Shown: positions 1-64,000 of the stretch, in pieces
Position numbering within the stretch: the stretch's first letter is position 1
Layout: every line of letters starts with the position of its first letter
NCBI RefSeq assembly: GCF_003143755.1
Contig: NZ_QFRI01000001.1
Coordinates: 682,001 to 746,000 of the forward strand
Length of the DNA stretch: 64,000 nucleotides
DNA from: Algibacter marinivivus
GTDB taxonomy: Bacteria; Bacteroidota; Bacteroidia; Flavobacteriales; Flavobacteriaceae
Direction of reading: 5' to 3'
Position numbers and translations under genes: made by a program
The notes under the pieces: generated by a model
What the model saw: the letters and a program-made list of their open reading frames with translations, nothing else
What the model was told of the DNA's origin: nothing
The model's database searches: none

Positions 1-216
1 GGTAATATCACTATTTCTAGACGATTAGATAGTTACAATGAATTTGCAAAAAATTATTGTGAAGACAACAACATTAGCTATGTATACATAACCGATATAA
101 CTCGAGAAGGATTAGATAAACCTGAACTTGTGGCATCAGATGGCTTACACCCATCAGAATTAGCTTATACTAAGTTTGTTGATCGCATACTTCCTGTGGC
201 TCTTTCAAAACTTTAA
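1..216 (+). CDS. SGNH/GDSL-type hydrolase, C-terminal end (5' truncated)
   Basis: The window opens inside a reading frame that runs in frame 1 to a TAA at 214-216. The visible 71 residues include the block DGLHPSELAY, which matches the conserved block V (DxxH) of SGNH/GDSL esterases and supplies the catalytic Asp and His. The Ser, Gly and Asn blocks lie outside the window, so substrate and localisation cannot be judged. The next gene starts only 6 bases downstream on the same strand, which suggests co-transcription with the metallophosphoesterase. Confidence 0.7.
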   Translation, partial: GNITISRRLDSYNEFAKNYCEDNNISYVYITDITREGLDKPELVASDGLHPSELAYTKFVDRILPVALSKL

Positions 217-222
217 AATTAA

Positions 223-1179
223 TTGAAAATCAAAAAAAGTGTTTCTATAATAAATCCTTTTTTTGATTACATTTACTCTATGTTTTCATCCAAGAAAAGA
301 TTAGATAACGCTTACAAAAATGCTAAAGTCATTGATTTTGATGATGATAGTAAGTTTATTCTATTTAGCGATTGCCATAGAGGTGATAATAGTTTTGCTG
401 ATGATTTTGCCAATAACCGAAATATCTACTTCCATGCTTTAAAGCATTATTATGCTGAAGGATTTCAGTATTGCGAGTTGGGTGATGGCGATGAACTTTG
501 GGAAAACCTATCTTTTGAATCCATCTTGAATGCTCATAAGAATGTGTATATGCTTATGAAGCTATTTCATAAGGGTAATAGGCTACATATGATATGGGGA
601 AATCATGACATGGTTTACAGAGACCCAAACTATATAAAGAAACATTTATCTACTTATTTTGATCCGAAAGTTGGAGAAGATGTTGAACTTTTTGGAGATA
701 TAAAATATCATGAAGGACTTGTTTTAAAACATTGCATGACAGGTCAAGAATTATTTTTAACCCATGGGCATCAAGCAGATTGGTGGAATTTTTTATTTTG
801 GAAATGGAGCCGATTTATGGTTCGTGTACTTTGGAAACCACTTAACGTTATGGGAATTGCAGACCCAACAAGTCCTGCTAAAAACTACAAAGAACTCATT
901 AAAGTTGAACGTAGAACTAAAAAATGGATTACTGAAAACAATAATTTAATGACTATTGTTGGACACACTCACAGACCACGTTTTCCAGAGCCCGGTGATA
1001 TTGCTTTTTTTAATGATGGTAGTTGTGTACATCCAAGAAGTATTACAGGCATTGAGATTGAAAATGGCGCTATTTCATTAATTAAATGGCAAATTGCTAC
1101 AAGAGATGATGGAACACTTCAAATTGTTAGGGTTTTACTTGAAGGCCCTGTGAAGTTGGTGGATTATAAAACCGAATAA
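223..1179 (+). CDS. Calcineurin-like metallophosphoesterase
   Basis: A 318-residue protein with the metal-binding motifs of the calcineurin-like family in order: D50-x-H52 (SDCHRGD), GDGDE at 87-91, GNHD at 126-129, THGH at 180-183 and GHTH at 247-250. These residues normally hold a two-metal centre that hydrolyses phosphoesters. The pattern resembles LpxH-like and related bacterial phosphoesterases, but the substrate cannot be assigned. The frame opens with TTG at 223; the first ATG is at 280 (residue 20), still upstream of the first motif, and is a possible real start. It lies 6 bases after the SGNH hydrolase and 21 bases before the DUF1853 gene. Confidence 0.85.
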   Translation: MKIKKSVSIINPFFDYIYSMFSSKKRLDNAYKNAKVIDFDDDSKFILFSDCHRGDNSFADDFANNRNIYFHALKHYYAEGFQYCELGDGDELWENLSFESILNAHKNVYMLMKLFHKGNRLHMIWGNHDMVYRDPNYIKKHLSTYFDPKVGEDVELFGDIKYHEGLVLKHCMTGQELFLTHGHQADWWNFLFWKWSRFMVRVLWKPLNVMGIADPTSPAKNYKELIKVERRTKKWITENNNLMTIVGHTHRPRFPEPGDIAFFNDGSCVHPRSITGIEIENGAISLIKWQIATRDDGTLQIVRVLLEGPVKLVDYKTE

Positions 1180-1200
1180 AAACACATTTCTTAAATTCCA

Positions 1201-1995
1201 ATGCTTAAAAAAAGATATGAAGGCTTTTTAAAAACACCTTGTTTGTGGGTAAACAATTCTATTTTTAATATTGAACAATTTGAAATTTCTTCCAAGTATG
1301 ATAAGATTGAGATTTCATTAGATGAAAATCTTCGTCTGGGTAAATATGTTGAGCGTTTAGTGTCTTTTGAATTAGAACAACAAAATGATATTTCTGTTTT
1401 AGCTGAGAATATCCAAATTCAAGATGGTAAAATTACTTTGGGTGAATTGGATTGTTTACTGCTTAAAAATGATAAGCCCGTACATCTTGAAATAATTTAT
1501 AAGTTTTACTTATATGATGAATCTGTAGGAGATTCTGAAATTAATCATTTTATTGGCCCTAATAGGAAAGATTCTTTATTAGAAAAACTCAATAAATTAA
1601 AGGATAAACAATTACCTCTACTCTACTCTGATGTTTGTAAACCGTATTTAGACACTCTTGATATAAACATTGAAGTTATTAAGCAACAAGTGTATTTTAA
1701 AGCACAGTTATTTTTACCTTTTTCAAATCAAGACATAAAACTTAATACTTTGAATACAGATTGTATTGCTGGGTTTTATATTAATCTAAATGCATTACAA
1801 CAATTTGAGGATTGCAAGTTTTATATACCAAATAAAAAAGATTGGTTAGTCATTCCGCATGCTAACGTGAACTGGTTAAACTTTAATACATTTGAGTTGA
1901 AAACCAAAAATTTTCTTGAACAAAAATTTTCTGCTTTATGCTGGATAAAATTTAAGAATGGAGAATTAAAAAAGCTATTTTTGGTTTGGTGGTGA
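1201..1995 (+). CDS. DUF1853 family protein
   Basis: A 264-residue soluble protein with no signal peptide. It matches my recollection of the DUF1853 family in three places: RLGKYVERL near residue 45, GELDCLL at 81-87 followed by HLEIIYKFYLY near 95-105, and HFIGPNRKDSLLEKLNKL in the middle. The E51, D84, E97 and K101 pattern recalls PD-(D/E)XK nuclease-fold proteins, to which I believe DUF1853 has been linked; the E-to-K spacing is not canonical, so a nuclease role is inference only. The TGA stop at 1993-1995 abuts the stop of the convergent ferredoxin gene with no spacer. Confidence 0.7.
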   Translation: MLKKRYEGFLKTPCLWVNNSIFNIEQFEISSKYDKIEISLDENLRLGKYVERLVSFELEQQNDISVLAENIQIQDGKITLGELDCLLLKNDKPVHLEIIYKFYLYDESVGDSEINHFIGPNRKDSLLEKLNKLKDKQLPLLYSDVCKPYLDTLDINIEVIKQQVYFKAQLFLPFSNQDIKLNTLNTDCIAGFYINLNALQQFEDCKFYIPNKKDWLVIPHANVNWLNFNTFELKTKNFLEQKFSALCWIKFKNGELKKLFLVWW

Positions 1996-2325
1996 TTAAC
2001 TCTCAGGAGCAAGCTCTACTTCAAGGCCTTCCATTTCTGGAGTGATTTGAATTTGGCAGCCTAAACGACTATTATCTTGAACATCAAAAGCTTCGGACAA
2101 CATAGCTTCTTCATCATCACTCATTTCTGGCAATTCCGTATCACTTTTAACATAACACTGGCAAGAGGCACACATAGCCATACCGCCGCAAACACCGATA
2201 GTACCTTCTGGAGCAAGTTCGTAAGACCTTACAACTTCCATAAGATTCATGGCCATATCAGTTGGTGCAACAATGTCGTGTGTTACGCCGTCTCTGTCTG
2301 TGATTTTTATATTTACGTCTTCCAT
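1996..2325 (-). CDS. 2Fe-2S ferredoxin (adrenodoxin type)
   Basis: A 109-residue cytoplasmic electron carrier. Four cysteines in the vertebrate/adrenodoxin-type arrangement are visible: C46 and C52-x2-C55 in GVCGGMAMCASC, and C90 in RLGCQIQI. Length and the acidic stretch ELPEMSDDEEAML are typical of these ferredoxins, which in bacteria often serve Fe-S assembly or P450/oxygenase partners. The gene is monocistronic with its own TAAATTTG promoter element about 47 bases upstream. The nearby Mrp and Nfu genes also deal with Fe-S clusters, which fits a house-keeping Fe-S role but does not prove it. Confidence 0.9.
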   Translation of the reverse strand: MEDVNIKITDRDGVTHDIVAPTDMAMNLMEVVRSYELAPEGTIGVCGGMAMCASCQCYVKSDTELPEMSDDEEAMLSEAFDVQDNSRLGCQIQITPEMEGLEVELAPES

Positions 2326-2371
2326 GTTTTAATTTTGTAATTCTACCAAATGCATGTCATAATTCATGCCA

Positions 2372-2379
2372 CAAATTTA
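2372..2379 (-). promoter_or_regulatory. Promoter -7 element for the ferredoxin gene
   Basis: On the minus strand this reads TAAATTTG, a match to the Bacteroidota -7 consensus TAnnTTTG, 47 bases upstream of the ferredoxin start. A clear -33 TTG could not be picked out. Confidence 0.5.
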
Positions 2380-2440
2380 ATGTAAGTACTTTTATTTTAA
2401 CGCTTTTTAGTAGTGAATTTAAAATGCCTTGTAAAAAAAT

Positions 2441-2478
2441 AAGGAATCCTTAAAATTATAGAATTTTAAGGATTCCTT
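2441..2478 (-). terminator. Rho-independent terminator after mrp-nfu
   Basis: A perfect 17-bp inverted repeat (2441-2457 with 2462-2478) closes a 4-base loop. On the minus strand it is followed by ATTTTTTT. It lies about 60 bases after the nfu stop and ends the mrp-nfu transcript before the ferredoxin promoter. Confidence 0.85.
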
Positions 2479-2535
2479 TTTCATTGGATTGTTATTTTAA
2501 TTGAAACTTTAGCAGAACCTTTTTAAGTTTTCTGA

Positions 2536-2778
2536 CTAAGCATCTATATTTACTACTTGCTCTATTTGTGGTGCGTGCTTTTTGATAGTCATTTCTACAC
2601 CAGATTTAAGCGTCATTTGGTTAACACTACAACCTACACATGCGCCTTTTAATTGCACTTTTACTAGTTTATCATCTTCGATGGATAATAGAGAAATATC
2701 ACCACCATCACTTTGTAAAAATGGACGAATTTCATCTAGTGCTATTTCAACTTTTTCTTTTAATTCTTCTGAAGTCAT
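2536..2778 (-). CDS. NifU-like (Nfu) Fe-S cluster carrier
   Basis: An 80-residue protein consisting only of the NifU C-terminal domain. The CxxC motif C47-V-G-C50 in LKGACVGCS, followed by MTLKSGVE, is the hallmark of Nfu scaffolds, which bind a labile cluster at a dimer interface and hand it to apo-proteins. The IRPFLQSDGGDISL segment is also diagnostic. It starts 3 bases after the stop of the Mrp ATPase gene, so the two are almost certainly translated from one mRNA and probably act together in cluster delivery. A strong terminator follows. Confidence 0.92.
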   Translation of the reverse strand: MTSEELKEKVEIALDEIRPFLQSDGGDISLLSIEDDKLVKVQLKGACVGCSVNQMTLKSGVEMTIKKHAPQIEQVVNIDA

Positions 2779-2781
2779 ACT

Positions 2782-3918
2782 TTATTTTTTTACTGCTGAA
2801 CAACCTGCCATGGTTGTAATTTTAATGGCTTCGGTTGGTGGTAAATCGTCGTTTCGCCTTACTACTTCTTGCACCACATTTTGAGTTAGCTTCTCGAAAG
2901 CTTGCTCTAGTGGCGTTGCTGTTTGTAATGCTGCTGGACGACCAACATCTCCTGCTTCTCTTATACTTTGTACCAAAGGTAATTCTCCTAAAAATGGAAC
3001 ATCTAAATCTTCTGCTAAATGTTTTGCACCTTCTTGTCCGAAGATGAAATATTTATTGTCTGGTAATTCAGCAGGAGTAAAGTACGCCATATTTTCTATA
3101 ATTCCTAAAACAGGCACGTTAATACTTTCTTGTTGAAACATTGCTACACCTTTTTTAGCATCAGCTAACGCAACGTTTTGAGGTGTGCTTACTACAACTG
3201 CTCCAGTAATTGGTAGTGATTGCATGATACTTAAATGAATATCTCCTGTTCCGGGTGGTAAATCTAATAACAAGAAATCTAATTCACCCCAATGAGCATC
3301 AAAAATCATTTGATTTAGTGCTTTAGCAGCCATTGGCCCTCGCCATACTACTGCTTGATTTGGTTGTGTGAAAAATCCAATAGATAATACTTTTACGCCG
3401 TAATTTTCTATGGGTTTCATTTTTGATTTTCCATCAATGTTCACTGCTAAAGGTTTTTCAGCTTCTACATCAAACATAATTGGGATAGATGGCCCGTAAA
3501 TATCAGCATCTAAAACGCCTACTTTAAAGCCCATTTTCGCTAAAGCAACAGCTAAATTTGCTGTTACTGTAGATTTCCCTACACCACCTTTTCCTGATGC
3601 TACTGCAACTATATTTTGTATCCCTGGTATTGGGTTTCCTTTTATAACATTTGTTTTGGGTTTTGCTGGTGCTTCAACTTTAACGTTTACTGTAATTTTT
3701 GCCTTCTCATAAACCTTTTCATGGATGGTTTTAAGGATATCAACTTCCGTTCTTTTTTTAGCTTGTAAACTTGGGTTTTTTATTGTGATATCAACAATAA
3801 CCTCATCTCCAAATGTGATGACGTTTTTTACAGCACCGCTTTCTACCATATTTTGTCCTTCTCCAGGAACGGTAATATTTTCAAGCGCTTTTAGTATATC
3901 TTTTTTATCTAGTTTCAT
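2782..3918 (-). CDS. Mrp/ApbC/NBP35-family Fe-S cluster carrier ATPase
   Basis: A 378-residue protein with an N-terminal MIP18/DUF59-like domain (about 1-80) and a deviant Walker A P-loop GKGGVGKST at 109-117, typical of the Mrp/NBP35 subgroup of MinD-like ATPases. Family members carry and deliver Fe-S clusters. The segment where ApbC/Nbp35 proteins normally have the cluster-binding CxxC reads IENMAYFTPAELPDNKYFIFG here and has no cysteine; the only cysteine I see in the protein is in the tail MAGCSAVKK. I recall cysteine-poor Mrp proteins being usual in Bacteroidota. The downstream Nfu could supply the missing CxxC. Confidence 0.9.
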   Translation of the reverse strand: MKLDKKDILKALENITVPGEGQNMVESGAVKNVITFGDEVIVDITIKNPSLQAKKRTEVDILKTIHEKVYEKAKITVNVKVEAPAKPKTNVIKGNPIPGIQNIVAVASGKGGVGKSTVTANLAVALAKMGFKVGVLDADIYGPSIPIMFDVEAEKPLAVNIDGKSKMKPIENYGVKVLSIGFFTQPNQAVVWRGPMAAKALNQMIFDAHWGELDFLLLDLPPGTGDIHLSIMQSLPITGAVVVSTPQNVALADAKKGVAMFQQESINVPVLGIIENMAYFTPAELPDNKYFIFGQEGAKHLAEDLDVPFLGELPLVQSIREAGDVGRPAALQTATPLEQAFEKLTQNVVQEVVRRNDDLPPTEAIKITTMAGCSAVKK

Positions 3919-4035
3919 GTGTTATTTAATACTTGACTTTTAAAGGTCACATGCAACATTCCTTTTAAAATTTCAAGATGTCTCAAATCTTAGTTATGAA
4001 TGTTTTATTTTCTCTATTAAGAATCATTCTAAGGG

Positions 4036-4043
4036 CAAAGATA
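4036..4043 (-). promoter_or_regulatory. Promoter -7 element for mrp-nfu
   Basis: The minus strand reads TATCTTTG, a good TAnnTTTG match, about 118 bases before the Mrp start. This implies a leader of roughly 110 bases. The rest of the 3919-4141 gap shows no other structure I can support. Confidence 0.5.
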
Positions 4044-4141
4044 GAGAATAAAGATTGAAGACAGCAGTCTGAAGTTAGAAGTTTTATTGATGTGATTATT
4101 AGGGATTTTTATGGTAGACCATTTTAATTATTTAAAAATAA

Positions 4142-4471
4142 TTACAACTCCTTAGAAGGGTCCCAATACACTTTTTCTAAATCTTGAATTTGATTTTCAA
4201 TAACTTTAACGCCTTCACTTTCTAACAGTTGTTGCATAAGGTTTGTGCCATCAAAATGATGTTTTCCTGTTAGTAAACCTTTTCGGTTTACTACACGGTG
4301 TGCAGGTACATCTTTTCCACTAGAACCATTCATGGCATACCCAACCATTCTTGCGCTTCTTGCTGCTCCTAAATATTTTGCAATGGCTCCGTAACTTGTT
4401 ACACGTCCATAAGGAATTAGTTTTGCAACTTCATAAACTTTATCGAAGAAATTTAAAGTTTCTGGTTTCAT
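4142..4471 (-). CDS. Alkyltransferase-like protein (ATL, MGMT fold, no active cysteine)
   Basis: A 109-residue protein of the MGMT DNA-binding domain family, with IPYGRVTSYGAIAKYLG near 19-35 and the active-site region DVPAHRVVNRKG at 54-65. In O6-methylguanine methyltransferases this motif is PCHRV; here alanine 57 replaces the nucleophilic cysteine. That is characteristic of alkyltransferase-like proteins (Atl1/YbaZ), which bind alkylated bases and flag them for nucleotide excision repair instead of repairing them directly. It is last in the trmB-lysE-atl operon, 2 bases after the LysE gene. Confidence 0.88.
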   Translation of the reverse strand: MKPETLNFFDKVYEVAKLIPYGRVTSYGAIAKYLGAARSARMVGYAMNGSSGKDVPAHRVVNRKGLLTGKHHFDGTNLMQQLLESEGVKVIENQIQDLEKVYWDPSKEL

Positions 4472-4473
4472 TT

Positions 4474-5103
4474 TTAAATGTCTTGAATGATATTAATTAA
4501 AGTGAAAATAGAAATAACACCTGTGATACCTCCAATAATGCGATTCATGTTTTTTTGAGAAGTAAATGTTTTTCCTTTAATTTTATCAAAGAAGAAAATA
4601 TACATATAGAGTGTTACAAATGTTCCTGTAGCAGCCCCAATAACATAGGCCATAATGCTAGATTTTTCGAACGTCATCCAACCGAATGACGCTAAGGTAA
4701 TTGTCATATAGGCTTGATATGGTATAGGAAACACATTGATTGCCGACATGAATATGCCTTGAAAAAAACGACTGTGCTTACTTTTTATTTTTGGTTCTAT
4801 TTGTTGCTTAGGAGTTGATTTAGCAACAAACAAAAAATAAATAGTTATTAAAATAAATATTACTAAAGCTACGCTTCTTAAAACACCTATTACTTCAGGG
4901 TGCATAGTTAAATAACGCGCAAAAATACTAGCCAAATAGGTTTGTACTAAAACAATAACGCATACACCTGCAGAAAACACTATACCTCTTACATGGCCTT
5001 CTTTAAGGCTTATTTTGGCTGCCGTCATGTTCAACAACCCTGGTGGGATAACACCAATCATTGCAAAAAATAAACCTAAAAAAAAGATAAAGGTTATGCT
5101 CAC
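4474..5103 (-). CDS. LysE-family inner-membrane exporter
   Basis: A 209-residue protein with about six hydrophobic segments. The N-terminal GVIPPGLLNMTAAKISLKEG matches the conserved start of LysE/RhtB-type transporters, which export amino acids or other small solutes. The central basic stretch PKQQIEPKIKSKHSR would form the usual cytoplasmic loop. The substrate cannot be predicted. It sits between trmB and the ATL gene with 2-base gaps on both sides, so the three are one operon without an obvious functional link. Confidence 0.82.
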   Translation of the reverse strand: MSITFIFFLGLFFAMIGVIPPGLLNMTAAKISLKEGHVRGIVFSAGVCVIVLVQTYLASIFARYLTMHPEVIGVLRSVALVIFILITIYFLFVAKSTPKQQIEPKIKSKHSRFFQGIFMSAINVFPIPYQAYMTITLASFGWMTFEKSSIMAYVIGAATGTFVTLYMYIFFFDKIKGKTFTSQKNMNRIIGGITGVISIFTLINIIQDI

Positions 5104-5105
5104 GC

Positions 5106-5780
5106 TTATTTAATTTTAAACCTAATATACGTAATTGGTTTGTTTTGTTCTAAGTATTGAGACTCGTAATAGGTTTGAATACTTGTTACCTCTTCTGGAC
5201 TACCTTCTTGCTTGTAAACATTATGGTTTGCATAAAGTACATCGTGTCCCGCGCCATGTAACAAACCTAAAGTATAACCATGCATAAATTCACTATCTGT
5301 TTTGAGATTCGCAACACCTTCTGGTTTTAGTATTTTCTTGTAACGTTCTAAAAAAGTAGCATTAGTCATGCGGTGTTTTGTACGCTTGTATTTTATTTGT
5401 GGATCTGGGAATGTTATCCATATTTCGTCTACTTCATGTTCTGCAAAAGCATGATCTATGAGTTCTATTTGCGTACGAAGAAAGCCTACGTTTGAAATGT
5501 TTTCTTCAATGGCTGTTTTAGCACCTCTCCAGAAACGAGCACCCTTTATATCTATACCTATAAAGTTTTTATTTGGATATTTTTGAGCTAATGCAACAGA
5601 ATACTCACCTTTACCACAACCTAACTCTAAGATTAAAGGATTATTGTTTTTAAAAAATTGTGATCTCCAATTTCCTTTTAAATCGAAATTTGATTCCACC
5701 AAATCTTCTCTTGAAGGTTGAATAACATTAGCAAATGTTTCGTTTTCTTTGAACCTTCTTAGTTTATTTTTACTCCCCAA
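5106..5780 (-). CDS. trmB: tRNA (guanine(46)-N7)-methyltransferase
   Basis: A 224-residue SAM-dependent methyltransferase that makes m7G46 in tRNA. The SAM-binding motif ELGCGKGEYS is at 52-61. The family signatures DEIWITFPDPQIKYKRTKHRM and GVANLKTDSEFM hold the catalytic and tRNA-contact residues. Length is normal for bacterial TrmB. It is the first gene of a three-gene minus-strand operon and is divergent from the glycosyltransferase gene. Confidence 0.95.
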   Translation of the reverse strand: MGSKNKLRRFKENETFANVIQPSREDLVESNFDLKGNWRSQFFKNNNPLILELGCGKGEYSVALAQKYPNKNFIGIDIKGARFWRGAKTAIEENISNVGFLRTQIELIDHAFAEHEVDEIWITFPDPQIKYKRTKHRMTNATFLERYKKILKPEGVANLKTDSEFMHGYTLGLLHGAGHDVLYANHNVYKQEGSPEEVTSIQTYYESQYLEQNKPITYIRFKIK

Positions 5781-5842
5781 AACTTCTTATTATTAATTTT
5801 GATTTGGTAAAATTAAGCAAATACACAAGAACCTTAATAGCT

Positions 5843-5850
5843 TATCTTTG
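5843..5850 (+). promoter_or_regulatory. Promoter -7 element for the glycosyltransferase gene
   Basis: TATCTTTG matches TAnnTTTG. It lies about 110 bases before the ATG at 5961, and the leader it would create contains the whole repeat copy at 5867-5949. Confidence 0.5.
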
Positions 5851-5866
5851 AAATTAGTTAATATGT

Positions 5867-5949
5867 GCGTTAGGGATTGCAGTGTAAAGCCCATAACGAG
5901 GTACGAGTGAGGACTTGCAATGGAAAGCCCGACCCTTGTGGTAACGCCC
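5867..5949 (-). repeat. Dispersed GCGTTA-ended element, copy 1 (reverse orientation)
   Basis: An 83-bp element beginning GCGTTAGGGATTGCAGTG and ending GACCCTTGTGGTAACGCCC. It is the reverse orientation of four other copies in the window (9305, 21235, 37794, 51785). It contains a second internal AAGCCC and GGACTTGCAATGGAAAGC segment. It sits between the likely promoter and the start codon of the glycosyltransferase and is therefore probably transcribed. Confidence 0.85.
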
Positions 5950-5960
5950 AAATTATTAAA

Positions 5961-7007
5961 ATGAAAAAACGAATTTTAGTTGCGCCTTTAAATTGGGGAC
6001 TTGGACATGCTACGCGTTGCATACCCATTATTAACGCTTTGATTGACGGAGGATTTGTGCCCGTAATTGCTAGTGATGGTGCTGCTTTAGAGCTATTAAG
6101 AAAAGAATTTCCGAACTTATCTACGATTGAGTTACCATCTTACAACATTATTTATACGAAAAATGGTAGACTTTTTAAATTAAAACTTCTGAAGGATTCC
6201 CCTAAGCTTTTAAAGGCGATTAAGGCTGAAAAAAAAGCGATTTCTAGAATTTTGGAGCATAATGACATTGCTGGAATAATTTCGGATAATAGATTAGGGG
6301 TTAGAAGTAAAAAAGTGCCATCGGTTTTTATTACGCACCAGTTGAATGTTTTGAGCGGAAATACCACTTGGCTAAGCTCTAAAATGCATCAAAAAATCAT
6401 TAAAAAATTTGATGAATGCTGGGTTCCTGACACTAACGATGCTATTAATTTAAGCGGCAGATTAGGGCATGTTGATGATTTTGACATGCCTGTTAAATAC
6501 ATAGGCCCGCTGAGTAGATTTACTAAAAGTTCCAACAAAGTGAAGAACGATTTGTTGGTTTTGCTTTCCGGCCCTGAACCACAACGGTCCTTACTTGAAG
6601 AACAATTATTTTTTAACTTAAAAGACTACACAGGAGAAGTTGTTTTTGTAAAGGGTATTGTAGAAAAAAAGCAAACTAAACAAGTATTAGGCCATATTAC
6701 TATCTATAATTTTATGACATCTAACTTACTTGAAAAAAGTATTAACGAAAGTACTTTAATACTATCTAGATCTGGATACACAACTATTATGGATTTAGCT
6801 AAACTTAATAAAAAAGTATTTTTTATCCCCACACCAGGACAGTTTGAACAGGAGTATTTGGCAAAAAGACTAAATGAAATGCTTTTAGCACCTAGTTGTA
6901 AACAGGAAGATTTTAATTTGAGTAAATTACAAGAAGTTGAAAACTATAAAGGACTTAAATCTATAAACTTTGAAACTAATTTTAAAGATTTATTCGGTTT
7001 TTTCTAG
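5961..7007 (+). CDS. MurG-like glycosyltransferase
   Basis: A 348-residue GT-B-fold protein. The N-terminal ILVAPLNWGLGHATRCIP carries the glycine-rich GxGHxxR loop of MurG/GT28-type enzymes. The C-terminal LSRSGYTTIMDLAKLNK followed by FIPTPGQFEQEYLA is the nucleotide-sugar-binding half. The acceptor is unknown. I chose the ATG at 5961: the frame is open further upstream, but that part lies inside the repeat copy 1 and encodes unrelated sequence. The last 18 bases overlap the convergent histidine kinase gene. Confidence 0.85.
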   Translation: MKKRILVAPLNWGLGHATRCIPIINALIDGGFVPVIASDGAALELLRKEFPNLSTIELPSYNIIYTKNGRLFKLKLLKDSPKLLKAIKAEKKAISRILEHNDIAGIISDNRLGVRSKKVPSVFITHQLNVLSGNTTWLSSKMHQKIIKKFDECWVPDTNDAINLSGRLGHVDDFDMPVKYIGPLSRFTKSSNKVKNDLLVLLSGPEPQRSLLEEQLFFNLKDYTGEVVFVKGIVEKKQTKQVLGHITIYNFMTSNLLEKSINESTLILSRSGYTTIMDLAKLNKKVFFIPTPGQFEQEYLAKRLNEMLLAPSCKQEDFNLSKLQEVENYKGLKSINFETNFKDLFGFF

Positions 7008-8033
7008 GGTAAAAGAAAACTCACTCCCCACACCATACTCACTTTCAACATATATTTTCTCTTCGTGAGCTTCAATAATATGTTTTACAATAGAAAGCCC
7101 AAGACCAGAGCCCCCTTCTTTTCTCGAACCACTTTTATCAACACGATAAAAACGCTCAAAAAGTCTAGGTATATGTATTTTATTTATACCCTCACCATTA
7201 TCAGTAACTCTTACAATTACTTTATTTTTAATTAGGTTTTCTATACTAACTTCTGTAGTGCCTTTTTCGCTTCCATACTTTAATGAGTTTATTATTAAAT
7301 TAGTTAGAACTTGCTGAATACGGTCTTTATCTGCTTTTACAGTTATAGGGCTAGGGTAGTCTCTGTCAAAAGTTAATGTTATGTTTTTCTTGTTAGCTTT
7401 AATTTCTAACATATCAAAAACATTTTCTACAAGATCAACAATATTAAAAACCTCCATATTTAAACTTAAATCACCTACTTCTAATTTGGTAATCATGTCT
7501 AAATCATTAATAATATAACCTAACCGCTCTATCCCTTTGCTTGCTCTTTGTAAATATTTCTCTCTAATATTTTTATCATTCATTGCTCCATCAAGTAGGG
7601 TTAAAATATATCCTTGAACAGTAAATAATGGTGTTTTTAACTCATGAGACACATTTCCTAAAAATTCTTTTCGGTACTCTTCTCTTACTTTTAGAGTTTC
7701 AATTTCAAGCTTTTTATCTCTAGCAAATTTGTCTATTTCTTCAGTTAAGGTTTGCATGTTGGTGGTAATAGCCCCTTTTGCTATACTAGCAGATTCTAGT
7801 AATGTTAAATCATCATATATTTTTTTAACCCGCTTGTATATAAAACGCTCTACACTAAATTGAATAATTACAAACGAAAATAAAAAAATACAAACAGAAA
7901 AAATTAGCGGATAATACCACTGAAGTATTTGATAGTAATACAAAAAAACACTCATTAAGAGTGTTGTGTATATTGTTATGTATACCGCTGTACGAACAGC
8001 AAATCGATATGACTTTTTAAATTTTGGCTGCAT
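6990..8033 (-). CDS. PhoR-like membrane sensor histidine kinase
   Basis: A 347-residue kinase. Two transmembrane helices (about 13-35 and 40-60) have hardly any periplasmic loop between them, then a HAMP-like/coiled linker, the H-box NVSHELKTP with phospho-accepting H130, and the N, G1, F and G2 boxes (NLIINSLKYG, DNGEGI, RFYRVDKS, GGSGLGLSI). The short extracytoplasmic part argues for sensing within the membrane or through partners, as in PhoR. Its ATG directly abuts the stop of the response regulator gene at 8034, so the two form a cognate pair. Confidence 0.92.
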   Translation of the reverse strand: MQPKFKKSYRFAVRTAVYITIYTTLLMSVFLYYYQILQWYYPLIFSVCIFLFSFVIIQFSVERFIYKRVKKIYDDLTLLESASIAKGAITTNMQTLTEEIDKFARDKKLEIETLKVREEYRKEFLGNVSHELKTPLFTVQGYILTLLDGAMNDKNIREKYLQRASKGIERLGYIINDLDMITKLEVGDLSLNMEVFNIVDLVENVFDMLEIKANKKNITLTFDRDYPSPITVKADKDRIQQVLTNLIINSLKYGSEKGTTEVSIENLIKNKVIVRVTDNGEGINKIHIPRLFERFYRVDKSGSRKEGGSGLGLSIVKHIIEAHEEKIYVESEYGVGSEFSFTLEKTE

Positions 8034-8714
8034 TTAATCAACAAACTTATAACCTACACCTTTAATAGTTTTAAAGCTTTCGTCTCCTAATTTTTCACGA
8101 AGTTTTCTAATATGAACATCAATAGTTCTACCTCCAACAATAACTTCGTTACCCCAAACGGCATCAAGAATTTCGTCTCTTTTAAACACTTTCCCTGGCT
8201 TCGATGCAAGTAAAGATAATAATTCAAACTCTTTTCTTGGTAAAATAAGTTCTTTTCCTTTCGAGACAATTTTATATTCATCCCTATTAATAACTAAGCT
8301 ACCAACTTTAACTGTATTAGCAACATCTTCTTCTTTAAAACGTCTTAAAAGCGCTTTTACTTTGCTTATTAAAACTTTAGGTTTAATGGGTTTTGTTATG
8401 TAATCGTCTGCACCTGCATCAAAACCTGCAACTTGAGAGTAGTCTTCTCCTCTAGCAGTTAAAAAGGTAATTATAGTATTTTTTAAATTCGGATTTTTTC
8501 TAATAATTTCACAAGCTTCAATACCATCCATTTCTGGCATCATTACATCTAAAATTATTAAATGTGGCAGTTCTTTTTTTGCTTTTTCAACTCCTACTTG
8601 TCCGTTTTCGGCAGTAATAATTTGATATCCTTCATTAGACAAATTATAACCAACTATTTCTAAGATATCTGGTTCATCATCAACCAATAGTATTTTAATA
8701 TCCTTCTTTTTCAT
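8034..8714 (-). CDS. OmpR/PhoB-family response regulator
   Basis: A 226-residue transcription factor. The receiver domain (about 1-120) has the acidic pair near D12-D13, phosphorylated D56 in LIILDVMMPEMDG, and the conserved Lys in ITKPIKP. The winged-helix DNA-binding domain (about 130-226) ends in RTIDVHIRKLREKLGD...IKGVGYKFVD. It is the upstream gene of a two-gene operon with the PhoR-like kinase. Phosphate control is plausible by similarity, but no pst/pho gene is in the window to confirm it. Confidence 0.94.
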   Translation of the reverse strand: MKKKDIKILLVDDEPDILEIVGYNLSNEGYQIITAENGQVGVEKAKKELPHLIILDVMMPEMDGIEACEIIRKNPNLKNTIITFLTARGEDYSQVAGFDAGADDYITKPIKPKVLISKVKALLRRFKEEDVANTVKVGSLVINRDEYKIVSKGKELILPRKEFELLSLLASKPGKVFKRDEILDAVWGNEVIVGGRTIDVHIRKLREKLGDESFKTIKGVGYKFVD

Positions 8715-8855
8715 TACTCTTAGATATATTTATTGAAGTAAAGATAAAACTTAAAACACAATTTAATATAAATAGCTAATTTAATAACATTAAGATAACA
8801 AACCCTTAATATCAATTTTAAGATTTCGACCAATTACTGCAATATTTAACAGTGT

Positions 8856-8890
8856 TTTGGCATCACTTTTGCTGTAAAATACTACCTTTG
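8856..8890 (+). promoter_or_regulatory. Promoter of the small T9SS-domain gene
   Basis: TTTG at 8856-8859 and TACCTTTG at 8883-8890 resemble the Bacteroidota -33/-7 pair with a somewhat long 23-base spacer. The start codon follows 19 bases later. The rest of the 8715-8909 gap has nothing else I can support. Confidence 0.5.
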
Positions 8891-8909
8891 TATAACCAAA
8901 TCGTAGTGT

Positions 8910-9251
8910 ATGAAAAATATTTACTCATTATTTTTATTCGCCGTATTAGCATGTTTTACAATCCAAAATCTGGATGCTCAAAACCTTGCTAAAAACCCCT
9001 CTACGCAACCTAATATTGAAGGATTAGCCATTTACCCTAACCCTGTCAATAGTCAAAGACCTATAATAAACATTACCTCTAAGCGAAGTTTAATTAAACA
9101 AATTGAAATATTTGATGTGCTTGGTAAACAAGTTTTTGCTACCGTTTTATCTGGCAGAGAATTAAATATTTCTAACTTAAGAAAAGGTGTTTATATTTTA
9201 AAAATTACTGAAAATAACATCAGTGAATCAAGGAAACTTGTTATCAGGTAG
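8910..9251 (+). CDS. Small secreted protein: signal peptide plus T9SS type A sorting domain
   Basis: A 113-residue protein with a signal peptide (about 1-23, ending LDAQ) and, from residue 38, a type IX secretion C-terminal sorting domain: GLAIYPNPVNSQRPIIN, then EIFDVLGKQV, then LRKGVYILKI and a C-terminal SRKLVIR. Such domains normally follow a large cargo and are removed by the sortase PorU. Here only about 14 residues lie between the signal peptide and the domain, so there is no recognisable cargo. Its own promoter and terminator suggest it is expressed and not just a remnant of a longer gene. Confidence 0.88.
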   Translation: MKNIYSLFLFAVLACFTIQNLDAQNLAKNPSTQPNIEGLAIYPNPVNSQRPIINITSKRSLIKQIEIFDVLGKQVFATVLSGRELNISNLRKGVYILKITENNISESRKLVIR

Positions 9252-9275
9252 AAAAAAGTATAATATATTCTTAAT

Positions 9276-9304
9276 GCGTTGCTTTTTAGCAGCGCTTTTT
9301 TTTT
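9276..9304 (+). terminator. Rho-independent terminator
   Basis: GCGTTGCT (9276-9283) pairs with AGCAGCGC (9288-9295) with one G-U pair and a TTTT loop, followed by nine T. It ends the small T9SS-domain gene and runs directly into repeat copy 2. Confidence 0.85.
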
Positions 9305-9417
9305 GCGTTACCACAAGGGTCGGGCTATCCGTTACAAGTCCTCGCACCTCTCCCTTAACCCCGATAGCTATCGAGGTCGGGATCAGGCTGTGGGCTATCC
9401 ACTACTATCCCTAACGC
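9305..9417 (+). repeat. Dispersed GCGTTA-ended element, copy 2
   Basis: A 113-bp element from GCGTTACCACAAGGGTCGGG to CTATCCCTAACGC. It contains the GATAGCTATC core of the palindrome seen complete in copy 4, here within CCCCGATAGCTATCGAGG. It lies between a terminator and the LuxE-like gene promoter. Confidence 0.88.
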
Positions 9418-9450
9418 GCATTCTAACTCACAATCAACAGTATAACTTAT

Positions 9451-9481
9451 TTTGAGGTTGAATAGGTATTGTATACTTTTG
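9451..9481 (+). promoter_or_regulatory. Promoter of the LuxE-like gene
   Basis: TTTG at 9451-9454, exactly 19 bases, then TACTTTTG at 9474-9481: an almost ideal Bacteroidota TTTG-N19-TAnnTTTG promoter, 13 bases before the start codon. Confidence 0.7.
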
Positions 9482-9494
9482 TTTCTTAGAACTT

Positions 9495-10475
9495 ATGATA
9501 GACACAACCTCTATTTTTAACATAAAAAATCAAACTGAATTTGAAGCTTTAGCCTTAGAAGTTTTTAAATTTCAATTTGAAAACAATCGTGTCTACAGGT
9601 CTTTTTGCGATTTACTTTACAAACACCCTAGTGAGGTTAAAACAATTAAAGATATTCCTTTTTTACCCATTCAGTTTTTTAAAACACGAGATGTTTTAAG
9701 TTCTAAAGACACCGTAAAAACAACTTTTACAAGCTCTGGAACTACTGGAGATGAAACAAGTAAACATCACGTTACCGATTTAAATGTTTACACCAAAAGT
9801 TTTACAAAAGGTTTTGAACTGTTTTATGGTAATATTGAAGACTATGTAGTTTTAGGGTTGCTACCTTCTTATCTAGAGCGTGAAGGCTCATCGTTAATCT
9901 ACATGGTAGATGCTATGATAAAAACCTCCAAACATTCAGAAAGCGGCTTTTATTTAAACAACCTTTCTGAGTTAAAAAAAACTCTAGAAAAAACAGATAG
10001 AGAAGGTAAAAAGGTATTACTAATAGGTGTTTCTTTTGCGTTGTTAGATTTAATTGAAACCTATCAGTTCAACTTAAAAAACACTATCATCATGGAAACT
10101 GGTGGTATGAAAGGGAGACGAAAAGAACTCATCCGAACCGAACTCCATAATAGATTAAAAAAAGGTTTTGGAGTAGATTATATTCATAGTGAATATGGCA
10201 TGACCGAACTTTTAAGTCAAGCGTATTCCAAAGGAAACGGTGTATTCAATTGTCCACCTTGGATGCAAATTTTAATACGTGATACTGAGGATGCACTTAC
10301 TATACAAACTTCAGGAAAAGCTGGTGGTTTAAATATTATAGATTTAGCCAATATAAACTCTTGCGCTTTTATAGCAACTCAGGATTTAGGTCGTCTAAAT
10401 AGCAATGGTTCCTTTGAAGTCATTGGAAGGTTTGACAATTCAGATATTCGTGGTTGTAATCTTATGGTACTATAA
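9495..10475 (+). CDS. LuxE-like acyl-protein synthetase / acyl-activating protein
   Basis: A 326-residue protein related to the acyl-protein synthetase LuxE. The Ser/Thr/Gly-rich loop TFTSSGTTGDETSKH near 77-91 resembles the adenylation P-loop of ANL-type acyl-activating enzymes. IIMETGGMKGRRKE near 199-212 and HSEYGMTELLSQAYS near 230-245 correspond to conserved LuxE blocks. No luxC, luxD or luciferase gene is nearby, so luminescence is not implied; a role in acyl transfer to lipid or surface polymer is more likely but unproven. It is a single gene with a strong promoter, 49 bases before the YHS gene. Confidence 0.8.
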   Translation: MIDTTSIFNIKNQTEFEALALEVFKFQFENNRVYRSFCDLLYKHPSEVKTIKDIPFLPIQFFKTRDVLSSKDTVKTTFTSSGTTGDETSKHHVTDLNVYTKSFTKGFELFYGNIEDYVVLGLLPSYLEREGSSLIYMVDAMIKTSKHSESGFYLNNLSELKKTLEKTDREGKKVLLIGVSFALLDLIETYQFNLKNTIIMETGGMKGRRKELIRTELHNRLKKGFGVDYIHSEYGMTELLSQAYSKGNGVFNCPPWMQILIRDTEDALTIQTSGKAGGLNIIDLANINSCAFIATQDLGRLNSNGSFEVIGRFDNSDIRGCNLMVL

Positions 10476-10524
10476 ATTGTAAGGTCTTCTTCATTTTTAG
10501 ACTTATTGTAAAATATCTCTTTTT

Positions 10525-10971
10525 ATGAAGCAACTTCTTATTTTATTACTCATTATTACACACTCAGTATCTGCTCAAACCATAGATTACAATTTAAAAA
10601 AAGGATACGTAGCTAACGGCTTTGATGTGGTTGCTTATTTTAACAATGAAGCCATTGAAGGCGATAAAAAATTCACAACTTCATTTGATGGTGTTAAATA
10701 CAAATTTTCATCATCAGAAAATCTAGAAGTATTCAATAAAAATCCTGAAAAATACATCCCTCAATACGGTGGTTATTGTGCTTACGCTATTGCTCTTAAA
10801 AGTGACAAAGTATCCATAAACCCACAAACATTTCAAATTAAAGACGAGAAACTATACTTATTTTATAATGCTTGGGGCACAAATACTTTGAAGTTATGGA
10901 AAAAGGAAAATGAAATTGTGTTAAGAGAAAAAGCAGATAAAAATTGGATGAATATCAAGTTTAAAAAATAA
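10525..10971 (+). CDS. Secreted YHS-domain protein
   Basis: A 148-residue exported protein with an N-terminal signal peptide (about 1-18, ending VSAQ). The YHS domain follows: KGYVANGFDVVAYF, then FTTSFDGVKYKFSSSENLEVFNKNPEKYIPQYGGYCAYA. YHS domains are small, often metal-associated modules of uncertain function. The C-terminal part (KLYLFYNAWGTNTLKLW) is the usual extension of stand-alone bacterial YHS proteins. It lies 49 bases after the LuxE-like gene and is followed by a clear terminator. Confidence 0.88.
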   Translation: MKQLLILLLIITHSVSAQTIDYNLKKGYVANGFDVVAYFNNEAIEGDKKFTTSFDGVKYKFSSSENLEVFNKNPEKYIPQYGGYCAYAIALKSDKVSINPQTFQIKDEKLYLFYNAWGTNTLKLWKKENEIVLREKADKNWMNIKFKK

Positions 10972-11062
10972 CCTCAACTTAAAGTAAGTTTTTAAAAAAG
11001 AATACGTCTAAAATAGGGCTAAGAAAAAGAAAAATTAGTTTTTAGTGATTGGTTAATGTTAA

Positions 11063-11090
11063 AGCCTGAGTGAGAACTCAGGCTTTTTTA
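11063..11090 (+). terminator. Rho-independent terminator after the YHS gene
   Basis: AGCCTGAGT and ACTCAGGCT (11063-11071, 11076-11084) form a 9-bp stem with a GAGA tetraloop, followed by TTTTTT. It separates the YHS gene from the convergent tyrS. Confidence 0.9.
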
Positions 11091-11093
11091 TTT

Positions 11094-12389
11094 TTATACT
11101 ATTTGTAATACAAAGTAATTCTTTTTTCCCCTTTGTAATAACACAAACTTATTGTTTATTAAATCTTTTGAGGTAATACTGTAATCATCTTTTACCTTCT
11201 CTTTATTTACTGAAATAGAGTTTTCTTTAAGTGCTCTTCTAGCCTCTCCGTTAGATTTTAAAAAGCCTCCTTTTTCAGCTAAGGCTGCAATAATATCTAA
11301 TCCATTATCCATTTCAGATTGTTCAATTTGAGTTTGCGGAACACCATCAAAAACATCTAAAAAAGTTTTTTCATCTAAAGCTTTTAAATCTTCACTTGTA
11401 GATTTTCCAAATAATATATTACTTGCTTTAATAGCATTGTCTAAATCATCTTGAGAATGGACCATTACAGTAATTTCCTCAGCTAAACGTTTTTGCAATA
11501 CTCTTAAATGTGGTGCTTCTTTATGTTCAGATATCAAACCATTAATTTCATCTTCATTTAAAAAGGTAAATATCTTAATATACTTTTCTGCATCTTCATC
11601 ACTTGAATTCAACCAATATTGGTAAAATTTATAAGGTGATGTTCTATTGGCGTCTAACCAAACATTTCCGCCTTCAGATTTACCAAATTTTGAACCATCC
11701 GATTTTGTGATTAATGGGCACGTAATAGCAAAACCTTTTCCGCTTGCTATTCTTCTAATAAGTTCTGTTCCTGTTGTAATATTACCCCATTGATCACTTC
11801 CTCCCATTTGAATAGAGCAATTATTCGCTTTATAAAGGTGAAGAAAATCGTAACCTTGCACTAATTGATACGTAAACTCTGTAAAACTCATCCCTTCCGA
11901 TGATTCGGATGAAATTCTATTCTTTACAGAATCTTTAGCCATCATATAGTTTACTGTAATATGCTTACCAACATCACGAATAAATTCAAGAAATGAAAAG
12001 TCTTTCATCCAATCATAATTATTAACAAGTTCAGCAGCATTAGCCTCATTACTTTCAAAATCTAAAAAATGAGCCAACTGTGATTTTATAGCCTCTTGAT
12101 TATGACGAAGTGTTTTTTCATCTAACAAATTACGCTCATTAGATTTCCCTGAAGGATCTCCAATCATACCTGTAGCACCACCAACCAAAGCTACTGGTTT
12201 ATGCCCGCAACGTTGATAATGCGCCAAAAGCATAATAGGCACTAAGTTTCCAATATGTAAAGAATCAGCTGTAGGATCAAAACCCACATAAGCACTTCGC
12301 ATGCTTTCCATCAAATGTTCTTCAGCTCCTGGCATAACAGTATGTATCATGCCTCTCCAAGTTAATTCTTCAACAAAATTCTTTATCAT
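11094..12389 (-). CDS. tyrS: Tyrosyl-tRNA synthetase
   Basis: A 431-residue class I synthetase charging tRNA-Tyr. HIGN at 45-48 is the HIGH signature and KFGKSEGG is the KMSKS-type signature. The middle [26 protein letters not shown] is the tyrosine-binding region typical of bacterial TyrRS. The C-terminal part ([28 protein letters not shown]) is an S4-like RNA-binding domain. Length is normal. It is a single gene with its own promoter. Confidence 0.97.
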
Positions 12390-12415
12390 CTTTTTTTAAT
12401 TTGTACAAAACTATG

Positions 12416-12423
12416 CAAAGATA
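12416..12423 (-). promoter_or_regulatory. Promoter -7 element for tyrS
   Basis: The minus strand reads TATCTTTG, 27 bases before the tyrS start, matching TAnnTTTG. No T-box-like leader fits in this short space. Confidence 0.6.
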
Positions 12424-12476
12424 AAAATACAGCCATAATTACTTATGTATTATGAATAATTCTTTAATTTCGTTAC

Positions 12477-13478
12477 ATGATTTTAGTAACAGGAGGAACT
12501 GGATTAGTTGGAGCACATTTGCTTTACAAACTTATTTCTAATAATGAAAAAGTAAAGGCGATATACAGAACTGAGCGTAAACTTGAAAATACTCAAAATG
12601 TATTTTCTTATTATACCGAAGACTACAATTCCTTATTCAACAAAATAGAATGGATAAAAGCCGACCTTCTTGATGTTCCTGCTCTTTCTGAGGCTTTTGT
12701 TGGAGTTACTCATGTATATCATTGCGCAGCATTTGTTTCATTTGAACCAGATAAGTATCAACTTTTACGAAAAACAAATATTGAAGGTACCGCTAATATT
12801 GTAAATCTTGGAATCTCTAACAGCATTGAAAAAATGTGTTATGTAAGTTCTATTGCAGCTTTAGGAAACACTTTAAACAACACACCAATTTCTGAAGATA
12901 CTAATTGGAATCCTGAGGAAGACAATAGCGTTTATGCCATTACAAAATATGGAGCTGAAATGGAAGTTTGGAGAGGTACTCAAGAAGGGCTTGATGCTGT
13001 TGTTGTAAATCCAGGTGTTATTTTAGGCGCAGGTATATGGCATTATGGCTCTGGGAGTTTGTTTAAAAAAGCAAAAAAAAGTTTAAAGTATTACACCTCG
13101 GGAACTGTTGGGTTAGTTGCAGTTGATGACGTTATTTCTATTATGATTGCTTTAATGGAAAGCGAAATAAAAAACGATCGCTTTGTTTTAGTTGCTGAAA
13201 ATTGGACATACAAAAATTTTCTTCAAGCTTTAGCCAAAGCTGTAAATTCTAAAATACCGAAAAAGCAAGCAAGTAAAAAACTTTTAAACATTGTATGGAG
13301 ATTAGATTGGTTAAAACATAAACTAACAGGAAAGCGAAGGCAGTTAACCAAACATATTGCTAAATCTTTAACAACAGAAACGCATTATAGTAGCGATAAA
13401 ATAAAAACAGCTTTAAATTATAAATTCAAAGCTATTGATGACACTATTGTTTCTATTGGGGCTAATTATCCGAAATAG
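12477..13478 (+). CDS. NAD(P)-dependent extended SDR (epimerase/dehydratase-like)
   Basis: A 333-residue Rossmann protein. The nucleotide-binding motif VTGGTGLVGAHL is at residues 3-14, and the catalytic YxxxK is YAITK (in NSVYAITKYGAEME), preceded by the Ser of CYVSSIAAL. These place it in the extended SDR family, close to NAD-dependent epimerase/dehydratases and 3-beta-HSD-like reductases. The substrate is unknown. It is transcribed alone, and its last 17 bases overlap the convergent DUF4296 lipoprotein gene. Confidence 0.88.
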   Translation: MILVTGGTGLVGAHLLYKLISNNEKVKAIYRTERKLENTQNVFSYYTEDYNSLFNKIEWIKADLLDVPALSEAFVGVTHVYHCAAFVSFEPDKYQLLRKTNIEGTANIVNLGISNSIEKMCYVSSIAALGNTLNNTPISEDTNWNPEEDNSVYAITKYGAEMEVWRGTQEGLDAVVVNPGVILGAGIWHYGSGSLFKKAKKSLKYYTSGTVGLVAVDDVISIMIALMESEIKNDRFVLVAENWTYKNFLQALAKAVNSKIPKKQASKKLLNIVWRLDWLKHKLTGKRRQLTKHIAKSLTTETHYSSDKIKTALNYKFKAIDDTIVSIGANYPK

Positions 13479-14010
13479 GCTCAACTAATCCTTCTATCTC
13501 TTTAATGCTATCCTCCAAAAGTTCGTCGTCAATTTGTACTGAGTCTTTTATCATAGGAATTCCTAAAGCATCTTTTTTACCAGCTTTCAAACGTTCTTTT
13601 TCCTTTAGAACGTTCTCTATAGAGTCTGCTTCTCGTTTAGTTTGTTCTTTCCACTCTAAGGCTTCTTGCTTTTTTAAGCGCTTCTTTAATTTATCTAAAC
13701 TATCAGCAAGCCTAGTATAAATTTCTTCATAGTCTTCAATATGAAATGCATAATAATTATTACTCAAAGCAAATTGCAAACTATCTATTTTGTGTTTTTC
13801 ATAGATATAAGTCTTCATATTAAGACTACTATCTCTCATAATAATTTTGTTTTTGGAACTTGCAGATGTAATTAGTTTAGCATCAATCAAAATATCAACC
13901 ATTTTATCCTTAGAAATCAAATTCTTTGGCTTATCTGGCCCTTTCAATTTACTGCACGCTGTGGCAATGAAAATAACACTAACCAATAATACAAGTCGTT
14001 TTAAAATCAT
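13462..14010 (-). CDS. DUF4296 lipoprotein
   Basis: A 182-residue lipoprotein. The signal sequence MILKRLVLLVSVIFIATAC ends in a lipobox with the acylated Cys at 19. The conserved KMVDILIDAKLI block right after it is the DUF4296 signature of Bacteroidota. The C-terminal half (about 95-160) is a highly charged predicted coiled coil rich in Lys/Glu. Function is unknown. It overlaps the dihydroorotase stop by 4 bases (start within the upstream stop), so it is translationally coupled to pyrC. Confidence 0.8.
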   Translation of the reverse strand: MILKRLVLLVSVIFIATACSKLKGPDKPKNLISKDKMVDILIDAKLITSASSKNKIIMRDSSLNMKTYIYEKHKIDSLQFALSNNYYAFHIEDYEEIYTRLADSLDKLKKRLKKQEALEWKEQTKREADSIENVLKEKERLKAGKKDALGIPMIKDSVQIDDELLEDSIKEIEGLVEPISDN

Positions 14011-15353
14011 CTGTTAAAAGTTAATCGTTTTGCAGATTTCACATCACTAAACTTAGCATTATGATAGACTAAGTTACCATTTAAAAATGTATGTGTAATT
14101 CTAGATTTAAAAGTAGATCCCTCAAAAGGAGACCATCCACATTTATATAAAATATTCTCTTTTGTAACCGTCCATGGGTTATTTAAATCCACCAATACTA
14201 AATCAGCATAATACCCTTCTTTTATATAACCACGTCTTGCCACTTGAAATAAAATGGCTGGATTGTGGCACATTTTCTCAACTATTTTTTCTAAAGAAAT
14301 TTTTTCTTTGTGATACATTTCTAACATAGCAGGTAAAGCGTGTTGCACCAAAGGACCTCCTGATGGCGCACTTGTATAAACGTTTTCCTTTTCCTCTTTA
14401 GTGTGTGGCGCATGGTCTGTAGCAATCACGTCAATTCGATCATCCAATAAAGCTTCCCATAATTGATCTCTATCGGTTTTAGTTTTAACTGCTGGATTCC
14501 ATTTTATATGAGTACCTTTTTCATCATAGTCTTCATCAGAAAACCATAAATGGTGCACACAAACTTCAGCGGTAATTTTCTTTTCTTTTAAAGGGATTTT
14601 ATTTGTAAATAAATTAGTCTCCTTTCCTGTTGAAAGATGAAAAACATGCAATCTAGCTCCAGTTTTTTTAGCTAATTCTATGGCTTGAGATGATGATAAA
14701 TAACATGCCTCCTCACTCCTAATGATTGGATGGTATTTAATAGGAATATCATCTCCAAATTCCTCTATATGCTTTTTTAAATTTTTCTTTACAGTGCCTT
14801 CATCTTCACAATGCACAGAAATAACCATATTAGTGCTTTTGAAAATCTTTTCTAAAACCTTCGGATCGTCAACCAACATATTTCCTGTTGAAGACCCTAA
14901 AAACAGTTTTAAACCGGCAACTTGATTTACATCTAGCTTTAAAATTTCATCTAAATTATCATTAGTTCCGCCAAACATAAACGAATAATTTGCAGATGAT
15001 GTTTTAGCTGCTATTTCAAATTTTTCTTCTAATTTTTCAATAGTTGTAGTTTGCGGGTTTGTGTTTGGCATTTCAACAAAAGAGGTTATGCCTCCAGCAA
15101 TAGCTGCTTTAGATTCTGTTGCAATATCAGCTTTGTGCGTTAAACCTGGTTCTCTAAAATGTACTTGATCATCAATAGCTCCAGGTAAAACATGTTTTCC
15201 TTCAGCATCAATAACCAAAACATCTGCAGATTTTGCACTAATAGATTCTGCTATCTCTTTAATACGTTCGCCTTCAATTAATATATCGCCACTAAAAATG
15301 GTGCCTTCATTAACTATTTTAGCATTTTTTATAAGTGTAATTTTCTTTTGCAT
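14007..15353 (-). CDS. pyrC: Dihydroorotase
   Basis: A 448-residue amidohydrolase that cyclises carbamoyl-aspartate to dihydroorotate in pyrimidine synthesis. The metal-binding and catalytic motifs are visible in order: DQVHFREPG near 62-70, GLKLFLGSS with the carboxylated-lysine candidate, SVHCEDE, HVFHLST, and VIATDHAPHTKEEK near the C-terminal side. These fit the class I (AllB/PyrC-type) dihydroorotases of about 430-450 residues; related hydantoinases/allantoinases are the main alternative. It lies 5 bases after the Dpm1-like gene and overlaps the lipoprotein gene, forming one operon. Confidence 0.9.
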   Translation of the reverse strand: MQKKITLIKNAKIVNEGTIFSGDILIEGERIKEIAESISAKSADVLVIDAEGKHVLPGAIDDQVHFREPGLTHKADIATESKAAIAGGITSFVEMPNTNPQTTTIEKLEEKFEIAAKTSSANYSFMFGGTNDNLDEILKLDVNQVAGLKLFLGSSTGNMLVDDPKVLEKIFKSTNMVISVHCEDEGTVKKNLKKHIEEFGDDIPIKYHPIIRSEEACYLSSSQAIELAKKTGARLHVFHLSTGKETNLFTNKIPLKEKKITAEVCVHHLWFSDEDYDEKGTHIKWNPAVKTKTDRDQLWEALLDDRIDVIATDHAPHTKEEKENVYTSAPSGGPLVQHALPAMLEMYHKEKISLEKIVEKMCHNPAILFQVARRGYIKEGYYADLVLVDLNNPWTVTKENILYKCGWSPFEGSTFKSRITHTFLNGNLVYHNAKFSDVKSAKRLTFNR

Positions 15354-15358
15354 GCACT

Positions 15359-16081
15359 TTACTTTTTAAATAAACTTTTCAACTTCATAGACATAACTCC
15401 AAAAATAGCTTCAGAAATAATTCCAGAGCTTAATTTAGATTCACCTCTTGTTCTATCAGTAAAAATAACTGGAACTTCAACAATTTTAAATTTTTTTAAA
15501 TAGGCTTTAAACTTCATTTCTATTTGAAATGCATAGCCTATAAACTTAACAGCTTCTAAATCAATAGCTTCTAAAACATGTCTTTTATAACATACAAATC
15601 CAGCTGTGGTATCATGAATTTTCATACCTGTTATTAATCGCACATATTTTGATGCTAAATAAGACATTAAGACTCTAGCCATTGGCCAATTAACCACGTT
15701 AACACCTGTTACATATCTTGATCCTATAGACATATCTGCCCCTTCTTTAGAGCAAGCATCATATAACCTCAGAATGTCTTTTGGATTATGCGAAAAATCA
15801 GCATCCATTTCAAAAATATAGTCATAGCCTTTTGCTAAACTCCATTTAAATCCATGTATGTATGCTGTACCCAACCCAGATTTCTCTTTTCTAAGCTCTA
15901 AAAAAAGCTTTTTAGGAAATTCTTTTTGGAGTTCTTTAACTTTTAAAGCTGTTAAATCTGGAGAATTATCATCAACAATAAGTATGTTAATAGCATCTGA
16001 TTGAGAAAATACTGCCCTTATTATAGGTTCAATGTTTTCAATTTCATTATATGTTGGTATAATTACAACCGTATCAGACAT
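15359..16081 (-). CDS. Polyprenol monophosphomannose synthase-like GT2 glycosyltransferase
   Basis: A 240-residue GT-A enzyme. Motifs: VVIIPTYNEIENI at the start, LIVDDNSPD, the DxD-type FEMDADFSHNP, and GSRYV. The lack of membrane anchors and the segment FTDRTRGESKLS match Dpm1-type transferases, which charge a lipid-phosphate carrier with mannose or another hexose from a nucleotide sugar. I start at the ATG at 16081 because the GT2 fold begins right there; an in-frame ATG at 16120 would add 13 residues of no obvious value. Confidence 0.88.
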   Translation of the reverse strand: MSDTVVIIPTYNEIENIEPIIRAVFSQSDAINILIVDDNSPDLTALKVKELQKEFPKKLFLELRKEKSGLGTAYIHGFKWSLAKGYDYIFEMDADFSHNPKDILRLYDACSKEGADMSIGSRYVTGVNVVNWPMARVLMSYLASKYVRLITGMKIHDTTAGFVCYKRHVLEAIDLEAVKFIGYAFQIEMKFKAYLKKFKIVEVPVIFTDRTRGESKLSSGIISEAIFGVMSMKLKSLFKK

Positions 16082-16202
16082 ATTTCTATTAATATTGAAA
16101 TCCTTTTTTTGTTTTAGCAAATGTACATTAATCAGCGTTTATTTAATTTAAATATTTCTTAATAATACATCCTATTCTTAAAAATTATAATAATTTTAGG
16201 GC

Positions 16203-16850
16203 ATGCTTCGTCATATAATTTCAAACGAAATATTTACCATCTTATTAATTATAGGCTTAATTGTTGTTGCTATAGCAAAATTAATATCTCCAAAACGGTT
16301 TGACGATTTTATTTTAGTATTAGGAAATGACAAGTACCTTAAGATTTATTCAAGAGATCAGAAATTTTTTGACAAGTTTGATGCCTTGTTATTTGCCAAC
16401 TTAGTATTATCAGTTTCTGTTTTTTGTTTTATTATTTATAGAGAACTTATAGAGACCCAAAATATTTCTGGAAACACTATGTTTAAATTAAGCTTTAGTA
16501 TTGGTGTTTTTATTTTAATAAAAGTGCTTATTGAACGTTTAATTGGCAGTCTTTTTGAAATTGACAAACTCATAGACCAATATATTTTTCAAAAAACAAG
16601 TTTTAAAAATTATGTTGGTCTTTTATTATTACCAATAAACGCATTATTACTATATAGTTTCCAGCCAACATTGCCCATTATTTATGGTGTTATTGCCTTA
16701 TTAATACTTGTTAATATTTTAGGCTTAATTAGTTCATTTAAAACACATCAAACTCTAATAAAAAACAACATATTCTATTTTATTTTGTATCTTTGCGCTC
16801 TCGAAATTGCACCCTATATCATTTTATATAAGGTGTTTATTGAAAATTAA
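16203..16850 (+). CDS. DUF4271 integral membrane protein
   Basis: A 215-residue protein with about five to six hydrophobic helices. The early ISPKRFDDFILVLGNDKYLKIY and the later FQKTSFKNYVGLLLLPIN fit DUF4271, a Bacteroidota membrane family regularly found immediately upstream of a uroporphyrinogen-III synthase gene, as here (20-base gap to hemD). That linkage suggests a role tied to haem synthesis or membrane physiology, but no activity is known to me. Late in the gene there is a good promoter element (16788-16795). Confidence 0.8.
   Translation: MLRHIISNEIFTILLIIGLIVVAIAKLISPKRFDDFILVLGNDKYLKIYSRDQKFFDKFDALLFANLVLSVSVFCFIIYRELIETQNISGNTMFKLSFSIGVFILIKVLIERLIGSLFEIDKLIDQYIFQKTSFKNYVGLLLLPINALLLYSFQPTLPIIYGVIALLILVNILGLISSFKTHQTLIKNNIFYFILYLCALEIAPYIILYKVFIEN
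16788..16795 (+). promoter_or_regulatory. Internal promoter element ahead of hemD
   Basis: TATCTTTG followed by CGC, inside the 3' part of the DUF4271 gene and 75 bases before hemD. It could give hemD transcription independent of DUF4271. Confidence 0.35.
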
Positions 16851-16870
16851 AAGAAAAACGACTTGCGCTT

Positions 16871-17620
16871 ATGAAAGTGAAAACCATTTTAGTATCTCAA
16901 CCAGAACCTAAAATAGAGAACTCGCCCTACTTCGATTTACAAGAGAAGCAACGCGTTAAAATTGATTTCAGACCGTTTATTCATGTTGAAGGCGTGTCAG
17001 CTAAAGAAATCAGACATCAAAAAATTGATTTAAATGATTACACTGCAATTGTACTAACTAGTAGAAATGCTGTGGATCATTTTTTTAGAATTGCAGAAGA
17101 GATGCGATTTAAAGTTCCAGATTCAATGAAATATTTTTGTCAGTCTGAAGCTGTTGCATATTATCTTCAAAAATATGTGGTGTATAGAAAACGTAAAATT
17201 TATGTAGGTAAACGTACGTTCGCAGAATTATCACCTTTAATTAAGAAGTATAAAGATGAAAAATTCTTATTACCAAATACTGATAAAGTAAAACCTGCTG
17301 TACCTCAAATTCTTAATGATTTAGGAGTAGATTGGAAACAGGCAACGTTTTACAAAACAGTAGTAAGTGATTTATCTGATTTAGCTAATGTATACTATGA
17401 TGTTTTAGTGTTTTTTAGCCCATCAGGAATTGAATCTTTATTTCAAAACTTTCCTGATTTCAAACAAAATGATACACGTATAGCTGTATTTGGAAATACA
17501 ACTATTAAAGCTGTTGAAGAAAAAGGATTGCGTGTAGATATTGCTGCACCAACTCCTGAAACGCCATCAATGACTATGGCTTTACAGAAGTATATTGAAA
17601 AAGCTAATAAAGGAAAATAG
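16871..17620 (+). CDS. hemD: Uroporphyrinogen-III synthase
   Basis: A 249-residue protein with the weakly conserved HemD pattern: SQPEPKIENSPYF at the start, DYTAIVLTSRNAVDHFF near 55-71, a linker with YVGKRTFAELSPLI, and the second lobe with DVLVFFSPSGIESLFQNF, then IAVFGNTTIKAVEEKGLRV and PTPETPSMTMAL. It closes and inverts ring D of hydroxymethylbilane. Sequence conservation in this family is low, but the SPSGI, GNTT and TPETPS motifs are good indicators. Partner haem genes are not in the window. Confidence 0.88.
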   Translation: MKVKTILVSQPEPKIENSPYFDLQEKQRVKIDFRPFIHVEGVSAKEIRHQKIDLNDYTAIVLTSRNAVDHFFRIAEEMRFKVPDSMKYFCQSEAVAYYLQKYVVYRKRKIYVGKRTFAELSPLIKKYKDEKFLLPNTDKVKPAVPQILNDLGVDWKQATFYKTVVSDLSDLANVYYDVLVFFSPSGIESLFQNFPDFKQNDTRIAVFGNTTIKAVEEKGLRVDIAAPTPETPSMTMALQKYIEKANKGK

Positions 17621-17640
17621 AATTTATTTTATAATATATA

Positions 17641-17674
17641 AAAAGGGATGATTTTTTAAATCATCCCTTTTTTG
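17641..17674. terminator. Bidirectional terminator between hemD and pckA
   Basis: GGGATGATTT (17646-17655) pairs with AAATCATCCC (17659-17668), flanked by AAAAA on the left and TTTTTT on the right, so it can stop transcription from both convergent genes. Confidence 0.9.
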
Positions 17675-17677
17675 TTT

Positions 17678-19294
17678 TTAAAATGCATATCGTTGAGGGC
17701 CTCCACGTCTGATTTCCTCAGTACAATGTTCCTCAAACTTTTTAAAGTTTTCCCTAAACGCATTAGTTAATTTAAAAGCCATTTTATAGTAAGCTTCATC
17801 ATCATTCCAAGTTGCTCTCGGGCTTAAAACACTTGTTGGTACACCAGGGCAAGTTCTAGGTTGTGCTACTCCAAATACAGAGTGAATATGATAATCATCA
17901 TAATTATACAATCCTAAATGTCCATCTAGAACAGCATTAATCATGGCACGAGTATACTTTAATTTCATTCGTGTTCCTACACCATAAGGACCACCTGTCC
18001 AACCTGTATTGACTAACCATACATTTACACCGGCATCAATCATTTTTTTACTTAACATTTCTGCATATTTAGCAGGATGTAATGGCATAAAAGGCGCACC
18101 AAAACATGCCGAAAAAGAAGGCACAGGCTCTTTTACACCAGCTTCAGTTCCAGCTACTTTAGCTGTATAGCCAGATATAAAATGATACGCTGCTTGACTT
18201 GGGGTTAATTTTGAAATTGGAGGAATAACCCCAAATGCATCAGCAGTTAAAAAGAATATATTTTTTGGATTTTTTCCAATAGATGGCTCTTGTATATTTT
18301 CAATATGATGGATAGGGTAACTAACTCTTGTATTTTGTGTAATGGATGTGTTTTCAAAATCAACATCTCCATTATCATTTAAAATCACATTTTCAAGAAT
18401 AGCTCCTTTTTTAATAGCATCATAAATTTCAGGTTCATTATCTCTTGATAAGTTTATCACTTTAGCATAACAACCACCTTCAAAATTAAATACCGCATTT
18501 TCATTAGTCCAACCATGCTCATCATCACCAATTAAACTCCTGTTTGGATCTGTAGAAAGCGTTGTTTTTCCAGTTCCTGACAGCCCAAAAAAGATTGCTG
18601 TATCACCATCTTTACCAACATTGGCACTACAATGCATGGGCATTGTATTCTTAAACACTGGAAGGATAAAATTTAAAGCAGAAAAAATACCTTTTTTAAT
18701 TTCTCCTGTATATCCTGTTCCACCAATTAATGCAATTTTTTTAGTGAAATTTAATATGGCAAAATTATGTTGACGTGTTCCATCTATTGCAGCATTAGCC
18801 ATAAAACTAGGCGCATTAATGATAATCCACTCAGGATCAAAATTTTCTAATTCATCTTCTGTAGGACGCAAAAACATATTATATGCGAACTGATTACTCC
18901 AAGGATATTCATTAATTACTCGAATGTTTAGCTTATAATTTTCATCTGCACAAGCATAGCTATCTCTTACAAAAAGTTCCTTTTCAGATAGGTAATCAAC
19001 TACCTTATTATATAATTTATCGAAGTTTTCAGGTCCGAAAGGAATATTAATATCACCCCACCAAACACGGTCTTTAGTAATATCATCTTTAACAATAAAT
19101 CTATCTTTTGGAGAACGTCCCGTAAACTCACCTGTATTAACTGCCAATGCACCAGAAGAGGCCTCCACTCCAAGGCCTTTTTCTATTGAAATAGCATGAA
19201 GCTCATCAGGAGATAATTGATACTTTACTTTTGCATTTTTTATGCCATATTGCTCTAACGAAATCGTTTTCGTAACCTGACCGTAATTTTCCAT
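17678..19294 (-). CDS. pckA: Phosphoenolpyruvate carboxykinase (ATP)
   Basis: A 538-residue enzyme interconverting oxaloacetate + ATP and PEP + CO2 in gluconeogenesis. The PEPCK-specific P-loop GLSGTGKTTLS is at about 241-251. The metal/substrate motifs FTGRSPKDRF near the N-terminus, GDDEHGW and NTGWTGGPYGVG are all present. Length is standard for ATP-type PEPCK. It has its own promoter and a shared bidirectional terminator. Confidence 0.97.
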   Translation of the reverse strand: MENYGQVTKTISLEQYGIKNAKVKYQLSPDELHAISIEKGLGVEASSGALAVNTGEFTGRSPKDRFIVKDDITKDRVWWGDINIPFGPENFDKLYNKVVDYLSEKELFVRDSYACADENYKLNIRVINEYPWSNQFAYNMFLRPTEDELENFDPEWIIINAPSFMANAAIDGTRQHNFAILNFTKKIALIGGTGYTGEIKKGIFSALNFILPVFKNTMPMHCSANVGKDGDTAIFFGLSGTGKTTLSTDPNRSLIGDDEHGWTNENAVFNFEGGCYAKVINLSRDNEPEIYDAIKKGAILENVILNDNGDVDFENTSITQNTRVSYPIHHIENIQEPSIGKNPKNIFFLTADAFGVIPPISKLTPSQAAYHFISGYTAKVAGTEAGVKEPVPSFSACFGAPFMPLHPAKYAEMLSKKMIDAGVNVWLVNTGWTGGPYGVGTRMKLKYTRAMINAVLDGHLGLYNYDDYHIHSVFGVAQPRTCPGVPTSVLSPRATWNDDEAYYKMAFKLTNAFRENFKKFEEHCTEEIRRGGPQRYAF

Positions 19295-19320
19295 AAATTG
19301 ATGTAAAATTGTTTATCTGG

Positions 19321-19328
19321 CAAAATTA
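19321..19328 (-). promoter_or_regulatory. Promoter -7 element for pckA
   Basis: The minus strand reads TAATTTTG, a TAnnTTTG match 27 bases before the pckA start. Confidence 0.55.
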
Positions 19329-19354
19329 AAACAATTATTTTAAGTAATTAATAA

Positions 19355-19753
19355 TTATACCACCTTTTTAGATGAAATCTTTAAGAAATCGACAAGAATA
19401 AAAACCCATGTTAAAATTAACAACAAACCACCAATTGGTGTTATAAAACCAATGGATTTAAAATTGAAAGACGTTAAGTCATTTGTAGCTAAGCCATAAA
19501 TAGAACCTGAAAAAAACAAAAGTCCAATTACTACTAAATAGTAGGTTATTTTTTTTGTTTTATTTTTTACCAAAGACGTACTTCCAACAAATAACAATAA
19601 AAGTGCATGATACATTTGATAACGCACACCTGTTTCAAAAGTTTGTTGAGATTCAAAAGGGATGAGTTCTTTTAAGGCATGAGCACCAAAAGCACCTAAA
19701 ATAATACTCAATACTCCTAATCCGATTGCAGTAACTAATATCGTTTTATTCAT
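19355..19753 (-). CDS. DUF423 small membrane protein (YgdD-like)
   Basis: A 132-residue protein with four hydrophobic helices. The start LVTAIGLGVLSIILGAFGAHALKE followed by FETGVRYQMYHALLLL is the family signature of DUF423/YgdD, conserved inner-membrane proteins without an established function. It lies upstream of pckA on the same strand but pckA has its own promoter element in the gap, so shared transcription is optional. Confidence 0.88.
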   Translation of the reverse strand: MNKTILVTAIGLGVLSIILGAFGAHALKELIPFESQQTFETGVRYQMYHALLLLFVGSTSLVKNKTKKITYYLVVIGLLFFSGSIYGLATNDLTSFNFKSIGFITPIGGLLLILTWVFILVDFLKISSKKVV

Positions 19754-19864
19754 TTTTTATAAATTATTCGCAATAAATACATTTAATATTTATTAATTTC
19801 GTAAAATTGAAAGCTTTTTAAGCAATTCGTTAATTAAAAACAAAATTACTTAACAAAACTCAAT

Positions 19865-21229
19865 ATGCGAAAGGTTTTAGTTATTGGTTCTGGAAAATCA
19901 ACATCATATTTATTAAAATATTTGTTAGATAAATCGTCTGAAGAACAATTATTCATAACAGTTGGAGATTTACATATTGAAAACGCAAAAAAACTAATTG
20001 GCAATCATGACAATGCTAAAGCCATTAAATTAGATGTTTTTGACGAAACATCAAGAACTCATGCTGTTAAAGAAGCAGATATAGTTGTTAGCATGCTACC
20101 TGCACGTTTCCATATAGAAGTTGCCAAAGATTGCATTATATATAAAAAACATATGGTTACCGCATCTTATGTGAGTAAAGAAATGCAAGCCTTAGATGAT
20201 GATGCCAAAGCAAATAACCTCGTACTAATGAATGAAATTGGTGTAGATCCAGGAATAGATCACATGAGCGCAATGCAGGTTTTAGATAATATAAGAGACA
20301 AAGGCGGAAAAATTATTTTATTTGAATCCTTTACTGGCGGATTAGTAGCTCCTGAAAACGATGATAACCTTTGGAATTACAAGTTCACATGGAACCCCAG
20401 AAATGTGGTAACTGCAGGACAAGGAGGTGCTGCAAAATTTCTTCAAGAAGGCACTTATAAATACATTCCATATAACCGATTATTTAGACGTACAGAGTTT
20501 TTAGAAATTGATAATTTTGGACGTTTCGAGGTCTATGCTAACAGAGATTCTTTAAAATATCAAAACGTTTACGGATTAAGCAATATAAAAACACTTTATA
20601 GAGGTACCATGAGGCGCGTAGGTTTTAGTCGCGCATGGAATATTTTTGTTATGCTTGGTATGACAGACGATAGCTACACTATAGATGATAGCGAAAATAT
20701 GAGTTATCGCGATTTTACTAATTCATTTCTACCCTACAGTCCAACAGATTCTGTAGAATTAAAACTTAGACATGAACTAAAAATCGATCAAGACGATGTG
20801 GTTTGGGATAAGCTCGTAGAAATAGATATTTTCAACCCAAACAAACCAGTAGAACTCAAAAAAGCAACGCCAGCACAAATTCTACAAAAGATTTTAATGG
20901 ATAGCTGGACGCTTTCAAAAAACGACAAAGACATGATTGTTATGTATCATAAATTTGGGTACGAACTTCATGGAAAAAAACATCAAATAGATGCTAATAT
21001 GGTGGTTCTTGGCGAAGATCAAACCTATACCGCTATGGCTAAAACCGTTGGCCTTCCTGTAGCCATCGCAACTTTAGCTATTTTAAATGGTAAAATCACA
21101 ACACCTGGTGTTCAAATCCCTATCACTAAAGAAGTATACCAACCCATTTTAAAAGAGCTCGAAGCATTCGGTATCAAATTTCAAGAAAAAGAAGTGCCTT
21201 ATCTAGGTTACAATCCTTTAAATAATTAA
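19865..21229 (+). CDS. Saccharopine dehydrogenase-family oxidoreductase
   Basis: A 454-residue protein. The Rossmann motif here is VLVIGSGKSTSYLL at 4-17, followed by DIVVSMLPARFHIEVAKDCI and the family block NEIGVDPGIDHMSAMQVL near 130. The latter, plus GGLVAPENDDNLWNYKFTW, is typical of glutamate-forming saccharopine reductase/LYS9-like proteins. Likely a lysine-degradation or carboxynorspermidine-type reductase. An Lrp/AsnC regulator lies 450 bases downstream on the same strand, which would fit amino-acid-responsive control. The gene ends 5 bases before repeat copy 3. Confidence 0.88.
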   Translation: MRKVLVIGSGKSTSYLLKYLLDKSSEEQLFITVGDLHIENAKKLIGNHDNAKAIKLDVFDETSRTHAVKEADIVVSMLPARFHIEVAKDCIIYKKHMVTASYVSKEMQALDDDAKANNLVLMNEIGVDPGIDHMSAMQVLDNIRDKGGKIILFESFTGGLVAPENDDNLWNYKFTWNPRNVVTAGQGGAAKFLQEGTYKYIPYNRLFRRTEFLEIDNFGRFEVYANRDSLKYQNVYGLSNIKTLYRGTMRRVGFSRAWNIFVMLGMTDDSYTIDDSENMSYRDFTNSFLPYSPTDSVELKLRHELKIDQDDVVWDKLVEIDIFNPNKPVELKKATPAQILQKILMDSWTLSKNDKDMIVMYHKFGYELHGKKHQIDANMVVLGEDQTYTAMAKTVGLPVAIATLAILNGKITTPGVQIPITKEVYQPILKELEAFGIKFQEKEVPYLGYNPLNN

Positions 21230-21234
21230 TTTTT

Positions 21235-21389
21235 GGGCGTTACCACAAGGGTCGGGCTTTCCACTATATCTTTTGTTTTTTGTCATTCCTACAAAGGCAG
21301 AAATCCACAATCTAGTTATAGACAATCATAAAAAGCAGTTTATGCTTTCATAAAAAAAAACAAAAGGATGCCGTTTCAATCCCTAACGC
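21235..21389 (+). repeat. Dispersed GCGTTA-ended element, copy 3 (enlarged)
   Basis: A 155-bp copy starting GGGCGTTACCACAAGGGTCG and ending CAATCCCTAACGC. Its centre differs from the other copies: an inner inverted repeat (ATCTTTTGTTTTTT near 21269 with AAAAAACAAAAGGAT near 21356-21370) encloses a degenerate ATTCCTGC-type hairpin. It fills most of the 21230-21447 gap. Confidence 0.8.
21281..21306. repeat. Degenerate ATTCCTGC-type hairpin inside copy 3
   Basis: TGTCATTCCTACAAAGGCAG followed by AAATCC resembles a common flavobacterial intergenic hairpin (GTCATTCCTGC..GCAGGAATCC), with mismatches. Related, better-preserved hairpins are at 47226 and 60672. Confidence 0.5.
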
Positions 21390-21447
21390 AATTTATAGTT
21401 TCAATTTAAAATCAAATACTTACTTTTATGTTTTAGTTTGAAATTAA

Positions 21448-21708
21448 ATGAAGCGTTTACTAGATATTATCTTATTAACTATTTTTTCAATTCATTTTTT
21501 AGGCAATGTTTTAATTAACATTATTGGTGTTCCTCTTGCCGCTTATCACTCTTATGAAGCATGGCAAGAAGCTGAAATAATCAACGATTCATTAAAAGGA
21601 CAGAAAAAAATCACTAAAACAGAAAGAAAATCTGAACATAAAAAAGCAGACACAATACAAAGCATTAAAAACACTCATGAAACAAAAAAACAAAACCATA
21701 ATCATTGA
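21448..21708 (+). CDS. Small hypothetical membrane-anchored protein
   Basis: An 86-residue protein with one N-terminal hydrophobic stretch (about 4-32), then a strongly charged tail rich in Lys, Glu, Asn and His, ending KKQNHNH. I recognise no family. Its 3' end overlaps the Lrp/AsnC gene by 32 bases in another frame, which supports translational coupling if it is real. Because the tail is low-complexity, the start of the regulator constrains it, and it could be a chance ORF; I keep it because of the clear membrane segment and the lack of another gene here. Confidence 0.5.
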   Translation: MKRLLDIILLTIFSIHFLGNVLINIIGVPLAAYHSYEAWQEAEIINDSLKGQKKITKTERKSEHKKADTIQSIKNTHETKKQNHNH

Positions 21709-22147
21709 TGGTATCGATAAAAAAATTCTTCGCGCTCTAACCACTGATGCCAGAACACCTATACTAGAAATTGCAAGAAACGTTGGTATTTCAGGAGCAG
21801 CAATCCATCAACGCCTACGTAAGCTAGAAAAATCTAAGCTTATCTCAGGCTCAAAATTTATCATCAATCCTGAAGTTTTAGGCTTTACAACCTTAGCCTT
21901 TGTTGGCATTTATCTTGACAAAGCTGCCAATACAGATGATGTAGTTAGAGCCTTAAAACGTATTCCTGAAGTTTTAGAGTGCCATTATACTACAGGTAAT
22001 TATAGTCTATTTATAAAGCTACTAAGTAAAGATAATGCACATTTAATGCGATTACTTCACGAAAAAATTCAAACCATTACAGGAGTACAACGTACAGAAT
22101 CACTTATTTCTTTAGACCAACAAATTGATAGACAAGTACATATATAA
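21677..22147 (+). CDS. Lrp/AsnC-family transcriptional regulator
   Basis: A 156-residue protein. The N-terminal helix-turn-helix is visible in IDKKILRALTTDARTPILEIARNVGISGAAIHQRLRKLEKSKLI (about 13-57). The C-terminal RAM effector domain follows, with EVLECHYTTGNYSLFIKL. Lrp/AsnC proteins sense amino acids and control amino-acid metabolism. The saccharopine dehydrogenase-like gene just upstream is a plausible target. Its start lies inside the preceding small ORF. Confidence 0.93.
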   Translation: MKQKNKTIIIDGIDKKILRALTTDARTPILEIARNVGISGAAIHQRLRKLEKSKLISGSKFIINPEVLGFTTLAFVGIYLDKAANTDDVVRALKRIPEVLECHYTTGNYSLFIKLLSKDNAHLMRLLHEKIQTITGVQRTESLISLDQQIDRQVHI

Positions 22148-22243
22148 TTTAGCGACATTTTTATTCAAAAAAGCAAATCAATTTTATACTCTCGGTATAA
22201 TTATTGATTAATATTGCTTCAAACTATAAAAAAATAAAAAACT

Positions 22244-22789
22244 ATGAAAAAATCTTACCTAGTATTACTTGCTACTGTATTATTTTCAATGTCTATGTTT
22301 TCTCAAGGAAATACAGATAGTAAAAACACTTCCTCTGAAAATTTTAATGAATTAAAGTTAAACGGTTTATACTTAGTGCTTGGAGCCTTTGATGTAACCT
22401 ATGAACGTACTATTAACCAAGAATCTGCATTTGGTGTAAATGTGTTTTTACCTTTTGATGATGATATAAATGATGACATCAACTATTATATATCTCCATA
22501 TTACCGTTTCTATTTTGGAAAAAAATATGCAGCTGGTTTTTTTGTAGAGGGGTTTGGGATGTTAAACTCCACAAATGATTATAGATTTTCTGGAGACTTT
22601 GATACCTCTATTAGGGAGGAAACTGTTACCGATTTTGCATTGGGTATAGGTCTTGGAGGAAAATGGATTACCGAAAGTGGCTTTATTGGTGAGCTAAATT
22701 TTGGTGTTGGTAGAAACCTTTTTGAAAATGATAGATATGATTACGAAATTGTAGCAAAAATAGGTATTACACTAGGATACAGATTTTAA
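22244..22789 (+). CDS. Outer-membrane beta-barrel protein (DUF3575-like)
   Basis: A 181-residue exported protein with a signal peptide (about 1-20, ending MFSQ). Alternating hydrophobic strands follow (GLYLVLGAFDVTYERTI, YISPYYRFYFGKKYAAGFFVEGFGM, DFALGIGLGGKWI), ending in a C-terminal aromatic YRF, as expected for an 8-10 strand barrel inserted by BAM. The pattern resembles DUF3575 proteins of Bacteroidota. Function unknown. It is monocistronic and ends at a strong bidirectional terminator. Confidence 0.75.
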   Translation: MKKSYLVLLATVLFSMSMFSQGNTDSKNTSSENFNELKLNGLYLVLGAFDVTYERTINQESAFGVNVFLPFDDDINDDINYYISPYYRFYFGKKYAAGFFVEGFGMLNSTNDYRFSGDFDTSIREETVTDFALGIGLGGKWITESGFIGELNFGVGRNLFENDRYDYEIVAKIGITLGYRF

Positions 22790-22810
22790 AAAATTTTACA
22801 ATAAAACAAA

Positions 22811-22838
22811 AAACCCAAGCTATGTGCTTGGGTTTTTT
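22811..22838. terminator. Bidirectional terminator
   Basis: AAACCCAAGC (22811-22820) pairs with GCTTGGGTTT (22826-22835) around a 5-base loop; A-run on the left and T-run on the right serve both the barrel-protein gene and the convergent glyS. Confidence 0.9.
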
Positions 22839-22873
22839 TATTAAATAAGATTCCTGTTTTTCGCAGAATTTTG

Positions 22874-24418
22874 TTATTTCATCTTCATTAACCAATTACG
22901 CACATCAACTTCTTTTTTGATAATCATGCGTAAATCTTCAATTTTAACACGCTGTTGTTCCATTGAATCTCTATGACGAATAGTAACCGTATTATCTTCT
23001 TTAGTATCATGATCTACAGTAATACAAAACGGTGTTCCATTAGCATCTTGCCTTCTATAACGTCTTCCAACCGCATCCTTTTCATCATAAATTACATTAA
23101 AATCCCATTTTAACGACTCAACTATTTCTTTTGCTATTTCTGGCAAACCATCTTTTTTAACTAATGGCAAAATTGCTGCTTTGGTAGGTGCTAAAACACT
23201 TGGTAATTTTAAAACAGTACGTGATTTTCCATCTCCTAAATCTTCTTCTTGTAAAGCGTTAGAGAAAACCGCAAGAAACATTCTATCTAAACCTATAGAG
23301 GTTTCCAAAACATAAGGCGTATAACTCGCATTATCCTCATGGTCAAAATATTGTAATTTCTTTCCAGAATACTCTTCATGCGCTTTTAAATCAAAATCTG
23401 TTCTAGAATGGATACCTTCTAATTCTTTAAATCCAAATGGAAATTTAAATTCAATATCAGCAGCAGCATCAGCATAGTGTGCTAATTTCTCATGGTCATG
23501 AAAACGGTAATTTTCAGCACCCATTCCTAGAGATAAATGCCACTTCATACGTGTTTCTTTCCAATACTCATACCATTCACCTTGAGTTCCTGGTTTTATA
23601 AAAAACTGCATTTCCATTTGTTCAAACTCACGCATTCTAAATATAAACTGTCTTGCAACAATTTCATTTCTAAACGCTTTACCAGTTTGTGCAATCCCAA
23701 AAGGAATTTTTTGCCTGCTTGTTTTCTGAACATTTAAAAAGTTTACAAAAATACCTTGAGCCGTTTCTGGGCGCAAATACAAATCCATTGCCGTATCAGC
23801 TGAAGCACCAAGTTTGGTTCCAAACATCAAATTAAATTGCTTAACATCTGTCCAGTTCTTACTTCCTGTTAAAGGATCTGCAATTTCTAACTCTTCAATC
23901 AATGCCTTTACATCAGCTAAATCTTCATTTTCTAAAGATTTTGCCATACGAGACAGCGTAGTATTTATTTTTTCTTGATAGCCTAAAACACGCCCGTTTG
24001 TAGATACAAATTCTTCTTTATTAAAAGAATCTCCAAAACGTTTCTCAGCTTTTTTTACTTCTTTATCTATTTTAGCTTCAATTTTAGCACAGTAGTCTTC
24101 AATTAAAACATCCGCTCTATAGCGTTTTTTTGAATCTTTATTATCAATTAATGGATCGTTAAATGCATCAACATGTCCTGAAGCTTTCCAAGTTGTTGGG
24201 TGCATAAAAATTGCCGCATCAATCCCTACTATATTTTCATTCATTTGAACCATGGCTTTCCACCAATAGTCACGAATATTTTTCTTTAATTCTGCTCCGT
24301 TTTGTGCATAGTCATAAACTGCACTTAAACCGTCATAAATTTCGCTACTTTGAAACACATATCCGTATTCCTTCGCATGCGAAATTACCTTCTTAAATTT
24401 ATCATCTTGATTTGCCAT
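22874..24418 (-). CDS. glyS: Glycyl-tRNA synthetase (dimeric type)
   Basis: A 514-residue class II synthetase of the single-chain alpha-2 type. Class II motifs appear as LYLRPETAQGIFVNF (motif neighbourhood), FRNEIVARQFIFRMREFEQMEMQFF (motif 2) and ETSIGLDRMFLAVF (motif 3). The C-terminal anticodon-binding domain starts near VLAPTKAAILPLV. The N-terminal HPTTWKASGHVDAFNDPLID is typical of bacterial/eukaryal-type GlyRS and not of the alpha2beta2 form. It is a single gene in the minus direction. Confidence 0.96.
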   Translation of the reverse strand: MANQDDKFKKVISHAKEYGYVFQSSEIYDGLSAVYDYAQNGAELKKNIRDYWWKAMVQMNENIVGIDAAIFMHPTTWKASGHVDAFNDPLIDNKDSKKRYRADVLIEDYCAKIEAKIDKEVKKAEKRFGDSFNKEEFVSTNGRVLGYQEKINTTLSRMAKSLENEDLADVKALIEELEIADPLTGSKNWTDVKQFNLMFGTKLGASADTAMDLYLRPETAQGIFVNFLNVQKTSRQKIPFGIAQTGKAFRNEIVARQFIFRMREFEQMEMQFFIKPGTQGEWYEYWKETRMKWHLSLGMGAENYRFHDHEKLAHYADAAADIEFKFPFGFKELEGIHSRTDFDLKAHEEYSGKKLQYFDHEDNASYTPYVLETSIGLDRMFLAVFSNALQEEDLGDGKSRTVLKLPSVLAPTKAAILPLVKKDGLPEIAKEIVESLKWDFNVIYDEKDAVGRRYRRQDANGTPFCITVDHDTKEDNTVTIRHRDSMEQQRVKIEDLRMIIKKEVDVRNWLMKMK

Positions 24419-24499
24419 AGGTGCAAAAATAAAAAACCGCTTAAAACAAACGTCTTTTTGTGAAAAATAATTAAGTTTACATGACTACATTTCTATACA

Positions 24500-25177
24500 A
24501 TGCTTAAATCTATCGTTAATTTGTTCTTCCCTAAAGTATGTAATGCTTGTCATAACCAATTAAATGATAACGAAGACACCATTTGTTTAGATTGCAGACA
24601 CGATTTACCTGTAACAAATTTTCATTTTGATGATAGTGATAATATAAAAAAAGTACTCTACGGTCGTGCAAAAATTGAACACGGAACCGCACTTTTTAGA
24701 TTCGAAAAAAAAGGGAATGTGCAACGGCTAATTCATAACCTTAAATACAAAGGACATGAAAACATTGGTTTTATTTTGGGGAATTGGCTGGGTGGCGAAT
24801 TAAAAACAATTGAAGCCTACCAAAATATTGATGCTATTATTCCTGTTCCGCTTCATGAAAACAAACTTAAAAAGCGAGGTTATAACCAAGTAGCTAAATT
24901 TGGTCAACAAATTGCTGAAGCCTTAAACGCTGAATATTTGGATGATGTTTTGATTAAAATTTCAAACACTAAATCTCAAACTAATAAAAAAAGATTTGCC
25001 AGATGGAGCAGTAGTGATGAACTTTTTGCACTAAAAAACATTACAAAAATTGAGAATAAGCACATTTTAGTTGTAGATGATATTATTACAACTGGCGCAA
25101 CACTTGAAGCATGTATTTCTGTTTTAAGTGTTGCTGAAAATTCAAAAATAAGTATTGCCACTATGGCAATAGCTTAA
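24500..25177 (+). CDS. ComF-family phosphoribosyltransferase
   Basis: A 225-residue protein. The N-terminal zinc-finger-like cysteines C14-x2-C17 and C29-x2-C32 (VCNACHNQL, ICLDCRHDL) precede a phosphoribosyltransferase domain. The PRPP-binding loop VVDDIITTGAT is near 190-200, and IPVPLHENKLKKRGYNQ is the ComF signature. ComF proteins function in DNA uptake in competent bacteria, but many homologues occur without a known competence system. No other competence gene is in the window. Confidence 0.92.
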   Translation: MLKSIVNLFFPKVCNACHNQLNDNEDTICLDCRHDLPVTNFHFDDSDNIKKVLYGRAKIEHGTALFRFEKKGNVQRLIHNLKYKGHENIGFILGNWLGGELKTIEAYQNIDAIIPVPLHENKLKKRGYNQVAKFGQQIAEALNAEYLDDVLIKISNTKSQTNKKRFARWSSSDELFALKNITKIENKHILVVDDIITTGATLEACISVLSVAENSKISIATMAIA

Positions 25178-25212
25178 GTTAAGAACCGTTATATTTTTTA
25201 GCAGAATTCATG

Positions 25213-25220
25213 TACTTTTG
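25213..25220 (+). promoter_or_regulatory. Promoter -7 element for the Ig-like lipoprotein gene
   Basis: TACTTTTG matches TAnnTTTG, 20 bases before the ATG at 25240. Confidence 0.6.
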
Positions 25221-25239
25221 CTAAAATTTAAAATTGTTG

Positions 25240-26847
25240 ATGAACAAGACCCTTTCAAATTTTATTTTTGCTTTTATTATTGGCTTCGTTTTTATAAACT
25301 GTGCAAATCGTGGTACCCCAGATGGTGGACCTAAAGATGAAACCCCTCCTACTATCATTAAATCTGATCCTGAAAATTATTCTACTAATTTTAAAGGAAA
25401 CGAAATTAGAGTCTATTTTGATGAGTATATTAAAATAAAAGACTTACAAAAACAGCTTATCATTTCGCCACCAATGAAAACGCAACCAGATGTTATGCCT
25501 TTGGGTGGTGCAAGTAAGTATATTACAATAAAAATTTACGATACACTACAACCAAATACAACTTACGCTTTTAATTTTGGTAATAGTATAACGGATAACA
25601 ATGAAGGAAATCCTTATCCTTATTATCGTTATGTACTTTCTACAGGTGATTATATTGACTCTCTTTCCGTAAATGGAAATATTGTTGATGCCTTAAAAAA
25701 AGAACCTGCAACATTTGTGAATGTAGCTTTATATGAAGTAGATTCTACATTTACAGATTCCATAATATATAAAGAAACGCCAAAATACATTACCAATACT
25801 TTAGATAGCGTTACCACATTTTCAATTGAAAACTTAAAACCTGGTAAGTACATGTTAATGGCTTTAAAAGATGGCAATGGAGATAATAAATTTCAACAAA
25901 AAACGGATCAAATAGGCGTCAATAAAAGTTTCATAGAAGTACCAACAGATTCATCATACACGCTTAGGTTATTTAAAGAAGATGTTGATTTTAAAGCTAC
26001 ACGACCACGATTACTCTCTGGCGAAAAAATTGCCTTTGGATATGAAGGTAACTACAAAGACATGAACATAGAAATTCTATCTGAAACACCTCCTGAATTT
26101 GAATATAGAGTTACCAAAGATCCAAAAACGGATACTTTAAACTATTGGTATAAACCTAGATTAAAAGAAGTTGACTCTTTAATATTTAAGGTTTCTAAAA
26201 AGGAATTTGAAAAAGAATTTACAGCTAGAATTAGTGAGCAAAAGCGAGATACTTTGATTATTAGTTCTGAACCCTCTGGAACTATTGCCTATAGTGAAGA
26301 TTTTAAAATCTCTTCCACAACACCATTATTGAATTTTGACAATTCAAAAATAACCATGATGGATAAAGATTCAACTGCTGTTGATTTTACTACAGATTTT
26401 GACACCATATTAAATACTTATGCTATAAAATTTGATAAAGTTGAAGATAATAATTATCGTATTGAAATTCTACCTGAAGCTTTTGAAGATTTCTTCGGTG
26501 ATAAAAACAAAGACACCTTAAATTACAGTTTAAGAACCCGTAAAGCATCTGATTTTGGTTATGCTCGATTTACTCTTATAAATGCTACTTATCCATTGAT
26601 AGTTCAACTTACTGACAAAAAAGGTGATGTAAAAGTTGAGCAATTTGTTGATAAATCTGAACCTATTGACTTCCTTAATTTAGATGCTGGCATGTATTCC
26701 ATAAGGATTATTCATGATACCAATGGGAATAAAAAGTTTGATACGGGAAACTATTTAAAAAAGATTCAGCCTGAAAAAGTAAGTCACTTCCAAGAAATTG
26801 AAATTAGGGCAGACTGGGGGATTGAAGAAACACTCACTTTTAGGTAA
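25240..26847 (+). CDS. Lipoprotein with an N-terminal Ig-like domain
   Basis: A 535-residue lipoprotein. The signal sequence ends in a lipobox (FVFINCAN, Cys near 21), followed by RGTPDGGPKDETPPTI. An N-terminal SbsA-like Ig domain (about 35-125; PENYSTNFKGNEIRVYFDEYI, LQPNTTYAFNFGNSI) and a C-terminal domain with a cna-like DTNGNKKFDTGNYLKKIQPE follow. This architecture is a common Bacteroidota envelope lipoprotein of unknown role. I use the ATG at 25240; two TTG codons just upstream (25234, 25237) are unlikely starts. The last 8 bases overlap the convergent amidase gene. Confidence 0.82.
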   Translation: MNKTLSNFIFAFIIGFVFINCANRGTPDGGPKDETPPTIIKSDPENYSTNFKGNEIRVYFDEYIKIKDLQKQLIISPPMKTQPDVMPLGGASKYITIKIYDTLQPNTTYAFNFGNSITDNNEGNPYPYYRYVLSTGDYIDSLSVNGNIVDALKKEPATFVNVALYEVDSTFTDSIIYKETPKYITNTLDSVTTFSIENLKPGKYMLMALKDGNGDNKFQQKTDQIGVNKSFIEVPTDSSYTLRLFKEDVDFKATRPRLLSGEKIAFGYEGNYKDMNIEILSETPPEFEYRVTKDPKTDTLNYWYKPRLKEVDSLIFKVSKKEFEKEFTARISEQKRDTLIISSEPSGTIAYSEDFKISSTTPLLNFDNSKITMMDKDSTAVDFTTDFDTILNTYAIKFDKVEDNNYRIEILPEAFEDFFGDKNKDTLNYSLRTRKASDFGYARFTLINATYPLIVQLTDKKGDVKVEQFVDKSEPIDFLNLDAGMYSIRIIHDTNGNKKFDTGNYLKKIQPEKVSHFQEIEIRADWGIEETLTFR

Positions 26848-27619
26848 TACTAAAAGTATCTCTATCATCTAAAAACTTTAGCTTATTTCTATACGCTTGA
26901 ATATGTCGCTTCTCTAAGGTTATGATTTGAATATCTTCTTCATTGGGCTTGAAATTACTTATACGTTCTCCTAAAACATCGTAGACCGCTGAATGCCCTG
27001 AGTATTCACTTTTCAGACCATCAACTCCTACTCTATTTACACCAATGCAATAACTCATGTTTTCTATGGCTCGTGCTTTTAGCAAAGCATCCCAAGCTGA
27101 AACTCTGGGTTTTGGCCAATTGGCAACGTATAATAAAACATCATAATCTTCGGTATTTCTTGCCCAAACTGGAAAGCGTAAGTCGTAGCAAATTAAAGGT
27201 CTAATTTTCCAGCCTTTGTAATGCAAAACCACTTTTTCTTTTCCAGCTGTATAGGTTTTATCCTCTCCTACTAAAGTAAAAGTATGTCGCTTATCATAAG
27301 ATGTTACATAACCTGAAGGTTCAACAAAAAGTAATCGGTTATAGAAGTTATTCTTTTCAGAAATTACAATACTACCAACAATAGCAGCATTAGCTTTTGA
27401 TGCCAAATCTTTCATCCAAGAAACGGTTTTACCATCCATGGTTTCAGCAACAAACTTTGCGTTCATGGTAAATCCAGTTGTAAACATTTCTGGAAGCACA
27501 ATAACATCTGCTTTGTCAAAAATATTTTCAATCTTTTTAGTAAAATTATCACGATTTTTGGTTGGGTTTTCCCAAACCAAATCAGATTGTATTAAAGCTA
27601 TTTTAAGTTCATCTTGCAT
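26840..27619 (-). CDS. Carbon-nitrogen hydrolase, omega-amidase (YafV/Nit2) type
   Basis: A 259-residue nitrilase-superfamily enzyme. The catalytic triad is visible: E44 in VLPEMFTTGF, K110 in YDKRHTF and C144 in PLICYDLRFP. Sequence around these, including FTTGFTMNA and KRHTF, fits omega-amidase, which hydrolyses 2-oxoglutaramate or 2-oxosuccinamate to the oxoacid and ammonia. Two genes upstream on the same strand lies an aminotransferase of the YbdL type that would make such oxo-amides from glutamine. The pairing supports the assignment. Confidence 0.88.
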   Translation of the reverse strand: MQDELKIALIQSDLVWENPTKNRDNFTKKIENIFDKADVIVLPEMFTTGFTMNAKFVAETMDGKTVSWMKDLASKANAAIVGSIVISEKNNFYNRLLFVEPSGYVTSYDKRHTFTLVGEDKTYTAGKEKVVLHYKGWKIRPLICYDLRFPVWARNTEDYDVLLYVANWPKPRVSAWDALLKARAIENMSYCIGVNRVGVDGLKSEYSGHSAVYDVLGERISNFKPNEEDIQIITLEKRHIQAYRNKLKFLDDRDTFSIT

Positions 27620-27682
27620 TTTTTATAAGCTATTTTATGCTGAACCTTAAAATAATGCTTTTATTGGTAAAAAAGTAAAAAT

Positions 27683-28198
27683 TTATTTTAATTTTTTCTT
27701 CGCTTTAGCAGAAGCCTCTTTGTATTTGTTAATCTTTTCTAGCCATTTTTCCTCATCTTGAGGTGATAGTTTACCTTTCTTTTTGAGCTTCTCGTATTTT
27801 TTAATAGCGTCTTTATGCTTCTTGGTAGATTTATCAAAATTAGATTGTGCTTTCTCTTTTTTCTTTAATGCTTTTTCTGCCTTTTTTTGCTTCTTTTCGG
27901 CTCTTTTTTGGTCTTTTTCAGCCTTTTCTTGCTCTTTTTCGGCTTTTTCTATACGTTTTTTAGTTTCTTCAGATGCAGCAATTTGAGTCATTTTTTTATC
28001 AAAAGCTGCACGTATTTCGGCTTTTTCATCAACTGAAAGTACATCAGTAACATCAACACTATCTTTAAAAATTCTATCCTTTTTTATTTCATAAGTTACA
28101 CCATTAAAACTCACGTCTTGCGCGTTAAGTAAAAAACCTAAGCTCATGAATAGTACTACTAATAATATTCTCATAATATTTTTTTTAAAATTTGACAT
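27683..28198 (-). CDS. Secreted coiled-coil protein, Lys/Glu-rich
   Basis: A 171-residue protein with an N-terminal signal peptide (hydrophobic segment MRILLVVLFMSLGFLLNAQ) and then an extremely charged region from about 75 to 171, dominated by EKAEKEQEKAEKDQKRAEKK-like heptads, a long predicted coiled coil. No family is recognised. An internal ATG at 28174 (residue 9) would give a shorter, more typical signal peptide. It lies between the aminotransferase and the amidase on the same strand but shows no evident metabolic link to them. Confidence 0.7.
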   Translation of the reverse strand: MSNFKKNIMRILLVVLFMSLGFLLNAQDVSFNGVTYEIKKDRIFKDSVDVTDVLSVDEKAEIRAAFDKKMTQIAASEETKKRIEKAEKEQEKAEKDQKRAEKKQKKAEKALKKKEKAQSNFDKSTKKHKDAIKKYEKLKKKGKLSPQDEEKWLEKINKYKEASAKAKKKLK

Positions 28199-28235
28199 CT
28201 CATATTGTTAGACACATTAATTTTAAAAAAGTAAC

Positions 28236-29378
28236 TTAAATTTGGTTTAAAATTTCAGCAGCACGTTTTAAAGTATCATCCTTTTTTGCAAAACAAAAAC
28301 GCAAGACCTTATTGTCTAAGTTATTTTCATTAAAAACCGACAAGGGAATAGATGCTAAACCAAAATCTATGGTTAGTCTTCTAGCAAAATCAACATCATA
28401 TTCTTGTGTAATATTGGAATAATCTAACACTTGAAAATACGTCCCTTTTGAGGGAGTGAAATTAAATCTAGAATTTTTAATTAAACTTAAAAACAGATCC
28501 CGTTTCTTTTGATAAAATGCAGATAACTCCAAATAATGCTTTGGTTCTTGCATATAATCTGCAATCCCTTTTTGTGTTGGATGATGTACACAAAACACAC
28601 TAAATTGGTGTACTTGAATAAATAACTCCATAAGCGCTTTTGGCGCACAACAATATCCAATGCGCCAACCTGTATTATGGAAGGTTTTACAAAACGATGC
28701 AACAACAAAAGTTCTAGATTTTAAATCCGGAAACAAACAGGCACTTTGGTGCTTCTCATCATCATAAATCATATGTTCATAAACCTCATCACTTAAAACA
28801 ATAATATTGGTGTCTTTAGTAACCCTTTCCAAAGCCAGCATGTCATCTTTTGAAAATACAGTTCCTGAAGGGTTATGTGGTGTATTTATAATAATCATTT
28901 TTGTATGACTATTAATCTTAGATTTTACAAGGCCCCAATCCACACTAAAAGTTGGCGCCTGAAGTTGAATAGAAACCACTCTACCTCCATTTAATTTTAC
29001 TCCTGGTTCATAACTGTCATAAGCAGGTTTAAAAACGATAACCTCATCATCCTGTCTTATAAAAGTTGATAATATTGTAGAAATAGCCTGGGTTGCTCCT
29101 GAGGTAATTGTAATTTCATTTTCAGGATGATAAGTAGAATTATATAAAACATCCATTTTTTTAGCAATAGCTTTGCGTAACTCTAGATTACCTGCCATTG
29201 GTGCATATTGGTTATGTCCAGAATTCATAGCATTACTAACCAAATCTATTAACTTTTGATCACTACCAAAATCTGGAAATCCTTGAGATAAATTTATAGC
29301 ATTATGGGTTTTTGCTAATCCACTCATTATTGAAAAAATGGTAGTACCTACATTCGGAAGTTTAGAATTATGTTGCAT
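28236..29378 (-). CDS. PLP-dependent aminotransferase (methionine/glutamine transaminase, YbdL type)
   Basis: A 380-residue class I/II aminotransferase. LSQGFPDFGSDQKLIDLV near the start and NQYAPMAGNLELRKAIA are typical of the methionine aminotransferase/kynurenine transaminase III subgroup. The PLP-binding Lys is in VASFCKTFHNTGWRIGY (around residue 230), with the Asp/Tyr cofactor contacts in VLSDEVYEHM. Together with the omega-amidase downstream, it suggests methionine salvage or a glutamine transaminase pathway: glutamine donates the amino group, and the amidase pulls the reaction by hydrolysing the oxo-amide. Confidence 0.9.
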   Translation of the reverse strand: MQHNSKLPNVGTTIFSIMSGLAKTHNAINLSQGFPDFGSDQKLIDLVSNAMNSGHNQYAPMAGNLELRKAIAKKMDVLYNSTYHPENEITITSGATQAISTILSTFIRQDDEVIVFKPAYDSYEPGVKLNGGRVVSIQLQAPTFSVDWGLVKSKINSHTKMIIINTPHNPSGTVFSKDDMLALERVTKDTNIIVLSDEVYEHMIYDDEKHQSACLFPDLKSRTFVVASFCKTFHNTGWRIGYCCAPKALMELFIQVHQFSVFCVHHPTQKGIADYMQEPKHYLELSAFYQKKRDLFLSLIKNSRFNFTPSKGTYFQVLDYSNITQEYDVDFARRLTIDFGLASIPLSVFNENNLDNKVLRFCFAKKDDTLKRAAEILNQI

Positions 29379-29409
29379 GAAAGTAAAGATACTTACTTCT
29401 TTTAAAAGT

Positions 29410-30099
29410 TTAAACTCCTAATTTGTTCAATAAATCTTGCTTGTAGGTTCTACCAATTGGAATTTTGTTATCCTTGATAAAAATGGTATTTCCAGATATT
29501 TTATTTACAAAACTACTATTAATAATAAAAGATTTATGAACTTGTATAAATTGATTTTCTGGAAGTTTAGCATTCCAATTCTTTAGAGAATCTATATAAG
29601 ATAATCTTTGATTTTTAGTAACAACGGTAATATAATTTCGTTCAGATTCAATAAATAGAATATCGTTTAATACAATTTTATGAAGCGTTTTATCAACGTT
29701 TAAAAAAATAGTTTCCTCGCTCTCATCATTTATAGCCTCAGGAATCTCTATCCTTTCTTTTGCTTTATTTATTGCTTTTAAAAATCTATCAAAAGAAAAT
29801 GGTTTAACTAAATAATCTACAATAGTATCTAACTCAAAACTATTAACAGCGTATTCAGAGTAAGCTGTTGTCATTATTACAGCTGGTGGGTTTTTAATAG
29901 TTTTTATAAAATCAAGCCCAGACATATCTGGCAAATTAATATCCAGAAAAACAACATCCACAGATTCTTTATTTAAAAACGAATTGGCTTCAATAGCCGC
30001 TTGAAACGTTTCGACCAATTCCAAACTCGGGATTTTAGAGATAAAATTATTTAAAATCTTTTGCGCAGGAATTTCGTCTTCTATAATTACACACTTCAT
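29410..30099 (-). CDS. LytTR-family response regulator
   Basis: A 229-residue regulator. The receiver domain (about 1-115) has E7-D8 (IIEDEIPA), phosphorylated D53 in VVFLDINLPDMSG, and the Lys in YLVKPFSFDRF. The LytTR DNA-binding domain (about 130-229) includes ILFIESERNYITVVTKNQR and QFIQVHKSFIINSSFV. It follows the LytS-like kinase on the same strand, separated by a 89-base gap holding an inverted repeat. The pair is divergent from a secreted thioredoxin/TPR operon. Confidence 0.94.
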   Translation of the reverse strand: MKCVIIEDEIPAQKILNNFISKIPSLELVETFQAAIEANSFLNKESVDVVFLDINLPDMSGLDFIKTIKNPPAVIMTTAYSEYAVNSFELDTIVDYLVKPFSFDRFLKAINKAKERIEIPEAINDESEETIFLNVDKTLHKIVLNDILFIESERNYITVVTKNQRLSYIDSLKNWNAKLPENQFIQVHKSFIINSSFVNKISGNTIFIKDNKIPIGRTYKQDLLNKLGV

Positions 30100-30123
30100 A
30101 TTTTATGTTTTCAAATATGTCAG

Positions 30124-30176
30124 GTCGAGCGCAGTCAAGATCTATTTGTTTTTTGCAACCTCTCGACTGCGCTCGA
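30124..30176. repeat. GTCGAGCGCAGTC inverted repeat
   Basis: TCGAGCGCAGTC (30125-30136) is mirrored by GACTGCGCTCGA (30165-30176), a 12-bp perfect inverted repeat around 28 bases. The arms are much more GC-rich than the surroundings. I recall this arm sequence as common between genes of flavobacteria. It sits between the kinase and regulator genes, where it could attenuate the transcript. Confidence 0.75.
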
Positions 30177-30188
30177 GGAGACACAAAA

Positions 30189-31160
30189 CTATTTTAAATT
30201 CAGTTTTAAGGTTACTTTAAAATCTCTATTCTTATCAATATTAAACTCATAATCATCTTTATAAATAAGCTCTAAACGTTTTTCAAGATTTTGCAATCCT
30301 ATTTTCAAATCAGTAGTTGTTACTTTTTGGTCATCAAAATCATTTTCACAAGTAAAATTCAAGACACCTTCTTCTACATTAATTTTCACTTTTATCTCAC
30401 TATTCAAAGTACTATGTTTAAAAGCATTTTCAATGATTGTAATTAGAAGCAAAGGCGCAATTTGATGACTTAAAGAATCAATAGTTTTACTATAATTAAT
30501 CTGTTTAACACCTTCTGTTCTTATTTTTTGAAATTTGATATAATTATCTATAAAATGAACCTCTTTTTCTAATGAAATGGTCTTTTCATTACTTTCATAT
30601 AACACATGTTTCAAATTATCTGAAAGCATCAAAATAAGTTCTGGTGTGTCTTCTGGTTTTTCAATAGAATATGAATAAATTGTATTCAAATTATTAAACA
30701 AAACATGTGGATTTATTTGAGATTTAAGGAATTTTAATTCCATTTCTGCATGCTCTTTTTTCACTGCTTCAACTTCTTCTTGCTTATCTATAAATCGATA
30801 CAAAACCCAAACAAAAGAAAAGAAAATAAGAGGCACCAAAGTTTGCCATAAATAGTCACTTAAACATTTTGGTAAACTACATCCGCATTGCGCAAAAGCA
30901 TAACAATACAATTGAGTAGCAAAAAAAGAAATAGCAGCAAAAACGAAAACATATAACACATACAGTTTCTTCTTAACAAAAAAAGGAAGTAACAAAAAGT
31001 TATTTATGTAAACGATAACCACTAAAAGTGATACATATTGTAAAAACGGGTTTTCTCTCCAATAATAATCAGAGAATAGAAACAAAGACACAAACACAAA
31101 GAGCATCCAAAATAATATATGGACTAAAACTTGAGAAGTATGTTTATTGATGAATGTCAT
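30189..31160 (-). CDS. LytS-like sensor histidine kinase
   Basis: A 323-residue kinase. Four hydrophobic segments occupy about residues 10-125, then the His_kinase domain with H152 in FLKSQINPHVLFNNLNTIYS, and a HATPase domain (LLLITIIENAFKHS, then IGLQNLEKRLELIY). This is the typical architecture of LytS/YehU-type kinases that pair with LytTR regulators, here encoded immediately downstream. The stimulus is unknown; four cysteines near 86-99 (CYAFAQCGCSLPKC) in or near a membrane loop are notable. Confidence 0.92.
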   Translation of the reverse strand: MTFINKHTSQVLVHILFWMLFVFVSLFLFSDYYWRENPFLQYVSLLVVIVYINNFLLLPFFVKKKLYVLYVFVFAAISFFATQLYCYAFAQCGCSLPKCLSDYLWQTLVPLIFFSFVWVLYRFIDKQEEVEAVKKEHAEMELKFLKSQINPHVLFNNLNTIYSYSIEKPEDTPELILMLSDNLKHVLYESNEKTISLEKEVHFIDNYIKFQKIRTEGVKQINYSKTIDSLSHQIAPLLLITIIENAFKHSTLNSEIKVKINVEEGVLNFTCENDFDDQKVTTTDLKIGLQNLEKRLELIYKDDYEFNIDKNRDFKVTLKLNLK

Positions 31161-31226
31161 TTTTTAAAAGTAATCAGAAAAGCCAAAACCATCAAACATT
31201 ATGTACGAAAGTCAATTTTGTTATTG

Positions 31227-31271
31227 CAAACAACCAAAAATGACGTTTGTTAATTCAAGTCTGTTGTTTGT
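31227..31271 (+). promoter_or_regulatory. Candidate LytTR operator (GTTTGT direct repeats and inverted arm)
   Basis: GTTTGT occurs at 31245-31250 and 31266-31271, spaced exactly 21 bases, both preceded by short variants of the LytTR half-site and followed by A/T. CAAACAAC at 31227-31234 is the reverse complement of GTTGTTTG at 31263-31270. The site is upstream of the TAAATTTG promoter of the divergent secreted-protein operon, where a two-site LytTR regulator would bind. Confidence 0.45.
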
Positions 31272-31303
31272 AAAAATTATTCGCTTCACTTATAAAGCTA
31301 GTT

Positions 31304-31311
31304 TAAATTTG
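31304..31311 (+). promoter_or_regulatory. Promoter -7 element for the thioredoxin/TPR operon
   Basis: TAAATTTG matches TAnnTTTG, 20 bases before the start at 31332. Confidence 0.6.
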
Positions 31312-31331
31312 GTTTATAAACAATCAAAAAC

Positions 31332-32240
31332 ATGAAACGAACAGCAATCTTACTCATTACTTTACTTAGCCTACAATTTGGTTTTTCTCAAACCCTAAAT
31401 CATATAGAACTAGACCAAAAAGGAAACGAAGTTTTACTTGGAAAAATAAACAAAATCGGTTTAACACAAAATACATTTAACTCTTGGTTTTCTAAAAACC
31501 ATGAAGATTATTTAGTAAATAAAGCTGTAGCAAAAAAGCTAAAAGACTCTTTAAAACAATATGAAATTAAAGTATTTTTAGGTACTTGGTGTGGCGATAG
31601 CAAAAAAGAAGTTCCTAGATTTTATAAGGTTATAGAAGCCGCAAAATTCCCCGAAAGCCAATTGCAAGTAATTGCTGTTAACCGAACTAAAGAGGCTTAT
31701 AAACAAAGTCCTAACCATGAAGAAAAAGGATTAAATATTCATCGTGTCCCAACTTTTATTATCTATAAAGACGGAAAAGAAGTTAATAGAATTGTTGAAC
31801 ACCCCAAAGAAACTTTTGAGCGCGATTTGCTAAGTATAGTTACCGATAATAAATACAAATCAAATTATTTGATTGCCAATTACATGGATTATTTGCTTCA
31901 AAACAAATCTTTAGATAGTCTTAAAATAGACCAACCCAATTTAGTTTCTAGGTTTTCAGAATTTGTAAAAGGTAGTAGAGAATTAAACACATATGGCTAT
32001 TCACTTTTACGCTCAAATCAAATAGAAAATGCTTTGTATATTTTTGATTTTAATTCAAAAATCTTCCCTTACAGAAGTAGTGTTTACGATAGTTTAGGAG
32101 AAGCCCAATTGGAAGCGGGAAACCTCAATGAAGCTTTAAAAAGCTATTATAAAGTATTAAGTTTAAAACCTGAAGATAAAAATGCTCTGGAAATGGTTGA
32201 GAAAATTAAATTGAATACTGCAAATAATGACAAAAAATAG
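31332..32240 (+). CDS. Exported thioredoxin-fold protein with C-terminal TPR
   Basis: A 302-residue protein with a signal peptide (about 1-20, GFSQ). The thioredoxin fold is marked by VFLGTWCGDSKKEVPRFY, in which the redox site is C87-G-D-S90: one cysteine only. The cis-proline VPTFIIYKDGKEVNR follows. The C-terminal 80 residues (SLLRSNQIENALYIFDFN... EAGNLNEALKSYYKVL) form TPR-like repeats. A CxxS site cannot do a normal disulfide exchange cycle but can form mixed disulfides or act as a binding module. First gene of a three-gene overlapping operon. Confidence 0.82.
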   Translation: MKRTAILLITLLSLQFGFSQTLNHIELDQKGNEVLLGKINKIGLTQNTFNSWFSKNHEDYLVNKAVAKKLKDSLKQYEIKVFLGTWCGDSKKEVPRFYKVIEAAKFPESQLQVIAVNRTKEAYKQSPNHEEKGLNIHRVPTFIIYKDGKEVNRIVEHPKETFERDLLSIVTDNKYKSNYLIANYMDYLLQNKSLDSLKIDQPNLVSRFSEFVKGSRELNTYGYSLLRSNQIENALYIFDFNSKIFPYRSSVYDSLGEAQLEAGNLNEALKSYYKVLSLKPEDKNALEMVEKIKLNTANNDKK

Positions 32241-32730
32241 TTTTCGAATCTTTATGATAGTAACCATCCTATCTTTTGGATGCCAAACTTCTAAAGAACT
32301 ACAACAACATTACGAAAATCAAATTGGAGATACTCCTTTTGATGAAGCTATTGACAATCCTAATTTCAAATTCTGTGATTCAACCAAAGTGCTTCATAAA
32401 CGCGCTTATATTCAATATACTGGCGGAGAAAAAGCGCTGGAAGAAGAACTAATAAAAAATTATACATTTCAATCGGCATTAAACAATTTTACCGGCTATT
32501 TTATAATACGTTTTGCTGTTAATTGTAATAATGAAACGGGGCGATTTAGAATTGAAGTTCTTGATTCTAACTTCAAAAAAGGGCATTGTTCAAAAGCATT
32601 AGAGAATCATATATTATCCATAGCTAAATCTTTAAAACAATGGAATCATGCCAATTACAGAGGGAAAGATTATGATGGGTATAGATTTATAAATATAAAA
32701 ATGAAAAACGGCAACATCATAAAATCATGA
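32227..32730 (+). CDS. Hypothetical lipoprotein, possibly TonB C-terminal-like
   Basis: A 167-residue lipoprotein: signal sequence with lipobox ILSFGCQ (Cys at about 19). The middle and C-terminal part (NFTGYFIIRFAVNCNNETGRFRIEVLDSNFKKG... ALENHILSIAKSLKQW) has the rhythm of TonB C-terminal domains (a beta strand, NxxG, V-x-S, then a helix ending in a W). No family assignment is certain. It overlaps the preceding gene by 14 bases and the next by 4, so it is clearly part of the operon. Confidence 0.6.
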   Translation: MTKNSFRIFMIVTILSFGCQTSKELQQHYENQIGDTPFDEAIDNPNFKFCDSTKVLHKRAYIQYTGGEKALEEELIKNYTFQSALNNFTGYFIIRFAVNCNNETGRFRIEVLDSNFKKGHCSKALENHILSIAKSLKQWNHANYRGKDYDGYRFINIKMKNGNIIKS

Positions 32731-33539
32731 AGAAATTAATTTTTATCGTTTTATTTTTAGTCCTAACCATTAAAAGTTACAGTCAAGTTAACTGCTATAT
32801 TTTTCCAGAAGGAAGTCCTGAAAGACAAGCCTGCGAACTTTGTGATGAAGCCATAAAACACCCACAAGGCAGCAGAGAATCTCAATTATTATTTGATGAA
32901 GCTATAGCTGTAGGTCCAAAATTTGCTTGGGCTTATTATGAAAAATCTGTACCTTATTTTAAACGAGGCTATCTACTGGAAGGATTAGATATTTTAAATG
33001 AAGCTATAAAATTAAAACCTTTAGAATACTTGTGTTATAGAGCATATTGGTATTGGCAATACCGAAATTACACATTATGTATTCAAGACCTAGAAGCTTA
33101 TTATGCATTACCAAAATCTTTCATTCAATTTACACCAGGTGGCGAAAAAGATATGCGCATTATTTTAGGACTTGCTTATGCTAGAACTGGTAATTATGCT
33201 AAAGGCATAAAAACTATAAAGGAATGTTTAAAAACTTATGATTCTGAAGACGACTATGGATTTGCAGACTACCATTCATTAGGCATGTTATATGTAAAAA
33301 GCAAACAGTTTGACCAAGCTATTGAAACATTGAAAAAACAATTAACAATCAATGAAGATATTGCCGATACTTACTATTATTTAGGTTTAGCTTATAAAGC
33401 AAAACAGAATACATCTGAAGCTAAAAATCAATTTGAAAAAGCGATTAATAAATTAAATGATGTAGGCAGATACCGTAACACTAATGCTGGTTATAATGTT
33501 TATTTATCTGATATTGAGGATGCATTGAAGACTTTATAG
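32727..33539 (+). CDS. Secreted TPR protein
   Basis: A 270-residue protein with a signal peptide (about 1-19, KSYSQ) followed by tandem tetratricopeptide repeats spanning about 45-250, for example AWAYYEKSVPYFKRGYLLEGLDILNEAIKLKP and DYHSLGMLYVKSKQFDQAIETLKKQL. TPRs mediate protein binding, so this is likely a periplasmic scaffold working with the thioredoxin-fold and lipoprotein partners. It overlaps the lipoprotein gene by 4 bases (ATGA), which indicates translational coupling. Confidence 0.8.
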   Translation: MKKLIFIVLFLVLTIKSYSQVNCYIFPEGSPERQACELCDEAIKHPQGSRESQLLFDEAIAVGPKFAWAYYEKSVPYFKRGYLLEGLDILNEAIKLKPLEYLCYRAYWYWQYRNYTLCIQDLEAYYALPKSFIQFTPGGEKDMRIILGLAYARTGNYAKGIKTIKECLKTYDSEDDYGFADYHSLGMLYVKSKQFDQAIETLKKQLTINEDIADTYYYLGLAYKAKQNTSEAKNQFEKAINKLNDVGRYRNTNAGYNVYLSDIEDALKTL

Positions 33540-33548
33540 GTTATTTAA

Positions 33549-35321
33549 CTAAACAATCTCCATTTTCTTCAATAAAAACGATGCATTCATATTTTGACAA
33601 ATTCCTACCTTCAATTTATAATCAAAATGAAGTTCATCATTGATAATTTCAGCATCAAAATAATAATTTTTCACATCGTTAAGTTCTTTCGCAATATCAC
33701 ATAAACTTAAATCATGGGTTGCTATTATCCCTGTGGCATTTGAAGCCACCAGTTTTTCAACAAACTTTTTAGATCCAATAGCTTTATCAGTACTATTCGT
33801 TCCTTTTAAAATTTCATCTAAAACAATAAAATAAGGTTCTTTCTGAATAGCATCAACAATAAATTTGAGACGTGTTAATTCTGAAAAGAAATACGAACTA
33901 TCATCAGTTAAAGAATCTGAAGTTCGCATGCTTGTAATTAATTTTACTGGCGAATACTCGCTCGATTTAGCACAAACTGGCAATCCGATATTAGCCATAA
34001 CAATATGCAAAGAAACGGTTCTTAAAAACGTACTCTTTCCTGCCATATTAGCACCTGTAACTATAAAAAATTGCTCGTTATCAATAGTTAAATCACTATC
34101 AATACGCTTTTCTTTGTTTAATAATGGATGCCCTAAGTTTTCTGCTTTAATAACAGCCTTATCTTCTAAAATATTTGGATATATAAAGTCTGGATGGTTA
34201 TATGCATAATTACCTAAAGAGTTATAAGCATCGAAAAACGAAACCACTTCAAACCAATCAGACACTTTATCTCTGTATTTAGAAATCCATTGGTCAATAT
34301 TATAACTATTCTTAATATCTGTTAGAAAATAGCCATTCCCAAAAATAGCACCTATAATATTATTTCGATTATCTAAAGCATCCAAAGCCCTTGAGAAGGC
34401 TTTAAAAATATCTGAAGCTTTTTTATCTCCCGATTGAATTTGTTTTTGCTTTTCTTGCAATAACTGTGATGAAAAAGATTCATTTTCAATAAAATCTAGC
34501 AACAATGCATACTGCCTAAATGTATCTCTAACCTTATCTGTGTTGGAAGAAAGGCTGTTTATTTTTTTAAGATACTTTCCTGTAATAGCAAAACCTACAA
34601 ATATCCAATACCCTATTAAAGCTTGATTTGTAATTATACCAAGAACCGTTAGAATTAAAATAGTTATTGTACTCAAGCCAAAAACCAATGGTAACCACGA
34701 CATATATTTAGGCAAAAATGGTTTATGATTTTGTAACCAACTAATAATACTTTTCGCTGGCGTTTCAATTTCAACTAAATTAGAAGTAGCGGAGTAATAT
34801 TGTCGCCATTTTGGTTTTACACTTAACTCTTTAATCGCTTCTTGACGCAATTTAATATTACTTACATCATTAGCTTTTAATGCATTGACCAATTGTTGTG
34901 TTCCTTCAAAAACGGTTGTTCTATTAATAAACTGAAAGAAAGAACCGCGTCCAAATAAATCAATATCTAAACTATAACAATGATTTGGGTCTTGGAATTC
35001 TGAACCATCATTTCTATCGTGAAAATCACCAGAAAAAACTTTAATTTCTTCTTCATTAATCTTTACCAAAGCTCTGTTAAAGTCGCGTTCACGTTTTATA
35101 TCAGTATATCTTGAAAGCAAATAGATAAACACAATAATACCTAAAACAGCAATAGGAACTGCTATTTGCCATTGATTAAAAAAGAAATAAACACCAACAC
35201 CAGTGACTGTGAATACCAATAAACGAAGCGTGCTTAAACCCGTCATTTGTTTGTACAAACTTTTAACCTCGGCTTGATATTTCTTTAGATGTTTTTTATA
35301 GTATTTTAATGGGGTTTTCAT
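33549..35321 (-). CDS. Membrane-anchored MutS-like ATPase
   Basis: A 590-residue protein with hydrophobic segments at about 30-70 and 210-255 and a MutS-type domain V at the C-terminal end: Walker A TGANMAGKST at about 421-430, the Q-loop/switch MRTSDSLTDDSSYFFSELTRL, Walker B YFIVLDEILKGTNS around 500, and GIIATHDLSL. It has no MutS mismatch-reading domain I and also no SMR nuclease. This is the MutS-related subgroup common in Bacteroidota. The membrane helices argue against a mismatch-repair role; what it pulls or opens is unknown. Confidence 0.85.
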   Translation of the reverse strand: MKTPLKYYKKHLKKYQAEVKSLYKQMTGLSTLRLLVFTVTGVGVYFFFNQWQIAVPIAVLGIIVFIYLLSRYTDIKRERDFNRALVKINEEEIKVFSGDFHDRNDGSEFQDPNHCYSLDIDLFGRGSFFQFINRTTVFEGTQQLVNALKANDVSNIKLRQEAIKELSVKPKWRQYYSATSNLVEIETPAKSIISWLQNHKPFLPKYMSWLPLVFGLSTITILILTVLGIITNQALIGYWIFVGFAITGKYLKKINSLSSNTDKVRDTFRQYALLLDFIENESFSSQLLQEKQKQIQSGDKKASDIFKAFSRALDALDNRNNIIGAIFGNGYFLTDIKNSYNIDQWISKYRDKVSDWFEVVSFFDAYNSLGNYAYNHPDFIYPNILEDKAVIKAENLGHPLLNKEKRIDSDLTIDNEQFFIVTGANMAGKSTFLRTVSLHIVMANIGLPVCAKSSEYSPVKLITSMRTSDSLTDDSSYFFSELTRLKFIVDAIQKEPYFIVLDEILKGTNSTDKAIGSKKFVEKLVASNATGIIATHDLSLCDIAKELNDVKNYYFDAEIINDELHFDYKLKVGICQNMNASFLLKKMEIV

Positions 35322-35350
35322 GATGCTTAAATCTGATATAAAGAAACAAA

Positions 35351-35377
35351 AAAGCCTCGAAATAAAATCGAGGCTTT
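35351..35377 (-). terminator. Rho-independent terminator of the YugP-like gene
   Basis: AAAGCCTCGA (35351-35360) pairs with TCGAGGCTTT (35368-35377); on the minus strand the stem is followed by a T-run. It separates the zinc protease gene from the MutS-like gene. Confidence 0.85.
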
Positions 35378-35397
35378 ACTTTTATTTTTTAATACTA

Positions 35398-36090
35398 TTA
35401 ATCTCTTCCAAAAACTTGAAGCGCCCAATACAACAGGTTTGCTAAAGCGCCAATGGCAGCAACTAAATATGTTCTAGCTGCCCATTTAAGTGCATCTTCA
35501 GATCCTTTATATTCTTCTGGAGTTACCATGTTTTTATTTTTTAACCAAGCTAAAGCTCTGTTACTTGCGTCGTATTCAACAGGTAAAGTAATAAAGCTAA
35601 ATAAAGTAGCAGCTCCCATAAAAACTACACCTAAAACGGCAACCCACCAGCCTAAACCAAGTCCAGCTGCACCACCTAATACTAAACCTCCAATAATTAG
35701 CCATTGAGACATCCCAGAAGTCACACTAACCATAGGCACTAATGTTGAACGCATTTGCAACCAACTATATGCTTGCGCATGCTGTACGGCATGTCCGCAT
35801 TCATGAGCAGCAACTGCCGCTGCAGCTGCATTACGCTGATTGTATACCGCTTCACTTAAATTAACCGTTTTATTTTTTGGGTTATAGTGGTCTGTTAAAC
35901 GTCCTGGTGTTGAGATAACCTCAACATCACTTATTCCATGATCTGCTAACATTTTTTCAGCAATCTCAGCACCACTCATACCATTTCTTAGTTGTGTTTT
36001 AGAGTACTTAGCAAACTTTCGCTTTAAAGTATTACTAACTAACCAACTTACTAAAGCAACAGCTCCTATTAATATATAATATCCAAACAT
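35398..36090 (-). CDS. YugP-like zinc metallopeptidase (membrane)
   Basis: A 230-residue membrane protein. The catalytic zinc-binding HEXXH is in AAAAVAAHECGHAVQHAQ (about residues 90-106), and the helices flanking it (residues 1-17, 125-165 and 205-225) anchor it. The order TPGRLTDHYNPKNKTVNLSEAVYN before the HEXXH and LPVEYDASNRAL after it are the PF04298-type signature. Substrates of YugP-family proteases are not known. It is a single gene with its own -7 element and terminator. Confidence 0.92.
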   Translation of the reverse strand: MFGYYILIGAVALVSWLVSNTLKRKFAKYSKTQLRNGMSGAEIAEKMLADHGISDVEVISTPGRLTDHYNPKNKTVNLSEAVYNQRNAAAAAVAAHECGHAVQHAQAYSWLQMRSTLVPMVSVTSGMSQWLIIGGLVLGGAAGLGLGWWVAVLGVVFMGAATLFSFITLPVEYDASNRALAWLKNKNMVTPEEYKGSEDALKWAARTYLVAAIGALANLLYWALQVFGRD

Positions 36091-36122
36091 TTTTTTAGTT
36101 TTTAAATTCTAATTAAATATAG

Positions 36123-36130
36123 CAAAAATA
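36123..36130 (-). promoter_or_regulatory. Promoter -7 element for the YugP-like gene
   Basis: The minus strand reads TATTTTTG, a TAnnTTTG match, 33 bases before the start. Confidence 0.5.
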
Positions 36131-36180
36131 ACGCCAATATTATAAACTGAATATTTGTCATATATAATAGTAAAATAAAA

Positions 36181-36214
36181 AACGCCTAACTCTCAACAAC
36201 AAGAATTAGACGTT
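36181..36214 (-). terminator. Rho-independent terminator after ald
   Basis: On the minus strand AACGTCTAA pairs with TTAGGCGTT (one G-U) and is followed by TTTTTATTTTA. It lies about 30 bases after the ald stop. Confidence 0.75.
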
Positions 36215-36242
36215 TCTCTAACTAAACTACTAAATTAAACTC

Positions 36243-37337
36243 TTAAGCCATTTGCATATCAAATGCTTCGGCAATTTCTTTATATACTATTTTTCCTTTC
36301 ACAATATTTAATCCTTTGGCTAAAGATGCATTGTTATCGCATGCTTTTTCCCAGCCATCATTTGCTAATTTAATAACATAAGGTAAGGTTACATTTGTTA
36401 ATCCTACAGTAGATGTATAAGGTACAGCTCCAGGCATATTAGCTACAGAATAATGTACTACATCATCTATAATATACGTTGGTTCCTCATGTGTTGTAGG
36501 CTTAGTTGTTTCAAAACAACCACCTTGATCTACAGCAACATCAACAATTACAGTTCCAGGACGCATATCTTTAAGCATATCTTTTGTGATTAATTTAGGA
36601 GCTTTTGCTCCTTTAATTAATACACCTCCAATAATCAAATCTGTTTTTGGCAAATGTCTTCTGATATTATATTCACTAGAAAATTCTGTATTAACGTTGG
36701 CAGGCATAATATCTGCTATGTAACGTAATTGCTTCATGTTAATATCCATAATAGTAACATTAGCACCTAAACCAGCAGCCATTTTAGCAGCTTGAATACC
36801 TACTACGCCTCCACCTAAAACCATAACATGAGCTGGTGGTACACCAGGAATACCTCCTAGAAGAATACCGCGCCCTTTAATTGGTTTTTCCAAATATTTT
36901 GCACCTTGTTGCACAGACATTCTACCAGCAACTTCAGACATCGGAATTAATAAAGGGAGTGCGCCATCTTTATCTTCAACAGTTTCATAAGCAATACAAA
37001 TGGCTTTACTATCAATCATTGCATTAGTTAACACCTCACTTGATGCAAAATGAAAATAAGTAAACACCACCTGATTTGGTTTAATCAACTTATATTCTGG
37101 CTCAATTGGTTCTTTAACCTTAACAATCATTTCAGCAGCATCATAAACCGCTTCAATAGAATCAACAATGGTTGCACCAGCACCAACATAATCTTCATCA
37201 AGAAAACCACTATTAAAACCAGCGTTTTTTTGTACGTAAACCGTATGGTTTCTTTTCGTTAACTCAAAAACTCCAGAGGGTGTCATGCCCACTCTGTTTT
37301 CATTGTTTTTAATCTCAATAGGAACTCCAATTTTCAT
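36243..37337 (-). CDS. ald: Alanine dehydrogenase
   Basis: A 364-residue NAD-dependent enzyme interconverting alanine and pyruvate + ammonia. The N-terminal MKIGVPIEIKNNENRVGMTPSGV is the family signature; K74/H95-type residues fall in EMIVKVKEPIEPEYKLIKP and TYFHFASS; the Rossmann motif is VMVLGGGVVGIQAAKMAAGLGANV. The glycine-rich loop and the length (about 370 for the family) agree. It has its own promoter and terminator. Confidence 0.95.
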   Translation of the reverse strand: MKIGVPIEIKNNENRVGMTPSGVFELTKRNHTVYVQKNAGFNSGFLDEDYVGAGATIVDSIEAVYDAAEMIVKVKEPIEPEYKLIKPNQVVFTYFHFASSEVLTNAMIDSKAICIAYETVEDKDGALPLLIPMSEVAGRMSVQQGAKYLEKPIKGRGILLGGIPGVPPAHVMVLGGGVVGIQAAKMAAGLGANVTIMDINMKQLRYIADIMPANVNTEFSSEYNIRRHLPKTDLIIGGVLIKGAKAPKLITKDMLKDMRPGTVIVDVAVDQGGCFETTKPTTHEEPTYIIDDVVHYSVANMPGAVPYTSTVGLTNVTLPYVIKLANDGWEKACDNNASLAKGLNIVKGKIVYKEIAEAFDMQMA

Positions 37338-37367
37338 AAATAAGATATTTTAAAGTGAAAACTGGCG

Positions 37368-37375
37368 CAAAATTA
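37368..37375 (-). promoter_or_regulatory. Promoter -7 element for ald
   Basis: The minus strand reads TAATTTTG followed by CGCC, 31 bases before the ald start. The rest of the 37338-37505 gap shows only AT-rich sequence. Confidence 0.6.
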
Positions 37376-37505
37376 TAACAATAATTTCAATATTATAATA
37401 AAAACCATGATTTAATTATGTTTTTTTCATCAAAAAACACGTTTAACTAATTAAACTATAATTTACATCAATTTAATAGGAATTCATTTATAGGCGAAGA
37501 AAAAC

Positions 37506-37766
37506 CTATTTTTTAGTATACTTTACTTTAAAGTACATCAATAAAAACGAAGAAATAACAGTAATACTATTCGCAAAAATCATCGATGGGCTATTCTTTA
37601 AAATACCATACCACAACCACATTACAATACCAATAAAAAAAATCACTAACATGGGCAGCGACAAACTAGAAACATCCTTAGTACGCCACGTTTTATAAAC
37701 CTGTGGAAGAAACGCAGCCGTAGTCAAAATAGCAGCTGCAAAACCAATAATTTCAGTATTATCCAT
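37506..37766 (-). CDS. SemiSWEET-family sugar transporter subunit
   Basis: An 86-residue protein with three hydrophobic helices (about 5-20, 38-58, 63-80) and the PQ-loop motif FLPQVYKTWRTKDVSSLSL. SemiSWEETs work as dimers of three-helix bundles and passively carry sugars through the inner membrane. The conserved LWYGILKNSPSMIFANSI carries the Trp and Asn typical of the substrate site. It is downstream of leuS on the same strand, separated by repeat copy 4. Confidence 0.9.
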   Translation of the reverse strand: MDNTEIIGFAAAILTTAAFLPQVYKTWRTKDVSSLSLPMLVIFFIGIVMWLWYGILKNSPSMIFANSITVISSFLLMYFKVKYTKK

Positions 37767-37793
37767 AGGTTTTTTTTAAAAGTTTAATAATTT

Positions 37794-37894
37794 GGGCGTT
37801 ACCACAAGGGTCGGGCTATCCGTTACAAGTCCTCGCACTTCTCCCGATAGCTATCGGGATCAGGCTGTGGGCTTTCCACTGCTATCCCTAACGC
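37794..37894 (+). repeat. Dispersed GCGTTA-ended element, copy 4
   Basis: A 101-bp copy, from GGGCGTTACCACAAGGGTCG to GCTATCCCTAACGC. It contains the perfect 16-bp palindrome CCCGATAGCTATCGGG near its centre (37844-37859 region). It is close to copy 2 in sequence and lies in the gap between leuS and the SemiSWEET gene. Confidence 0.88.
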
Positions 37895-37903
37895 AACAAA
37901 ACA

Positions 37904-40900
37904 TTACCCAACAATATTCACAATCTTCCCAGGAACCACAATTACCTTTTTAGGCGTTCGTCCTGCTAATTGTTCTTGTGTTTTTTCGTTTGCTAAAACG
38001 GCTTCTTCAATAGCGTCTTTACTCATATCCAAAGGTAATTCCATAGTAAAACGCATTTTACCATTAAATGAGATTGGGTAATTCTTGCTACTTTCCACTA
38101 AATGACTGGCATCAAATTCTGGGAAAGACGCAGTAGAAATAGAGGCATTATTACCCAACTGGCTCCATAATTCCTCAGCAATATGTGGCGCATAAGGTGA
38201 AATTAAAACCAACAGAGGTTCTAAAATATCCTTGCTAGTACATTTTTGAGCGGTTAACTCATTAGCAGCAATCATAAAGGTAGAAACGGATGTATTAAAC
38301 GAAAAGTTCTCAATATCTTCTTGAACTTTTTTAATGGTTTTATGTAGCGTTTTTAAATTGTCTTTAGTTGGTGTTGCGTCTGTAACTTTCAATCCGTTAT
38401 CATCAGCATATAATTTCCAAAGCTTTTTCAAGAACGAATGTACACCTGTAATACCAGCGGTATTCCATGGCTTGTATTGTTCTAAAGGGCCTAAAAACAT
38501 TTCGTATAAACGTAAACTGTCTGCTCCATAATCTTCAACAATGTTGTCTGGGTTAACCACATTGTATTTTGATTTAGACATTTTTTCAACTTCACGTTTA
38601 CACACATATTTGTTATCCTTGTTTGTTATAAACTCAGCATTCTTGTATTGTTTATCTTCTAATTTCAGTCTTTCCCAATCTAACTCATTTTTAGTATTAA
38701 CATAATCTACCGAAACATGAGTCTTAAAATAATTCATCATCATAGTGTTCACCATAACTTTGCCCTCCAAATTAAATTTAGATATATCTTCAAGAATTGG
38801 ATTTAAAAGATGAGAAATTAAATTTTCTCTTAGTTGCATGTGTTCTAATTCTTCGTCATTTTCAGGCTTATTAAATGTTTTTCTAAGATAAGTTGTTACA
38901 TCATTACTGAAATACATGTCTTTTATTATGGTATATTTATCTCTTAAATATGTGATGTTTTTCACATCTTCTTTAGAGATATCATTTTTGGAATCAACTA
39001 CTTTTCCAAAGTTAAAACCGACCCTGTGAACGAAAGCAGATTCACCCAAAATCATCCCTTGATTAATCAGCTTTTTAGCATATTCATCCTTAGGCACAAC
39101 ACCTTTATCAAACAAGAATTTTTGCCAAAAACGAGAGTATAATAAATGTCCTGTAGCATGCTCGCTTCCACCTATATACAAATCAACATCTTGCCAATAG
39201 TCCATCGCTTCTTTTGAAGCTATTTCATTTTGGTTATCTGGATCCATATAACGCATAAAATAGAATGAGCTTCCTGCCCACCCTGGCATGGTATTCAATT
39301 CTAAAGGATGTATCGTTTCGTTATCAATCAAATCATTTGAAACCACTTCATTCTTCTCGGTATCCCAAGCCCAAACACTGGCATTCCCTAGTGGTGGTTC
39401 GCCTGTTTCGGTTGGCAAATACTTTTCAACTTCTGGAAGTTTAATGGGTAAATGCGCTACATCAATCATTTGTGGTAAACCATTAACATAATACACCGGA
39501 AATGGCTCTCCCCAATAACGCTGACGACTAAACACCGCATCACGCAAACGGTAATTGGTTTTACCTTCGCCTTGTCCTATTTGCTCCAACTCGTAAATAG
39601 CGCGTTTGGTGGCTTTTTTATAATTCATCCCGTTTAGGAAATCACTATTACCAATAACGGTTTTTGCTTTATCTGAAAACGCTTCTTCTGAAATATCAAC
39701 CCCTTCAAAAATATTAGGAATCGGAATATTAAAATGTTTTGCAAACGCATAATCACGCTCATCGCCACATGGTACAGACATGACTGCTCCTGTACCGTAA
39801 CCAGCCAAAACATAATCACCAATCCAAATCGGGATTAATTTTTCTGTAAATGGATGAATCGCGTAGGCCCCTGTAAATACTCCTGAAATGGTTTTTACAT
39901 CGGCCATTCTATCGCGCTCGCTACGTTTTGCTGTAGCTTCAATATAGGCATCAACAGCTTCTTTTTGCTCAGGTGTTGTTATTTGTTGAACCAAATCGTG
40001 TTCTGGAGCCAAAGTCATAAAACTTACTCCAAAAATAGTATCAGGTCTTGTGGTAAACACTTCAATTTCATCAGCTTCTTTTACTTCATTTGAAACCACT
40101 TTAAACTTCACTTGTGCTCCAACTGATTTTCCTATCCAGTTACGCTGGCTTTCCTTTAAAGAATCTGTCCAATCAATAGTTTCAAGACCTTGTAGCAAAC
40201 GTTCTGCATAAGCAGAAATACGCATGCTCCACTGGGTCATCTTTTTACGAACCACAGGATGCCCTCCACGTTCAGAAACACCATTTACAATTTCATCGTT
40301 CGCTAAAACCGTTCCTAAAGCAGGACACCAATTCACTTCAGTTTCTGCTAAATACGTTAATCTGTATTGTAATAATATTTTTTGTTGTTCTTCAACAGTA
40401 AATCCATTCCATTCTTCAGCAGTAAATGTCTCTGATTCATTTTCGCAAACCGCATTTATATTTGCATTTCCTGATTCTTCAAAAACATTAACCAAATCTT
40501 TAATAGCAAAAGCTTTTTCATGGTCTTTACAATACCACGATTCAAATAATTGAATAAAAATCCATTGCGTCCATTTATAATAATTCGGATCTGAAGTACG
40601 AACCTCACGAGACCAATCAAATGAAAATCCAATTTGGTCCAATTGACGACGATACGTTTTAATATTCTCAGCAGTTGTAACCGCAGGATGTTGCCCCGTT
40701 TGAATCGCATACTGTTCCGCAGGCAATCCAAAAGAATCATACCCTTGAGGGTGCAACACGTTAAACCCTTGATGCCTCTTGTAGCGTGCATAAATATCTG
40801 AAGCAATATATCCTAAAGGATGACCAACATGTAAACCCGCACCACTTGGGTAAGGAAACATATCCAAAACATAATATTTTGGTTTATTACTCTTATTCTC

Positions 40901-40972
40901 AGCTTTAAATGTTTGATTCTCCGCCCAATATTTTTGCCATTTGGCTTCTATCTCGTTGAAATTGTATGTCAT
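37904..40972 (-). CDS. leuS: Leucyl-tRNA synthetase (extended)
   Basis: A 1022-residue class I synthetase charging tRNA-Leu. The HIGH signature is HVGH in PSGAGLHVGHPLGYIASD (near 47-50) and KMSKS is near residue 796. The editing domain (TTRPDTIFGVSFMTLAPEHDL, GTGAVMSVPCGDERDYAF) is complete. The enzyme is about 160 residues longer than the 860-residue E. coli form. Much of the excess lies between LINQGMILGESAF (about 633) and KMSKS: roughly 145 residues of charged sequence containing KDISKEDVKNITYLRDKY. It has its own promoter. Confidence 0.95.
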   Translation of the reverse strand: MTYNFNEIEAKWQKYWAENQTFKAENKSNKPKYYVLDMFPYPSGAGLHVGHPLGYIASDIYARYKRHQGFNVLHPQGYDSFGLPAEQYAIQTGQHPAVTTAENIKTYRRQLDQIGFSFDWSREVRTSDPNYYKWTQWIFIQLFESWYCKDHEKAFAIKDLVNVFEESGNANINAVCENESETFTAEEWNGFTVEEQQKILLQYRLTYLAETEVNWCPALGTVLANDEIVNGVSERGGHPVVRKKMTQWSMRISAYAERLLQGLETIDWTDSLKESQRNWIGKSVGAQVKFKVVSNEVKEADEIEVFTTRPDTIFGVSFMTLAPEHDLVQQITTPEQKEAVDAYIEATAKRSERDRMADVKTISGVFTGAYAIHPFTEKLIPIWIGDYVLAGYGTGAVMSVPCGDERDYAFAKHFNIPIPNIFEGVDISEEAFSDKAKTVIGNSDFLNGMNYKKATKRAIYELEQIGQGEGKTNYRLRDAVFSRQRYWGEPFPVYYVNGLPQMIDVAHLPIKLPEVEKYLPTETGEPPLGNASVWAWDTEKNEVVSNDLIDNETIHPLELNTMPGWAGSSFYFMRYMDPDNQNEIASKEAMDYWQDVDLYIGGSEHATGHLLYSRFWQKFLFDKGVVPKDEYAKKLINQGMILGESAFVHRVGFNFGKVVDSKNDISKEDVKNITYLRDKYTIIKDMYFSNDVTTYLRKTFNKPENDEELEHMQLRENLISHLLNPILEDISKFNLEGKVMVNTMMMNYFKTHVSVDYVNTKNELDWERLKLEDKQYKNAEFITNKDNKYVCKREVEKMSKSKYNVVNPDNIVEDYGADSLRLYEMFLGPLEQYKPWNTAGITGVHSFLKKLWKLYADDNGLKVTDATPTKDNLKTLHKTIKKVQEDIENFSFNTSVSTFMIAANELTAQKCTSKDILEPLLVLISPYAPHIAEELWSQLGNNASISTASFPEFDASHLVESSKNYPISFNGKMRFTMELPLDMSKDAIEEAVLANEKTQEQLAGRTPKKVIVVPGKIVNIVG

Positions 40973-40998
40973 TGTAATGAATTCCGCTTAATAAGGCG

Positions 40999-41006
40999 CA
41001 AATTTA
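40999..41006 (-). promoter_or_regulatory. Promoter -7 element for leuS
   Basis: The minus strand reads TAAATTTG followed by CGCC, 27 bases before the leuS start. Confidence 0.6.
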
Positions 41007-41099
41007 AACTTATTATAACAATGTTGAAAGTTTAAACGTTGTAAAGAACAGCGAATTAGAATACTTTATTATTTTTACAGCATTAATCCAATTCCTTAT

Positions 41100-41978
41100 A
41101 TGAGTTCATCTTTTGAAAAGCACCAAAAACGCAGGCTTATCTCTTCATATTTCTCTGTAGTGTTAAGTATTGCTTTAGTATTGTTTTTGCTAGGACTTTT
41201 AGGAATGTTGATACTAAACGCTAAAAAAGTCTCAGACCACTTTAAAGAGCAAGTGGTTGTTACCATTTATTTAAAAGATTCTGCAAAAGAAGTTGAAACC
41301 AAACAACTTGAAAAAAGTTTGGCTATGGCAGATTATGTAAAATCTACCGAATATGTTTCAAAAGAACAGGCTGCCGAATTTATGAAAGCTGAAAACGGCG
41401 AGGATTTTATGGATTTTGTTGGCTACAATCCGCTTCAAAACTCTATCGACGTGCATTTAAAAGCAGATTTTGTAACCTCAGAACATCTTGAGAAAATTTC
41501 CGCTGAAGCAACAAGCAAAAACTTTGTTGAAGAAGTCACTTATGATAACGACCTCGTTAACCTCATGAATGACAACGTTAAGAAAATCAGTTTCTGGGTT
41601 CTTATTATTAGTGGCATTTTCACTTTAATAGCGGTTTTATTGATTAATAGTTCCATAAGATTAGCTGTGTATTCTAAACGATTTACTATAAAAACCATGC
41701 AAATGGTTGGTGCAACAAAACGTTTCATTAGACGTCCGTTTGTTTGGAAAAGTGTACGCTTAGGAATGATTGGTGCTGTTTTAGCATTAATTGGAATGGC
41801 AATAGTTTTATACTATTTAAATAAAACCTTCATTGAATTAGAACTATTAAGCAACCCTATTTTAGTAGGACTACTATTTGTTTTTATTTTCGCTTTAGGT
41901 ATTATTATTACTTGGATAAGTACACATTTTGCAACACAACGTTTCTTGAATTTAAAGACGGATGAGTTGTATTATTAA
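41100..41978 (+). CDS. ftsX: Cell-division permease-like protein FtsX
   Basis: A 292-residue inner-membrane protein with the FtsX layout: a cytoplasmic N-tail, TM1 (about 18-40), a large extracytoplasmic domain (about 45-165, starting EQVVVTIYLKDSAKEVETKQL), then three more helices, with VYSKRFTIKTMQMVGATKRFIRRPF as the FtsE-contacting loop. FtsEX couples ATP hydrolysis to septal peptidoglycan hydrolases. ftsE is not in the window. It heads a cluster with DUF3098, uppP and truB that I recall as recurrent in flavobacteria. Confidence 0.93.
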   Translation: MSSSFEKHQKRRLISSYFSVVLSIALVLFLLGLLGMLILNAKKVSDHFKEQVVVTIYLKDSAKEVETKQLEKSLAMADYVKSTEYVSKEQAAEFMKAENGEDFMDFVGYNPLQNSIDVHLKADFVTSEHLEKISAEATSKNFVEEVTYDNDLVNLMNDNVKKISFWVLIISGIFTLIAVLLINSSIRLAVYSKRFTIKTMQMVGATKRFIRRPFVWKSVRLGMIGAVLALIGMAIVLYYLNKTFIELELLSNPILVGLLFVFIFALGIIITWISTHFATQRFLNLKTDELYY

Positions 41979-42067
41979 TTATTGATGCTATAAATTACAA
42001 AACCATTAACAACTTAGTTTTAAATAAATCGTTTAATTTGCAGTAAATTATTCTACGTAAAATAATC

Positions 42068-42322
42068 ATGGGAGAAAAAAAACGTAAAGAAGCCTCTAAA
42101 CCAACTTTTGTATTTGGTAAGAAAAACTACAAATTCATGTTTATTGGATTAGCTATTATTGCACTTGGCTTTATTTTAATGGCTGGTGGCGGTAGTGACG
42201 ACCCAAATGTTTTTAATCCTGAAATTTTTCATTGGAGACGTATCCGACTTGCTCCAACTTTAATTCTTATAGGTTTTGGTATTCAGATTTATGCGATTTT
42301 ATTAAATCCCTACAAGAAATAA
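42068..42322 (+). CDS. DUF3098 small membrane protein
   Basis: An 84-residue protein with two hydrophobic helices (about 27-42 and 59-79) and a Lys-rich cytoplasmic N-terminus. The segment FGKKNYKFMFIGLAIIALGFILMAGG and the motif NPEIFHWRRIRLAPTLILIG are the DUF3098 signature. Such proteins sit between ftsX and uppP in this phylum, suggesting a role in division or wall synthesis; none is established. Confidence 0.85.
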   Translation: MGEKKRKEASKPTFVFGKKNYKFMFIGLAIIALGFILMAGGGSDDPNVFNPEIFHWRRIRLAPTLILIGFGIQIYAILLNPYKK

Positions 42323-42381
42323 AAATTCAAATTTAAACCTCGCTTTACTTTTTAATTACTCTATTTTAATACTTTTGCGCT

Positions 42382-43176
42382 ATGGAGATTATAGATGCGA
42401 TTATTTTAGGTATTATTCAAGGACTTACAGAGTTTCTTCCTGTATCATCTAGTGGACATTTAGAATTAGGGAAAGCTCTTCTTGGAGACAACTCTTTACC
42501 AGAAGAAAGTTTGTTGTTTACTGTAGTGCTTCATTTTGCTACAGCACTTAGTACTATTGTTGTTTTTAGAAAAGATATTTTAGACCTTATAAAAGGTGCA
42601 TTAAAATTTAAATGGAATGAAGATTTACAATTTATTTCTAAAATTGCACTCTCCATGATTCCTGCAGCTTTTATAGGTTATACGTTTGAGTCTGAGTTTG
42701 CTGAATTATTCGGGAATAATATCAAACTAGTTGGTTTTATGCTAATTATTACAGCGCTTCTTCTTTACTTAGCTGATAAAGCAAAAAGTACTGAAAAAAA
42801 AGTGTCTTTTTCTAACGCATTAGTTATAGGCTTTGCACAAGCCATAGCTATGTTACCAGGAATTTCACGTTCTGGAGCTACCATTTCTACATCGGTTTTA
42901 TTAGGTAATGACAAAACAAAAGCAGCACGTTTTTCTTTCTTAATGGTAGTGCCTTTAATTTTTGGAAAAATAGCTAAAGATGTTTTGAGTGGTGATTTAT
43001 CCTATGACTCTGGAAACTTCACGGCATTATCTATTGGTTTTATTGCAGCATTTGTTTCTGGGATTTTTGCATGTACTTGGATGATTGCCCTTGTTAAGAA
43101 AAGCAAGCTTACCTATTTTGCCATTTATTGCGCTATTGTTGGTGTTATTGCCATAGTATTTTCATTATTAAACTAA
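42382..43176 (+). CDS. uppP: Undecaprenyl-diphosphatase (UppP/BacA)
   Basis: A 264-residue integral membrane enzyme that dephosphorylates undecaprenyl diphosphate, recycling the lipid carrier for peptidoglycan and O-antigen. The two family motifs are GLTEFLPVSSSGHLELG (about 15-31) and LPGISRSGATISTS (about 157-170), holding the catalytic Ser, Arg and His. About eight hydrophobic helices fit. It is 3 bases before truB, so the pair is one transcript. A TACTTTTG promoter-like motif ends only 5 bases before the start, which would give a nearly leaderless mRNA if used. Confidence 0.95.
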   Translation: MEIIDAIILGIIQGLTEFLPVSSSGHLELGKALLGDNSLPEESLLFTVVLHFATALSTIVVFRKDILDLIKGALKFKWNEDLQFISKIALSMIPAAFIGYTFESEFAELFGNNIKLVGFMLIITALLLYLADKAKSTEKKVSFSNALVIGFAQAIAMLPGISRSGATISTSVLLGNDKTKAARFSFLMVVPLIFGKIAKDVLSGDLSYDSGNFTALSIGFIAAFVSGIFACTWMIALVKKSKLTYFAIYCAIVGVIAIVFSLLN

Positions 43177-43179
43177 AAA

Positions 43180-43875
43180 ATGAAAACTGCCGAATATTAT
43201 CAATCTGGACAGGTTTTACTAATAGACAAACCCCTTAATTGGACGTCATTTCAAGTGGTAAATAAATTGCGTTGGGAAATTCGTCAAGCCTTTAATATAA
43301 AAAAAATAAAAGTTGGTCATGCTGGCACATTAGACCCTTTAGCAACAGGTTTGTTAGTGATTTGTACTGGGAAAATGACCAAACAAATTGATACTTTTCA
43401 AGGACAAATAAAAGAATACACTGGCACTTTAGTTCTTGGAAGCACAACGCCATCTTTTGATTTAGAAACAGAAATTAATGAAACCTTCCCAACTGAACAT
43501 ATTTCTGAAGATTTAATTTATAAAGCCACAGCACAATTTATTGGTGAAATTCAACAATATCCGCCAGTATTTTCAGCACTAAAAAAAGACGGTAAACGAT
43601 TATATGAATTTGCTAGAGCTGGCGAGACGGTAGAAATAAAACCGAGAACGGTAAGTATTTCAGAGTTTGAAATCACCAAAATAGTTGGACTTCATATCGA
43701 TTTCAGAGTGGTTTGTAGCAAAGGTACTTATATACGTTCTTTAGCAAATGATTTTGGAAAAGCATTAAACTCTGGTGCGCATTTATCTGCTTTGAGGCGT
43801 ACTAAAATTGGAGATTTTGATGTAAAAGACGCTTTATCGTTAGAAAGCTTTATAGAAAACTTGACTTCGGAATAA
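43180..43875 (+). CDS. truB: tRNA pseudouridine(55) synthase
   Basis: A 231-residue enzyme making pseudouridine 55 in the T-loop of tRNA. The catalytic Asp is D52 in VGHAGTLDPLATGLL. The thumb region FDLETEINETFPTEHI, the KDGKRLYEFARAGETVEI block and the C-terminal GTYIRSLANDFG (TruB motif) follow. It lacks the long C-terminal PUA extension of E. coli TruB (314 residues), which is usual for shorter bacterial forms. Confidence 0.95.
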   Translation: MKTAEYYQSGQVLLIDKPLNWTSFQVVNKLRWEIRQAFNIKKIKVGHAGTLDPLATGLLVICTGKMTKQIDTFQGQIKEYTGTLVLGSTTPSFDLETEINETFPTEHISEDLIYKATAQFIGEIQQYPPVFSALKKDGKRLYEFARAGETVEIKPRTVSISEFEITKIVGLHIDFRVVCSKGTYIRSLANDFGKALNSGAHLSALRRTKIGDFDVKDALSLESFIENLTSE

Positions 43876-43912
43876 TTGTTGATACTCTACTTGCTTCAAA
43901 ACCTAACTGATA

Positions 43913-44461
43913 ATGAAGCAAATTTGTCTTAGTATTTTTTTTATCTTTTGTACTACTAAAATTGTATTTTCTCAAACTGAGAAAGAAAAAATTAATGGTC
44001 TTTTTTATAAAGCATCCTTAGCTACTTCACTAAGAATTAATGAAGAATATCAAGCTTTTGATGATAGTGATGAGACTTTAATCAATCCGAGTGCACTTTA
44101 CGTAAATAATACATTAGGGTATCAATTTGATATGCGTACCTCTATTGGGTTAAACTTAGGATATCAATGGCATTCTCAACAAGGTTTGCATTTTGCGCCA
44201 GTTTATTTAAGTATGCGTCATAATGTTATTGTAGATGATAGTAACATATTTGTTCGTGGTGGATATGGAACCCTTTTAGGTGTGAGTAAAGATTTTAAAA
44301 AAGGTAATATGTACACCTTGGGCTTGGGTACTCAAATCTATGGAGACAACTACCATAATTCTGTACTTATAGGAATCGATTTTACTAGAAAACGATTCGG
44401 TTATAGGACATTAGAAGGTCTATCAAGTGTCTCAATTTTCTTAGAATTAATGCTTTTTTAA
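43913..44461 (+). CDS. Exported outer-membrane-like beta protein
   Basis: A 182-residue protein with a signal peptide (about 1-20, FSQ). The mature part shows alternating strands such as NNTLGYQFDMRTSIGLNLGYQW and NIFVRGGYGTLLGVSKDF and ends in the aromatic LELMLF, suggesting a small outer-membrane barrel. No family is recognised with certainty. It lies 37 bases downstream of truB on the same strand and 59 bases ahead of the TonB-like gene. Confidence 0.6.
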   Translation: MKQICLSIFFIFCTTKIVFSQTEKEKINGLFYKASLATSLRINEEYQAFDDSDETLINPSALYVNNTLGYQFDMRTSIGLNLGYQWHSQQGLHFAPVYLSMRHNVIVDDSNIFVRGGYGTLLGVSKDFKKGNMYTLGLGTQIYGDNYHNSVLIGIDFTRKRFGYRTLEGLSSVSIFLELMLF

Positions 44462-44520
44462 ACTTTTTAACGTATTTTGCCGTATATATTAATACGATTT
44501 GACATTTAAAAGAAACCGTA

Positions 44521-45231
44521 TTGAGCCTCAATAATCAACATAAAGCCCTACTTATTACACTTCTAATTACTGGAACTGTAGTACTCTCTGTTTTTAACTT
44601 AAGCCTAAAAAAACAGAGCGATTTTGCGTCTGAAAGTTATTACGAAATTGAGCCGGAAAAAGAACTCACTGAAGAAGAAGTAAAAATTCTTGAAGCTTTA
44701 GAAAAACTTAATAATGCAAAAGCTGAAACTAACGATGCTTTTAATGAGAATCAACAAACCAAGCATTTTGCTCAAGCCTATAAAACGATAGCGCCTCCAG
44801 AAGATTATGTTCCAAAATCCTCTAATACTTCAGAAAACCAAATAGCAAGAAAGGCTTATGAAATACCTGAAGATTCAAAATTGAATCAAGAAGAACTTTC
44901 TAAGTTTAGTAAGGTTAATGATTTGTTGAAAAAACAACAATCTGAAGGCAATAATTCTAAAAGCTCAATCCGATTTTCATTAGCAAATAGAACAAAGGTT
45001 TTTATTCCAATTCCTGTCTACTTATGTGAAATTGATGGTAAAATTGTAGTGAATATTACTGTAAATTCTAACGGAAATGTAATTGATGCTTACGTAAACA
45101 CCTCTTCAACTTCAAATAACGAATGTTTAATTGAACACGCTTTAGATTACGCTAAACAGTCTCAATTTAATCCGGATGCTTCAAAAGATAACCAGGTAGG
45201 TTCTATTACATTCTTTTTTATTGGCAAATAG
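44521..45231 (+). CDS. TonB-like energy-transducer / TonB C-terminal domain protein
   Basis: A 236-residue protein with a single N-terminal membrane helix (about 8-28) and a long Glu/Asn/Ser-rich linker up to 150. The C-terminal domain (about 155-236) has the TonB-C pattern FIPIPVYLCEIDGKIVVNITVNSNGNVIDAYV, then ECLIEHALDYAKQSQFNPD. It probably spans the periplasm from the inner membrane. TTG at 44521 is the start; no ATG lies upstream in frame. The last 14 bases overlap the convergent thioredoxin-fold gene. Confidence 0.7.
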   Translation: MSLNNQHKALLITLLITGTVVLSVFNLSLKKQSDFASESYYEIEPEKELTEEEVKILEALEKLNNAKAETNDAFNENQQTKHFAQAYKTIAPPEDYVPKSSNTSENQIARKAYEIPEDSKLNQEELSKFSKVNDLLKKQQSEGNNSKSSIRFSLANRTKVFIPIPVYLCEIDGKIVVNITVNSNGNVIDAYVNTSSTSNNECLIEHALDYAKQSQFNPDASKDNQVGSITFFFIGK

Positions 45232-45832
45232 GTTCTAATTCGCAAAGCATTTCAATAACATCTTCAATTATATTTTGTCCTTTATTTTTATTGTACCAAT
45301 GCTGCAAATCTTCTTTAAATTCAGGTGTTAGTTTTCCATGTTTTGCTTTATATCTATTAACATAACTTGTAGCTTCACTTGGTCTTGGTCCATAGGTATT
45401 TAAAACCTCTCCCGTTTCATCATCAATCATTATAACTTTAGCAATAGCCCTTCCGCCATTAGTTAAAAACATATCCATTAATTCAGGATTTTCATCACGA
45501 AGCACCACTTTAATATCAATATTAGCATTCAAATCTGCTATTTTATTGAGAGCAGGCATAACATGTGCAGCATCACCACACCAACTTTCGGTTATAATCA
45601 ACCAGGTCATTTTTCTATTAAATTCAACTATTTTTTGTTGAGCATATTCTGAAATTTTTATGGTTTTACCCCAACGCTTCATTCTTCTATCGTTTAACTT
45701 AGTATAATTCGCTAAAGCTTCCGTTTTTTCCAATCCTGAATTAGAGTTTTCTTCTGCTAATTGTTTTACTAAAGCTATATACTCTTGATAAGTGAAACTT
45801 TTTTCAATACTTTGTTTTATAATAGAATTCAT
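45218..45832 (-). CDS. Cytoplasmic thioredoxin-family protein (CGDA site)
   Basis: A 204-residue protein without a signal peptide. The thioredoxin-like block LIITESWCGDAAHVMPALNKIAD has C85-G-D-A88 in place of CxxC, so only one cysteine is at the active site. The C-terminal part includes the cis-Pro-like VIMIDDETGEVLNTYGPRPSEA. Bacteroidota have many such CGDx proteins of unknown role. I begin at the ATG at 45832; an upstream in-frame ATG at 45865 adds 11 residues. Confidence 0.8.
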   Translation of the reverse strand: MNSIIKQSIEKSFTYQEYIALVKQLAEENSNSGLEKTEALANYTKLNDRRMKRWGKTIKISEYAQQKIVEFNRKMTWLIITESWCGDAAHVMPALNKIADLNANIDIKVVLRDENPELMDMFLTNGGRAIAKVIMIDDETGEVLNTYGPRPSEATSYVNRYKAKHGKLTPEFKEDLQHWYNKNKGQNIIEDVIEMLCELEPICQ

Positions 45833-45965
45833 AATAACCTTTTTTTGGAACAAATCTTCTGGCAAAAATAATATTCGGAGATTTTAATTAAGATGATATT
45901 TGTCATACTTTTACTTTAAACCTTACAAATGCTTATTTTGGACTTTTAAATAATTTAGTTAGAAC

Positions 45966-46529
45966 ATGAAAAAACACAGATGTGGTTGGTGTGAAGGCGA
46001 TGATTTATATGAAAGTTATCATGATAATGAATGGGGAATACCTGTTTACGATGATGAAACTCTTTTTGAATTTTTAATTTTAGAAACCTTTCAAGCTGGT
46101 TTAAGTTGGATTACTGTTTTACGCAAACGTGAAAACTTCAGAAAAGCTTTTGATGATTTCGATTATAAAAAAATAGCCAATTACCAACAAGATAAAATTG
46201 ATAACCTATTACTTGATGCTGGTATTATTAGAAATAAACTAAAAATAAATGCAACGGTTAGTAACGCCCAAGCTTTTATGAAAGTACAGGAAGAGTTTGG
46301 TAGTTTTAGTAAATACATTTGGGATTTTGTTGATGGAAAACCTATTAAAAATAGTTTAAAAAACTACAAAGATGCTCCAGCAAACACGCCACTTAGCGAT
46401 ACTATTAGTAAAGATTTAAAAAAAAGAGGGTTTAAGTTTGTAGGCTCAACAGTTGTTTATGCTCATATGCAGGCAACTGGAATGGTTAACGATCATGAGA
46501 TTGGGTGTTTTAGATATAATGAGGTTTAA
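45966..46529 (+). CDS. tag: DNA-3-methyladenine glycosylase I
   Basis: A 187-residue base-excision repair enzyme removing 3-methyladenine from alkylated DNA. The start KHRCGWCEGDDLYESYHDNEWGIP, the catalytic Glu region ETFQAGLSWITVLRKRENFRKAF and the zinc-binding Cys/His residues at both ends (C6, C9, and HDHEIGCF-like near the C-terminus) are typical. It has its own promoter region and converges with aat. Confidence 0.96.
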   Translation: MKKHRCGWCEGDDLYESYHDNEWGIPVYDDETLFEFLILETFQAGLSWITVLRKRENFRKAFDDFDYKKIANYQQDKIDNLLLDAGIIRNKLKINATVSNAQAFMKVQEEFGSFSKYIWDFVDGKPIKNSLKNYKDAPANTPLSDTISKDLKKRGFKFVGSTVVYAHMQATGMVNDHEIGCFRYNEV

Positions 46530-46544
46530 GGAGTTTGTTTTTCA

Positions 46545-47168
46545 TTATAAATATTTCAAAAACTCATCCCTAGGTATTTCTTCTGCACCTAAGCTTTCCA
46601 AATGATTAGTATACACTTGGCAATCAATAAGCTTATAATTTGTGTTTTGAATAAATGATATAAAGCCAACCTTACTAGCATTACTTTCTTTAGTAAACAT
46701 ACTTTCACCACAAAATACACCATTACCTAAATCAACTCCATATAACCCTGCAACTAGATTATTCCCATTCCAAACCTCAACAGATTTAGCATAACCTAAT
46801 TCGTAAAGGTTAATATAAGCTTCAATCATACTATTAGTAATCCATGTACTTTCTTGTCCATTCCTTTTTTTAAAGGCACATTCTGAAATAACTGCTCTAA
46901 AATCTTTATTTATTGTAACCTTATAATCTTTATTTCTTAAAACCTGCTTCATACTTTTCGATACTTTAAGTTTATTAGGAAATAAAACAAAACGTGGATC
47001 TGGAGACCACCATAAAATAGGCTCATCAATTTCAAACCAAGGAAAAATTCCTGTTTTATAGGCTAGCAACAAACGTTCAATAGATAAATCCCCTCCAACT
47101 GCTAATAACCCCTCAGGAGTAGCTCTATTTACATCAGGAAACCAAATATCTTCGTTTAAATACTGCAT
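46545..47168 (-). CDS. aat: Leucyl/phenylalanyl-tRNA-protein transferase
   Basis: A 207-residue enzyme that attaches Leu or Phe to proteins with N-terminal Lys or Arg, marking them for ClpAP via the N-end rule. The motifs FPDVNRATPEGLLAVGGDLS and LLAYKTGIFPWFEIDEPILWWSPDPRFVLFP are diagnostic; AELGYAKSVEVW-like ELGYAKSVEVWNG and GVFCGESMF follow. Length is slightly below the usual 230. It stands alone. Confidence 0.95.
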   Translation of the reverse strand: MQYLNEDIWFPDVNRATPEGLLAVGGDLSIERLLLAYKTGIFPWFEIDEPILWWSPDPRFVLFPNKLKVSKSMKQVLRNKDYKVTINKDFRAVISECAFKKRNGQESTWITNSMIEAYINLYELGYAKSVEVWNGNNLVAGLYGVDLGNGVFCGESMFTKESNASKVGFISFIQNTNYKLIDCQVYTNHLESLGAEEIPRDEFLKYL

Positions 47169-47225
47169 ACTTTATAAATATAAAAAACCTCAATGTTTTA
47201 AAAACAAAGAGGTTAGAATTATAAG

Positions 47226-47245
47226 ATTCCCGCTTCCGCGGGAAT
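47226..47245. repeat. ATTCCCGC hairpin (dispersed repeat)
   Basis: ATTCCCGC (47226-47233) pairs with GCGGGAAT (47238-47245) around TTCC and is followed by GACAA. Matching or related hairpins are at 60672 and, degenerate, at 21281. Confidence 0.6.
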
Positions 47246-47259
47246 GACAAATCGTTTAA

Positions 47260-47637
47260 TTAAAAAGGTAAATCGTCGTGATCTTCTTCTTTTAAATCTC
47301 CTGCTGGTTCAAAGGCATCTGCTGGAGGTACAGGCGGCACATTCCCTTCTGTAGCTTCATTTTGTAATGCTTCAATTCTCCATCCTTGAATAGAGTTGAA
47401 ATATTTAGTTTCACCTTGAGGGTTTACCCACTCTCTACCACGTAAGTTAATATTTATTTTAACTTGCTGTCCCGCTTGGTAATTGTTTAATAAATCCGTT
47501 TTATCTTGAACAAACTCCACCATTATGTGCTGTGGGTATTGCTCTTCTGTTGTTACTACAATTTCTCTTTTTCTAAACCCATTACTTCCAAAAGTTTGAG
47601 TTTCTCCAATCATTTTAATTCTTCCTTGAACTTCCAT
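47260..47637 (-). CDS. DUF3127 protein
   Basis: A 125-residue protein. The N-terminal part MEVQGRIKMIGETQTFGSNGFRKREIVV, followed by HIMVEFVQDKTDLLNNY and VKININLRGREWVNPQGETKYFNSIQGWRIE, is the DUF3127 signature, an OB-fold-like domain often described as similar to single-stranded DNA-binding proteins. The last 25 residues are acidic and proline-rich and end DDLPF, which resembles the tail of SSB (DDDIPF) used to recruit partners. Confidence 0.85.
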   Translation of the reverse strand: MEVQGRIKMIGETQTFGSNGFRKREIVVTTEEQYPQHIMVEFVQDKTDLLNNYQAGQQVKININLRGREWVNPQGETKYFNSIQGWRIEALQNEATEGNVPPVPPADAFEPAGDLKEEDHDDLPF

Positions 47638-47678
47638 TTTTATATATAATTATTAAATATTCGTCTAATTTATAATTG

Positions 47679-48548
47679 TTACGATAACAATATTTTCCAA
47701 GCACTTTCTACATCTCCAAAACTAAGATAGTTTTGTGCTAGTTTATGTTTTTCTCTGTGTGTTGCTGTTTTAATATTCGGATAACGCTCTCCAACTTCTT
47801 CCACAAAAGCATTAACACTTTCAGTAGATGGTAGCTCTTCAATATTACCTAGCACACCTAAATTATTCCCAGTTAAAATCATGCTGTTTTTAACGTGGTC
47901 TGGGAAACTATCTACACCAATACCTAATGTTGAAAGTGGTTTTGGTATTTCAAAAAATCCATCTTTAGCACGACTATAATAGCTTCCTCCAGCTCTAGCT
48001 ACTAAATCTATTTTCTTTTGGTCTATAGCTTCATTTTCATCCAAAACATCTTCGTCAATATGCAATTTTACAACTTCACATATAATCAAATTTCCTGCAC
48101 CACCTTCAGTTCCTAACTTAATAATATCGTTTACCTTACACTCAAATTGCACAGGAGCTTCTCCAACTCTAAATGGCTTTACAACATCAGATTTTAGCAT
48201 CGTTAAGCCTGCTTTTTCAAACTCATTAACATCCTTAGGATATTCTGAACTACTTAATGACATTTGATGTACCATATCATAATTCACGACATTAATCACT
48301 ACTTCTTTTGTTGCTTCAGCATTCTCCAAAGTATGTTTTGTAGTGTTATTTCTAACACGTCTAGCTGGAGAAAAAATCATGATTGGAGGGTTAGCACTAA
48401 ACACATTAAAAAAACTAAATGGCGATAAATTTGGATTCCCATCAACATCAACAGTACTAGCAAAAGCTATTGGTCTTGGTGCCACAGCACTTAACAAATA
48501 ACCATGTAATTTACTGGTTGGTAAGCTTTTTGGGTCAATTGACAGCAT
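47679..48548 (-). CDS. Flavin reductase-like (FMN-binding split-barrel) protein
   Basis: A 289-residue protein of the flavin reductase domain family. The FMN-binding part is in SAVAPRPIAFASTVDVDGNPNLSPFSFFNVFSANPPIMIFSPARR (about 19-65), followed by EVVINVVNYDMVHQM and GEAPVQFECKVNDII. Length beyond about 200 residues gives a C-terminal extension of some 90 residues. It would reduce FMN or bind it for an oxygenase; no partner is near. It starts the DUF3127 cluster, 41 bases upstream of that gene. Confidence 0.88.
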   Translation of the reverse strand: MLSIDPKSLPTSKLHGYLLSAVAPRPIAFASTVDVDGNPNLSPFSFFNVFSANPPIMIFSPARRVRNNTTKHTLENAEATKEVVINVVNYDMVHQMSLSSSEYPKDVNEFEKAGLTMLKSDVVKPFRVGEAPVQFECKVNDIIKLGTEGGAGNLIICEVVKLHIDEDVLDENEAIDQKKIDLVARAGGSYYSRAKDGFFEIPKPLSTLGIGVDSFPDHVKNSMILTGNNLGVLGNIEELPSTESVNAFVEEVGERYPNIKTATHREKHKLAQNYLSFGDVESAWKILLS

Positions 48549-48758
48549 TTATTTTTTTAATTTCAACAAAACTAATCAAAAAAAAGCTTAAAACTTAAAC
48601 TAGTTTTCAACATTAGTTTACCACTATCAACAATTTAATAATATTGACTATCAGAGGAGATGTAACTAATATGATGTTCAACTAAAAATGATTTACTAAC
48701 AACTTGAGCAATAATATTAACAGATTTGCATTATATTACATGTTAATTAATTTTTTCA

Positions 48759-49913
48759 ATGATTTTTACAAAACATAGCAATGCATTCCGTTGGATAATT
48801 ATCATAGTATCGTTTGCTATAGTCTCTTTGATTTTATGGAAAACCTATGAGTTTTTTCAACATTTTAAAGTCGAAGAGCGTACCAAAATGGAAAATTGGT
48901 CTTTTGCTCAAACAGATTTGTTAAAAAACGATGATCTTACTGGTAATATTGGAGAACTACCGTTAAAAGTAATTACTAGTAACAGAACTACACCAATGAT
49001 TAAGGTAAATACTGATGGTAGTTATGATTACAATAATATTAATGAAGAAAAAATTAAGGACTCTTTATATGTTCAGAAGTTAATTTTGCAATTTAAAAAA
49101 GAAAACACTCCAATAGAAGTTAAATTTAATGGAAAACTTTACTCAACTATATACTATGGCAACTCCCCTTTATTAAACAAATTAAAATATTATCCACTAG
49201 CACTAATACTCATAGTTGTGCTTTTTGGTGCCGTAATTTTCTTCTTCTATAGTAGTAACAAAAATGCGACTCAGAATAAATTATGGTCTGGTATGGCAAA
49301 AGAAACTGCGCATCAAATTGGTACGCCTTTGTCATCTTTAATTGGTTGGACAGAATTATTAAAAACCGAAAATGTAAACCCTGACTATATTTCTGAAATA
49401 GAAAAAGATGTTAACCGTTTAAACACCATTGCAGAACGTTTTAGTAAAATAGGATCTTTACCAACTCTTGAAAAAGCTGATATTATAAAGGAAACTATCA
49501 ATTCTTATGATTACTTAAAAACCAGATCTTCAAAACTTATTGATTTTGATATTATAATCCCTAAAGGTGAAATTCCCGTAAATCTAAATAAGCAGTTGTA
49601 TAGTTGGACTATTGAAAATTTAGTAAAAAATGCTATAGATGCCATGAAAGGGAGAGGTAAACTTACCGTTGAAATATCTCAACTTGAAAATGATGTTAAA
49701 GTTAATGTAACAGATACAGGAAAAGGAATTTCTAAAAAGAATTTCAATAAAATTTTCGAGCCTGGTTTCACAACAAAGAAACGAGGTTGGGGTTTAGGTT
49801 TATCTCTAACAAAACGTATAATTGAAGATTTTCATAACGGAAAAATTAAAGTTTTACAATCTGAAAAAGAAAAAGGTAGTACTATACAAATTAGTTTAAA
49901 ACGCGCTAACTAA
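48759..49913 (+). CDS. Orphan sensor histidine kinase
   Basis: A 384-residue kinase. Two membrane helices (about 10-30 and 146-164) enclose a periplasmic domain of about 115 residues. The H-box GMAKETAHQIGTPLSSLIGW has H185 and the HATPase boxes are NLVKNAIDAM, DTGKGI and RGWGLGLSL. There is no response regulator within several kb. The H-box HQIGTPLSSL differs from the usual HELRTPL. It is followed after 12 bases by a zinc-ribbon membrane protein, which may be a partner. Confidence 0.9.
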   Translation: MIFTKHSNAFRWIIIIVSFAIVSLILWKTYEFFQHFKVEERTKMENWSFAQTDLLKNDDLTGNIGELPLKVITSNRTTPMIKVNTDGSYDYNNINEEKIKDSLYVQKLILQFKKENTPIEVKFNGKLYSTIYYGNSPLLNKLKYYPLALILIVVLFGAVIFFFYSSNKNATQNKLWSGMAKETAHQIGTPLSSLIGWTELLKTENVNPDYISEIEKDVNRLNTIAERFSKIGSLPTLEKADIIKETINSYDYLKTRSSKLIDFDIIIPKGEIPVNLNKQLYSWTIENLVKNAIDAMKGRGKLTVEISQLENDVKVNVTDTGKGISKKNFNKIFEPGFTTKKRGWGLGLSLTKRIIEDFHNGKIKVLQSEKEKGSTIQISLKRAN

Positions 49914-49925
49914 ATATTAAAATTT

Positions 49926-50276
49926 ATGGCTGAAAAATTAATTGATATTAAAGAGGTTACTCTAAATAACAATTGCCCTGAATGTTATAGTAAAGAAGGT
50001 TTGCGTTTAACTTTTAGGCAAAAAATTAAAGAAACAAAACTTTATAAATCCATTACCTCTGAAATAAGCCATGAAATTGTGTGTAATACCTGCGAATCAA
50101 TAATTTATCCCGTACAATGGACCGATGATATAGATCGTGTTTTTGAATATCAGAAAAAAGCTTTTACACCAAAAAAACCTTCAACTTTCCTTAAAAAAAC
50201 ATCATGGATTATTATTTCTGGGGTAATCATTCTGGTAGCAATAATACTAAGCGCTGTATTCTATTTAAACCTATAA
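49926..50276 (+). CDS. Tail-anchored zinc-ribbon protein
   Basis: A 116-residue protein with two CxxC pairs, C17-P-E-C20 and C53-N-T-C56, that would bind zinc, and a single C-terminal transmembrane helix (about 92-114). No family is recognised. The 12-base gap to the upstream histidine kinase implies co-transcription, and the N-in, tail-anchored form places the ribbon in the cytoplasm next to the kinase domain. The end overlaps the convergent HIT gene by 6 bases. Confidence 0.65.
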   Translation: MAEKLIDIKEVTLNNNCPECYSKEGLRLTFRQKIKETKLYKSITSEISHEIVCNTCESIIYPVQWTDDIDRVFEYQKKAFTPKKPSTFLKKTSWIIISGVIILVAIILSAVFYLNL

Positions 50277-50660
50277 ATACGATTTAATAGTTTCTGCTAA
50301 AACCTCAAAATCTTCAGAAGATAGTTTAGTTTTTTGTATAAATCGAGCATCATCCATAGACTGTAAGGGAATTAAATGCACATGAGCATGAGGCACTTCT
50401 AAACCAATAACACTTACTCCAATGCGCTTACAAGGCACAGCTTTTTTTAAAGCTAGAGCCACAGTTCTTGAAAACTGCATCAGTTTTACATAAGTAGTTT
50501 CATCTAAATCAAAAATTTTGTCAACTTCTTTTTTGGGAATACACAAAGTATGCCCTTTTGTATTAGGATTTACGTCAAGAAATGCTAGAAAATCTTCAGT
50601 TTCTGCAACCTTGTAACAGGATAATTCTCCGTTGACTATTTTTGTAAAAATGGACGCCAT
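50271..50660 (-). CDS. HIT-family nucleotide hydrolase
   Basis: A 129-residue histidine-triad protein. The triad HxHxH is in VPHAHVHLIPLQS (about 89-101), preceded by SIFTKIVNGELSCYKVAET and HTLCIPKKE. It is a cytoplasmic purine-nucleoside phosphoramidase or related hydrolase (HinT-like). It lies 2 bases after greA on the same strand, a pairing I recall from other Bacteroidota. Confidence 0.94.
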   Translation of the reverse strand: MASIFTKIVNGELSCYKVAETEDFLAFLDVNPNTKGHTLCIPKKEVDKIFDLDETTYVKLMQFSRTVALALKKAVPCKRIGVSVIGLEVPHAHVHLIPLQSMDDARFIQKTKLSSEDFEVLAETIKSYL

Positions 50661-50662
50661 AA

Positions 50663-51136
50663 TTATCTGGAAATTTCAATGATGTCAAATTTCATCACAC
50701 CATTTGGCACTTGTATTTCTGCAACATCACCAACTGATTTACCAAGTAAACCTTTCCCTATAGGAGAATTTACAGAAATTTTACCTGAAGCTAAATCAGC
50801 CTCACCATCAGCAACCAAAGTATAATTCATTTCCATACCATTGGTTTGATTTTTTATTTTCACCTTAGAAAGCACTAATATCTTAGAATTATCTAATTGA
50901 GATTCGTCTATAACACGAGCACCAGCCAAAGCATCTTCTAATTTAGAAATGCGCATTTCTAACATCCCCTGAGCCTCTTTGGCTGCATCATATTCGGCAT
51001 TTTCACTTAAATCTCCTTTATCTCTAGCTTCAGCTATAGCTCTTGAAGCCTTAACGCGCTCTACATCTTTAAGCTGTCTTAACTCAGCTCTTAGTTTTTT
51101 TAATCCTTCAGGTGTATAGTATGATACTTTACTCAT
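50663..51136 (-). CDS. greA: Transcription elongation factor GreA
   Basis: A 157-residue factor that stimulates transcript cleavage by stalled RNA polymerase. The N-terminal coiled coil (about 1-75) has the conserved DLSENAEYDAAKE tip, the acidic residues that reach the active site. The C-terminal FKBP-like domain includes ISVNSPIGKGLLGKSVGDV. Length is as expected. It has a promoter element 80 bases upstream and is followed by the HIT gene. Confidence 0.97.
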   Translation of the reverse strand: MSKVSYYTPEGLKKLRAELRQLKDVERVKASRAIAEARDKGDLSENAEYDAAKEAQGMLEMRISKLEDALAGARVIDESQLDNSKILVLSKVKIKNQTNGMEMNYTLVADGEADLASGKISVNSPIGKGLLGKSVGDVAEIQVPNGVMKFDIIEISR

Positions 51137-51215
51137 AACTTCATCGTTTACTTATTAAAAAGATGCTGACTAAGTTCAGCAAATAAAAAAATCCCGCTTA
51201 CACGAGATTGTACAA

Positions 51216-51223
51216 CAAATATA
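51216..51223 (-). promoter_or_regulatory. Promoter -7 element for greA
   Basis: The minus strand reads TATATTTG, a TAnnTTTG match, 80 bases before the greA start. Confidence 0.45.
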
Positions 51224-51339
51224 CAAAATATTTAAAACAGATAATCTATAATAAGCGTCTTTGTTAAACACAATTTGGTTTAATTTTTAAATACGCACTT
51301 TACTTTTTATTGTAAATTGCATTTCAATTTTTTTGGTCT

Positions 51340-51771
51340 ATGAAATCTTTATTCAGCTTATTATTATTTATTCTTTTAGTGTCTTGTAGCGGCAATTCTA
51401 ATAATGACGAAAACTGTCGCTTTTTACTTGATATTGGAGTAAATCGTCAAATAGACCTTAATTTATTTCCTTTCACAGAACTTCTATTTCCTGGCAACTC
51501 TGTTTATGTACCTAATGAAGGGAATGGTGGAATTATAATTGCTACAACCACTGGAAACGACTTTTATGCTTGGGATGCTGCAGACCCTAATCACCAACAA
51601 AGTAGTTGCTCTGTATTGGATCCAGAAGGGCTTTTTGCAACTTGCGGTTGTGAAGATGCTAATCAATATGAATTGGTTAACGGAACAGCAGTAGGAGAAA
51701 ACGATTTAAGGTGCGCTTTAAAAAATTATCGTGTTCAGCAATCTGGAAATACGCTTTTAGTCTTTAATTAA
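51340..51771 (+). CDS. Lipoprotein resembling a Rieske domain without His ligands
   Basis: A 143-residue lipoprotein: signal sequence and lipobox LLVSC with Cys16. The second half has the rhythm of Rieske [2Fe-2S] domains: a YAWDAADP strand, then C90-S-V92 where Rieske has CxH, then C102-G-C-E105 where Rieske has CxxH, then YELVNGTAVGENDL...LKNYRVQQSGNTLLVF. Both cysteines but neither histidine ligand are there, so a normal cluster cannot form. It could bind another metal or none. It stands alone. Confidence 0.65.
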   Translation: MKSLFSLLLFILLVSCSGNSNNDENCRFLLDIGVNRQIDLNLFPFTELLFPGNSVYVPNEGNGGIIIATTTGNDFYAWDAADPNHQQSSCSVLDPEGLFATCGCEDANQYELVNGTAVGENDLRCALKNYRVQQSGNTLLVFN

Positions 51772-51784
51772 ATATAAATTATTT

Positions 51785-51866
51785 GGGCGTTACCCAAGGG
51801 TCGGGCTTTCACTACTCAATCCCTCCTTCGTCGGGGATTTCAAACATGTCGTTCAATCCCTAACGC
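51785..51866 (+). repeat. Dispersed GCGTTA-ended element, copy 5
   Basis: An 82-bp copy from GGGCGTTACCCAAGGGTCGG to TTCAATCCCTAACGC, with an inner CAATCCCTCC..GGGGATTTCAAA pair. It lacks one A of CCACAAGGG found in copies 2-4. It lies in the convergent gap between the Rieske-like lipoprotein and the TonB-dependent receptor. Confidence 0.85.
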
Positions 51867-51914
51867 GGGCAAGCCGGCAAAAGCCTGTATTCAACCCATG
51901 CTGTTTTTTATAAA

Positions 51915-51946
51915 AAACCTGTCAAGCTTAAAAACCTGACAGGTTT
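51915..51946 (-). terminator. Rho-independent terminator of the TonB-dependent receptor
   Basis: AAACCTGTCA (51915-51924) pairs with TGACAGGTTT (51937-51946); on the minus strand a T-run (TTTTTTATAAAAA) follows. It lies 9 bases after the receptor stop. Confidence 0.85.
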
Positions 51947-51954
51947 GAAAATGC

Positions 51955-54090
51955 TTAAAACTTCAGAGTTGCTCCAACCAAAAAGTTTGTTGTTGCTTGC
52001 GGGTAGTAACCAGCAAAATAACCTGTAGTGGTTCCAGTAGGGCTTGTGTTGTCATCAAAATCAAACGACCCAAAATAACCGTTAGATACATATTTCTTGT
52101 TAAAAATATTATTTACCAATCCAGATAACACAATAGATTTAAACAGTTTATTAGGTTTTATTTCATAATTAATATTAAAATCGTTTACAAAATAGCTTTC
52201 TAGTATTGATTCTTTGTTATCAGTATTTCCCATAAACTGTTCACCAACATACTTACTTAATAAAGACAATTGTAAACGCTCCGCAGGAAAGAAATTAAGG
52301 GCATTACCAATAACTAATTCAGGCGAAAATGAAATATTAGTATTTCCTAAATCAACAACTTCTCCATTTATTGAAGATGAGAAATCTTGATTTTTATTAC
52401 TACTTAAAGCAATATTCGTTGATGTACTAAATACTTTTGAAAATTGAATATTAGCATCAATTTCTAAACCTAATCTATAACTCTTACCACTTGTAGCTCT
52501 TATTGGGCTTCCCACATCATCCAACTCACCTGTTAACACCAATTGGTTTTGGTAAAACATATAATAGATATTTGTATTTACGCTAGCTTTTTTACTATTG
52601 TAGCGCCAACCCAATTCAATATCATTAAGCGTTTCATTTTCGGTAACACCACCTTCAAAATCATCACGATTTGGCTCTCTATTTGCTCTAGCAAAAGAGG
52701 CATAAAAACTATTAAAATCGCAATGTTTATAGGTTAAACCAATTTTAGGGTTAAAAAAACTAAAGTTAGCATCTGTAACAAACTCTGTTAAATTAGAATT
52801 TATACCGTTAGTTTTATAGCTCACAAATCTACCTTGTAAATCAACAAACCCAGTAACTTTTTCAGCTAATTTAAACGTTGCTTTTGAAAATATACTAAAA
52901 TCATTTTTCGTAGCATCTCCTTCATAATAACGGTCTCTAATGTTAGTATTTGGTGCTAAATCACTACCCCAAATAACTTCTCCAAAATGATCCCCATCAT
53001 AAGAGCTATAAGACAACCCAGAGATAATCTCTAAAGTATTTTGCTTATAAGTTACGTTAGCATTAAGTACATAAAAATTGTTGTCTAACCATCGTCTAAC
53101 TATAACATCAGAATCATCTTCAATTAAATTATCAAAATCTGCAGCTGATTCTTCTGGCTTGTACTGTTCAAAATAACCTTTTCCTTTTGTATAATTTAAA
53201 CCTAAGTTAGTAGACCAATTATTATTTAAACGCTCATTCCAATGCAATTGATAATGGTCTTGCCAATAATTATCTGTTTCATTTTCATAAGTATATGGAT
53301 TTTGACGACGATCTTCCTTTAATTGATCTGCCGTTAATCCAAACCAAGACTGATACGTTCTTTCAACATTACCAAACGTTAAAGCTTTAATTAATGTATT
53401 ATCATCTTTATAAATTCCTTGAAGAAAATATGATTTTAAGTCTGTAAACGCTCTATCAACATAACCATCAGAATCAATTTTTGAAAAACGTCCTGAAATT
53501 TCAAAATGGTCGTTTAACAATCCTGTACTTAATTTTACAGTATGCTTTCTTGTTCCGAAACTACCAAAGCTGTTTGCAATTTCTCCTGAAGCCTCTTCAG
53601 AAAAAGCATCAGTTAATAAATTCAAACTAGCACCAAAAGCACCCGAGCCATTGGTTGATGTCCCAACACCACGTTGTAATTGTAAGCTTTCAGTTGAGGA
53701 AGCAAAATCTCCTAAATTCACCCAAAATGTCCCTTGACTTTCGGGGTCGTTATACGGAATTCCGTTGATAGTAACATTTACTCGTGTAGCATCTGTACCA
53801 CGAACTCTAATCCCTGTATAACCAACTCCTGCACCAGCATCACTAGTTGTAACGACAGATGGTAAAAAGTTTAACAATACTGGAATGTCTTGCCCTAAAT
53901 TACGTTTAGCTAATTCTTCTTTAGAAACGTTTGAGTGTGTAATTGGAGAATCGGCATCTACACGAACCGCTTTAACTAAAACTTCGTCTAGTTTTTCTGT
54001 TTTAGTTGAATCTTGTACTTTTTGATTTTGTTGTGCATGAGCACTGACTGACAACACTAAGAGTGTTAAAAAAAGAAAAATGTTTTTCAT
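51955..54090 (-). CDS. TonB-dependent outer-membrane receptor (probable thiamine uptake)
   Basis: A 711-residue outer-membrane transporter. Signal peptide about 1-19 (SAHAQ), TonB box region TKTEKLDEVLVKAVR (about 30-45), the plug (residues about 50-165: LGQDIPVLLNFLPSVVTTSDAGAGVGYTGIRVRGTDATRVNVTINGIPYNDPESQGTFWVNL) and a 22-strand barrel ending GATLKF. A TPP riboswitch sits in its leader, so thiamine or a precursor is the likely ligand, in line with the TPP-controlled receptors known in Bacteroidota. No SusD partner follows. Confidence 0.92.
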   Translation of the reverse strand: MKNIFLFLTLLVLSVSAHAQQNQKVQDSTKTEKLDEVLVKAVRVDADSPITHSNVSKEELAKRNLGQDIPVLLNFLPSVVTTSDAGAGVGYTGIRVRGTDATRVNVTINGIPYNDPESQGTFWVNLGDFASSTESLQLQRGVGTSTNGSGAFGASLNLLTDAFSEEASGEIANSFGSFGTRKHTVKLSTGLLNDHFEISGRFSKIDSDGYVDRAFTDLKSYFLQGIYKDDNTLIKALTFGNVERTYQSWFGLTADQLKEDRRQNPYTYENETDNYWQDHYQLHWNERLNNNWSTNLGLNYTKGKGYFEQYKPEESAADFDNLIEDDSDVIVRRWLDNNFYVLNANVTYKQNTLEIISGLSYSSYDGDHFGEVIWGSDLAPNTNIRDRYYEGDATKNDFSIFSKATFKLAEKVTGFVDLQGRFVSYKTNGINSNLTEFVTDANFSFFNPKIGLTYKHCDFNSFYASFARANREPNRDDFEGGVTENETLNDIELGWRYNSKKASVNTNIYYMFYQNQLVLTGELDDVGSPIRATSGKSYRLGLEIDANIQFSKVFSTSTNIALSSNKNQDFSSSINGEVVDLGNTNISFSPELVIGNALNFFPAERLQLSLLSKYVGEQFMGNTDNKESILESYFVNDFNINYEIKPNKLFKSIVLSGLVNNIFNKKYVSNGYFGSFDFDDNTSPTGTTTGYFAGYYPQATTNFLVGATLKF

Positions 54091-54272
54091 TACGATTATG
54101 CTTATAATCGAATAAAAAGAGGTAATTATTCTTAGTTATTAATAAATTAAATTTTGAGCGTTCAACTTGTACAAAATCATATTGTTAACTTTAATATTCA
54201 TTAAATCTTTAATATTAAACAAATTAAGATTTAGAAATAAAAACCAACATTGATGACCTTATCGCACTCGCT

Positions 54273-54293
54273 AAAAATGTCCAGTGGACATTT
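54273..54293 (-). other. Hairpin downstream of the TPP aptamer
   Basis: AAAATGTCC and GGACATTTT form a perfect 9-bp stem with a 3-base loop. It lies just 3' of the riboswitch aptamer on the minus strand and could be the expression platform (terminator-like, with T's only within the stem). Since similar hairpins are common in flavobacteria it may instead be a dispersed repeat. Confidence 0.4.
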
Positions 54294-54295
54294 TC

Positions 54296-54384
54296 TTTAC
54301 GCTCGCTTCCTAAACAGCATTACCTGTTCTAGGTTCAATGGGTATGATCTCAGCCGATAATAGGCACCCCTTTTTTGAGAACGC
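54296..54384 (-). promoter_or_regulatory. TPP riboswitch (THI element)
   Basis: On the minus strand the conserved parts of the thiamine-pyrophosphate aptamer appear in order: GGGGTGCC (54362-54369), GGCTGAGA (54347-54354), ATACCC, GAACCT and CAGGTAATGCTG (54313-54324), closing with AGGAAG. The only region over 300 bases without a gene (54091-54435) is explained by it. It is about 205 bases before the receptor start, so high TPP would switch receptor expression off. Confidence 0.92.
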
Positions 54385-54435
54385 TGCAAATGTAAGAACG
54401 AATTACTAAACACGAATTATAAATCTTAGATTTTT

Positions 54436-54843
54436 TTAATCTATATCTGGTTTTTTTCTGTTTGCCTTTTTATCAGAATGTATACGTTTGTTTTTTAGCC
54501 GTTTTCTAATAACAGCTTTTGGTACTTTAGTTGGCTTTCTCTTTTTTGGAACAATCAAAGATGCTTTTATCAACTCCAAAAATCGATCAATTATAATTAC
54601 TTTGTTTTTATGTTGACTTCTACTTTCTCCGCATTGTAAAATCAATACACCATCTTTTGTTAATCTAGTTTGAAGCTTCTCTAGAAGGCGTTCTCTTTGT
54701 TCATCATCAAACACTAAAGATTGTCTCAAATTAAAAGTGAGTTCAACTTTTGAAGAGACTTTATTAACATGCTGTCCGCCACTACCAGAACTTCTAATAG
54801 CTTTAAAAGATAATTCTTGTAATATGGCCTCTTCATCAAACAT
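54436..54843 (-). CDS. arfB: Ribosome-rescue hydrolase ArfB
   Basis: A 135-residue release-factor-like peptidyl-tRNA hydrolase. The catalytic GGQ is at 22-24 in SSGSGGQHVNKVSSKVEL, and the C-terminal 35 residues are a basic tail rich in Lys and Arg (RLKNKRIHSDKKANRKKPD) that enters the empty mRNA channel of stalled ribosomes. Codon-recognition domains of RF1/RF2 are absent, as in ArfB. Its start overlaps the DUF4301 stop by one base. Confidence 0.94.
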   Translation of the reverse strand: MFDEEAILQELSFKAIRSSGSGGQHVNKVSSKVELTFNLRQSLVFDDEQRERLLEKLQTRLTKDGVLILQCGESRSQHKNKVIIIDRFLELIKASLIVPKKRKPTKVPKAVIRKRLKNKRIHSDKKANRKKPDID

Positions 54844-56393
54844 TAAGAAACTTGATGTACAGGTTTTAGTAAGTCGTTTACTGTTTTAACAGGATTAAAA
54901 GTATCTAGTGGTACTTCAACAAAAATAGAGTTCCAATACGCCATACTACCATTCCATAAACCAGGAAGTTCAAGAGCTTGAATATCTACTCCATTTTGAG
55001 TTTTTGTAGTTATAAAAGCTGCTTCAGGATCAACAAACTGGGTTAAATCAAACTTCTCTCCTTTATAATTTTTAACACCACAAACTAAGTCTGTTGGATT
55101 AAAATGTGTTGCTTTATAAACAATGCCTTGTTGATCTCTTTTACCAAAATTAATTTGAGCAAATTCTACAATCTGAAGTGATATATTCCCATCATTGTCT
55201 TTAACCCAAAATGGTCCTCCTCCAGGTTCTCCTTGGTTTTTAACCATTCCGCAAACACGAATAGGTCTGTTAAGCTTTTGTTTTAAATATTCTGTTTTTT
55301 CTTCAAACGAAAATCCTTCAAAGTCAACACTAATAGGAACATTTAATCTGTAACGTAAAAACAAAGCCATCACTTTAAAGTCAGTATCGTCTAAATTACC
55401 TTCGTCTAACTTTTTCAAATATAAAAAGACTTTTTCTTGAGCTTCAATCAGAACACCTGCTAATAATTTTTTGTAATTAGAAACGGCAATGTTTCTGTCA
55501 GAAACCACAATATTATCTATGTTTTTTATGAAGATTATATCGTTATTTAAATCATTTAAATTCTCTAAAAGCGCACCATGTCCTGCGGGTCTGAATAAAA
55601 TTGAACCATCTTCATTTCTAAACACTTTGTCTTTCAATGTTAAAGCAACCGTTTCAGTAGCTTCTTTTTGATAGGAATAGGATACATTAAACTTTGTATT
55701 AGTACTGCTTTCTAATTCCTCTCTTACAGCACTTAATTCCTTTTTAAAATACAAATGGTGCTTTTCTGAAACTGTAAAATGCAGATTTGATTTACCATTT
55801 GAAGAGGCATATAATGTTGATTCAAATAAATGCTCTTCATAAGCTGTTTTTACTTGTTCAGTATATTTGTGAAATGGTAATAATCCTTTTGGTAGAAAAC
55901 TATAATTTAAACCATTTTGATCGAGCATTGTTTTTACAAACTGCACTTGTTTTTCTCCTTCGGGTAAATTTTCAAAATCTGGGTTGCTCTTTTGAATGGT
56001 TGATATAACAGCATCATAAAAAGGGAACTGCTCTAAGTTATTAAAAAAGATTTCTATTAAATTATCATTCTTTCGTTCTGCATATTTTTTAATACTTTCT
56101 TTTAAAGGTTTAAAGTTTTGTAAAAATTGAAATAGAAACTTAAACATTCGAGTTGCTGCACCCGAAGCTGGTACAAATTTAACTATAGATAATCCGTTTT
56201 GTCTGGTATCATATAAATCTATAAATTCTTGTGCCTCTTTATCATCATATTGCTCAATACCTTTCCCTTTGGTAGCTGCCGCCACCAAATCTGAGAAAGA
56301 CATACCGTTTTTCAATCTTGATACTTGGGCGTTAACATCTGCTAAATCAATGCCTTTATTTTTAATTTGTTCTATATCTTTATCTGAAAACAT
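54843..56393 (-). CDS. DUF4301 protein
   Basis: A 516-residue soluble protein matching DUF4301 of Bacteroidota: GIDLADVNAQVSRLKNGMSFSDLVAAATKGKGI near the start, then IVKFVPASGAATRMFKFLFQFL (about 70-91), RPAGHGALLENLNDLNNDIIFIKNIDNIV (about 277-305) and RVCGMVKNQGEPGGGPFW. The latter two resemble nucleotidyl-transferase/UTP-sugar pyrophosphorylase loops, so an activity on sugar nucleotides is conceivable but unproven. It is between the NadR-like kinase (5-base gap) and arfB (1-base overlap). Confidence 0.85.
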   Translation of the reverse strand: MFSDKDIEQIKNKGIDLADVNAQVSRLKNGMSFSDLVAAATKGKGIEQYDDKEAQEFIDLYDTRQNGLSIVKFVPASGAATRMFKFLFQFLQNFKPLKESIKKYAERKNDNLIEIFFNNLEQFPFYDAVISTIQKSNPDFENLPEGEKQVQFVKTMLDQNGLNYSFLPKGLLPFHKYTEQVKTAYEEHLFESTLYASSNGKSNLHFTVSEKHHLYFKKELSAVREELESSTNTKFNVSYSYQKEATETVALTLKDKVFRNEDGSILFRPAGHGALLENLNDLNNDIIFIKNIDNIVVSDRNIAVSNYKKLLAGVLIEAQEKVFLYLKKLDEGNLDDTDFKVMALFLRYRLNVPISVDFEGFSFEEKTEYLKQKLNRPIRVCGMVKNQGEPGGGPFWVKDNDGNISLQIVEFAQINFGKRDQQGIVYKATHFNPTDLVCGVKNYKGEKFDLTQFVDPEAAFITTKTQNGVDIQALELPGLWNGSMAYWNSIFVEVPLDTFNPVKTVNDLLKPVHQVS

Positions 56394-56398
56394 CCTCT

Positions 56399-56968
56399 TT
56401 ATTCTTTAGAATTTAATAGTTTATCAATATACTTTACCGCAGTTTCTAAACGAGTTTTTTTATCACCTTTTAATAGTACAAAAGGTCTTTTATATTTTAT
56501 AAGTGCATCTTGAAAAGCATCAAACATTTCTTGTCTGTGCTCTGGTTTATCACGCAAATCATCAGCTTCCCAAGGCGTATCAATATAGGTCAAAAAATAC
56601 AAATCGTATGTATTTTCTATAGCATACTTTTCAAGAATTGGGTCGCAACTTCCTAAATAATAAGCTTCAGAATATACTTTGGTTTCCAACAAATCCGTAT
56701 CACAAATTAACACCGTATCTGTCTTTTGTGCTAATTCATTTTCTATTTTCATTTGACCCTCAGCTATAGGAAGTAAATCATCTGGCTCGCAAGTTTTACG
56801 TTCATTATTCCATTTATCTTGAAGATACTCACGCGCATACTCTGGCACCCAAACAGAATTATAATAACGTGCCAATTGTCTTGACAAGGTTGTTTTTCCA
56901 GTAGATTCGGGACCGAACAAAACTACTTTTAAGCAGTTTGCAGGTTGTTGCTTATATTTTTCTTCCAT
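56399..56968 (-). CDS. NadR-like P-loop kinase
   Basis: A 189-residue kinase. Walker A is GPESTGKTT at 19-27 and the acidic base region is LICDTDLLETKVYSEAYY. Together with VWVPEYAREYL and DLYFLTYIDTPWEADDLRD this matches the ribosylnicotinamide-kinase domain of NadR. Beside a PnuC-family transporter, such a kinase would trap the imported nucleoside. Given the thiamine-linked neighbours it could instead phosphorylate thiamine or a precursor. The start overlaps the transporter gene by 40 bases. Confidence 0.85.
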   Translation of the reverse strand: MEEKYKQQPANCLKVVLFGPESTGKTTLSRQLARYYNSVWVPEYAREYLQDKWNNERKTCEPDDLLPIAEGQMKIENELAQKTDTVLICDTDLLETKVYSEAYYLGSCDPILEKYAIENTYDLYFLTYIDTPWEADDLRDKPEHRQEMFDAFQDALIKYKRPFVLLKGDKKTRLETAVKYIDKLLNSKE

Positions 56969-57561
56969 GCTAAATAGCCAAAAACGGCAATAAATGTAAA
57001 TCCTAAATATTGTAAACTTGTAAATGTAAATCCTTTATAAAAGTATAGAGGTACAGAAATAATGTTTCCTATAATCCAGAAAATCCAATTTTCAAGTTTT
57101 CGTCTTGCCATAAGCCACATACCTACAAAAAATATAGCTGTAGTTATGGTATCTACATAAGCAACCCAACTCGTCCATTTATCAAAACTTTGGTAAACTA
57201 AGTAAACAAATAATAGTGTTACTAAAAATATGGCTATACTTATCCTTTTTTCGTTGAATGTTGTTGTTGAAATTGGTGTAACCTGGAAATTGTCAACTTT
57301 TTTCGTCCAAATATACCATCCGTAAATACTCATTATAAAGTAATACCCATTAATCATCATATCACCTAACAACTCCCATTTAAGCAATAAGTACACAAAA
57401 ATAATTGTACTTACCATACCCGTTGGAAATACTAGCACTTTATTTTGTTTTGAAAACCAAACCGATAGAAAACCAAAAATCACAGCAACTATCTCTAGAA
57501 TAATATCTGTGGTTTCATATGCGGCATATTGCCCAAAGAAAAAATCAAAAATGGGGTTCAT
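56929..57561 (-). CDS. PnuC-family vitamin transporter (NR or thiamine; PnuT candidate)
   Basis: A 210-residue inner-membrane protein with seven to eight hydrophobic helices. The motifs FPTGMVSTIIFVYLLLKWELLGDMMINGYYFIMSIYGWYIW and WIIGNIISVPLYFYKGF are characteristic of PnuC-type facilitators, which import nicotinamide riboside, or in the PnuT branch thiamine, with trapping by a kinase. It overlaps the thiamine-binding protein gene by 17 bases and the kinase gene by 40, so all three are one operon. The neighbours favour thiamine. Confidence 0.92.
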   Translation of the reverse strand: MNPIFDFFFGQYAAYETTDIILEIVAVIFGFLSVWFSKQNKVLVFPTGMVSTIIFVYLLLKWELLGDMMINGYYFIMSIYGWYIWTKKVDNFQVTPISTTTFNEKRISIAIFLVTLLFVYLVYQSFDKWTSWVAYVDTITTAIFFVGMWLMARRKLENWIFWIIGNIISVPLYFYKGFTFTSLQYLGFTFIAVFGYLAWKKNISNNLQTA

Positions 57562-57805
57562 AATTGCTTCTATTTGTTTTTACAAGCTTCATTGTTAATA
57601 CACAAATCTCTTGATTTTCAAATGAATTTTTAATTGTTTCATTCAGAAAAGGCATCAACTCATCATAATTACCAAAAATTTGAGTACTCAAAGGGTTTTC
57701 TAAAACAGTAAATTTAGAATCTCGTAATGCTTTAATAAAATCTATAACATGTTTTTCAAAATCATCCTGTAGAGGAGAAAGGGTTAAATCTACTGATATT
57801 TCCAT
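57545..57805 (-). CDS. Thiamine-binding protein (YkoF/MTH1187 family)
   Basis: An 86-residue protein matching the small thiamine-binding-domain family: EISVDLTLSPLQDDFEKHVIDFIKALRDSKFTVLENPLSTQIFGNYDELMPFLNE. In B. subtilis YkoF this ferredoxin-like domain binds thiamine in the cytoplasm. It has no signal peptide. It is the first gene of the PnuC-kinase-DUF4301-arfB operon and is the best clue to its substrate. Confidence 0.8.
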   Translation of the reverse strand: MEISVDLTLSPLQDDFEKHVIDFIKALRDSKFTVLENPLSTQIFGNYDELMPFLNETIKNSFENQEICVLTMKLVKTNRSNYEPHF

Positions 57806-57863
57806 TTTTTTATCTTTAATTCATAAATTTAATGAGATACTGAAATACATTCAGCATGACAAA

Positions 57864-58589
57864 TTACTCTCGCAAATTGTCAAAAAATGATTCATCTTCT
57901 TCAAAAGCAGTACCTATTACAACTAAATCTGCGCCAGCATTATAAGCATTATCTAATTCAACCTTACTTCTAATACCGCCGCCAACTATCAAAGGTATAT
58001 CCAATTCTTGCTTAACGTAACTAATGATTTTTTGAGTTAATGGCGTTTTAGCACCACTTCCAGCCTCCAAATATATAAGCTTCATACCTAATAACTGTCC
58101 TGCTTTTGCTGTATCAACTATAATCTGAATATTTTTTCTAGACAAAGGCTTAGTGTTTGTAACTTTCTCCACTGCAGTTATATTACCACTTTCAATTAAA
58201 ACATAACCTGTAGGAAGTATTTCAAGTTGCGTTTTAGTAAGTTTAGATACAGCTTCAACGTGCTTCCCAATTAAATAATCTGGATGCCTCCCAGACAACA
58301 ATGACAAAAATAATAGCGCATCTGCTTCACCAGTAATTTGAGTAATATCTCCAGGGAATAAAACAATAGGCAAATTTGTATGTTTCTTTATTTCAGACAC
58401 AACATTATCTGTTGTACCTTCATCAACAATACTGCCTCCAACAAAAATATGAGTGACAATAGATTTGTTTACTTTATCTATAAAACGATGAGTGTTTTCA
58501 ATTGAAAACTTATCAGGATCAATTAATACTGCTAATAACTTTTCGCCTTTACCAATGGTATCTTGTATGTTTTTATAAATAGAACCCAT
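57864..58589 (-). CDS. Geranylgeranylglyceryl phosphate synthase-like (bacterial group II) protein
   Basis: A 241-residue TIM-barrel prenyltransferase. Motifs: VLIDPDKF near 22-29, HIFVGGSIVDEG, IVLFPGDITQI, IYLEAGSGAKTPL and the C-terminal phosphate-binding VGGGIRSK and IGTAFEED. These fit the GGGPS/PcrB superfamily that couples a prenyl diphosphate to glycerol-1-phosphate, the first committed step of archaeal ether lipids. Group II members occur in Bacteroidota. It directly abuts the phosphopantetheinyl transferase gene. Confidence 0.9.
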   Translation of the reverse strand: MGSIYKNIQDTIGKGEKLLAVLIDPDKFSIENTHRFIDKVNKSIVTHIFVGGSIVDEGTTDNVVSEIKKHTNLPIVLFPGDITQITGEADALLFLSLLSGRHPDYLIGKHVEAVSKLTKTQLEILPTGYVLIESGNITAVEKVTNTKPLSRKNIQIIVDTAKAGQLLGMKLIYLEAGSGAKTPLTQKIISYVKQELDIPLIVGGGIRSKVELDNAYNAGADLVVIGTAFEEDESFFDNLRE

Positions 58590-59216
58590 TTAAGCTATAG
58601 CGTAAGCACATGTAAATCCTTCAAACTGTAAAAAATGAATATTGTATCTAAATTTTTTCTCTTCATAATCAATCCAAGCTACGGTTTCTTCATCAGAAAT
58701 TTCAAAAGGAATCACCAAACAATGCTGTTTAAAACTTAATCCTGGAGTTGCAAAAAGTTTATACAACGATTCTTTAACACACCAAATGGTGGTTAGTTTT
58801 TTCACATAATCTTTTGCAGCTTCATTTAAATAATCAAACTCATAATCAATAAATTTATGAGCTATAATAGAAATTTTATCTCGTTGCTTTTCAATATCAA
58901 TTCCAACAATCAAATCACTTACAATTATCGAAGAGAAGTTGAAAGAATGAGTAATAGAAATGTGCTTCCCATCTTTTAAATGTGGCTTCCCGTTTTCATC
59001 ATAAAATAAATCAGCATCAGTATATCCAAATTCATGTAGCAAATGACGAACGCTTAAAAATCCACGTTTGTGCAATTCACTTTTCATTCCTAAAACACGC
59101 TCTAAAGCAACCGGTTTCAAATCAACTTTAGCCATTAAATCATCGTAAGATTCTGTAATCTTCCAGATTTTAACAGTAGTTTGTGAATTTGGAGTAATAG
59201 TTTTATATAAAGGCAT
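58590..59216 (-). CDS. 4'-phosphopantetheinyl transferase superfamily protein
   Basis: A 208-residue enzyme of the Sfp/AcpT type. The Mg-binding motif VGIDIEKQRDKI and the WCVKESLYKLF motif are both in place, preceded by the KPHLKDGKHISITHSF block that binds CoA. It modifies carrier proteins of fatty acid, polyketide or peptide synthesis. There is no synthase in the window. Its stop is next to the GGGPS start, so the two are co-transcribed. Confidence 0.93.
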   Translation of the reverse strand: MPLYKTITPNSQTTVKIWKITESYDDLMAKVDLKPVALERVLGMKSELHKRGFLSVRHLLHEFGYTDADLFYDENGKPHLKDGKHISITHSFNFSSIIVSDLIVGIDIEKQRDKISIIAHKFIDYEFDYLNEAAKDYVKKLTTIWCVKESLYKLFATPGLSFKQHCLVIPFEISDEETVAWIDYEEKKFRYNIHFLQFEGFTCAYAIA

Positions 59217-59239
59217 TTAGTATTCTAAAAGTTAATAGT

Positions 59240-59247
59240 TATCTTTG
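59240..59247 (+). promoter_or_regulatory. Promoter -7 element for ahcY
   Basis: TATCTTTG followed by CACC matches TAnnTTTG. It sits 100 bases before the ahcY start, leaving a leader in which I see no clear SAH riboswitch. Confidence 0.65.
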
Positions 59248-59346
59248 CACCGCCTAAGGCAAATTAAAGAATTTGATTAGCGAATTTAACCAAATTAAGT
59301 ACTAATCACAATCAAGTTTAGGTTTTAAATAAAAAGAAAAATTACT

Positions 59347-60663
59347 ATGAGTACAAAAACAATTCCTTACGTAGCTAGCAAAGTAAAAGACATCTCTCTT
59401 GCAGATTGGGGGCGAAAAGAAATAGAATTAGCCGAAGCTGAAATGCCAGGTTTAATGAGTCTTCGTGAAGAATATAAAAACGAGCAACCTTTAAAAGGGG
59501 CACGTATTGCAGGATGTTTACACATGACTATCCAAACTGCTGTGTTAATTGAAACATTACAAGCTTTAGGTGCAGAAGTAACTTGGAGTTCTTGTAATAT
59601 ATTCTCAACACAAGATCAAGCTGCTGCTGCAATAGCTGCTGCTGGAACGTCTGTTTACGCTTGGAAAGACATGACTGAAGAAGAATTTGATTGGTGTATT
59701 GAACAAACTCTATTTTTTGGAGAAGACAGACAACCATTAAATATGATTCTTGATGATGGTGGAGATTTAACCAACATGGTTTTAGACAAATACCCAGAAT
59801 TAGCTGCAGGAATTAACGGTTTATCTGAAGAAACAACAACAGGTGTTCACAGATTATATGAGCGTGTAAAAAACGGAACATTACCAATGCCTGCTATTAA
59901 CGTTAACGATTCTGTAACAAAATCTAAATTCGATAATAAATACGGATGTAAAGAATCAGCTGTTGATGCAATCAGAAGAGCTACAGATATTATGTTAGCC
60001 GGTAAACGCGTAACTGTTTGTGGTTATGGCGATGTTGGAAAAGGTACTGCAGCTTCTTTCAAGGGTGCTGGAAGTATTGTAACTGTTACAGAAATCGATC
60101 CTATTTGTGCGCTTCAAGCTGCAATGGATGGTTTTGAAGTTAAAAAACTAGAAACTGTTATTGGCAACACAGATATTGTAATTACAACTACAGGAAATAA
60201 AGATATCGTACAAGGACGTCATTTTGAAGCTTTAAAAGACAAAGCTATTGTTTGTAATATTGGGCATTTTGATAACGAAATTGATATGGCTTGGTTAAAC
60301 AAAAATCACGGGCATACAAAAAACACTATCAAGCCTCAAGTAGATAAATACACAGTAAATGGTAAAGATATCATTATACTTGCCGAAGGGCGTTTAGTAA
60401 ACTTAGGTTGTGCAACAGGTCACCCAAGTTTTGTAATGAGTAACTCGTTTACAAACCAAACTTTAGCACAAATAGAGCTTTGGAATAATGCAGATGCTTA
60501 CAAAAACGAAGTGTACATGCTTCCAAAAGCATTAGATGAAAAGGTAGCAAAATTACACTTAGCTAAAATTGGTGTAGAACTTACAGAGCTTCGAGAGGAT
60601 CAAGCAAGTTACATTGGTGTAACTGTTAATGGACCTTATAAGCCAGAGCACTACAGATATTAA
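59347..60663 (+). CDS. ahcY: Adenosylhomocysteinase
   Basis: A 438-residue NAD-dependent enzyme that splits S-adenosylhomocysteine into adenosine and homocysteine. The NAD motif [18 protein letters not shown] is near 226-243, and the substrate-binding [20 protein letters not shown] and HFDNEIDM are present. The C-terminal [11 protein letters not shown] carries the conserved Lys and Tyr that reach the partner subunit. Length is typical. It is a single gene with promoter and terminator. Confidence 0.98.
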
Positions 60664-60671
60664 TAATTTTC

Positions 60672-60691
60672 ATTCCTGAGAAGACAGGAAT
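60672..60691. repeat. ATTCCTG hairpin (dispersed repeat)
   Basis: ATTCCTG (60672-60678) pairs with CAGGAAT (60685-60691) around AGAAGA. It is right after ahcY and belongs with the hairpins at 47226 and 21281. Confidence 0.55.
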
Positions 60692-60717
60692 CTCATAAAT
60701 TAAAACTAAAAAATAAG

Positions 60718-60745
60718 ATCCCAAGCAGTAATGTTTGGGATTTTT
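60718..60745 (+). terminator. Rho-independent terminator after ahcY
   Basis: ATCCCAAGC (60718-60726) pairs with GTTTGGGAT (60733-60741) with one G-U, followed by TTTTC. Confidence 0.8.
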
Positions 60746-60784
60746 CATTAAATTTAACAAGCTATTAATTTAAATCTCTAACTA

Positions 60785-62338
60785 ATGCTTCTTAATTCCA
60801 AAAGAAGAGTTTTGTCTATTTTACTCTTTGTCTTAATTCAACTTAATATCAATTCAATTTTTTGTCAATCCAAAGATTGCTCAGATTATTTGAAATGGTT
60901 TAAGACAGTCGAAAATGAATTTGATAATAATATTCCTAACAAATTTATTTATAACGACCGTTTGAAACGAAGAATAATTTCGAATATGTTCTCTGATAAA
61001 TTTTTTATGGCAGTTTCTGATAAGACTTTTGACGAACTAACTCCAAAAAAACGTATAGCTTATAACAAAAGACTTAATAAGTGTATTTCCAAGGATCCAA
61101 ATAATCCAAGCTACACTAAATTAGGAAAATTTGCATCTGGAACTTTTATGAATAAATATTATAGTTTAGGGAAAAATGGAGCTCGTGATTTAAGAAATAT
61201 AAGAATTCAATATTCTAAAGATTTAAATGAATATAAAAACAACCATCAGTTATCACTCCAAGAAGTATACAATATCAACGGTCGTAAAAAAAAGGATTAT
61301 ATTAAACTGACATCAAGTGAATACTCAGAAATCGAAAAAGAATTTAAAATTGCTCATAAAAGAGCTGCCGAAAAAGAATTGAACAAAAAGCTAGATGTGA
61401 TATTAGCCATGAATAACTCAATGAATACATTGTCTAAAGCAGATTACTTTCTTCGGTCTAATAGCAATATTTCCTCTAAGGTTGATTATCGTGTTAAAGG
61501 CGAGATACAAAATAAATTAAACCAGAAAAAGGAAACCGTTTTAAAAGTACTTTTGGATGAGGAACGAGCGGATTACAACAATAATGTAAGTTTGCAATCC
61601 GATCCTTTAGCCTTTAAAAATTATATAAAGCAAAAGGAACAAAAGTATAATAATTATGCAAATTCTACTAGTGTTCGGGCTTTCATGGATAATCTAGGAG
61701 AATATAGATATAACTACCTTATTAAGCATAAGGATAACTTTATATCTGAGGTAGAGGCAACCAAAAACAAGAATGAAATAAAAATTGTAGAAGAGAAATA
61801 TTTATATGGCACAGACAGAAGAGACACCAAATTATTTTTCAACTTAATAAAAAATCAAGAAGCCCGTTTAGCCTTATTAAAAAAACAAGCCGAAGAACTT
61901 CAAAAACAAAAAGAGGCCGAAGAACTAAGAGCTATGATGTCTGAAACTACAGAAACTGGAGAACCTACAAGTCTACAAATGCTATGGGCTTTACAGTATC
62001 AGGTATCCCTAAAAAATAGAAAATTTGAAAAAAATGATAAGAATACAGAGTATAACGAAACTGATAATATTCTTTCAATGATAGTTAAACTTCAAAATAA
62101 TGTCAATAAAGGAGCAAGATTAAAAATCACCTATTTCAAAAAATTTTCGTGCTCTAAATCCAACAAACCAGGTTTTATATGTGACTATGCTATTGACAGA
62201 AAAGTATCAGGTGGCATATTAGAAAATGATTTTTATAAGACATTATTGAATAATTCAGAAGATAATGACTATGCGGATATAGAAACTTCTAGATTTTCAA
62301 AAGTTGGAGATATATGGAAGTTGGTTGAAAAATTATGA
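60785..62338 (+). CDS. Secreted protein of unknown function, Lys/Asn-rich
   Basis: A 517-residue protein with a signal peptide (about 1-27, ending SIFCQ). No domain is recognised. It is rich in Lys, Asn and Glu, with helical, coiled-coil-like stretches at about 185-300 and 340-385 (LALLKKQAEELQKQKEAEEL). Four or five cysteines are scattered (C32, C96 near the N-terminus; FSCSKSNKPGFICDYAI near 455). The gene stands alone and its base composition looks slightly more AT-rich than that of its neighbours, which may point to a lineage-specific acquisition. Confidence 0.7.
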   Translation: MLLNSKRRVLSILLFVLIQLNINSIFCQSKDCSDYLKWFKTVENEFDNNIPNKFIYNDRLKRRIISNMFSDKFFMAVSDKTFDELTPKKRIAYNKRLNKCISKDPNNPSYTKLGKFASGTFMNKYYSLGKNGARDLRNIRIQYSKDLNEYKNNHQLSLQEVYNINGRKKKDYIKLTSSEYSEIEKEFKIAHKRAAEKELNKKLDVILAMNNSMNTLSKADYFLRSNSNISSKVDYRVKGEIQNKLNQKKETVLKVLLDEERADYNNNVSLQSDPLAFKNYIKQKEQKYNNYANSTSVRAFMDNLGEYRYNYLIKHKDNFISEVEATKNKNEIKIVEEKYLYGTDRRDTKLFFNLIKNQEARLALLKKQAEELQKQKEAEELRAMMSETTETGEPTSLQMLWALQYQVSLKNRKFEKNDKNTEYNETDNILSMIVKLQNNVNKGARLKITYFKKFSCSKSNKPGFICDYAIDRKVSGGILENDFYKTLLNNSEDNDYADIETSRFSKVGDIWKLVEKL

Positions 62339-62377
62339 GAGCATATTTTTATATAATCAAAAATTTAATTCTTTTAA

Positions 62378-62647
62378 TCAATCCACCAAATCCTCTTCAA
62401 AATACCACCACAAACTAGAATCTATAGACTGTTTCATTTTATTAATATCTGCATCATCCTTTAGAAACACGGTTATATTTTCTTTAACTCGGTTCTGACC
62501 TATACTTTCCCTAATCTCTATCTCTTCAATTTCATTAAAGTGCTCCAAATGCTTTTTAATCCTGGCATCTAACGACTCATCACTTAAAAAAATCTTAATA
62601 GTTGGTTGCGTTGGGGAGTTTCTAATTTCAGATCTAAATGGTAGCAT
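62378..62647 (-). CDS. Hypothetical small protein
   Basis: An 89-residue protein without signal peptide or membrane helix. The pattern PTIKIFLSDESLDARIKKHLEHFNEIEEIEIRES, then ENITVFLKDDADINKMKQSIDSSLWWYFEE looks like a beta-alpha-beta ferredoxin-like fold. No family is recognised. It stands alone on the minus strand between two plus-strand genes. Moderate confidence that it is translated. Confidence 0.55.
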   Translation of the reverse strand: MLPFRSEIRNSPTQPTIKIFLSDESLDARIKKHLEHFNEIEEIEIRESIGQNRVKENITVFLKDDADINKMKQSIDSSLWWYFEEDLVD

Positions 62648-62743
62648 AATTAATCAATTTTAAGTAAAACAAAACATTAATTACAAAACGTAACAGCTTA
62701 AAGTTAAGAATTTAATTAATATCTTTTAAAATAATTTTAAAAA

Positions 62744-63217
62744 ATGGAACATCACCGTATAGAAATCCTGAACAATCTTTTATCTCAAATAGAAGAAAAT
62801 ATACCTAATAAGGCACTTAAAAATGATGCCATCTCAAAAGCTACAATTGGTTGGCAGTTAGATCATAGTTTAAAAGTAATAAATAGTGTTGTAAAAACAA
62901 TGCAAACTTCAAACCCATCAAGTTATAAAAATAACTTCAAGTTTTTAGGACATATATTTTTAGGGCTTGGTTATTTCCCAAGAGGAAAAGCTAGAGCTCC
63001 AAAATATGTAAAACCTCCAGAAAATATTATAAGAGAAGATTTAGTAAAACAACTTAACGAGGCAAAAAATAATATAAAAATTATTGAAAGCTTAGATCAA
63101 AACGCTTATTTCAAACATCCGCTTTTTGGTAATATTAATAAATCTAGGGTAATCAAGTTTTTAAAAACGCATACCCATCATCATTTAAAAATAGTGAATG
63201 ATATTTTGAAGCAATAA
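62744..63217 (+). CDS. DinB-like four-helix protein (DUF1569)
   Basis: A 157-residue protein. The motifs TIGWQLDHSLKVINSVV, YFPRGKARAPKYVKPPENI, YFKHPLFGNINKSRVIKFLKTHTHHHLKIVNDIL match DUF1569. Three His regions (H56 area, H125 area and HTHHH near the C-terminus) provide the metal ligands seen in DinB/YfiT-type four-helix bundles. Its role is not established; related proteins are thiol-dependent transferases or stress proteins. It ends at a terminator shared with rpmA. Confidence 0.8.
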   Translation: MEHHRIEILNNLLSQIEENIPNKALKNDAISKATIGWQLDHSLKVINSVVKTMQTSNPSSYKNNFKFLGHIFLGLGYFPRGKARAPKYVKPPENIIREDLVKQLNEAKNNIKIIESLDQNAYFKHPLFGNINKSRVIKFLKTHTHHHLKIVNDILKQ

Positions 63218-63248
63218 AAAAACCCTTTCTGTTTCCAGAAAGGGTTTT
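63218..63248. terminator. Bidirectional terminator between the DinB-like gene and rpmA
   Basis: AACCCTTTCTG (63221-63231) pairs with CAGAAAGGGTT (63236-63246), loop TTTC, with A-run on the left and TTTT on the right. Confidence 0.9.
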
Positions 63249-63270
63249 AAAATTTTAAGAAAATTATTTC

Positions 63271-63531
63271 TTAAGCCTCAAAAGGCTCAATAGAAACGTA
63301 AGATCTGTTATCTTTTTTCTTAGTAAATTTCACAAGACCATCAACTTTAGCGTGTAAAGTATGATCTTTTCCTTGGTATACGTTTTCACCTGGGTGATGT
63401 GTATTACCACGTTGTCTTAATATAATGTTTCCAGCAATAGCAGCTTGTCCACCAAAAATCTTAACACCTAAGCGTTTCGATTCTGATTCTCTACCATTCT
63501 TAGAACTACCTACTCCTTTTTTATGAGCCAT
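63271..63531 (-). CDS. rpmA: 50S ribosomal protein L27
   Basis: An 86-residue ribosomal protein. The N-terminal [24 protein letters not shown] is the mature L27 start, with the basic tail that reaches the peptidyl-transferase centre, followed by [25 protein letters not shown]. There is no N-terminal cleavable extension as seen in Firmicutes. It follows rplU on the same strand as in most bacteria. Confidence 0.98.
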
Positions 63532-63571
63532 TGTCTTAAGTTTTTATATTGTTAAACTTAGCGGTTAGCAA

Positions 63572-64000
63572 TTAAGCTTTCCCACCATCTAATTCGTCTT
63601 GCCATTTTTTAAGCTCATCCCACTTACCATCAGCAGCTAATTTAGCTTGTGCTGGCCAAGTATCAGTAACGTGATTTCCACGAACACCTGCGATGATTTC
63701 AGATATTGCAGCTGGTTTAGCTTTAGCTAAATCTGCGAAAGTTGCGATTCCTGCTTCTACTAAAGTTGATGCTATTTTTGGTCCAATACCTTCGATTTTC
63801 TTTAAATCATCAGCTTTTCCTGTTGCTTTTTTAGCAGCTGGTTTAGCTTCGGCTTTTGGTGCAGCAGCTTTTGCTTTTGGTTCTGCTTTTTTAGTTTCCT
63901 TCTTTGGAGCTGCTTTTTCAGCCTTAGCTGGTTTTGCTCCTTTTGCTACAATGCTCTCAATTACAATTTCAGTTAAAGATTGTCTGTGTCCATTCTTAAC
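63572..64000 (-). CDS. rplU: 50S ribosomal protein L21, C-terminal part with helix-hairpin-helix extension (5' truncated)
   Basis: An open frame on the minus strand enters at 64000 and stops with TAA at 63572-63574 (142 residues visible). It begins with VKNGHRQSLTEIVIESI, the C-terminal signature of L21. A low-complexity Ala/Lys linker of about 45 residues follows, then a helix-hairpin-helix-like domain: DLKKIEGIGPKIASTLVEAGIATFADLA, then VTDTWPAQAKLAADGKWDELKKWQ. Such a tail is absent in E. coli L21 (103 residues) and is typical of Bacteroidota. The start of the gene lies outside the window. Confidence 0.92.
   Translation of the reverse strand, partial: VKNGHRQSLTEIVIESIVAKGAKPAKAEKAAPKKETKKAEPKAKAAAPKAEAKPAAKKATGKADDLKKIEGIGPKIASTLVEAGIATFADLAKAKPAAISEIIAGVRGNHVTDTWPAQAKLAADGKWDELKKWQDELDGGKA

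Follow-up and report, generated by a model that had tools for sequence, protein, structure and literature searches.

A probable thiamine salvage cluster with a predicted NadR-fold thiamine kinase in Algibacter marinivivus

The locus is part of a 64,000-nucleotide stretch of the Algibacter marinivivus assembly GCF_003143755.1 (contig NZ_QFRI01000001.1, positions 682,001-746,000), referred to here as the window. The cluster occupies window positions 51955-57805 and has the following features, all on the minus strand:

51955..54090, minus strand: TonB-dependent receptor of the Omr1/OMthi kind, a predicted thiamine outer-membrane receptor (PF00593, 79.9 bits; PF07715, 42.9 bits)
54274..54294, minus strand: 10-bp perfect hairpin, possible terminator or expression platform (inverted-repeat search)
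54290..54381, minus strand: TPP riboswitch aptamer, THI element (RF00059, 36.4 bits)
54387..54394, minus strand: TACATTTG, presumed Bacteroidota-type -7 promoter element, TAnnTTTG (sequence and comparison with relatives)
54436..54843, minus strand: ArfB ribosome-rescue hydrolase (PF00472; NF006718, 132 bits)
54843..56393, minus strand: DUF4301 protein, predicted UDPGP-type nucleotidyltransferase fold (PF14134, 699 bits)
56399..56968, minus strand: stand-alone NadR-fold P-loop kinase, predicted thiamine kinase, thiamine to TMP (AAA_28, PF13521, 147 bits)
56929..57561, minus strand: Pnu-family transporter, predicted PnuT for thiamine (PF04973, 179.3 bits, cut-off 27.3)
57545..57805, minus strand: small thiamine-binding-type protein, PF01910-like (23.0 bits, cut-off 24.9)

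The open reading frame coordinates bear out the gene positions given in a preliminary description of this DNA, including ArfB and DUF4301 between the two halves of the locus, as well as its overlaps of 17 and 40 bases (57545-57561 and 56929-56968). Some 2.0 kb separate the TPP aptamer from the kinase gene upstream of it. The receptor and the PnuT are of kinds already known. A TPP riboswitch stands 5' of the receptor gene, as for other Omr1/OMthi receptors, and the receptor is 40% identical over its full length to that of a TonB-PnuC-TPK operon in a relative from the same class (L263), which also follows a TPP riboswitch.

Regarding the riboswitch, the RF00059 match covers the full model (1-105) with E-values of 1.2e-5 in 431 bases and 2.2e-5 when the whole genome was searched, and it is the only TPP riboswitch found in this genome, while a search at the Rfam gathering score (54.3 bits) did not find the aptamer at 54290-54381. 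The match is not considered a product of chance because the loci of 72 of 80 named relatives have a match to a TPP core pattern that follows the kinase on its own strand, and because the P4/P5 helix covaries. When the window's aptamer was aligned with 34 of 40 short-loop aptamers from relatives (35 sequences), 42 of the 104 columns were invariant and P4/P5 had 16 cells changed on both sides vs 3.9 in shuffles, with 98% of cells paired; sliding the helix by +3 columns gave a similar covariation score (0.156 vs 0.148), yet left 41% of cells paired. The eight unpaired cells at columns 28/59 derive from eight rows in which the GGGG block is misaligned, and P1 as drawn by Rfam is unpaired in the window's aptamer. 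The TPP aptamer previously placed ahead of the receptor is thus upheld by the Rfam match, the conserved core and the covarying helix, at a score under the gathering score. Since it lies downstream of the kinase, it should control the receptor only.

The hairpin is located at the 3' edge of the aptamer match and ends in five T, four of them within the 3' arm; a longer hairpin element, with one copy in the window, is visible 3' of the aptamer in several other genera and missing from others. In 70 of 72 relatives the motif TAnnTTTG, which is presumably the Bacteroidota-type -7 promoter consensus, occurs in the 60 nt preceding the GGGGTG of the aptamer, vs 4.9% of random 60-mers. A scan of the entire window for -33/-7 promoters yielded 23, fewer than the 26.2 expected from shuffles, so that the promoter claim stands on the aptamer-anchored comparison alone.

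The kinase consists of 189 residues with PF13521 as the sole domain; profile searches detected no NMN adenylyltransferase (NMNAT) domain in it, and TIGR01526 matched it solely at model positions 162-320 of 325 (111 bits vs a cut-off of 341). It has the fold of the ribosylnicotinamide kinase domain, its closest families are NadR, and the best PDB matches of its structure model (pLDDT 95.8) are also NadR (8x7f_A, TM 0.83 by query length). Catalytic-core residues are common to both, with small differences at A45, Q72 and P142, and no single residue proves specificity; in the kinase tree, one true NadR (L252) was not set apart from the kinases. A truncated kinase (L113) was left out of this tree and of alignments A2 and A3, and one NadR (L099) was left out of A2. 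Being a PF13521 protein, the kinase is without the PF04263 catalytic domain of TPK, and its P-loop NadR fold is not the APH-type fold of ThiK. Save for one 23-bit partial match, no other NadR-like protein was found in this genome, while four other genomes (G010, G093, G136, and G218) have the kinase together with a separate NadR-length protein carrying a C-terminal kinase domain, which adjoins a PnuC in three of them and whose NMNAT part was confirmed by profile in G010 only.

The NCBIfam label of the window's PnuC is nicotinamide riboside (NR) transporter (100.6 bits, cut-off 42.45). In the PnuC tree, it belongs to a supported clade of 17 (96/95) with four PnuCs encoded directly behind TPP riboswitches and none of the five NR-type PnuCs, defined as NadR neighbours or E. 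coli PnuC itself; a grouping with the NR type, raised in the preliminary description, was therefore not recovered, as the window's PnuC stood apart from all five. The TPK-linked PnuCs form a clade of their own. The deepest split of the tree is weak (68/83), and six kinase-linked PnuCs and the riboswitch-linked PnuC of G224 fall on its NR side, so PnuC sequence alone leaves specificity unsettled; from its position in the tree, the window's transporter is predicted to be a PnuT carrying thiamine.

Of the remaining genes, arfB is a passenger, variable in its presence and absent from many related clusters. The structure model of DUF4301 (pLDDT 84.5) has UDP-GlcNAc pyrophosphorylases as best PDB matches (E 4.3e-7, TM 0.42), from which a UDPGP-type nucleotidyltransferase fold is predicted. 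The small protein has one domain of 86 residues, weak NCBIfam similarity (best match MTH1187/TIGR00106, 18.4 bits vs a cut-off of 54.7) and 2ibo as best PDB match (E 0.019), and in relatives the slot contains a homologue or a TenI-like gene. It probably binds thiamine; in its earlier designation as a YkoF-type thiamine-binding protein, "YkoF-type" is loose because of the single short domain and the weak match to MTH1187/TIGR00106, and its PF01910 score falls just under the cut-off.

Regarding thiamine metabolism, profile searches of this genome detected ThiL over its cut-off, encoded about 30 kb beyond the window, and no ThiC, no protein of the TMP-TENI/ThiE family and no TPK (PF04263); the genome check proposed in the preliminary description thus found neither thiC nor thiE, and no NadR-like protein beyond the kinase other than the 23-bit partial match. 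This marine bacterium seems unable to make vitamin B1. ThiC is also absent from 62 of 80 relatives, which are thus probably dependent on outside vitamin B1, and ThiL was over cut-off in 76 of these 80 and in 144 of 149 genomes of the class Bacteroidia. When only PF02581 matches above 100 bits were counted as ThiE, the kinase was present in 47 of the 48 relatives having ThiL without ThiE or TPK, and in 20 of the other 32. Among the 13 relatives without the kinase, seven have TPK, four more have ThiE, one is a 0.3-Mb genome and one (G071, 83% complete) has ThiL without ThiE or TPK.

Across the class, the kinase was detected in 65 of 70 genomes having ThiL without ThiE or TPK (the five lacking it being G112, G167, G176, G182, and G210) vs 9 of 79 others. 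When one genome per family was taken, the figures were 24 of 26 vs 3 of 37, with G178 counted as a carrier; G178 encodes a true NadR and was not treated as a carrier in the class counts just given or in the within-family test. Of nine families varying in the kinase, eight varied as predicted (CMH p 1.1e-4; seven of eight, p 4.7e-4, if G178 is still counted as a carrier), a better guide than Fisher p-values, which ignore kinship; in four further families (f1, f21, f56, and f66) the ThiE/TPK status varies while the kinase does not. Under a looser definition of ThiE (any PF02581 protein over cut-off) the contrast weakened to 47 of 50 vs 27 of 99. ThiE was absent from 66 of the 75 class carriers, a number that, here and below, takes in G178.

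The kinase is also linked physically to TPP riboswitches, which were found within 15 kb of it in 51 of 67 kinase-carrying relatives; 49 of these have the riboswitch downstream on the kinase's strand, nine of them within 70 nt. In the class, a riboswitch lies within 15 kb of the kinase in at least 27 of the 75 carriers among the matches listed, each time downstream and on the kinase's strand, and the two were not close in the other 48 among those matches, a linkage that may be undercounted due to stricter RNA filters over 40 genomes; in one genome (G032) they are 235 kb apart. In five loci (L081-L085) the PnuC is elsewhere and the kinase is still beside the riboswitch. A class relative (G224) has two TPP riboswitches, one (56.3 bits) immediately ahead of PnuC-kinase and the other ahead of the receptor. 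In G026 a distant PnuC behind a TPP-receptor unit replaces the usual PnuC and the kinase is kept, and G025 instead has TPP-receptor-PnuC-TPK and no kinase.

Routine annotation would have the PnuC and the kinase import and phosphorylate nicotinamide riboside, merely next to a thiamine receptor. The NCBIfam name of the PnuC, the NadR families and structures nearest to the kinase, the catalytic core common to NadR and the kinase-linked class PnuCs on the NR side of the weak split agree with this reading, which is nevertheless unlikely given that the kinase has no NMNAT domain and follows ThiL, ThiE and TPK in its phyletic pattern, that its riboswitch linkage holds even where the PnuC is elsewhere, that a riboswitch directly precedes PnuC-kinase in G224, that the window's PnuC groups with TPP-controlled PnuCs away from the five NR-type ones, and that some genomes encode a separate NadR-like protein. 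The earlier proposal that the pair handles thiamine or a precursor is accordingly supported by comparative genomics as to thiamine over NR, while uptake of a precursor (HMP or thiazole) is disfavoured because ThiE is missing from this genome and from most kinase carriers.

Somewhat less probable again is a thiamine pyrophosphokinase converting thiamine directly to TPP in place of TPK, for which the largely mutually exclusive occurrence of kinase and TPK (found together in only 2 of the 149 genomes of the class and in 5 of the 80 relatives) could be cited; however, ThiL, present in most genomes, would idle in those without another detected source of TMP, and P-loop kinases of the NadR fold normally transfer one phosphate. 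Of the NadR-fold thiamine (pyrophospho)kinase suggested previously, a predicted thiamine kinase is thus favoured, with thiamine to TMP left as the missing step. It is very improbable that the kinase and DUF4301 make a nucleotide-linked compound of unknown nature, with the thiamine linkage secondary: in 65 of 80 named loci DUF4301 accompanies the kinase, almost always next to it, the two are fused in several genera (locus comparison, open frames) and its model matches UDP-sugar pyrophosphorylases, but among 54 kinase loci it was near the kinase in the window's family and f2 only, and in none of those outside the order, where the riboswitch linkage persists.

The locus is likely a thiamine salvage cluster with a TPP-regulated receptor, a PnuT-type transporter and a NadR-fold kinase making TMP, from which ThiL makes TPP. 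The substrate and mode of transport, the kinase substrate and the direction of regulation would then be as follows: when TPP is scarce, the riboswitch would allow synthesis of the TonB receptor and thiamine would pass the outer membrane; facilitated diffusion through PnuT would take it across the inner membrane; the kinase would convert it to TMP, trapping the vitamin; and ThiL would convert TMP to TPP, closing the riboswitch loop. It is likely, too, that the NMNAT-less NadR-type kinases are a thiamine kinase family of their own, hidden behind NadR or AAA ATPase names, which together with PnuT and ThiL are the main way of turning B1 into TPP in roughly half of the Bacteroidia genomes sampled (74 of 149), in the place that a TPK-type enzyme has in Bacteroides; nine carriers in the class and 20 among the relatives fall outside the category having ThiL without ThiE or TPK. 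This predicted assignment of the kinase appears to be new. If the kinase fills the step from thiamine to TMP, a large group of genomes gains a complete, testable salvage route, many NadR and PnuC annotations would be reassigned to B1 instead of B3, and it would be easier to predict which of these bacteria are B1 auxotrophs.

Among known systems, E. coli ThiK (YcfN) is a thiamine kinase of the APH fold, and the predicted reaction, thiamine to TMP followed by ThiL, is the same, whereas the window's kinase is a PF13521 protein. PnuC-NadR uptake involves metabolic trapping, a likeness to the system proposed here, and Tnr3 is a TPK-type enzyme. Like the thiamine acquisition genes OMthi, PnuT and Tnr3 described for Bacteroides thetaiotaomicron (PMC5613172, as far as its available text goes), the locus combines a TonB receptor linked to a TPP riboswitch, a Pnu transporter and an enzyme that would phosphorylate the imported vitamin, but in the window the riboswitch precedes the receptor only, and the place of Tnr3 is taken by a kinase of the NadR fold, which would depend on ThiL; operons of the OMthi/PnuT/Tnr3 layout with a PF04263 gene were found in L108, L263, and L264. 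The transporter family and kinase fold are those of PnuC-NadR nicotinamide riboside uptake in the available text of PMC7221760, from which the window's kinase differs in having no NMNAT domain, in its linkage to TPP riboswitches and in a pattern that follows thiamine genes. Marine Flavobacteriales and Cytophagales with Omr1 and ThiL and without biosynthesis genes were read as salvaging thiamine in the available text of PMC12236431, and the organism studied here likewise has the receptor and ThiL and no detected biosynthesis genes; expression of omr1/pnuC in Bacteroidetes was noted in a survey of marine B1 cycling (PMC12442306). In the available text of both, no assignment is made for the step linking uptake to ThiL, with no enzyme named for thiamine to TMP in that of PMC12236431, and it is for this step that the NadR-fold kinase is proposed.

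Investigation of thiamine metabolism in the genome of Algibacter marinivivus, which is 99.89% complete, revealed a ThiL gene above the cut-off at C1:775532-776524, approximately 30 kb past the end of the window. Profile searches of the same genome detected neither TPK nor ThiC nor any ThiE-family match, and the lack of thiC and thiE agrees with the thiamine import locus proposed in the preliminary description. ThiL would make TPP out of TMP, and its presence together with the absence of TPK, ThiC and ThiE suggests that TPP would come from TMP via this enzyme; no TMP-making enzyme was found in this genome among the ThiE-family, TPK, ThiC and ThiL searches. The stand-alone NadR-fold kinase of the window, predicted to phosphorylate thiamine to TMP, has its nearest named loci in Algibacter (92% identity).

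Among the 80 relatives, the kinase was detected in 67, TPK in 12, ThiL above the cut-off in 76, ThiC in 18 and ThiE (PF02581 at more than 100 bits) in 25. The kinase is predicted to occur where ThiL is present and both ThiE and TPK are absent, and it was found in 47 of the 48 relatives of this kind, the lone exception (G071) being an 83% complete genome, and in 20 of the 32 remaining relatives; the 12 kinase-less genomes among those 32 comprise seven with TPK, four more with ThiE and one genome of 0.3 Mb. Across 149 sampled genomes of the class Bacteroidia, with the protein of G178 taken as a true NadR, the kinase is present in 65 of 70 genomes having ThiL and neither ThiE nor TPK, as against 9 of 79 others, the expected kinase being missing from G112, G167, G176, G182 and G210. 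Under a looser definition of TMP synthase (any PF02581 above the cut-off) the counts are 47/50 vs. 27/99. Since related genomes are not independent, a within-family test was also run, in which the presence of the kinase differs within nine families, in eight of them as predicted (CMH p 1.1e-4), the family varying against the prediction being that of G182 (f42), while four families (f1, f21, f56, and f66) vary in ThiE/TPK status with the kinase constant. Counting G178 as a carrier gives seven of eight families as predicted (p 4.7e-4), and one genome per family, with G178 likewise a carrier, gives 24/26 vs. 3/37 with the kinase.

Regarding the protein itself, the structure model (pLDDT 95.8) is closest to the NadR kinase domain, and no adenylyltransferase domain was detected in the window's kinase. 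Five of six NadR domains group together in the kinase tree (87/82), apart from 54 stand-alone kinases, and the sixth (locus L252) is not separated from the latter. Four genomes (G010, G093, G136, and G218) have, in addition to the kinase, a protein of NadR length whose C-terminal part is a kinase domain; this protein adjoins PnuC in three of them, and its NMNAT part was profile-confirmed in G010. In G136 the kinase forms a fusion with an aldose 1-epimerase domain (L253:5163-6608).

The preliminary description placed the aptamer ahead of the TonB receptor on the minus strand, and the gene order, in the direction of transcription, is as claimed:

57545-57805, minus strand: small PF01910-like protein
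56929-57561, minus strand: PnuC-family transporter
56399-56968, minus strand: kinase
54843-56393, minus strand: DUF4301 protein
54436-54843, minus strand: ArfB
54290-54381, minus strand: TPP aptamer, between ArfB and the receptor
51955-54090, minus strand: TonB receptor

Genes for AhcY, a phosphopantetheinyl transferase and PcrB (57864-60663) flank the cluster here and, throughout the class, in many relatives; their functions look unrelated.

Of the 67 carrier relatives, 51 have a TPP riboswitch no more than 15 kb from the kinase, and in 49 it is downstream on the same strand, nine of these having it within 70 nt; the other 16 comprise three without a riboswitch match, 12 with the riboswitch on a different contig and G032, where the two are 235 kb apart. 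In the class sample, among the matches listed, the riboswitch is near the kinase in at least 27 of 75 carriers (G178 included), all 27 downstream and on the same strand, and is distant, on another contig or not among these matches in the other 48. A TPP core follows the kinase downstream in 72 of 80 named loci; five of the eight loci without it extend no more than 2.8 kb from the kinase, and no match was present within 10 kb in L128, L147 and L157. Among the relatives, DUF4301 and ArfB may be present or missing between kinase and riboswitch, which indicates that the two halves of the locus are one conserved neighbourhood. Five relatives (L081-L085) keep the small binding protein and kinase upstream of the riboswitch, with PnuC elsewhere.

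Of 80 named loci, 65 have DUF4301 (PF14134) together with the kinase, almost always as the next gene behind it; among 54 kinase loci compared, those from outside the order showed no DUF4301 nearby. The two are fused in a single reading frame in L056, L065, L178 and L179, from several genera, and probably also in G143 and G179, judging from open frames of 738 and 736. The predicted fold of DUF4301 is that of a UDPGP-type nucleotidyltransferase, its model matching UDP-GlcNAc/UDP-glucose pyrophosphorylases at E 4.3e-7 with a TM score of 0.42 and a large rmsd.

The aptamer, the sole TPP element found in a search of its own genome, was not reported at the gathering score of Rfam RF00059, the model proposed for checking it, but matches the whole model (E 1.2e-5). 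Of the 104 columns in an alignment of 35 sequences, 42 are invariant, and helix P4/P5 has pairing in 98% of cells and 16 cells changed on both sides vs. 3.9 in shuffles. Upstream of the aptamer, 70 of 72 relatives have a TAnnTTTG motif (background 4.9%); the receptor is thus very probably transcribed from a promoter of its own, and the kinase genes of the window would not be under riboswitch control. At 54262-54295, on the 3' edge of the aptamer match, lies a hairpin element (AAAATGTCC/GGACATTTTT) flanked by GCGAG repeats. It recurs 3' of aptamers in several genera, is missing in others and could be either a terminator or a repeat of the dispersed kind. Elsewhere in the window, a Flavo-1 RNA (RF01705; 52.9 bits) at 21246-21394 carries, compared with the model, a long insertion in a loop.

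The tree proposed for the transporter places the window PnuC in a 17-member clade (96/95) together with four PnuC genes directly behind TPP riboswitches, in line with thiamine transport, and four of five NR-type PnuCs in a separate clade (100/98). Support for the deepest split is weak (68/83), and its NR side holds, besides six PnuCs linked to the kinase, the one of G224 that is linked to a riboswitch, so that PnuC sequence alone is insufficient for assigning specificity. Among 54 loci inspected up to 2.6 kb from the kinase, 18 have a PF01910-like protein, eight a TenI-like gene and 28 neither. The TenI-like gene occupies the slot between PcrB and PnuC-kinase (L240, L241, L247-L251, and L269), the place of the small, probably thiamine-binding protein in Flavobacteriales.

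In the accessible open-licence literature on thiamine kinases, PnuT/PnuC, NadR and thiamine-requiring Flavobacteria, no assignment of the kinase to thiamine was found, and an earlier prediction is possible. G224 has a 56.3-bit TPP riboswitch directly 5' of PnuC-kinase and a second one 5' of the receptor, and G025, without the kinase, has a TPK gene behind a TPP-receptor-PnuC unit. The window's receptor shares 40% identity, along its entire length, with the receptor of a TonB-PnuC-TPK operon that follows a TPP riboswitch. According to published accounts, Bacteroides has a TPP-linked receptor with PnuT and Tnr3 (PMC5613172), Omr1 plus ThiL has been noted in Flavobacteriales and Cytophagales (PMC12236431), and omr1/pnuC expression has been described in Bacteroidetes (PMC12442306).
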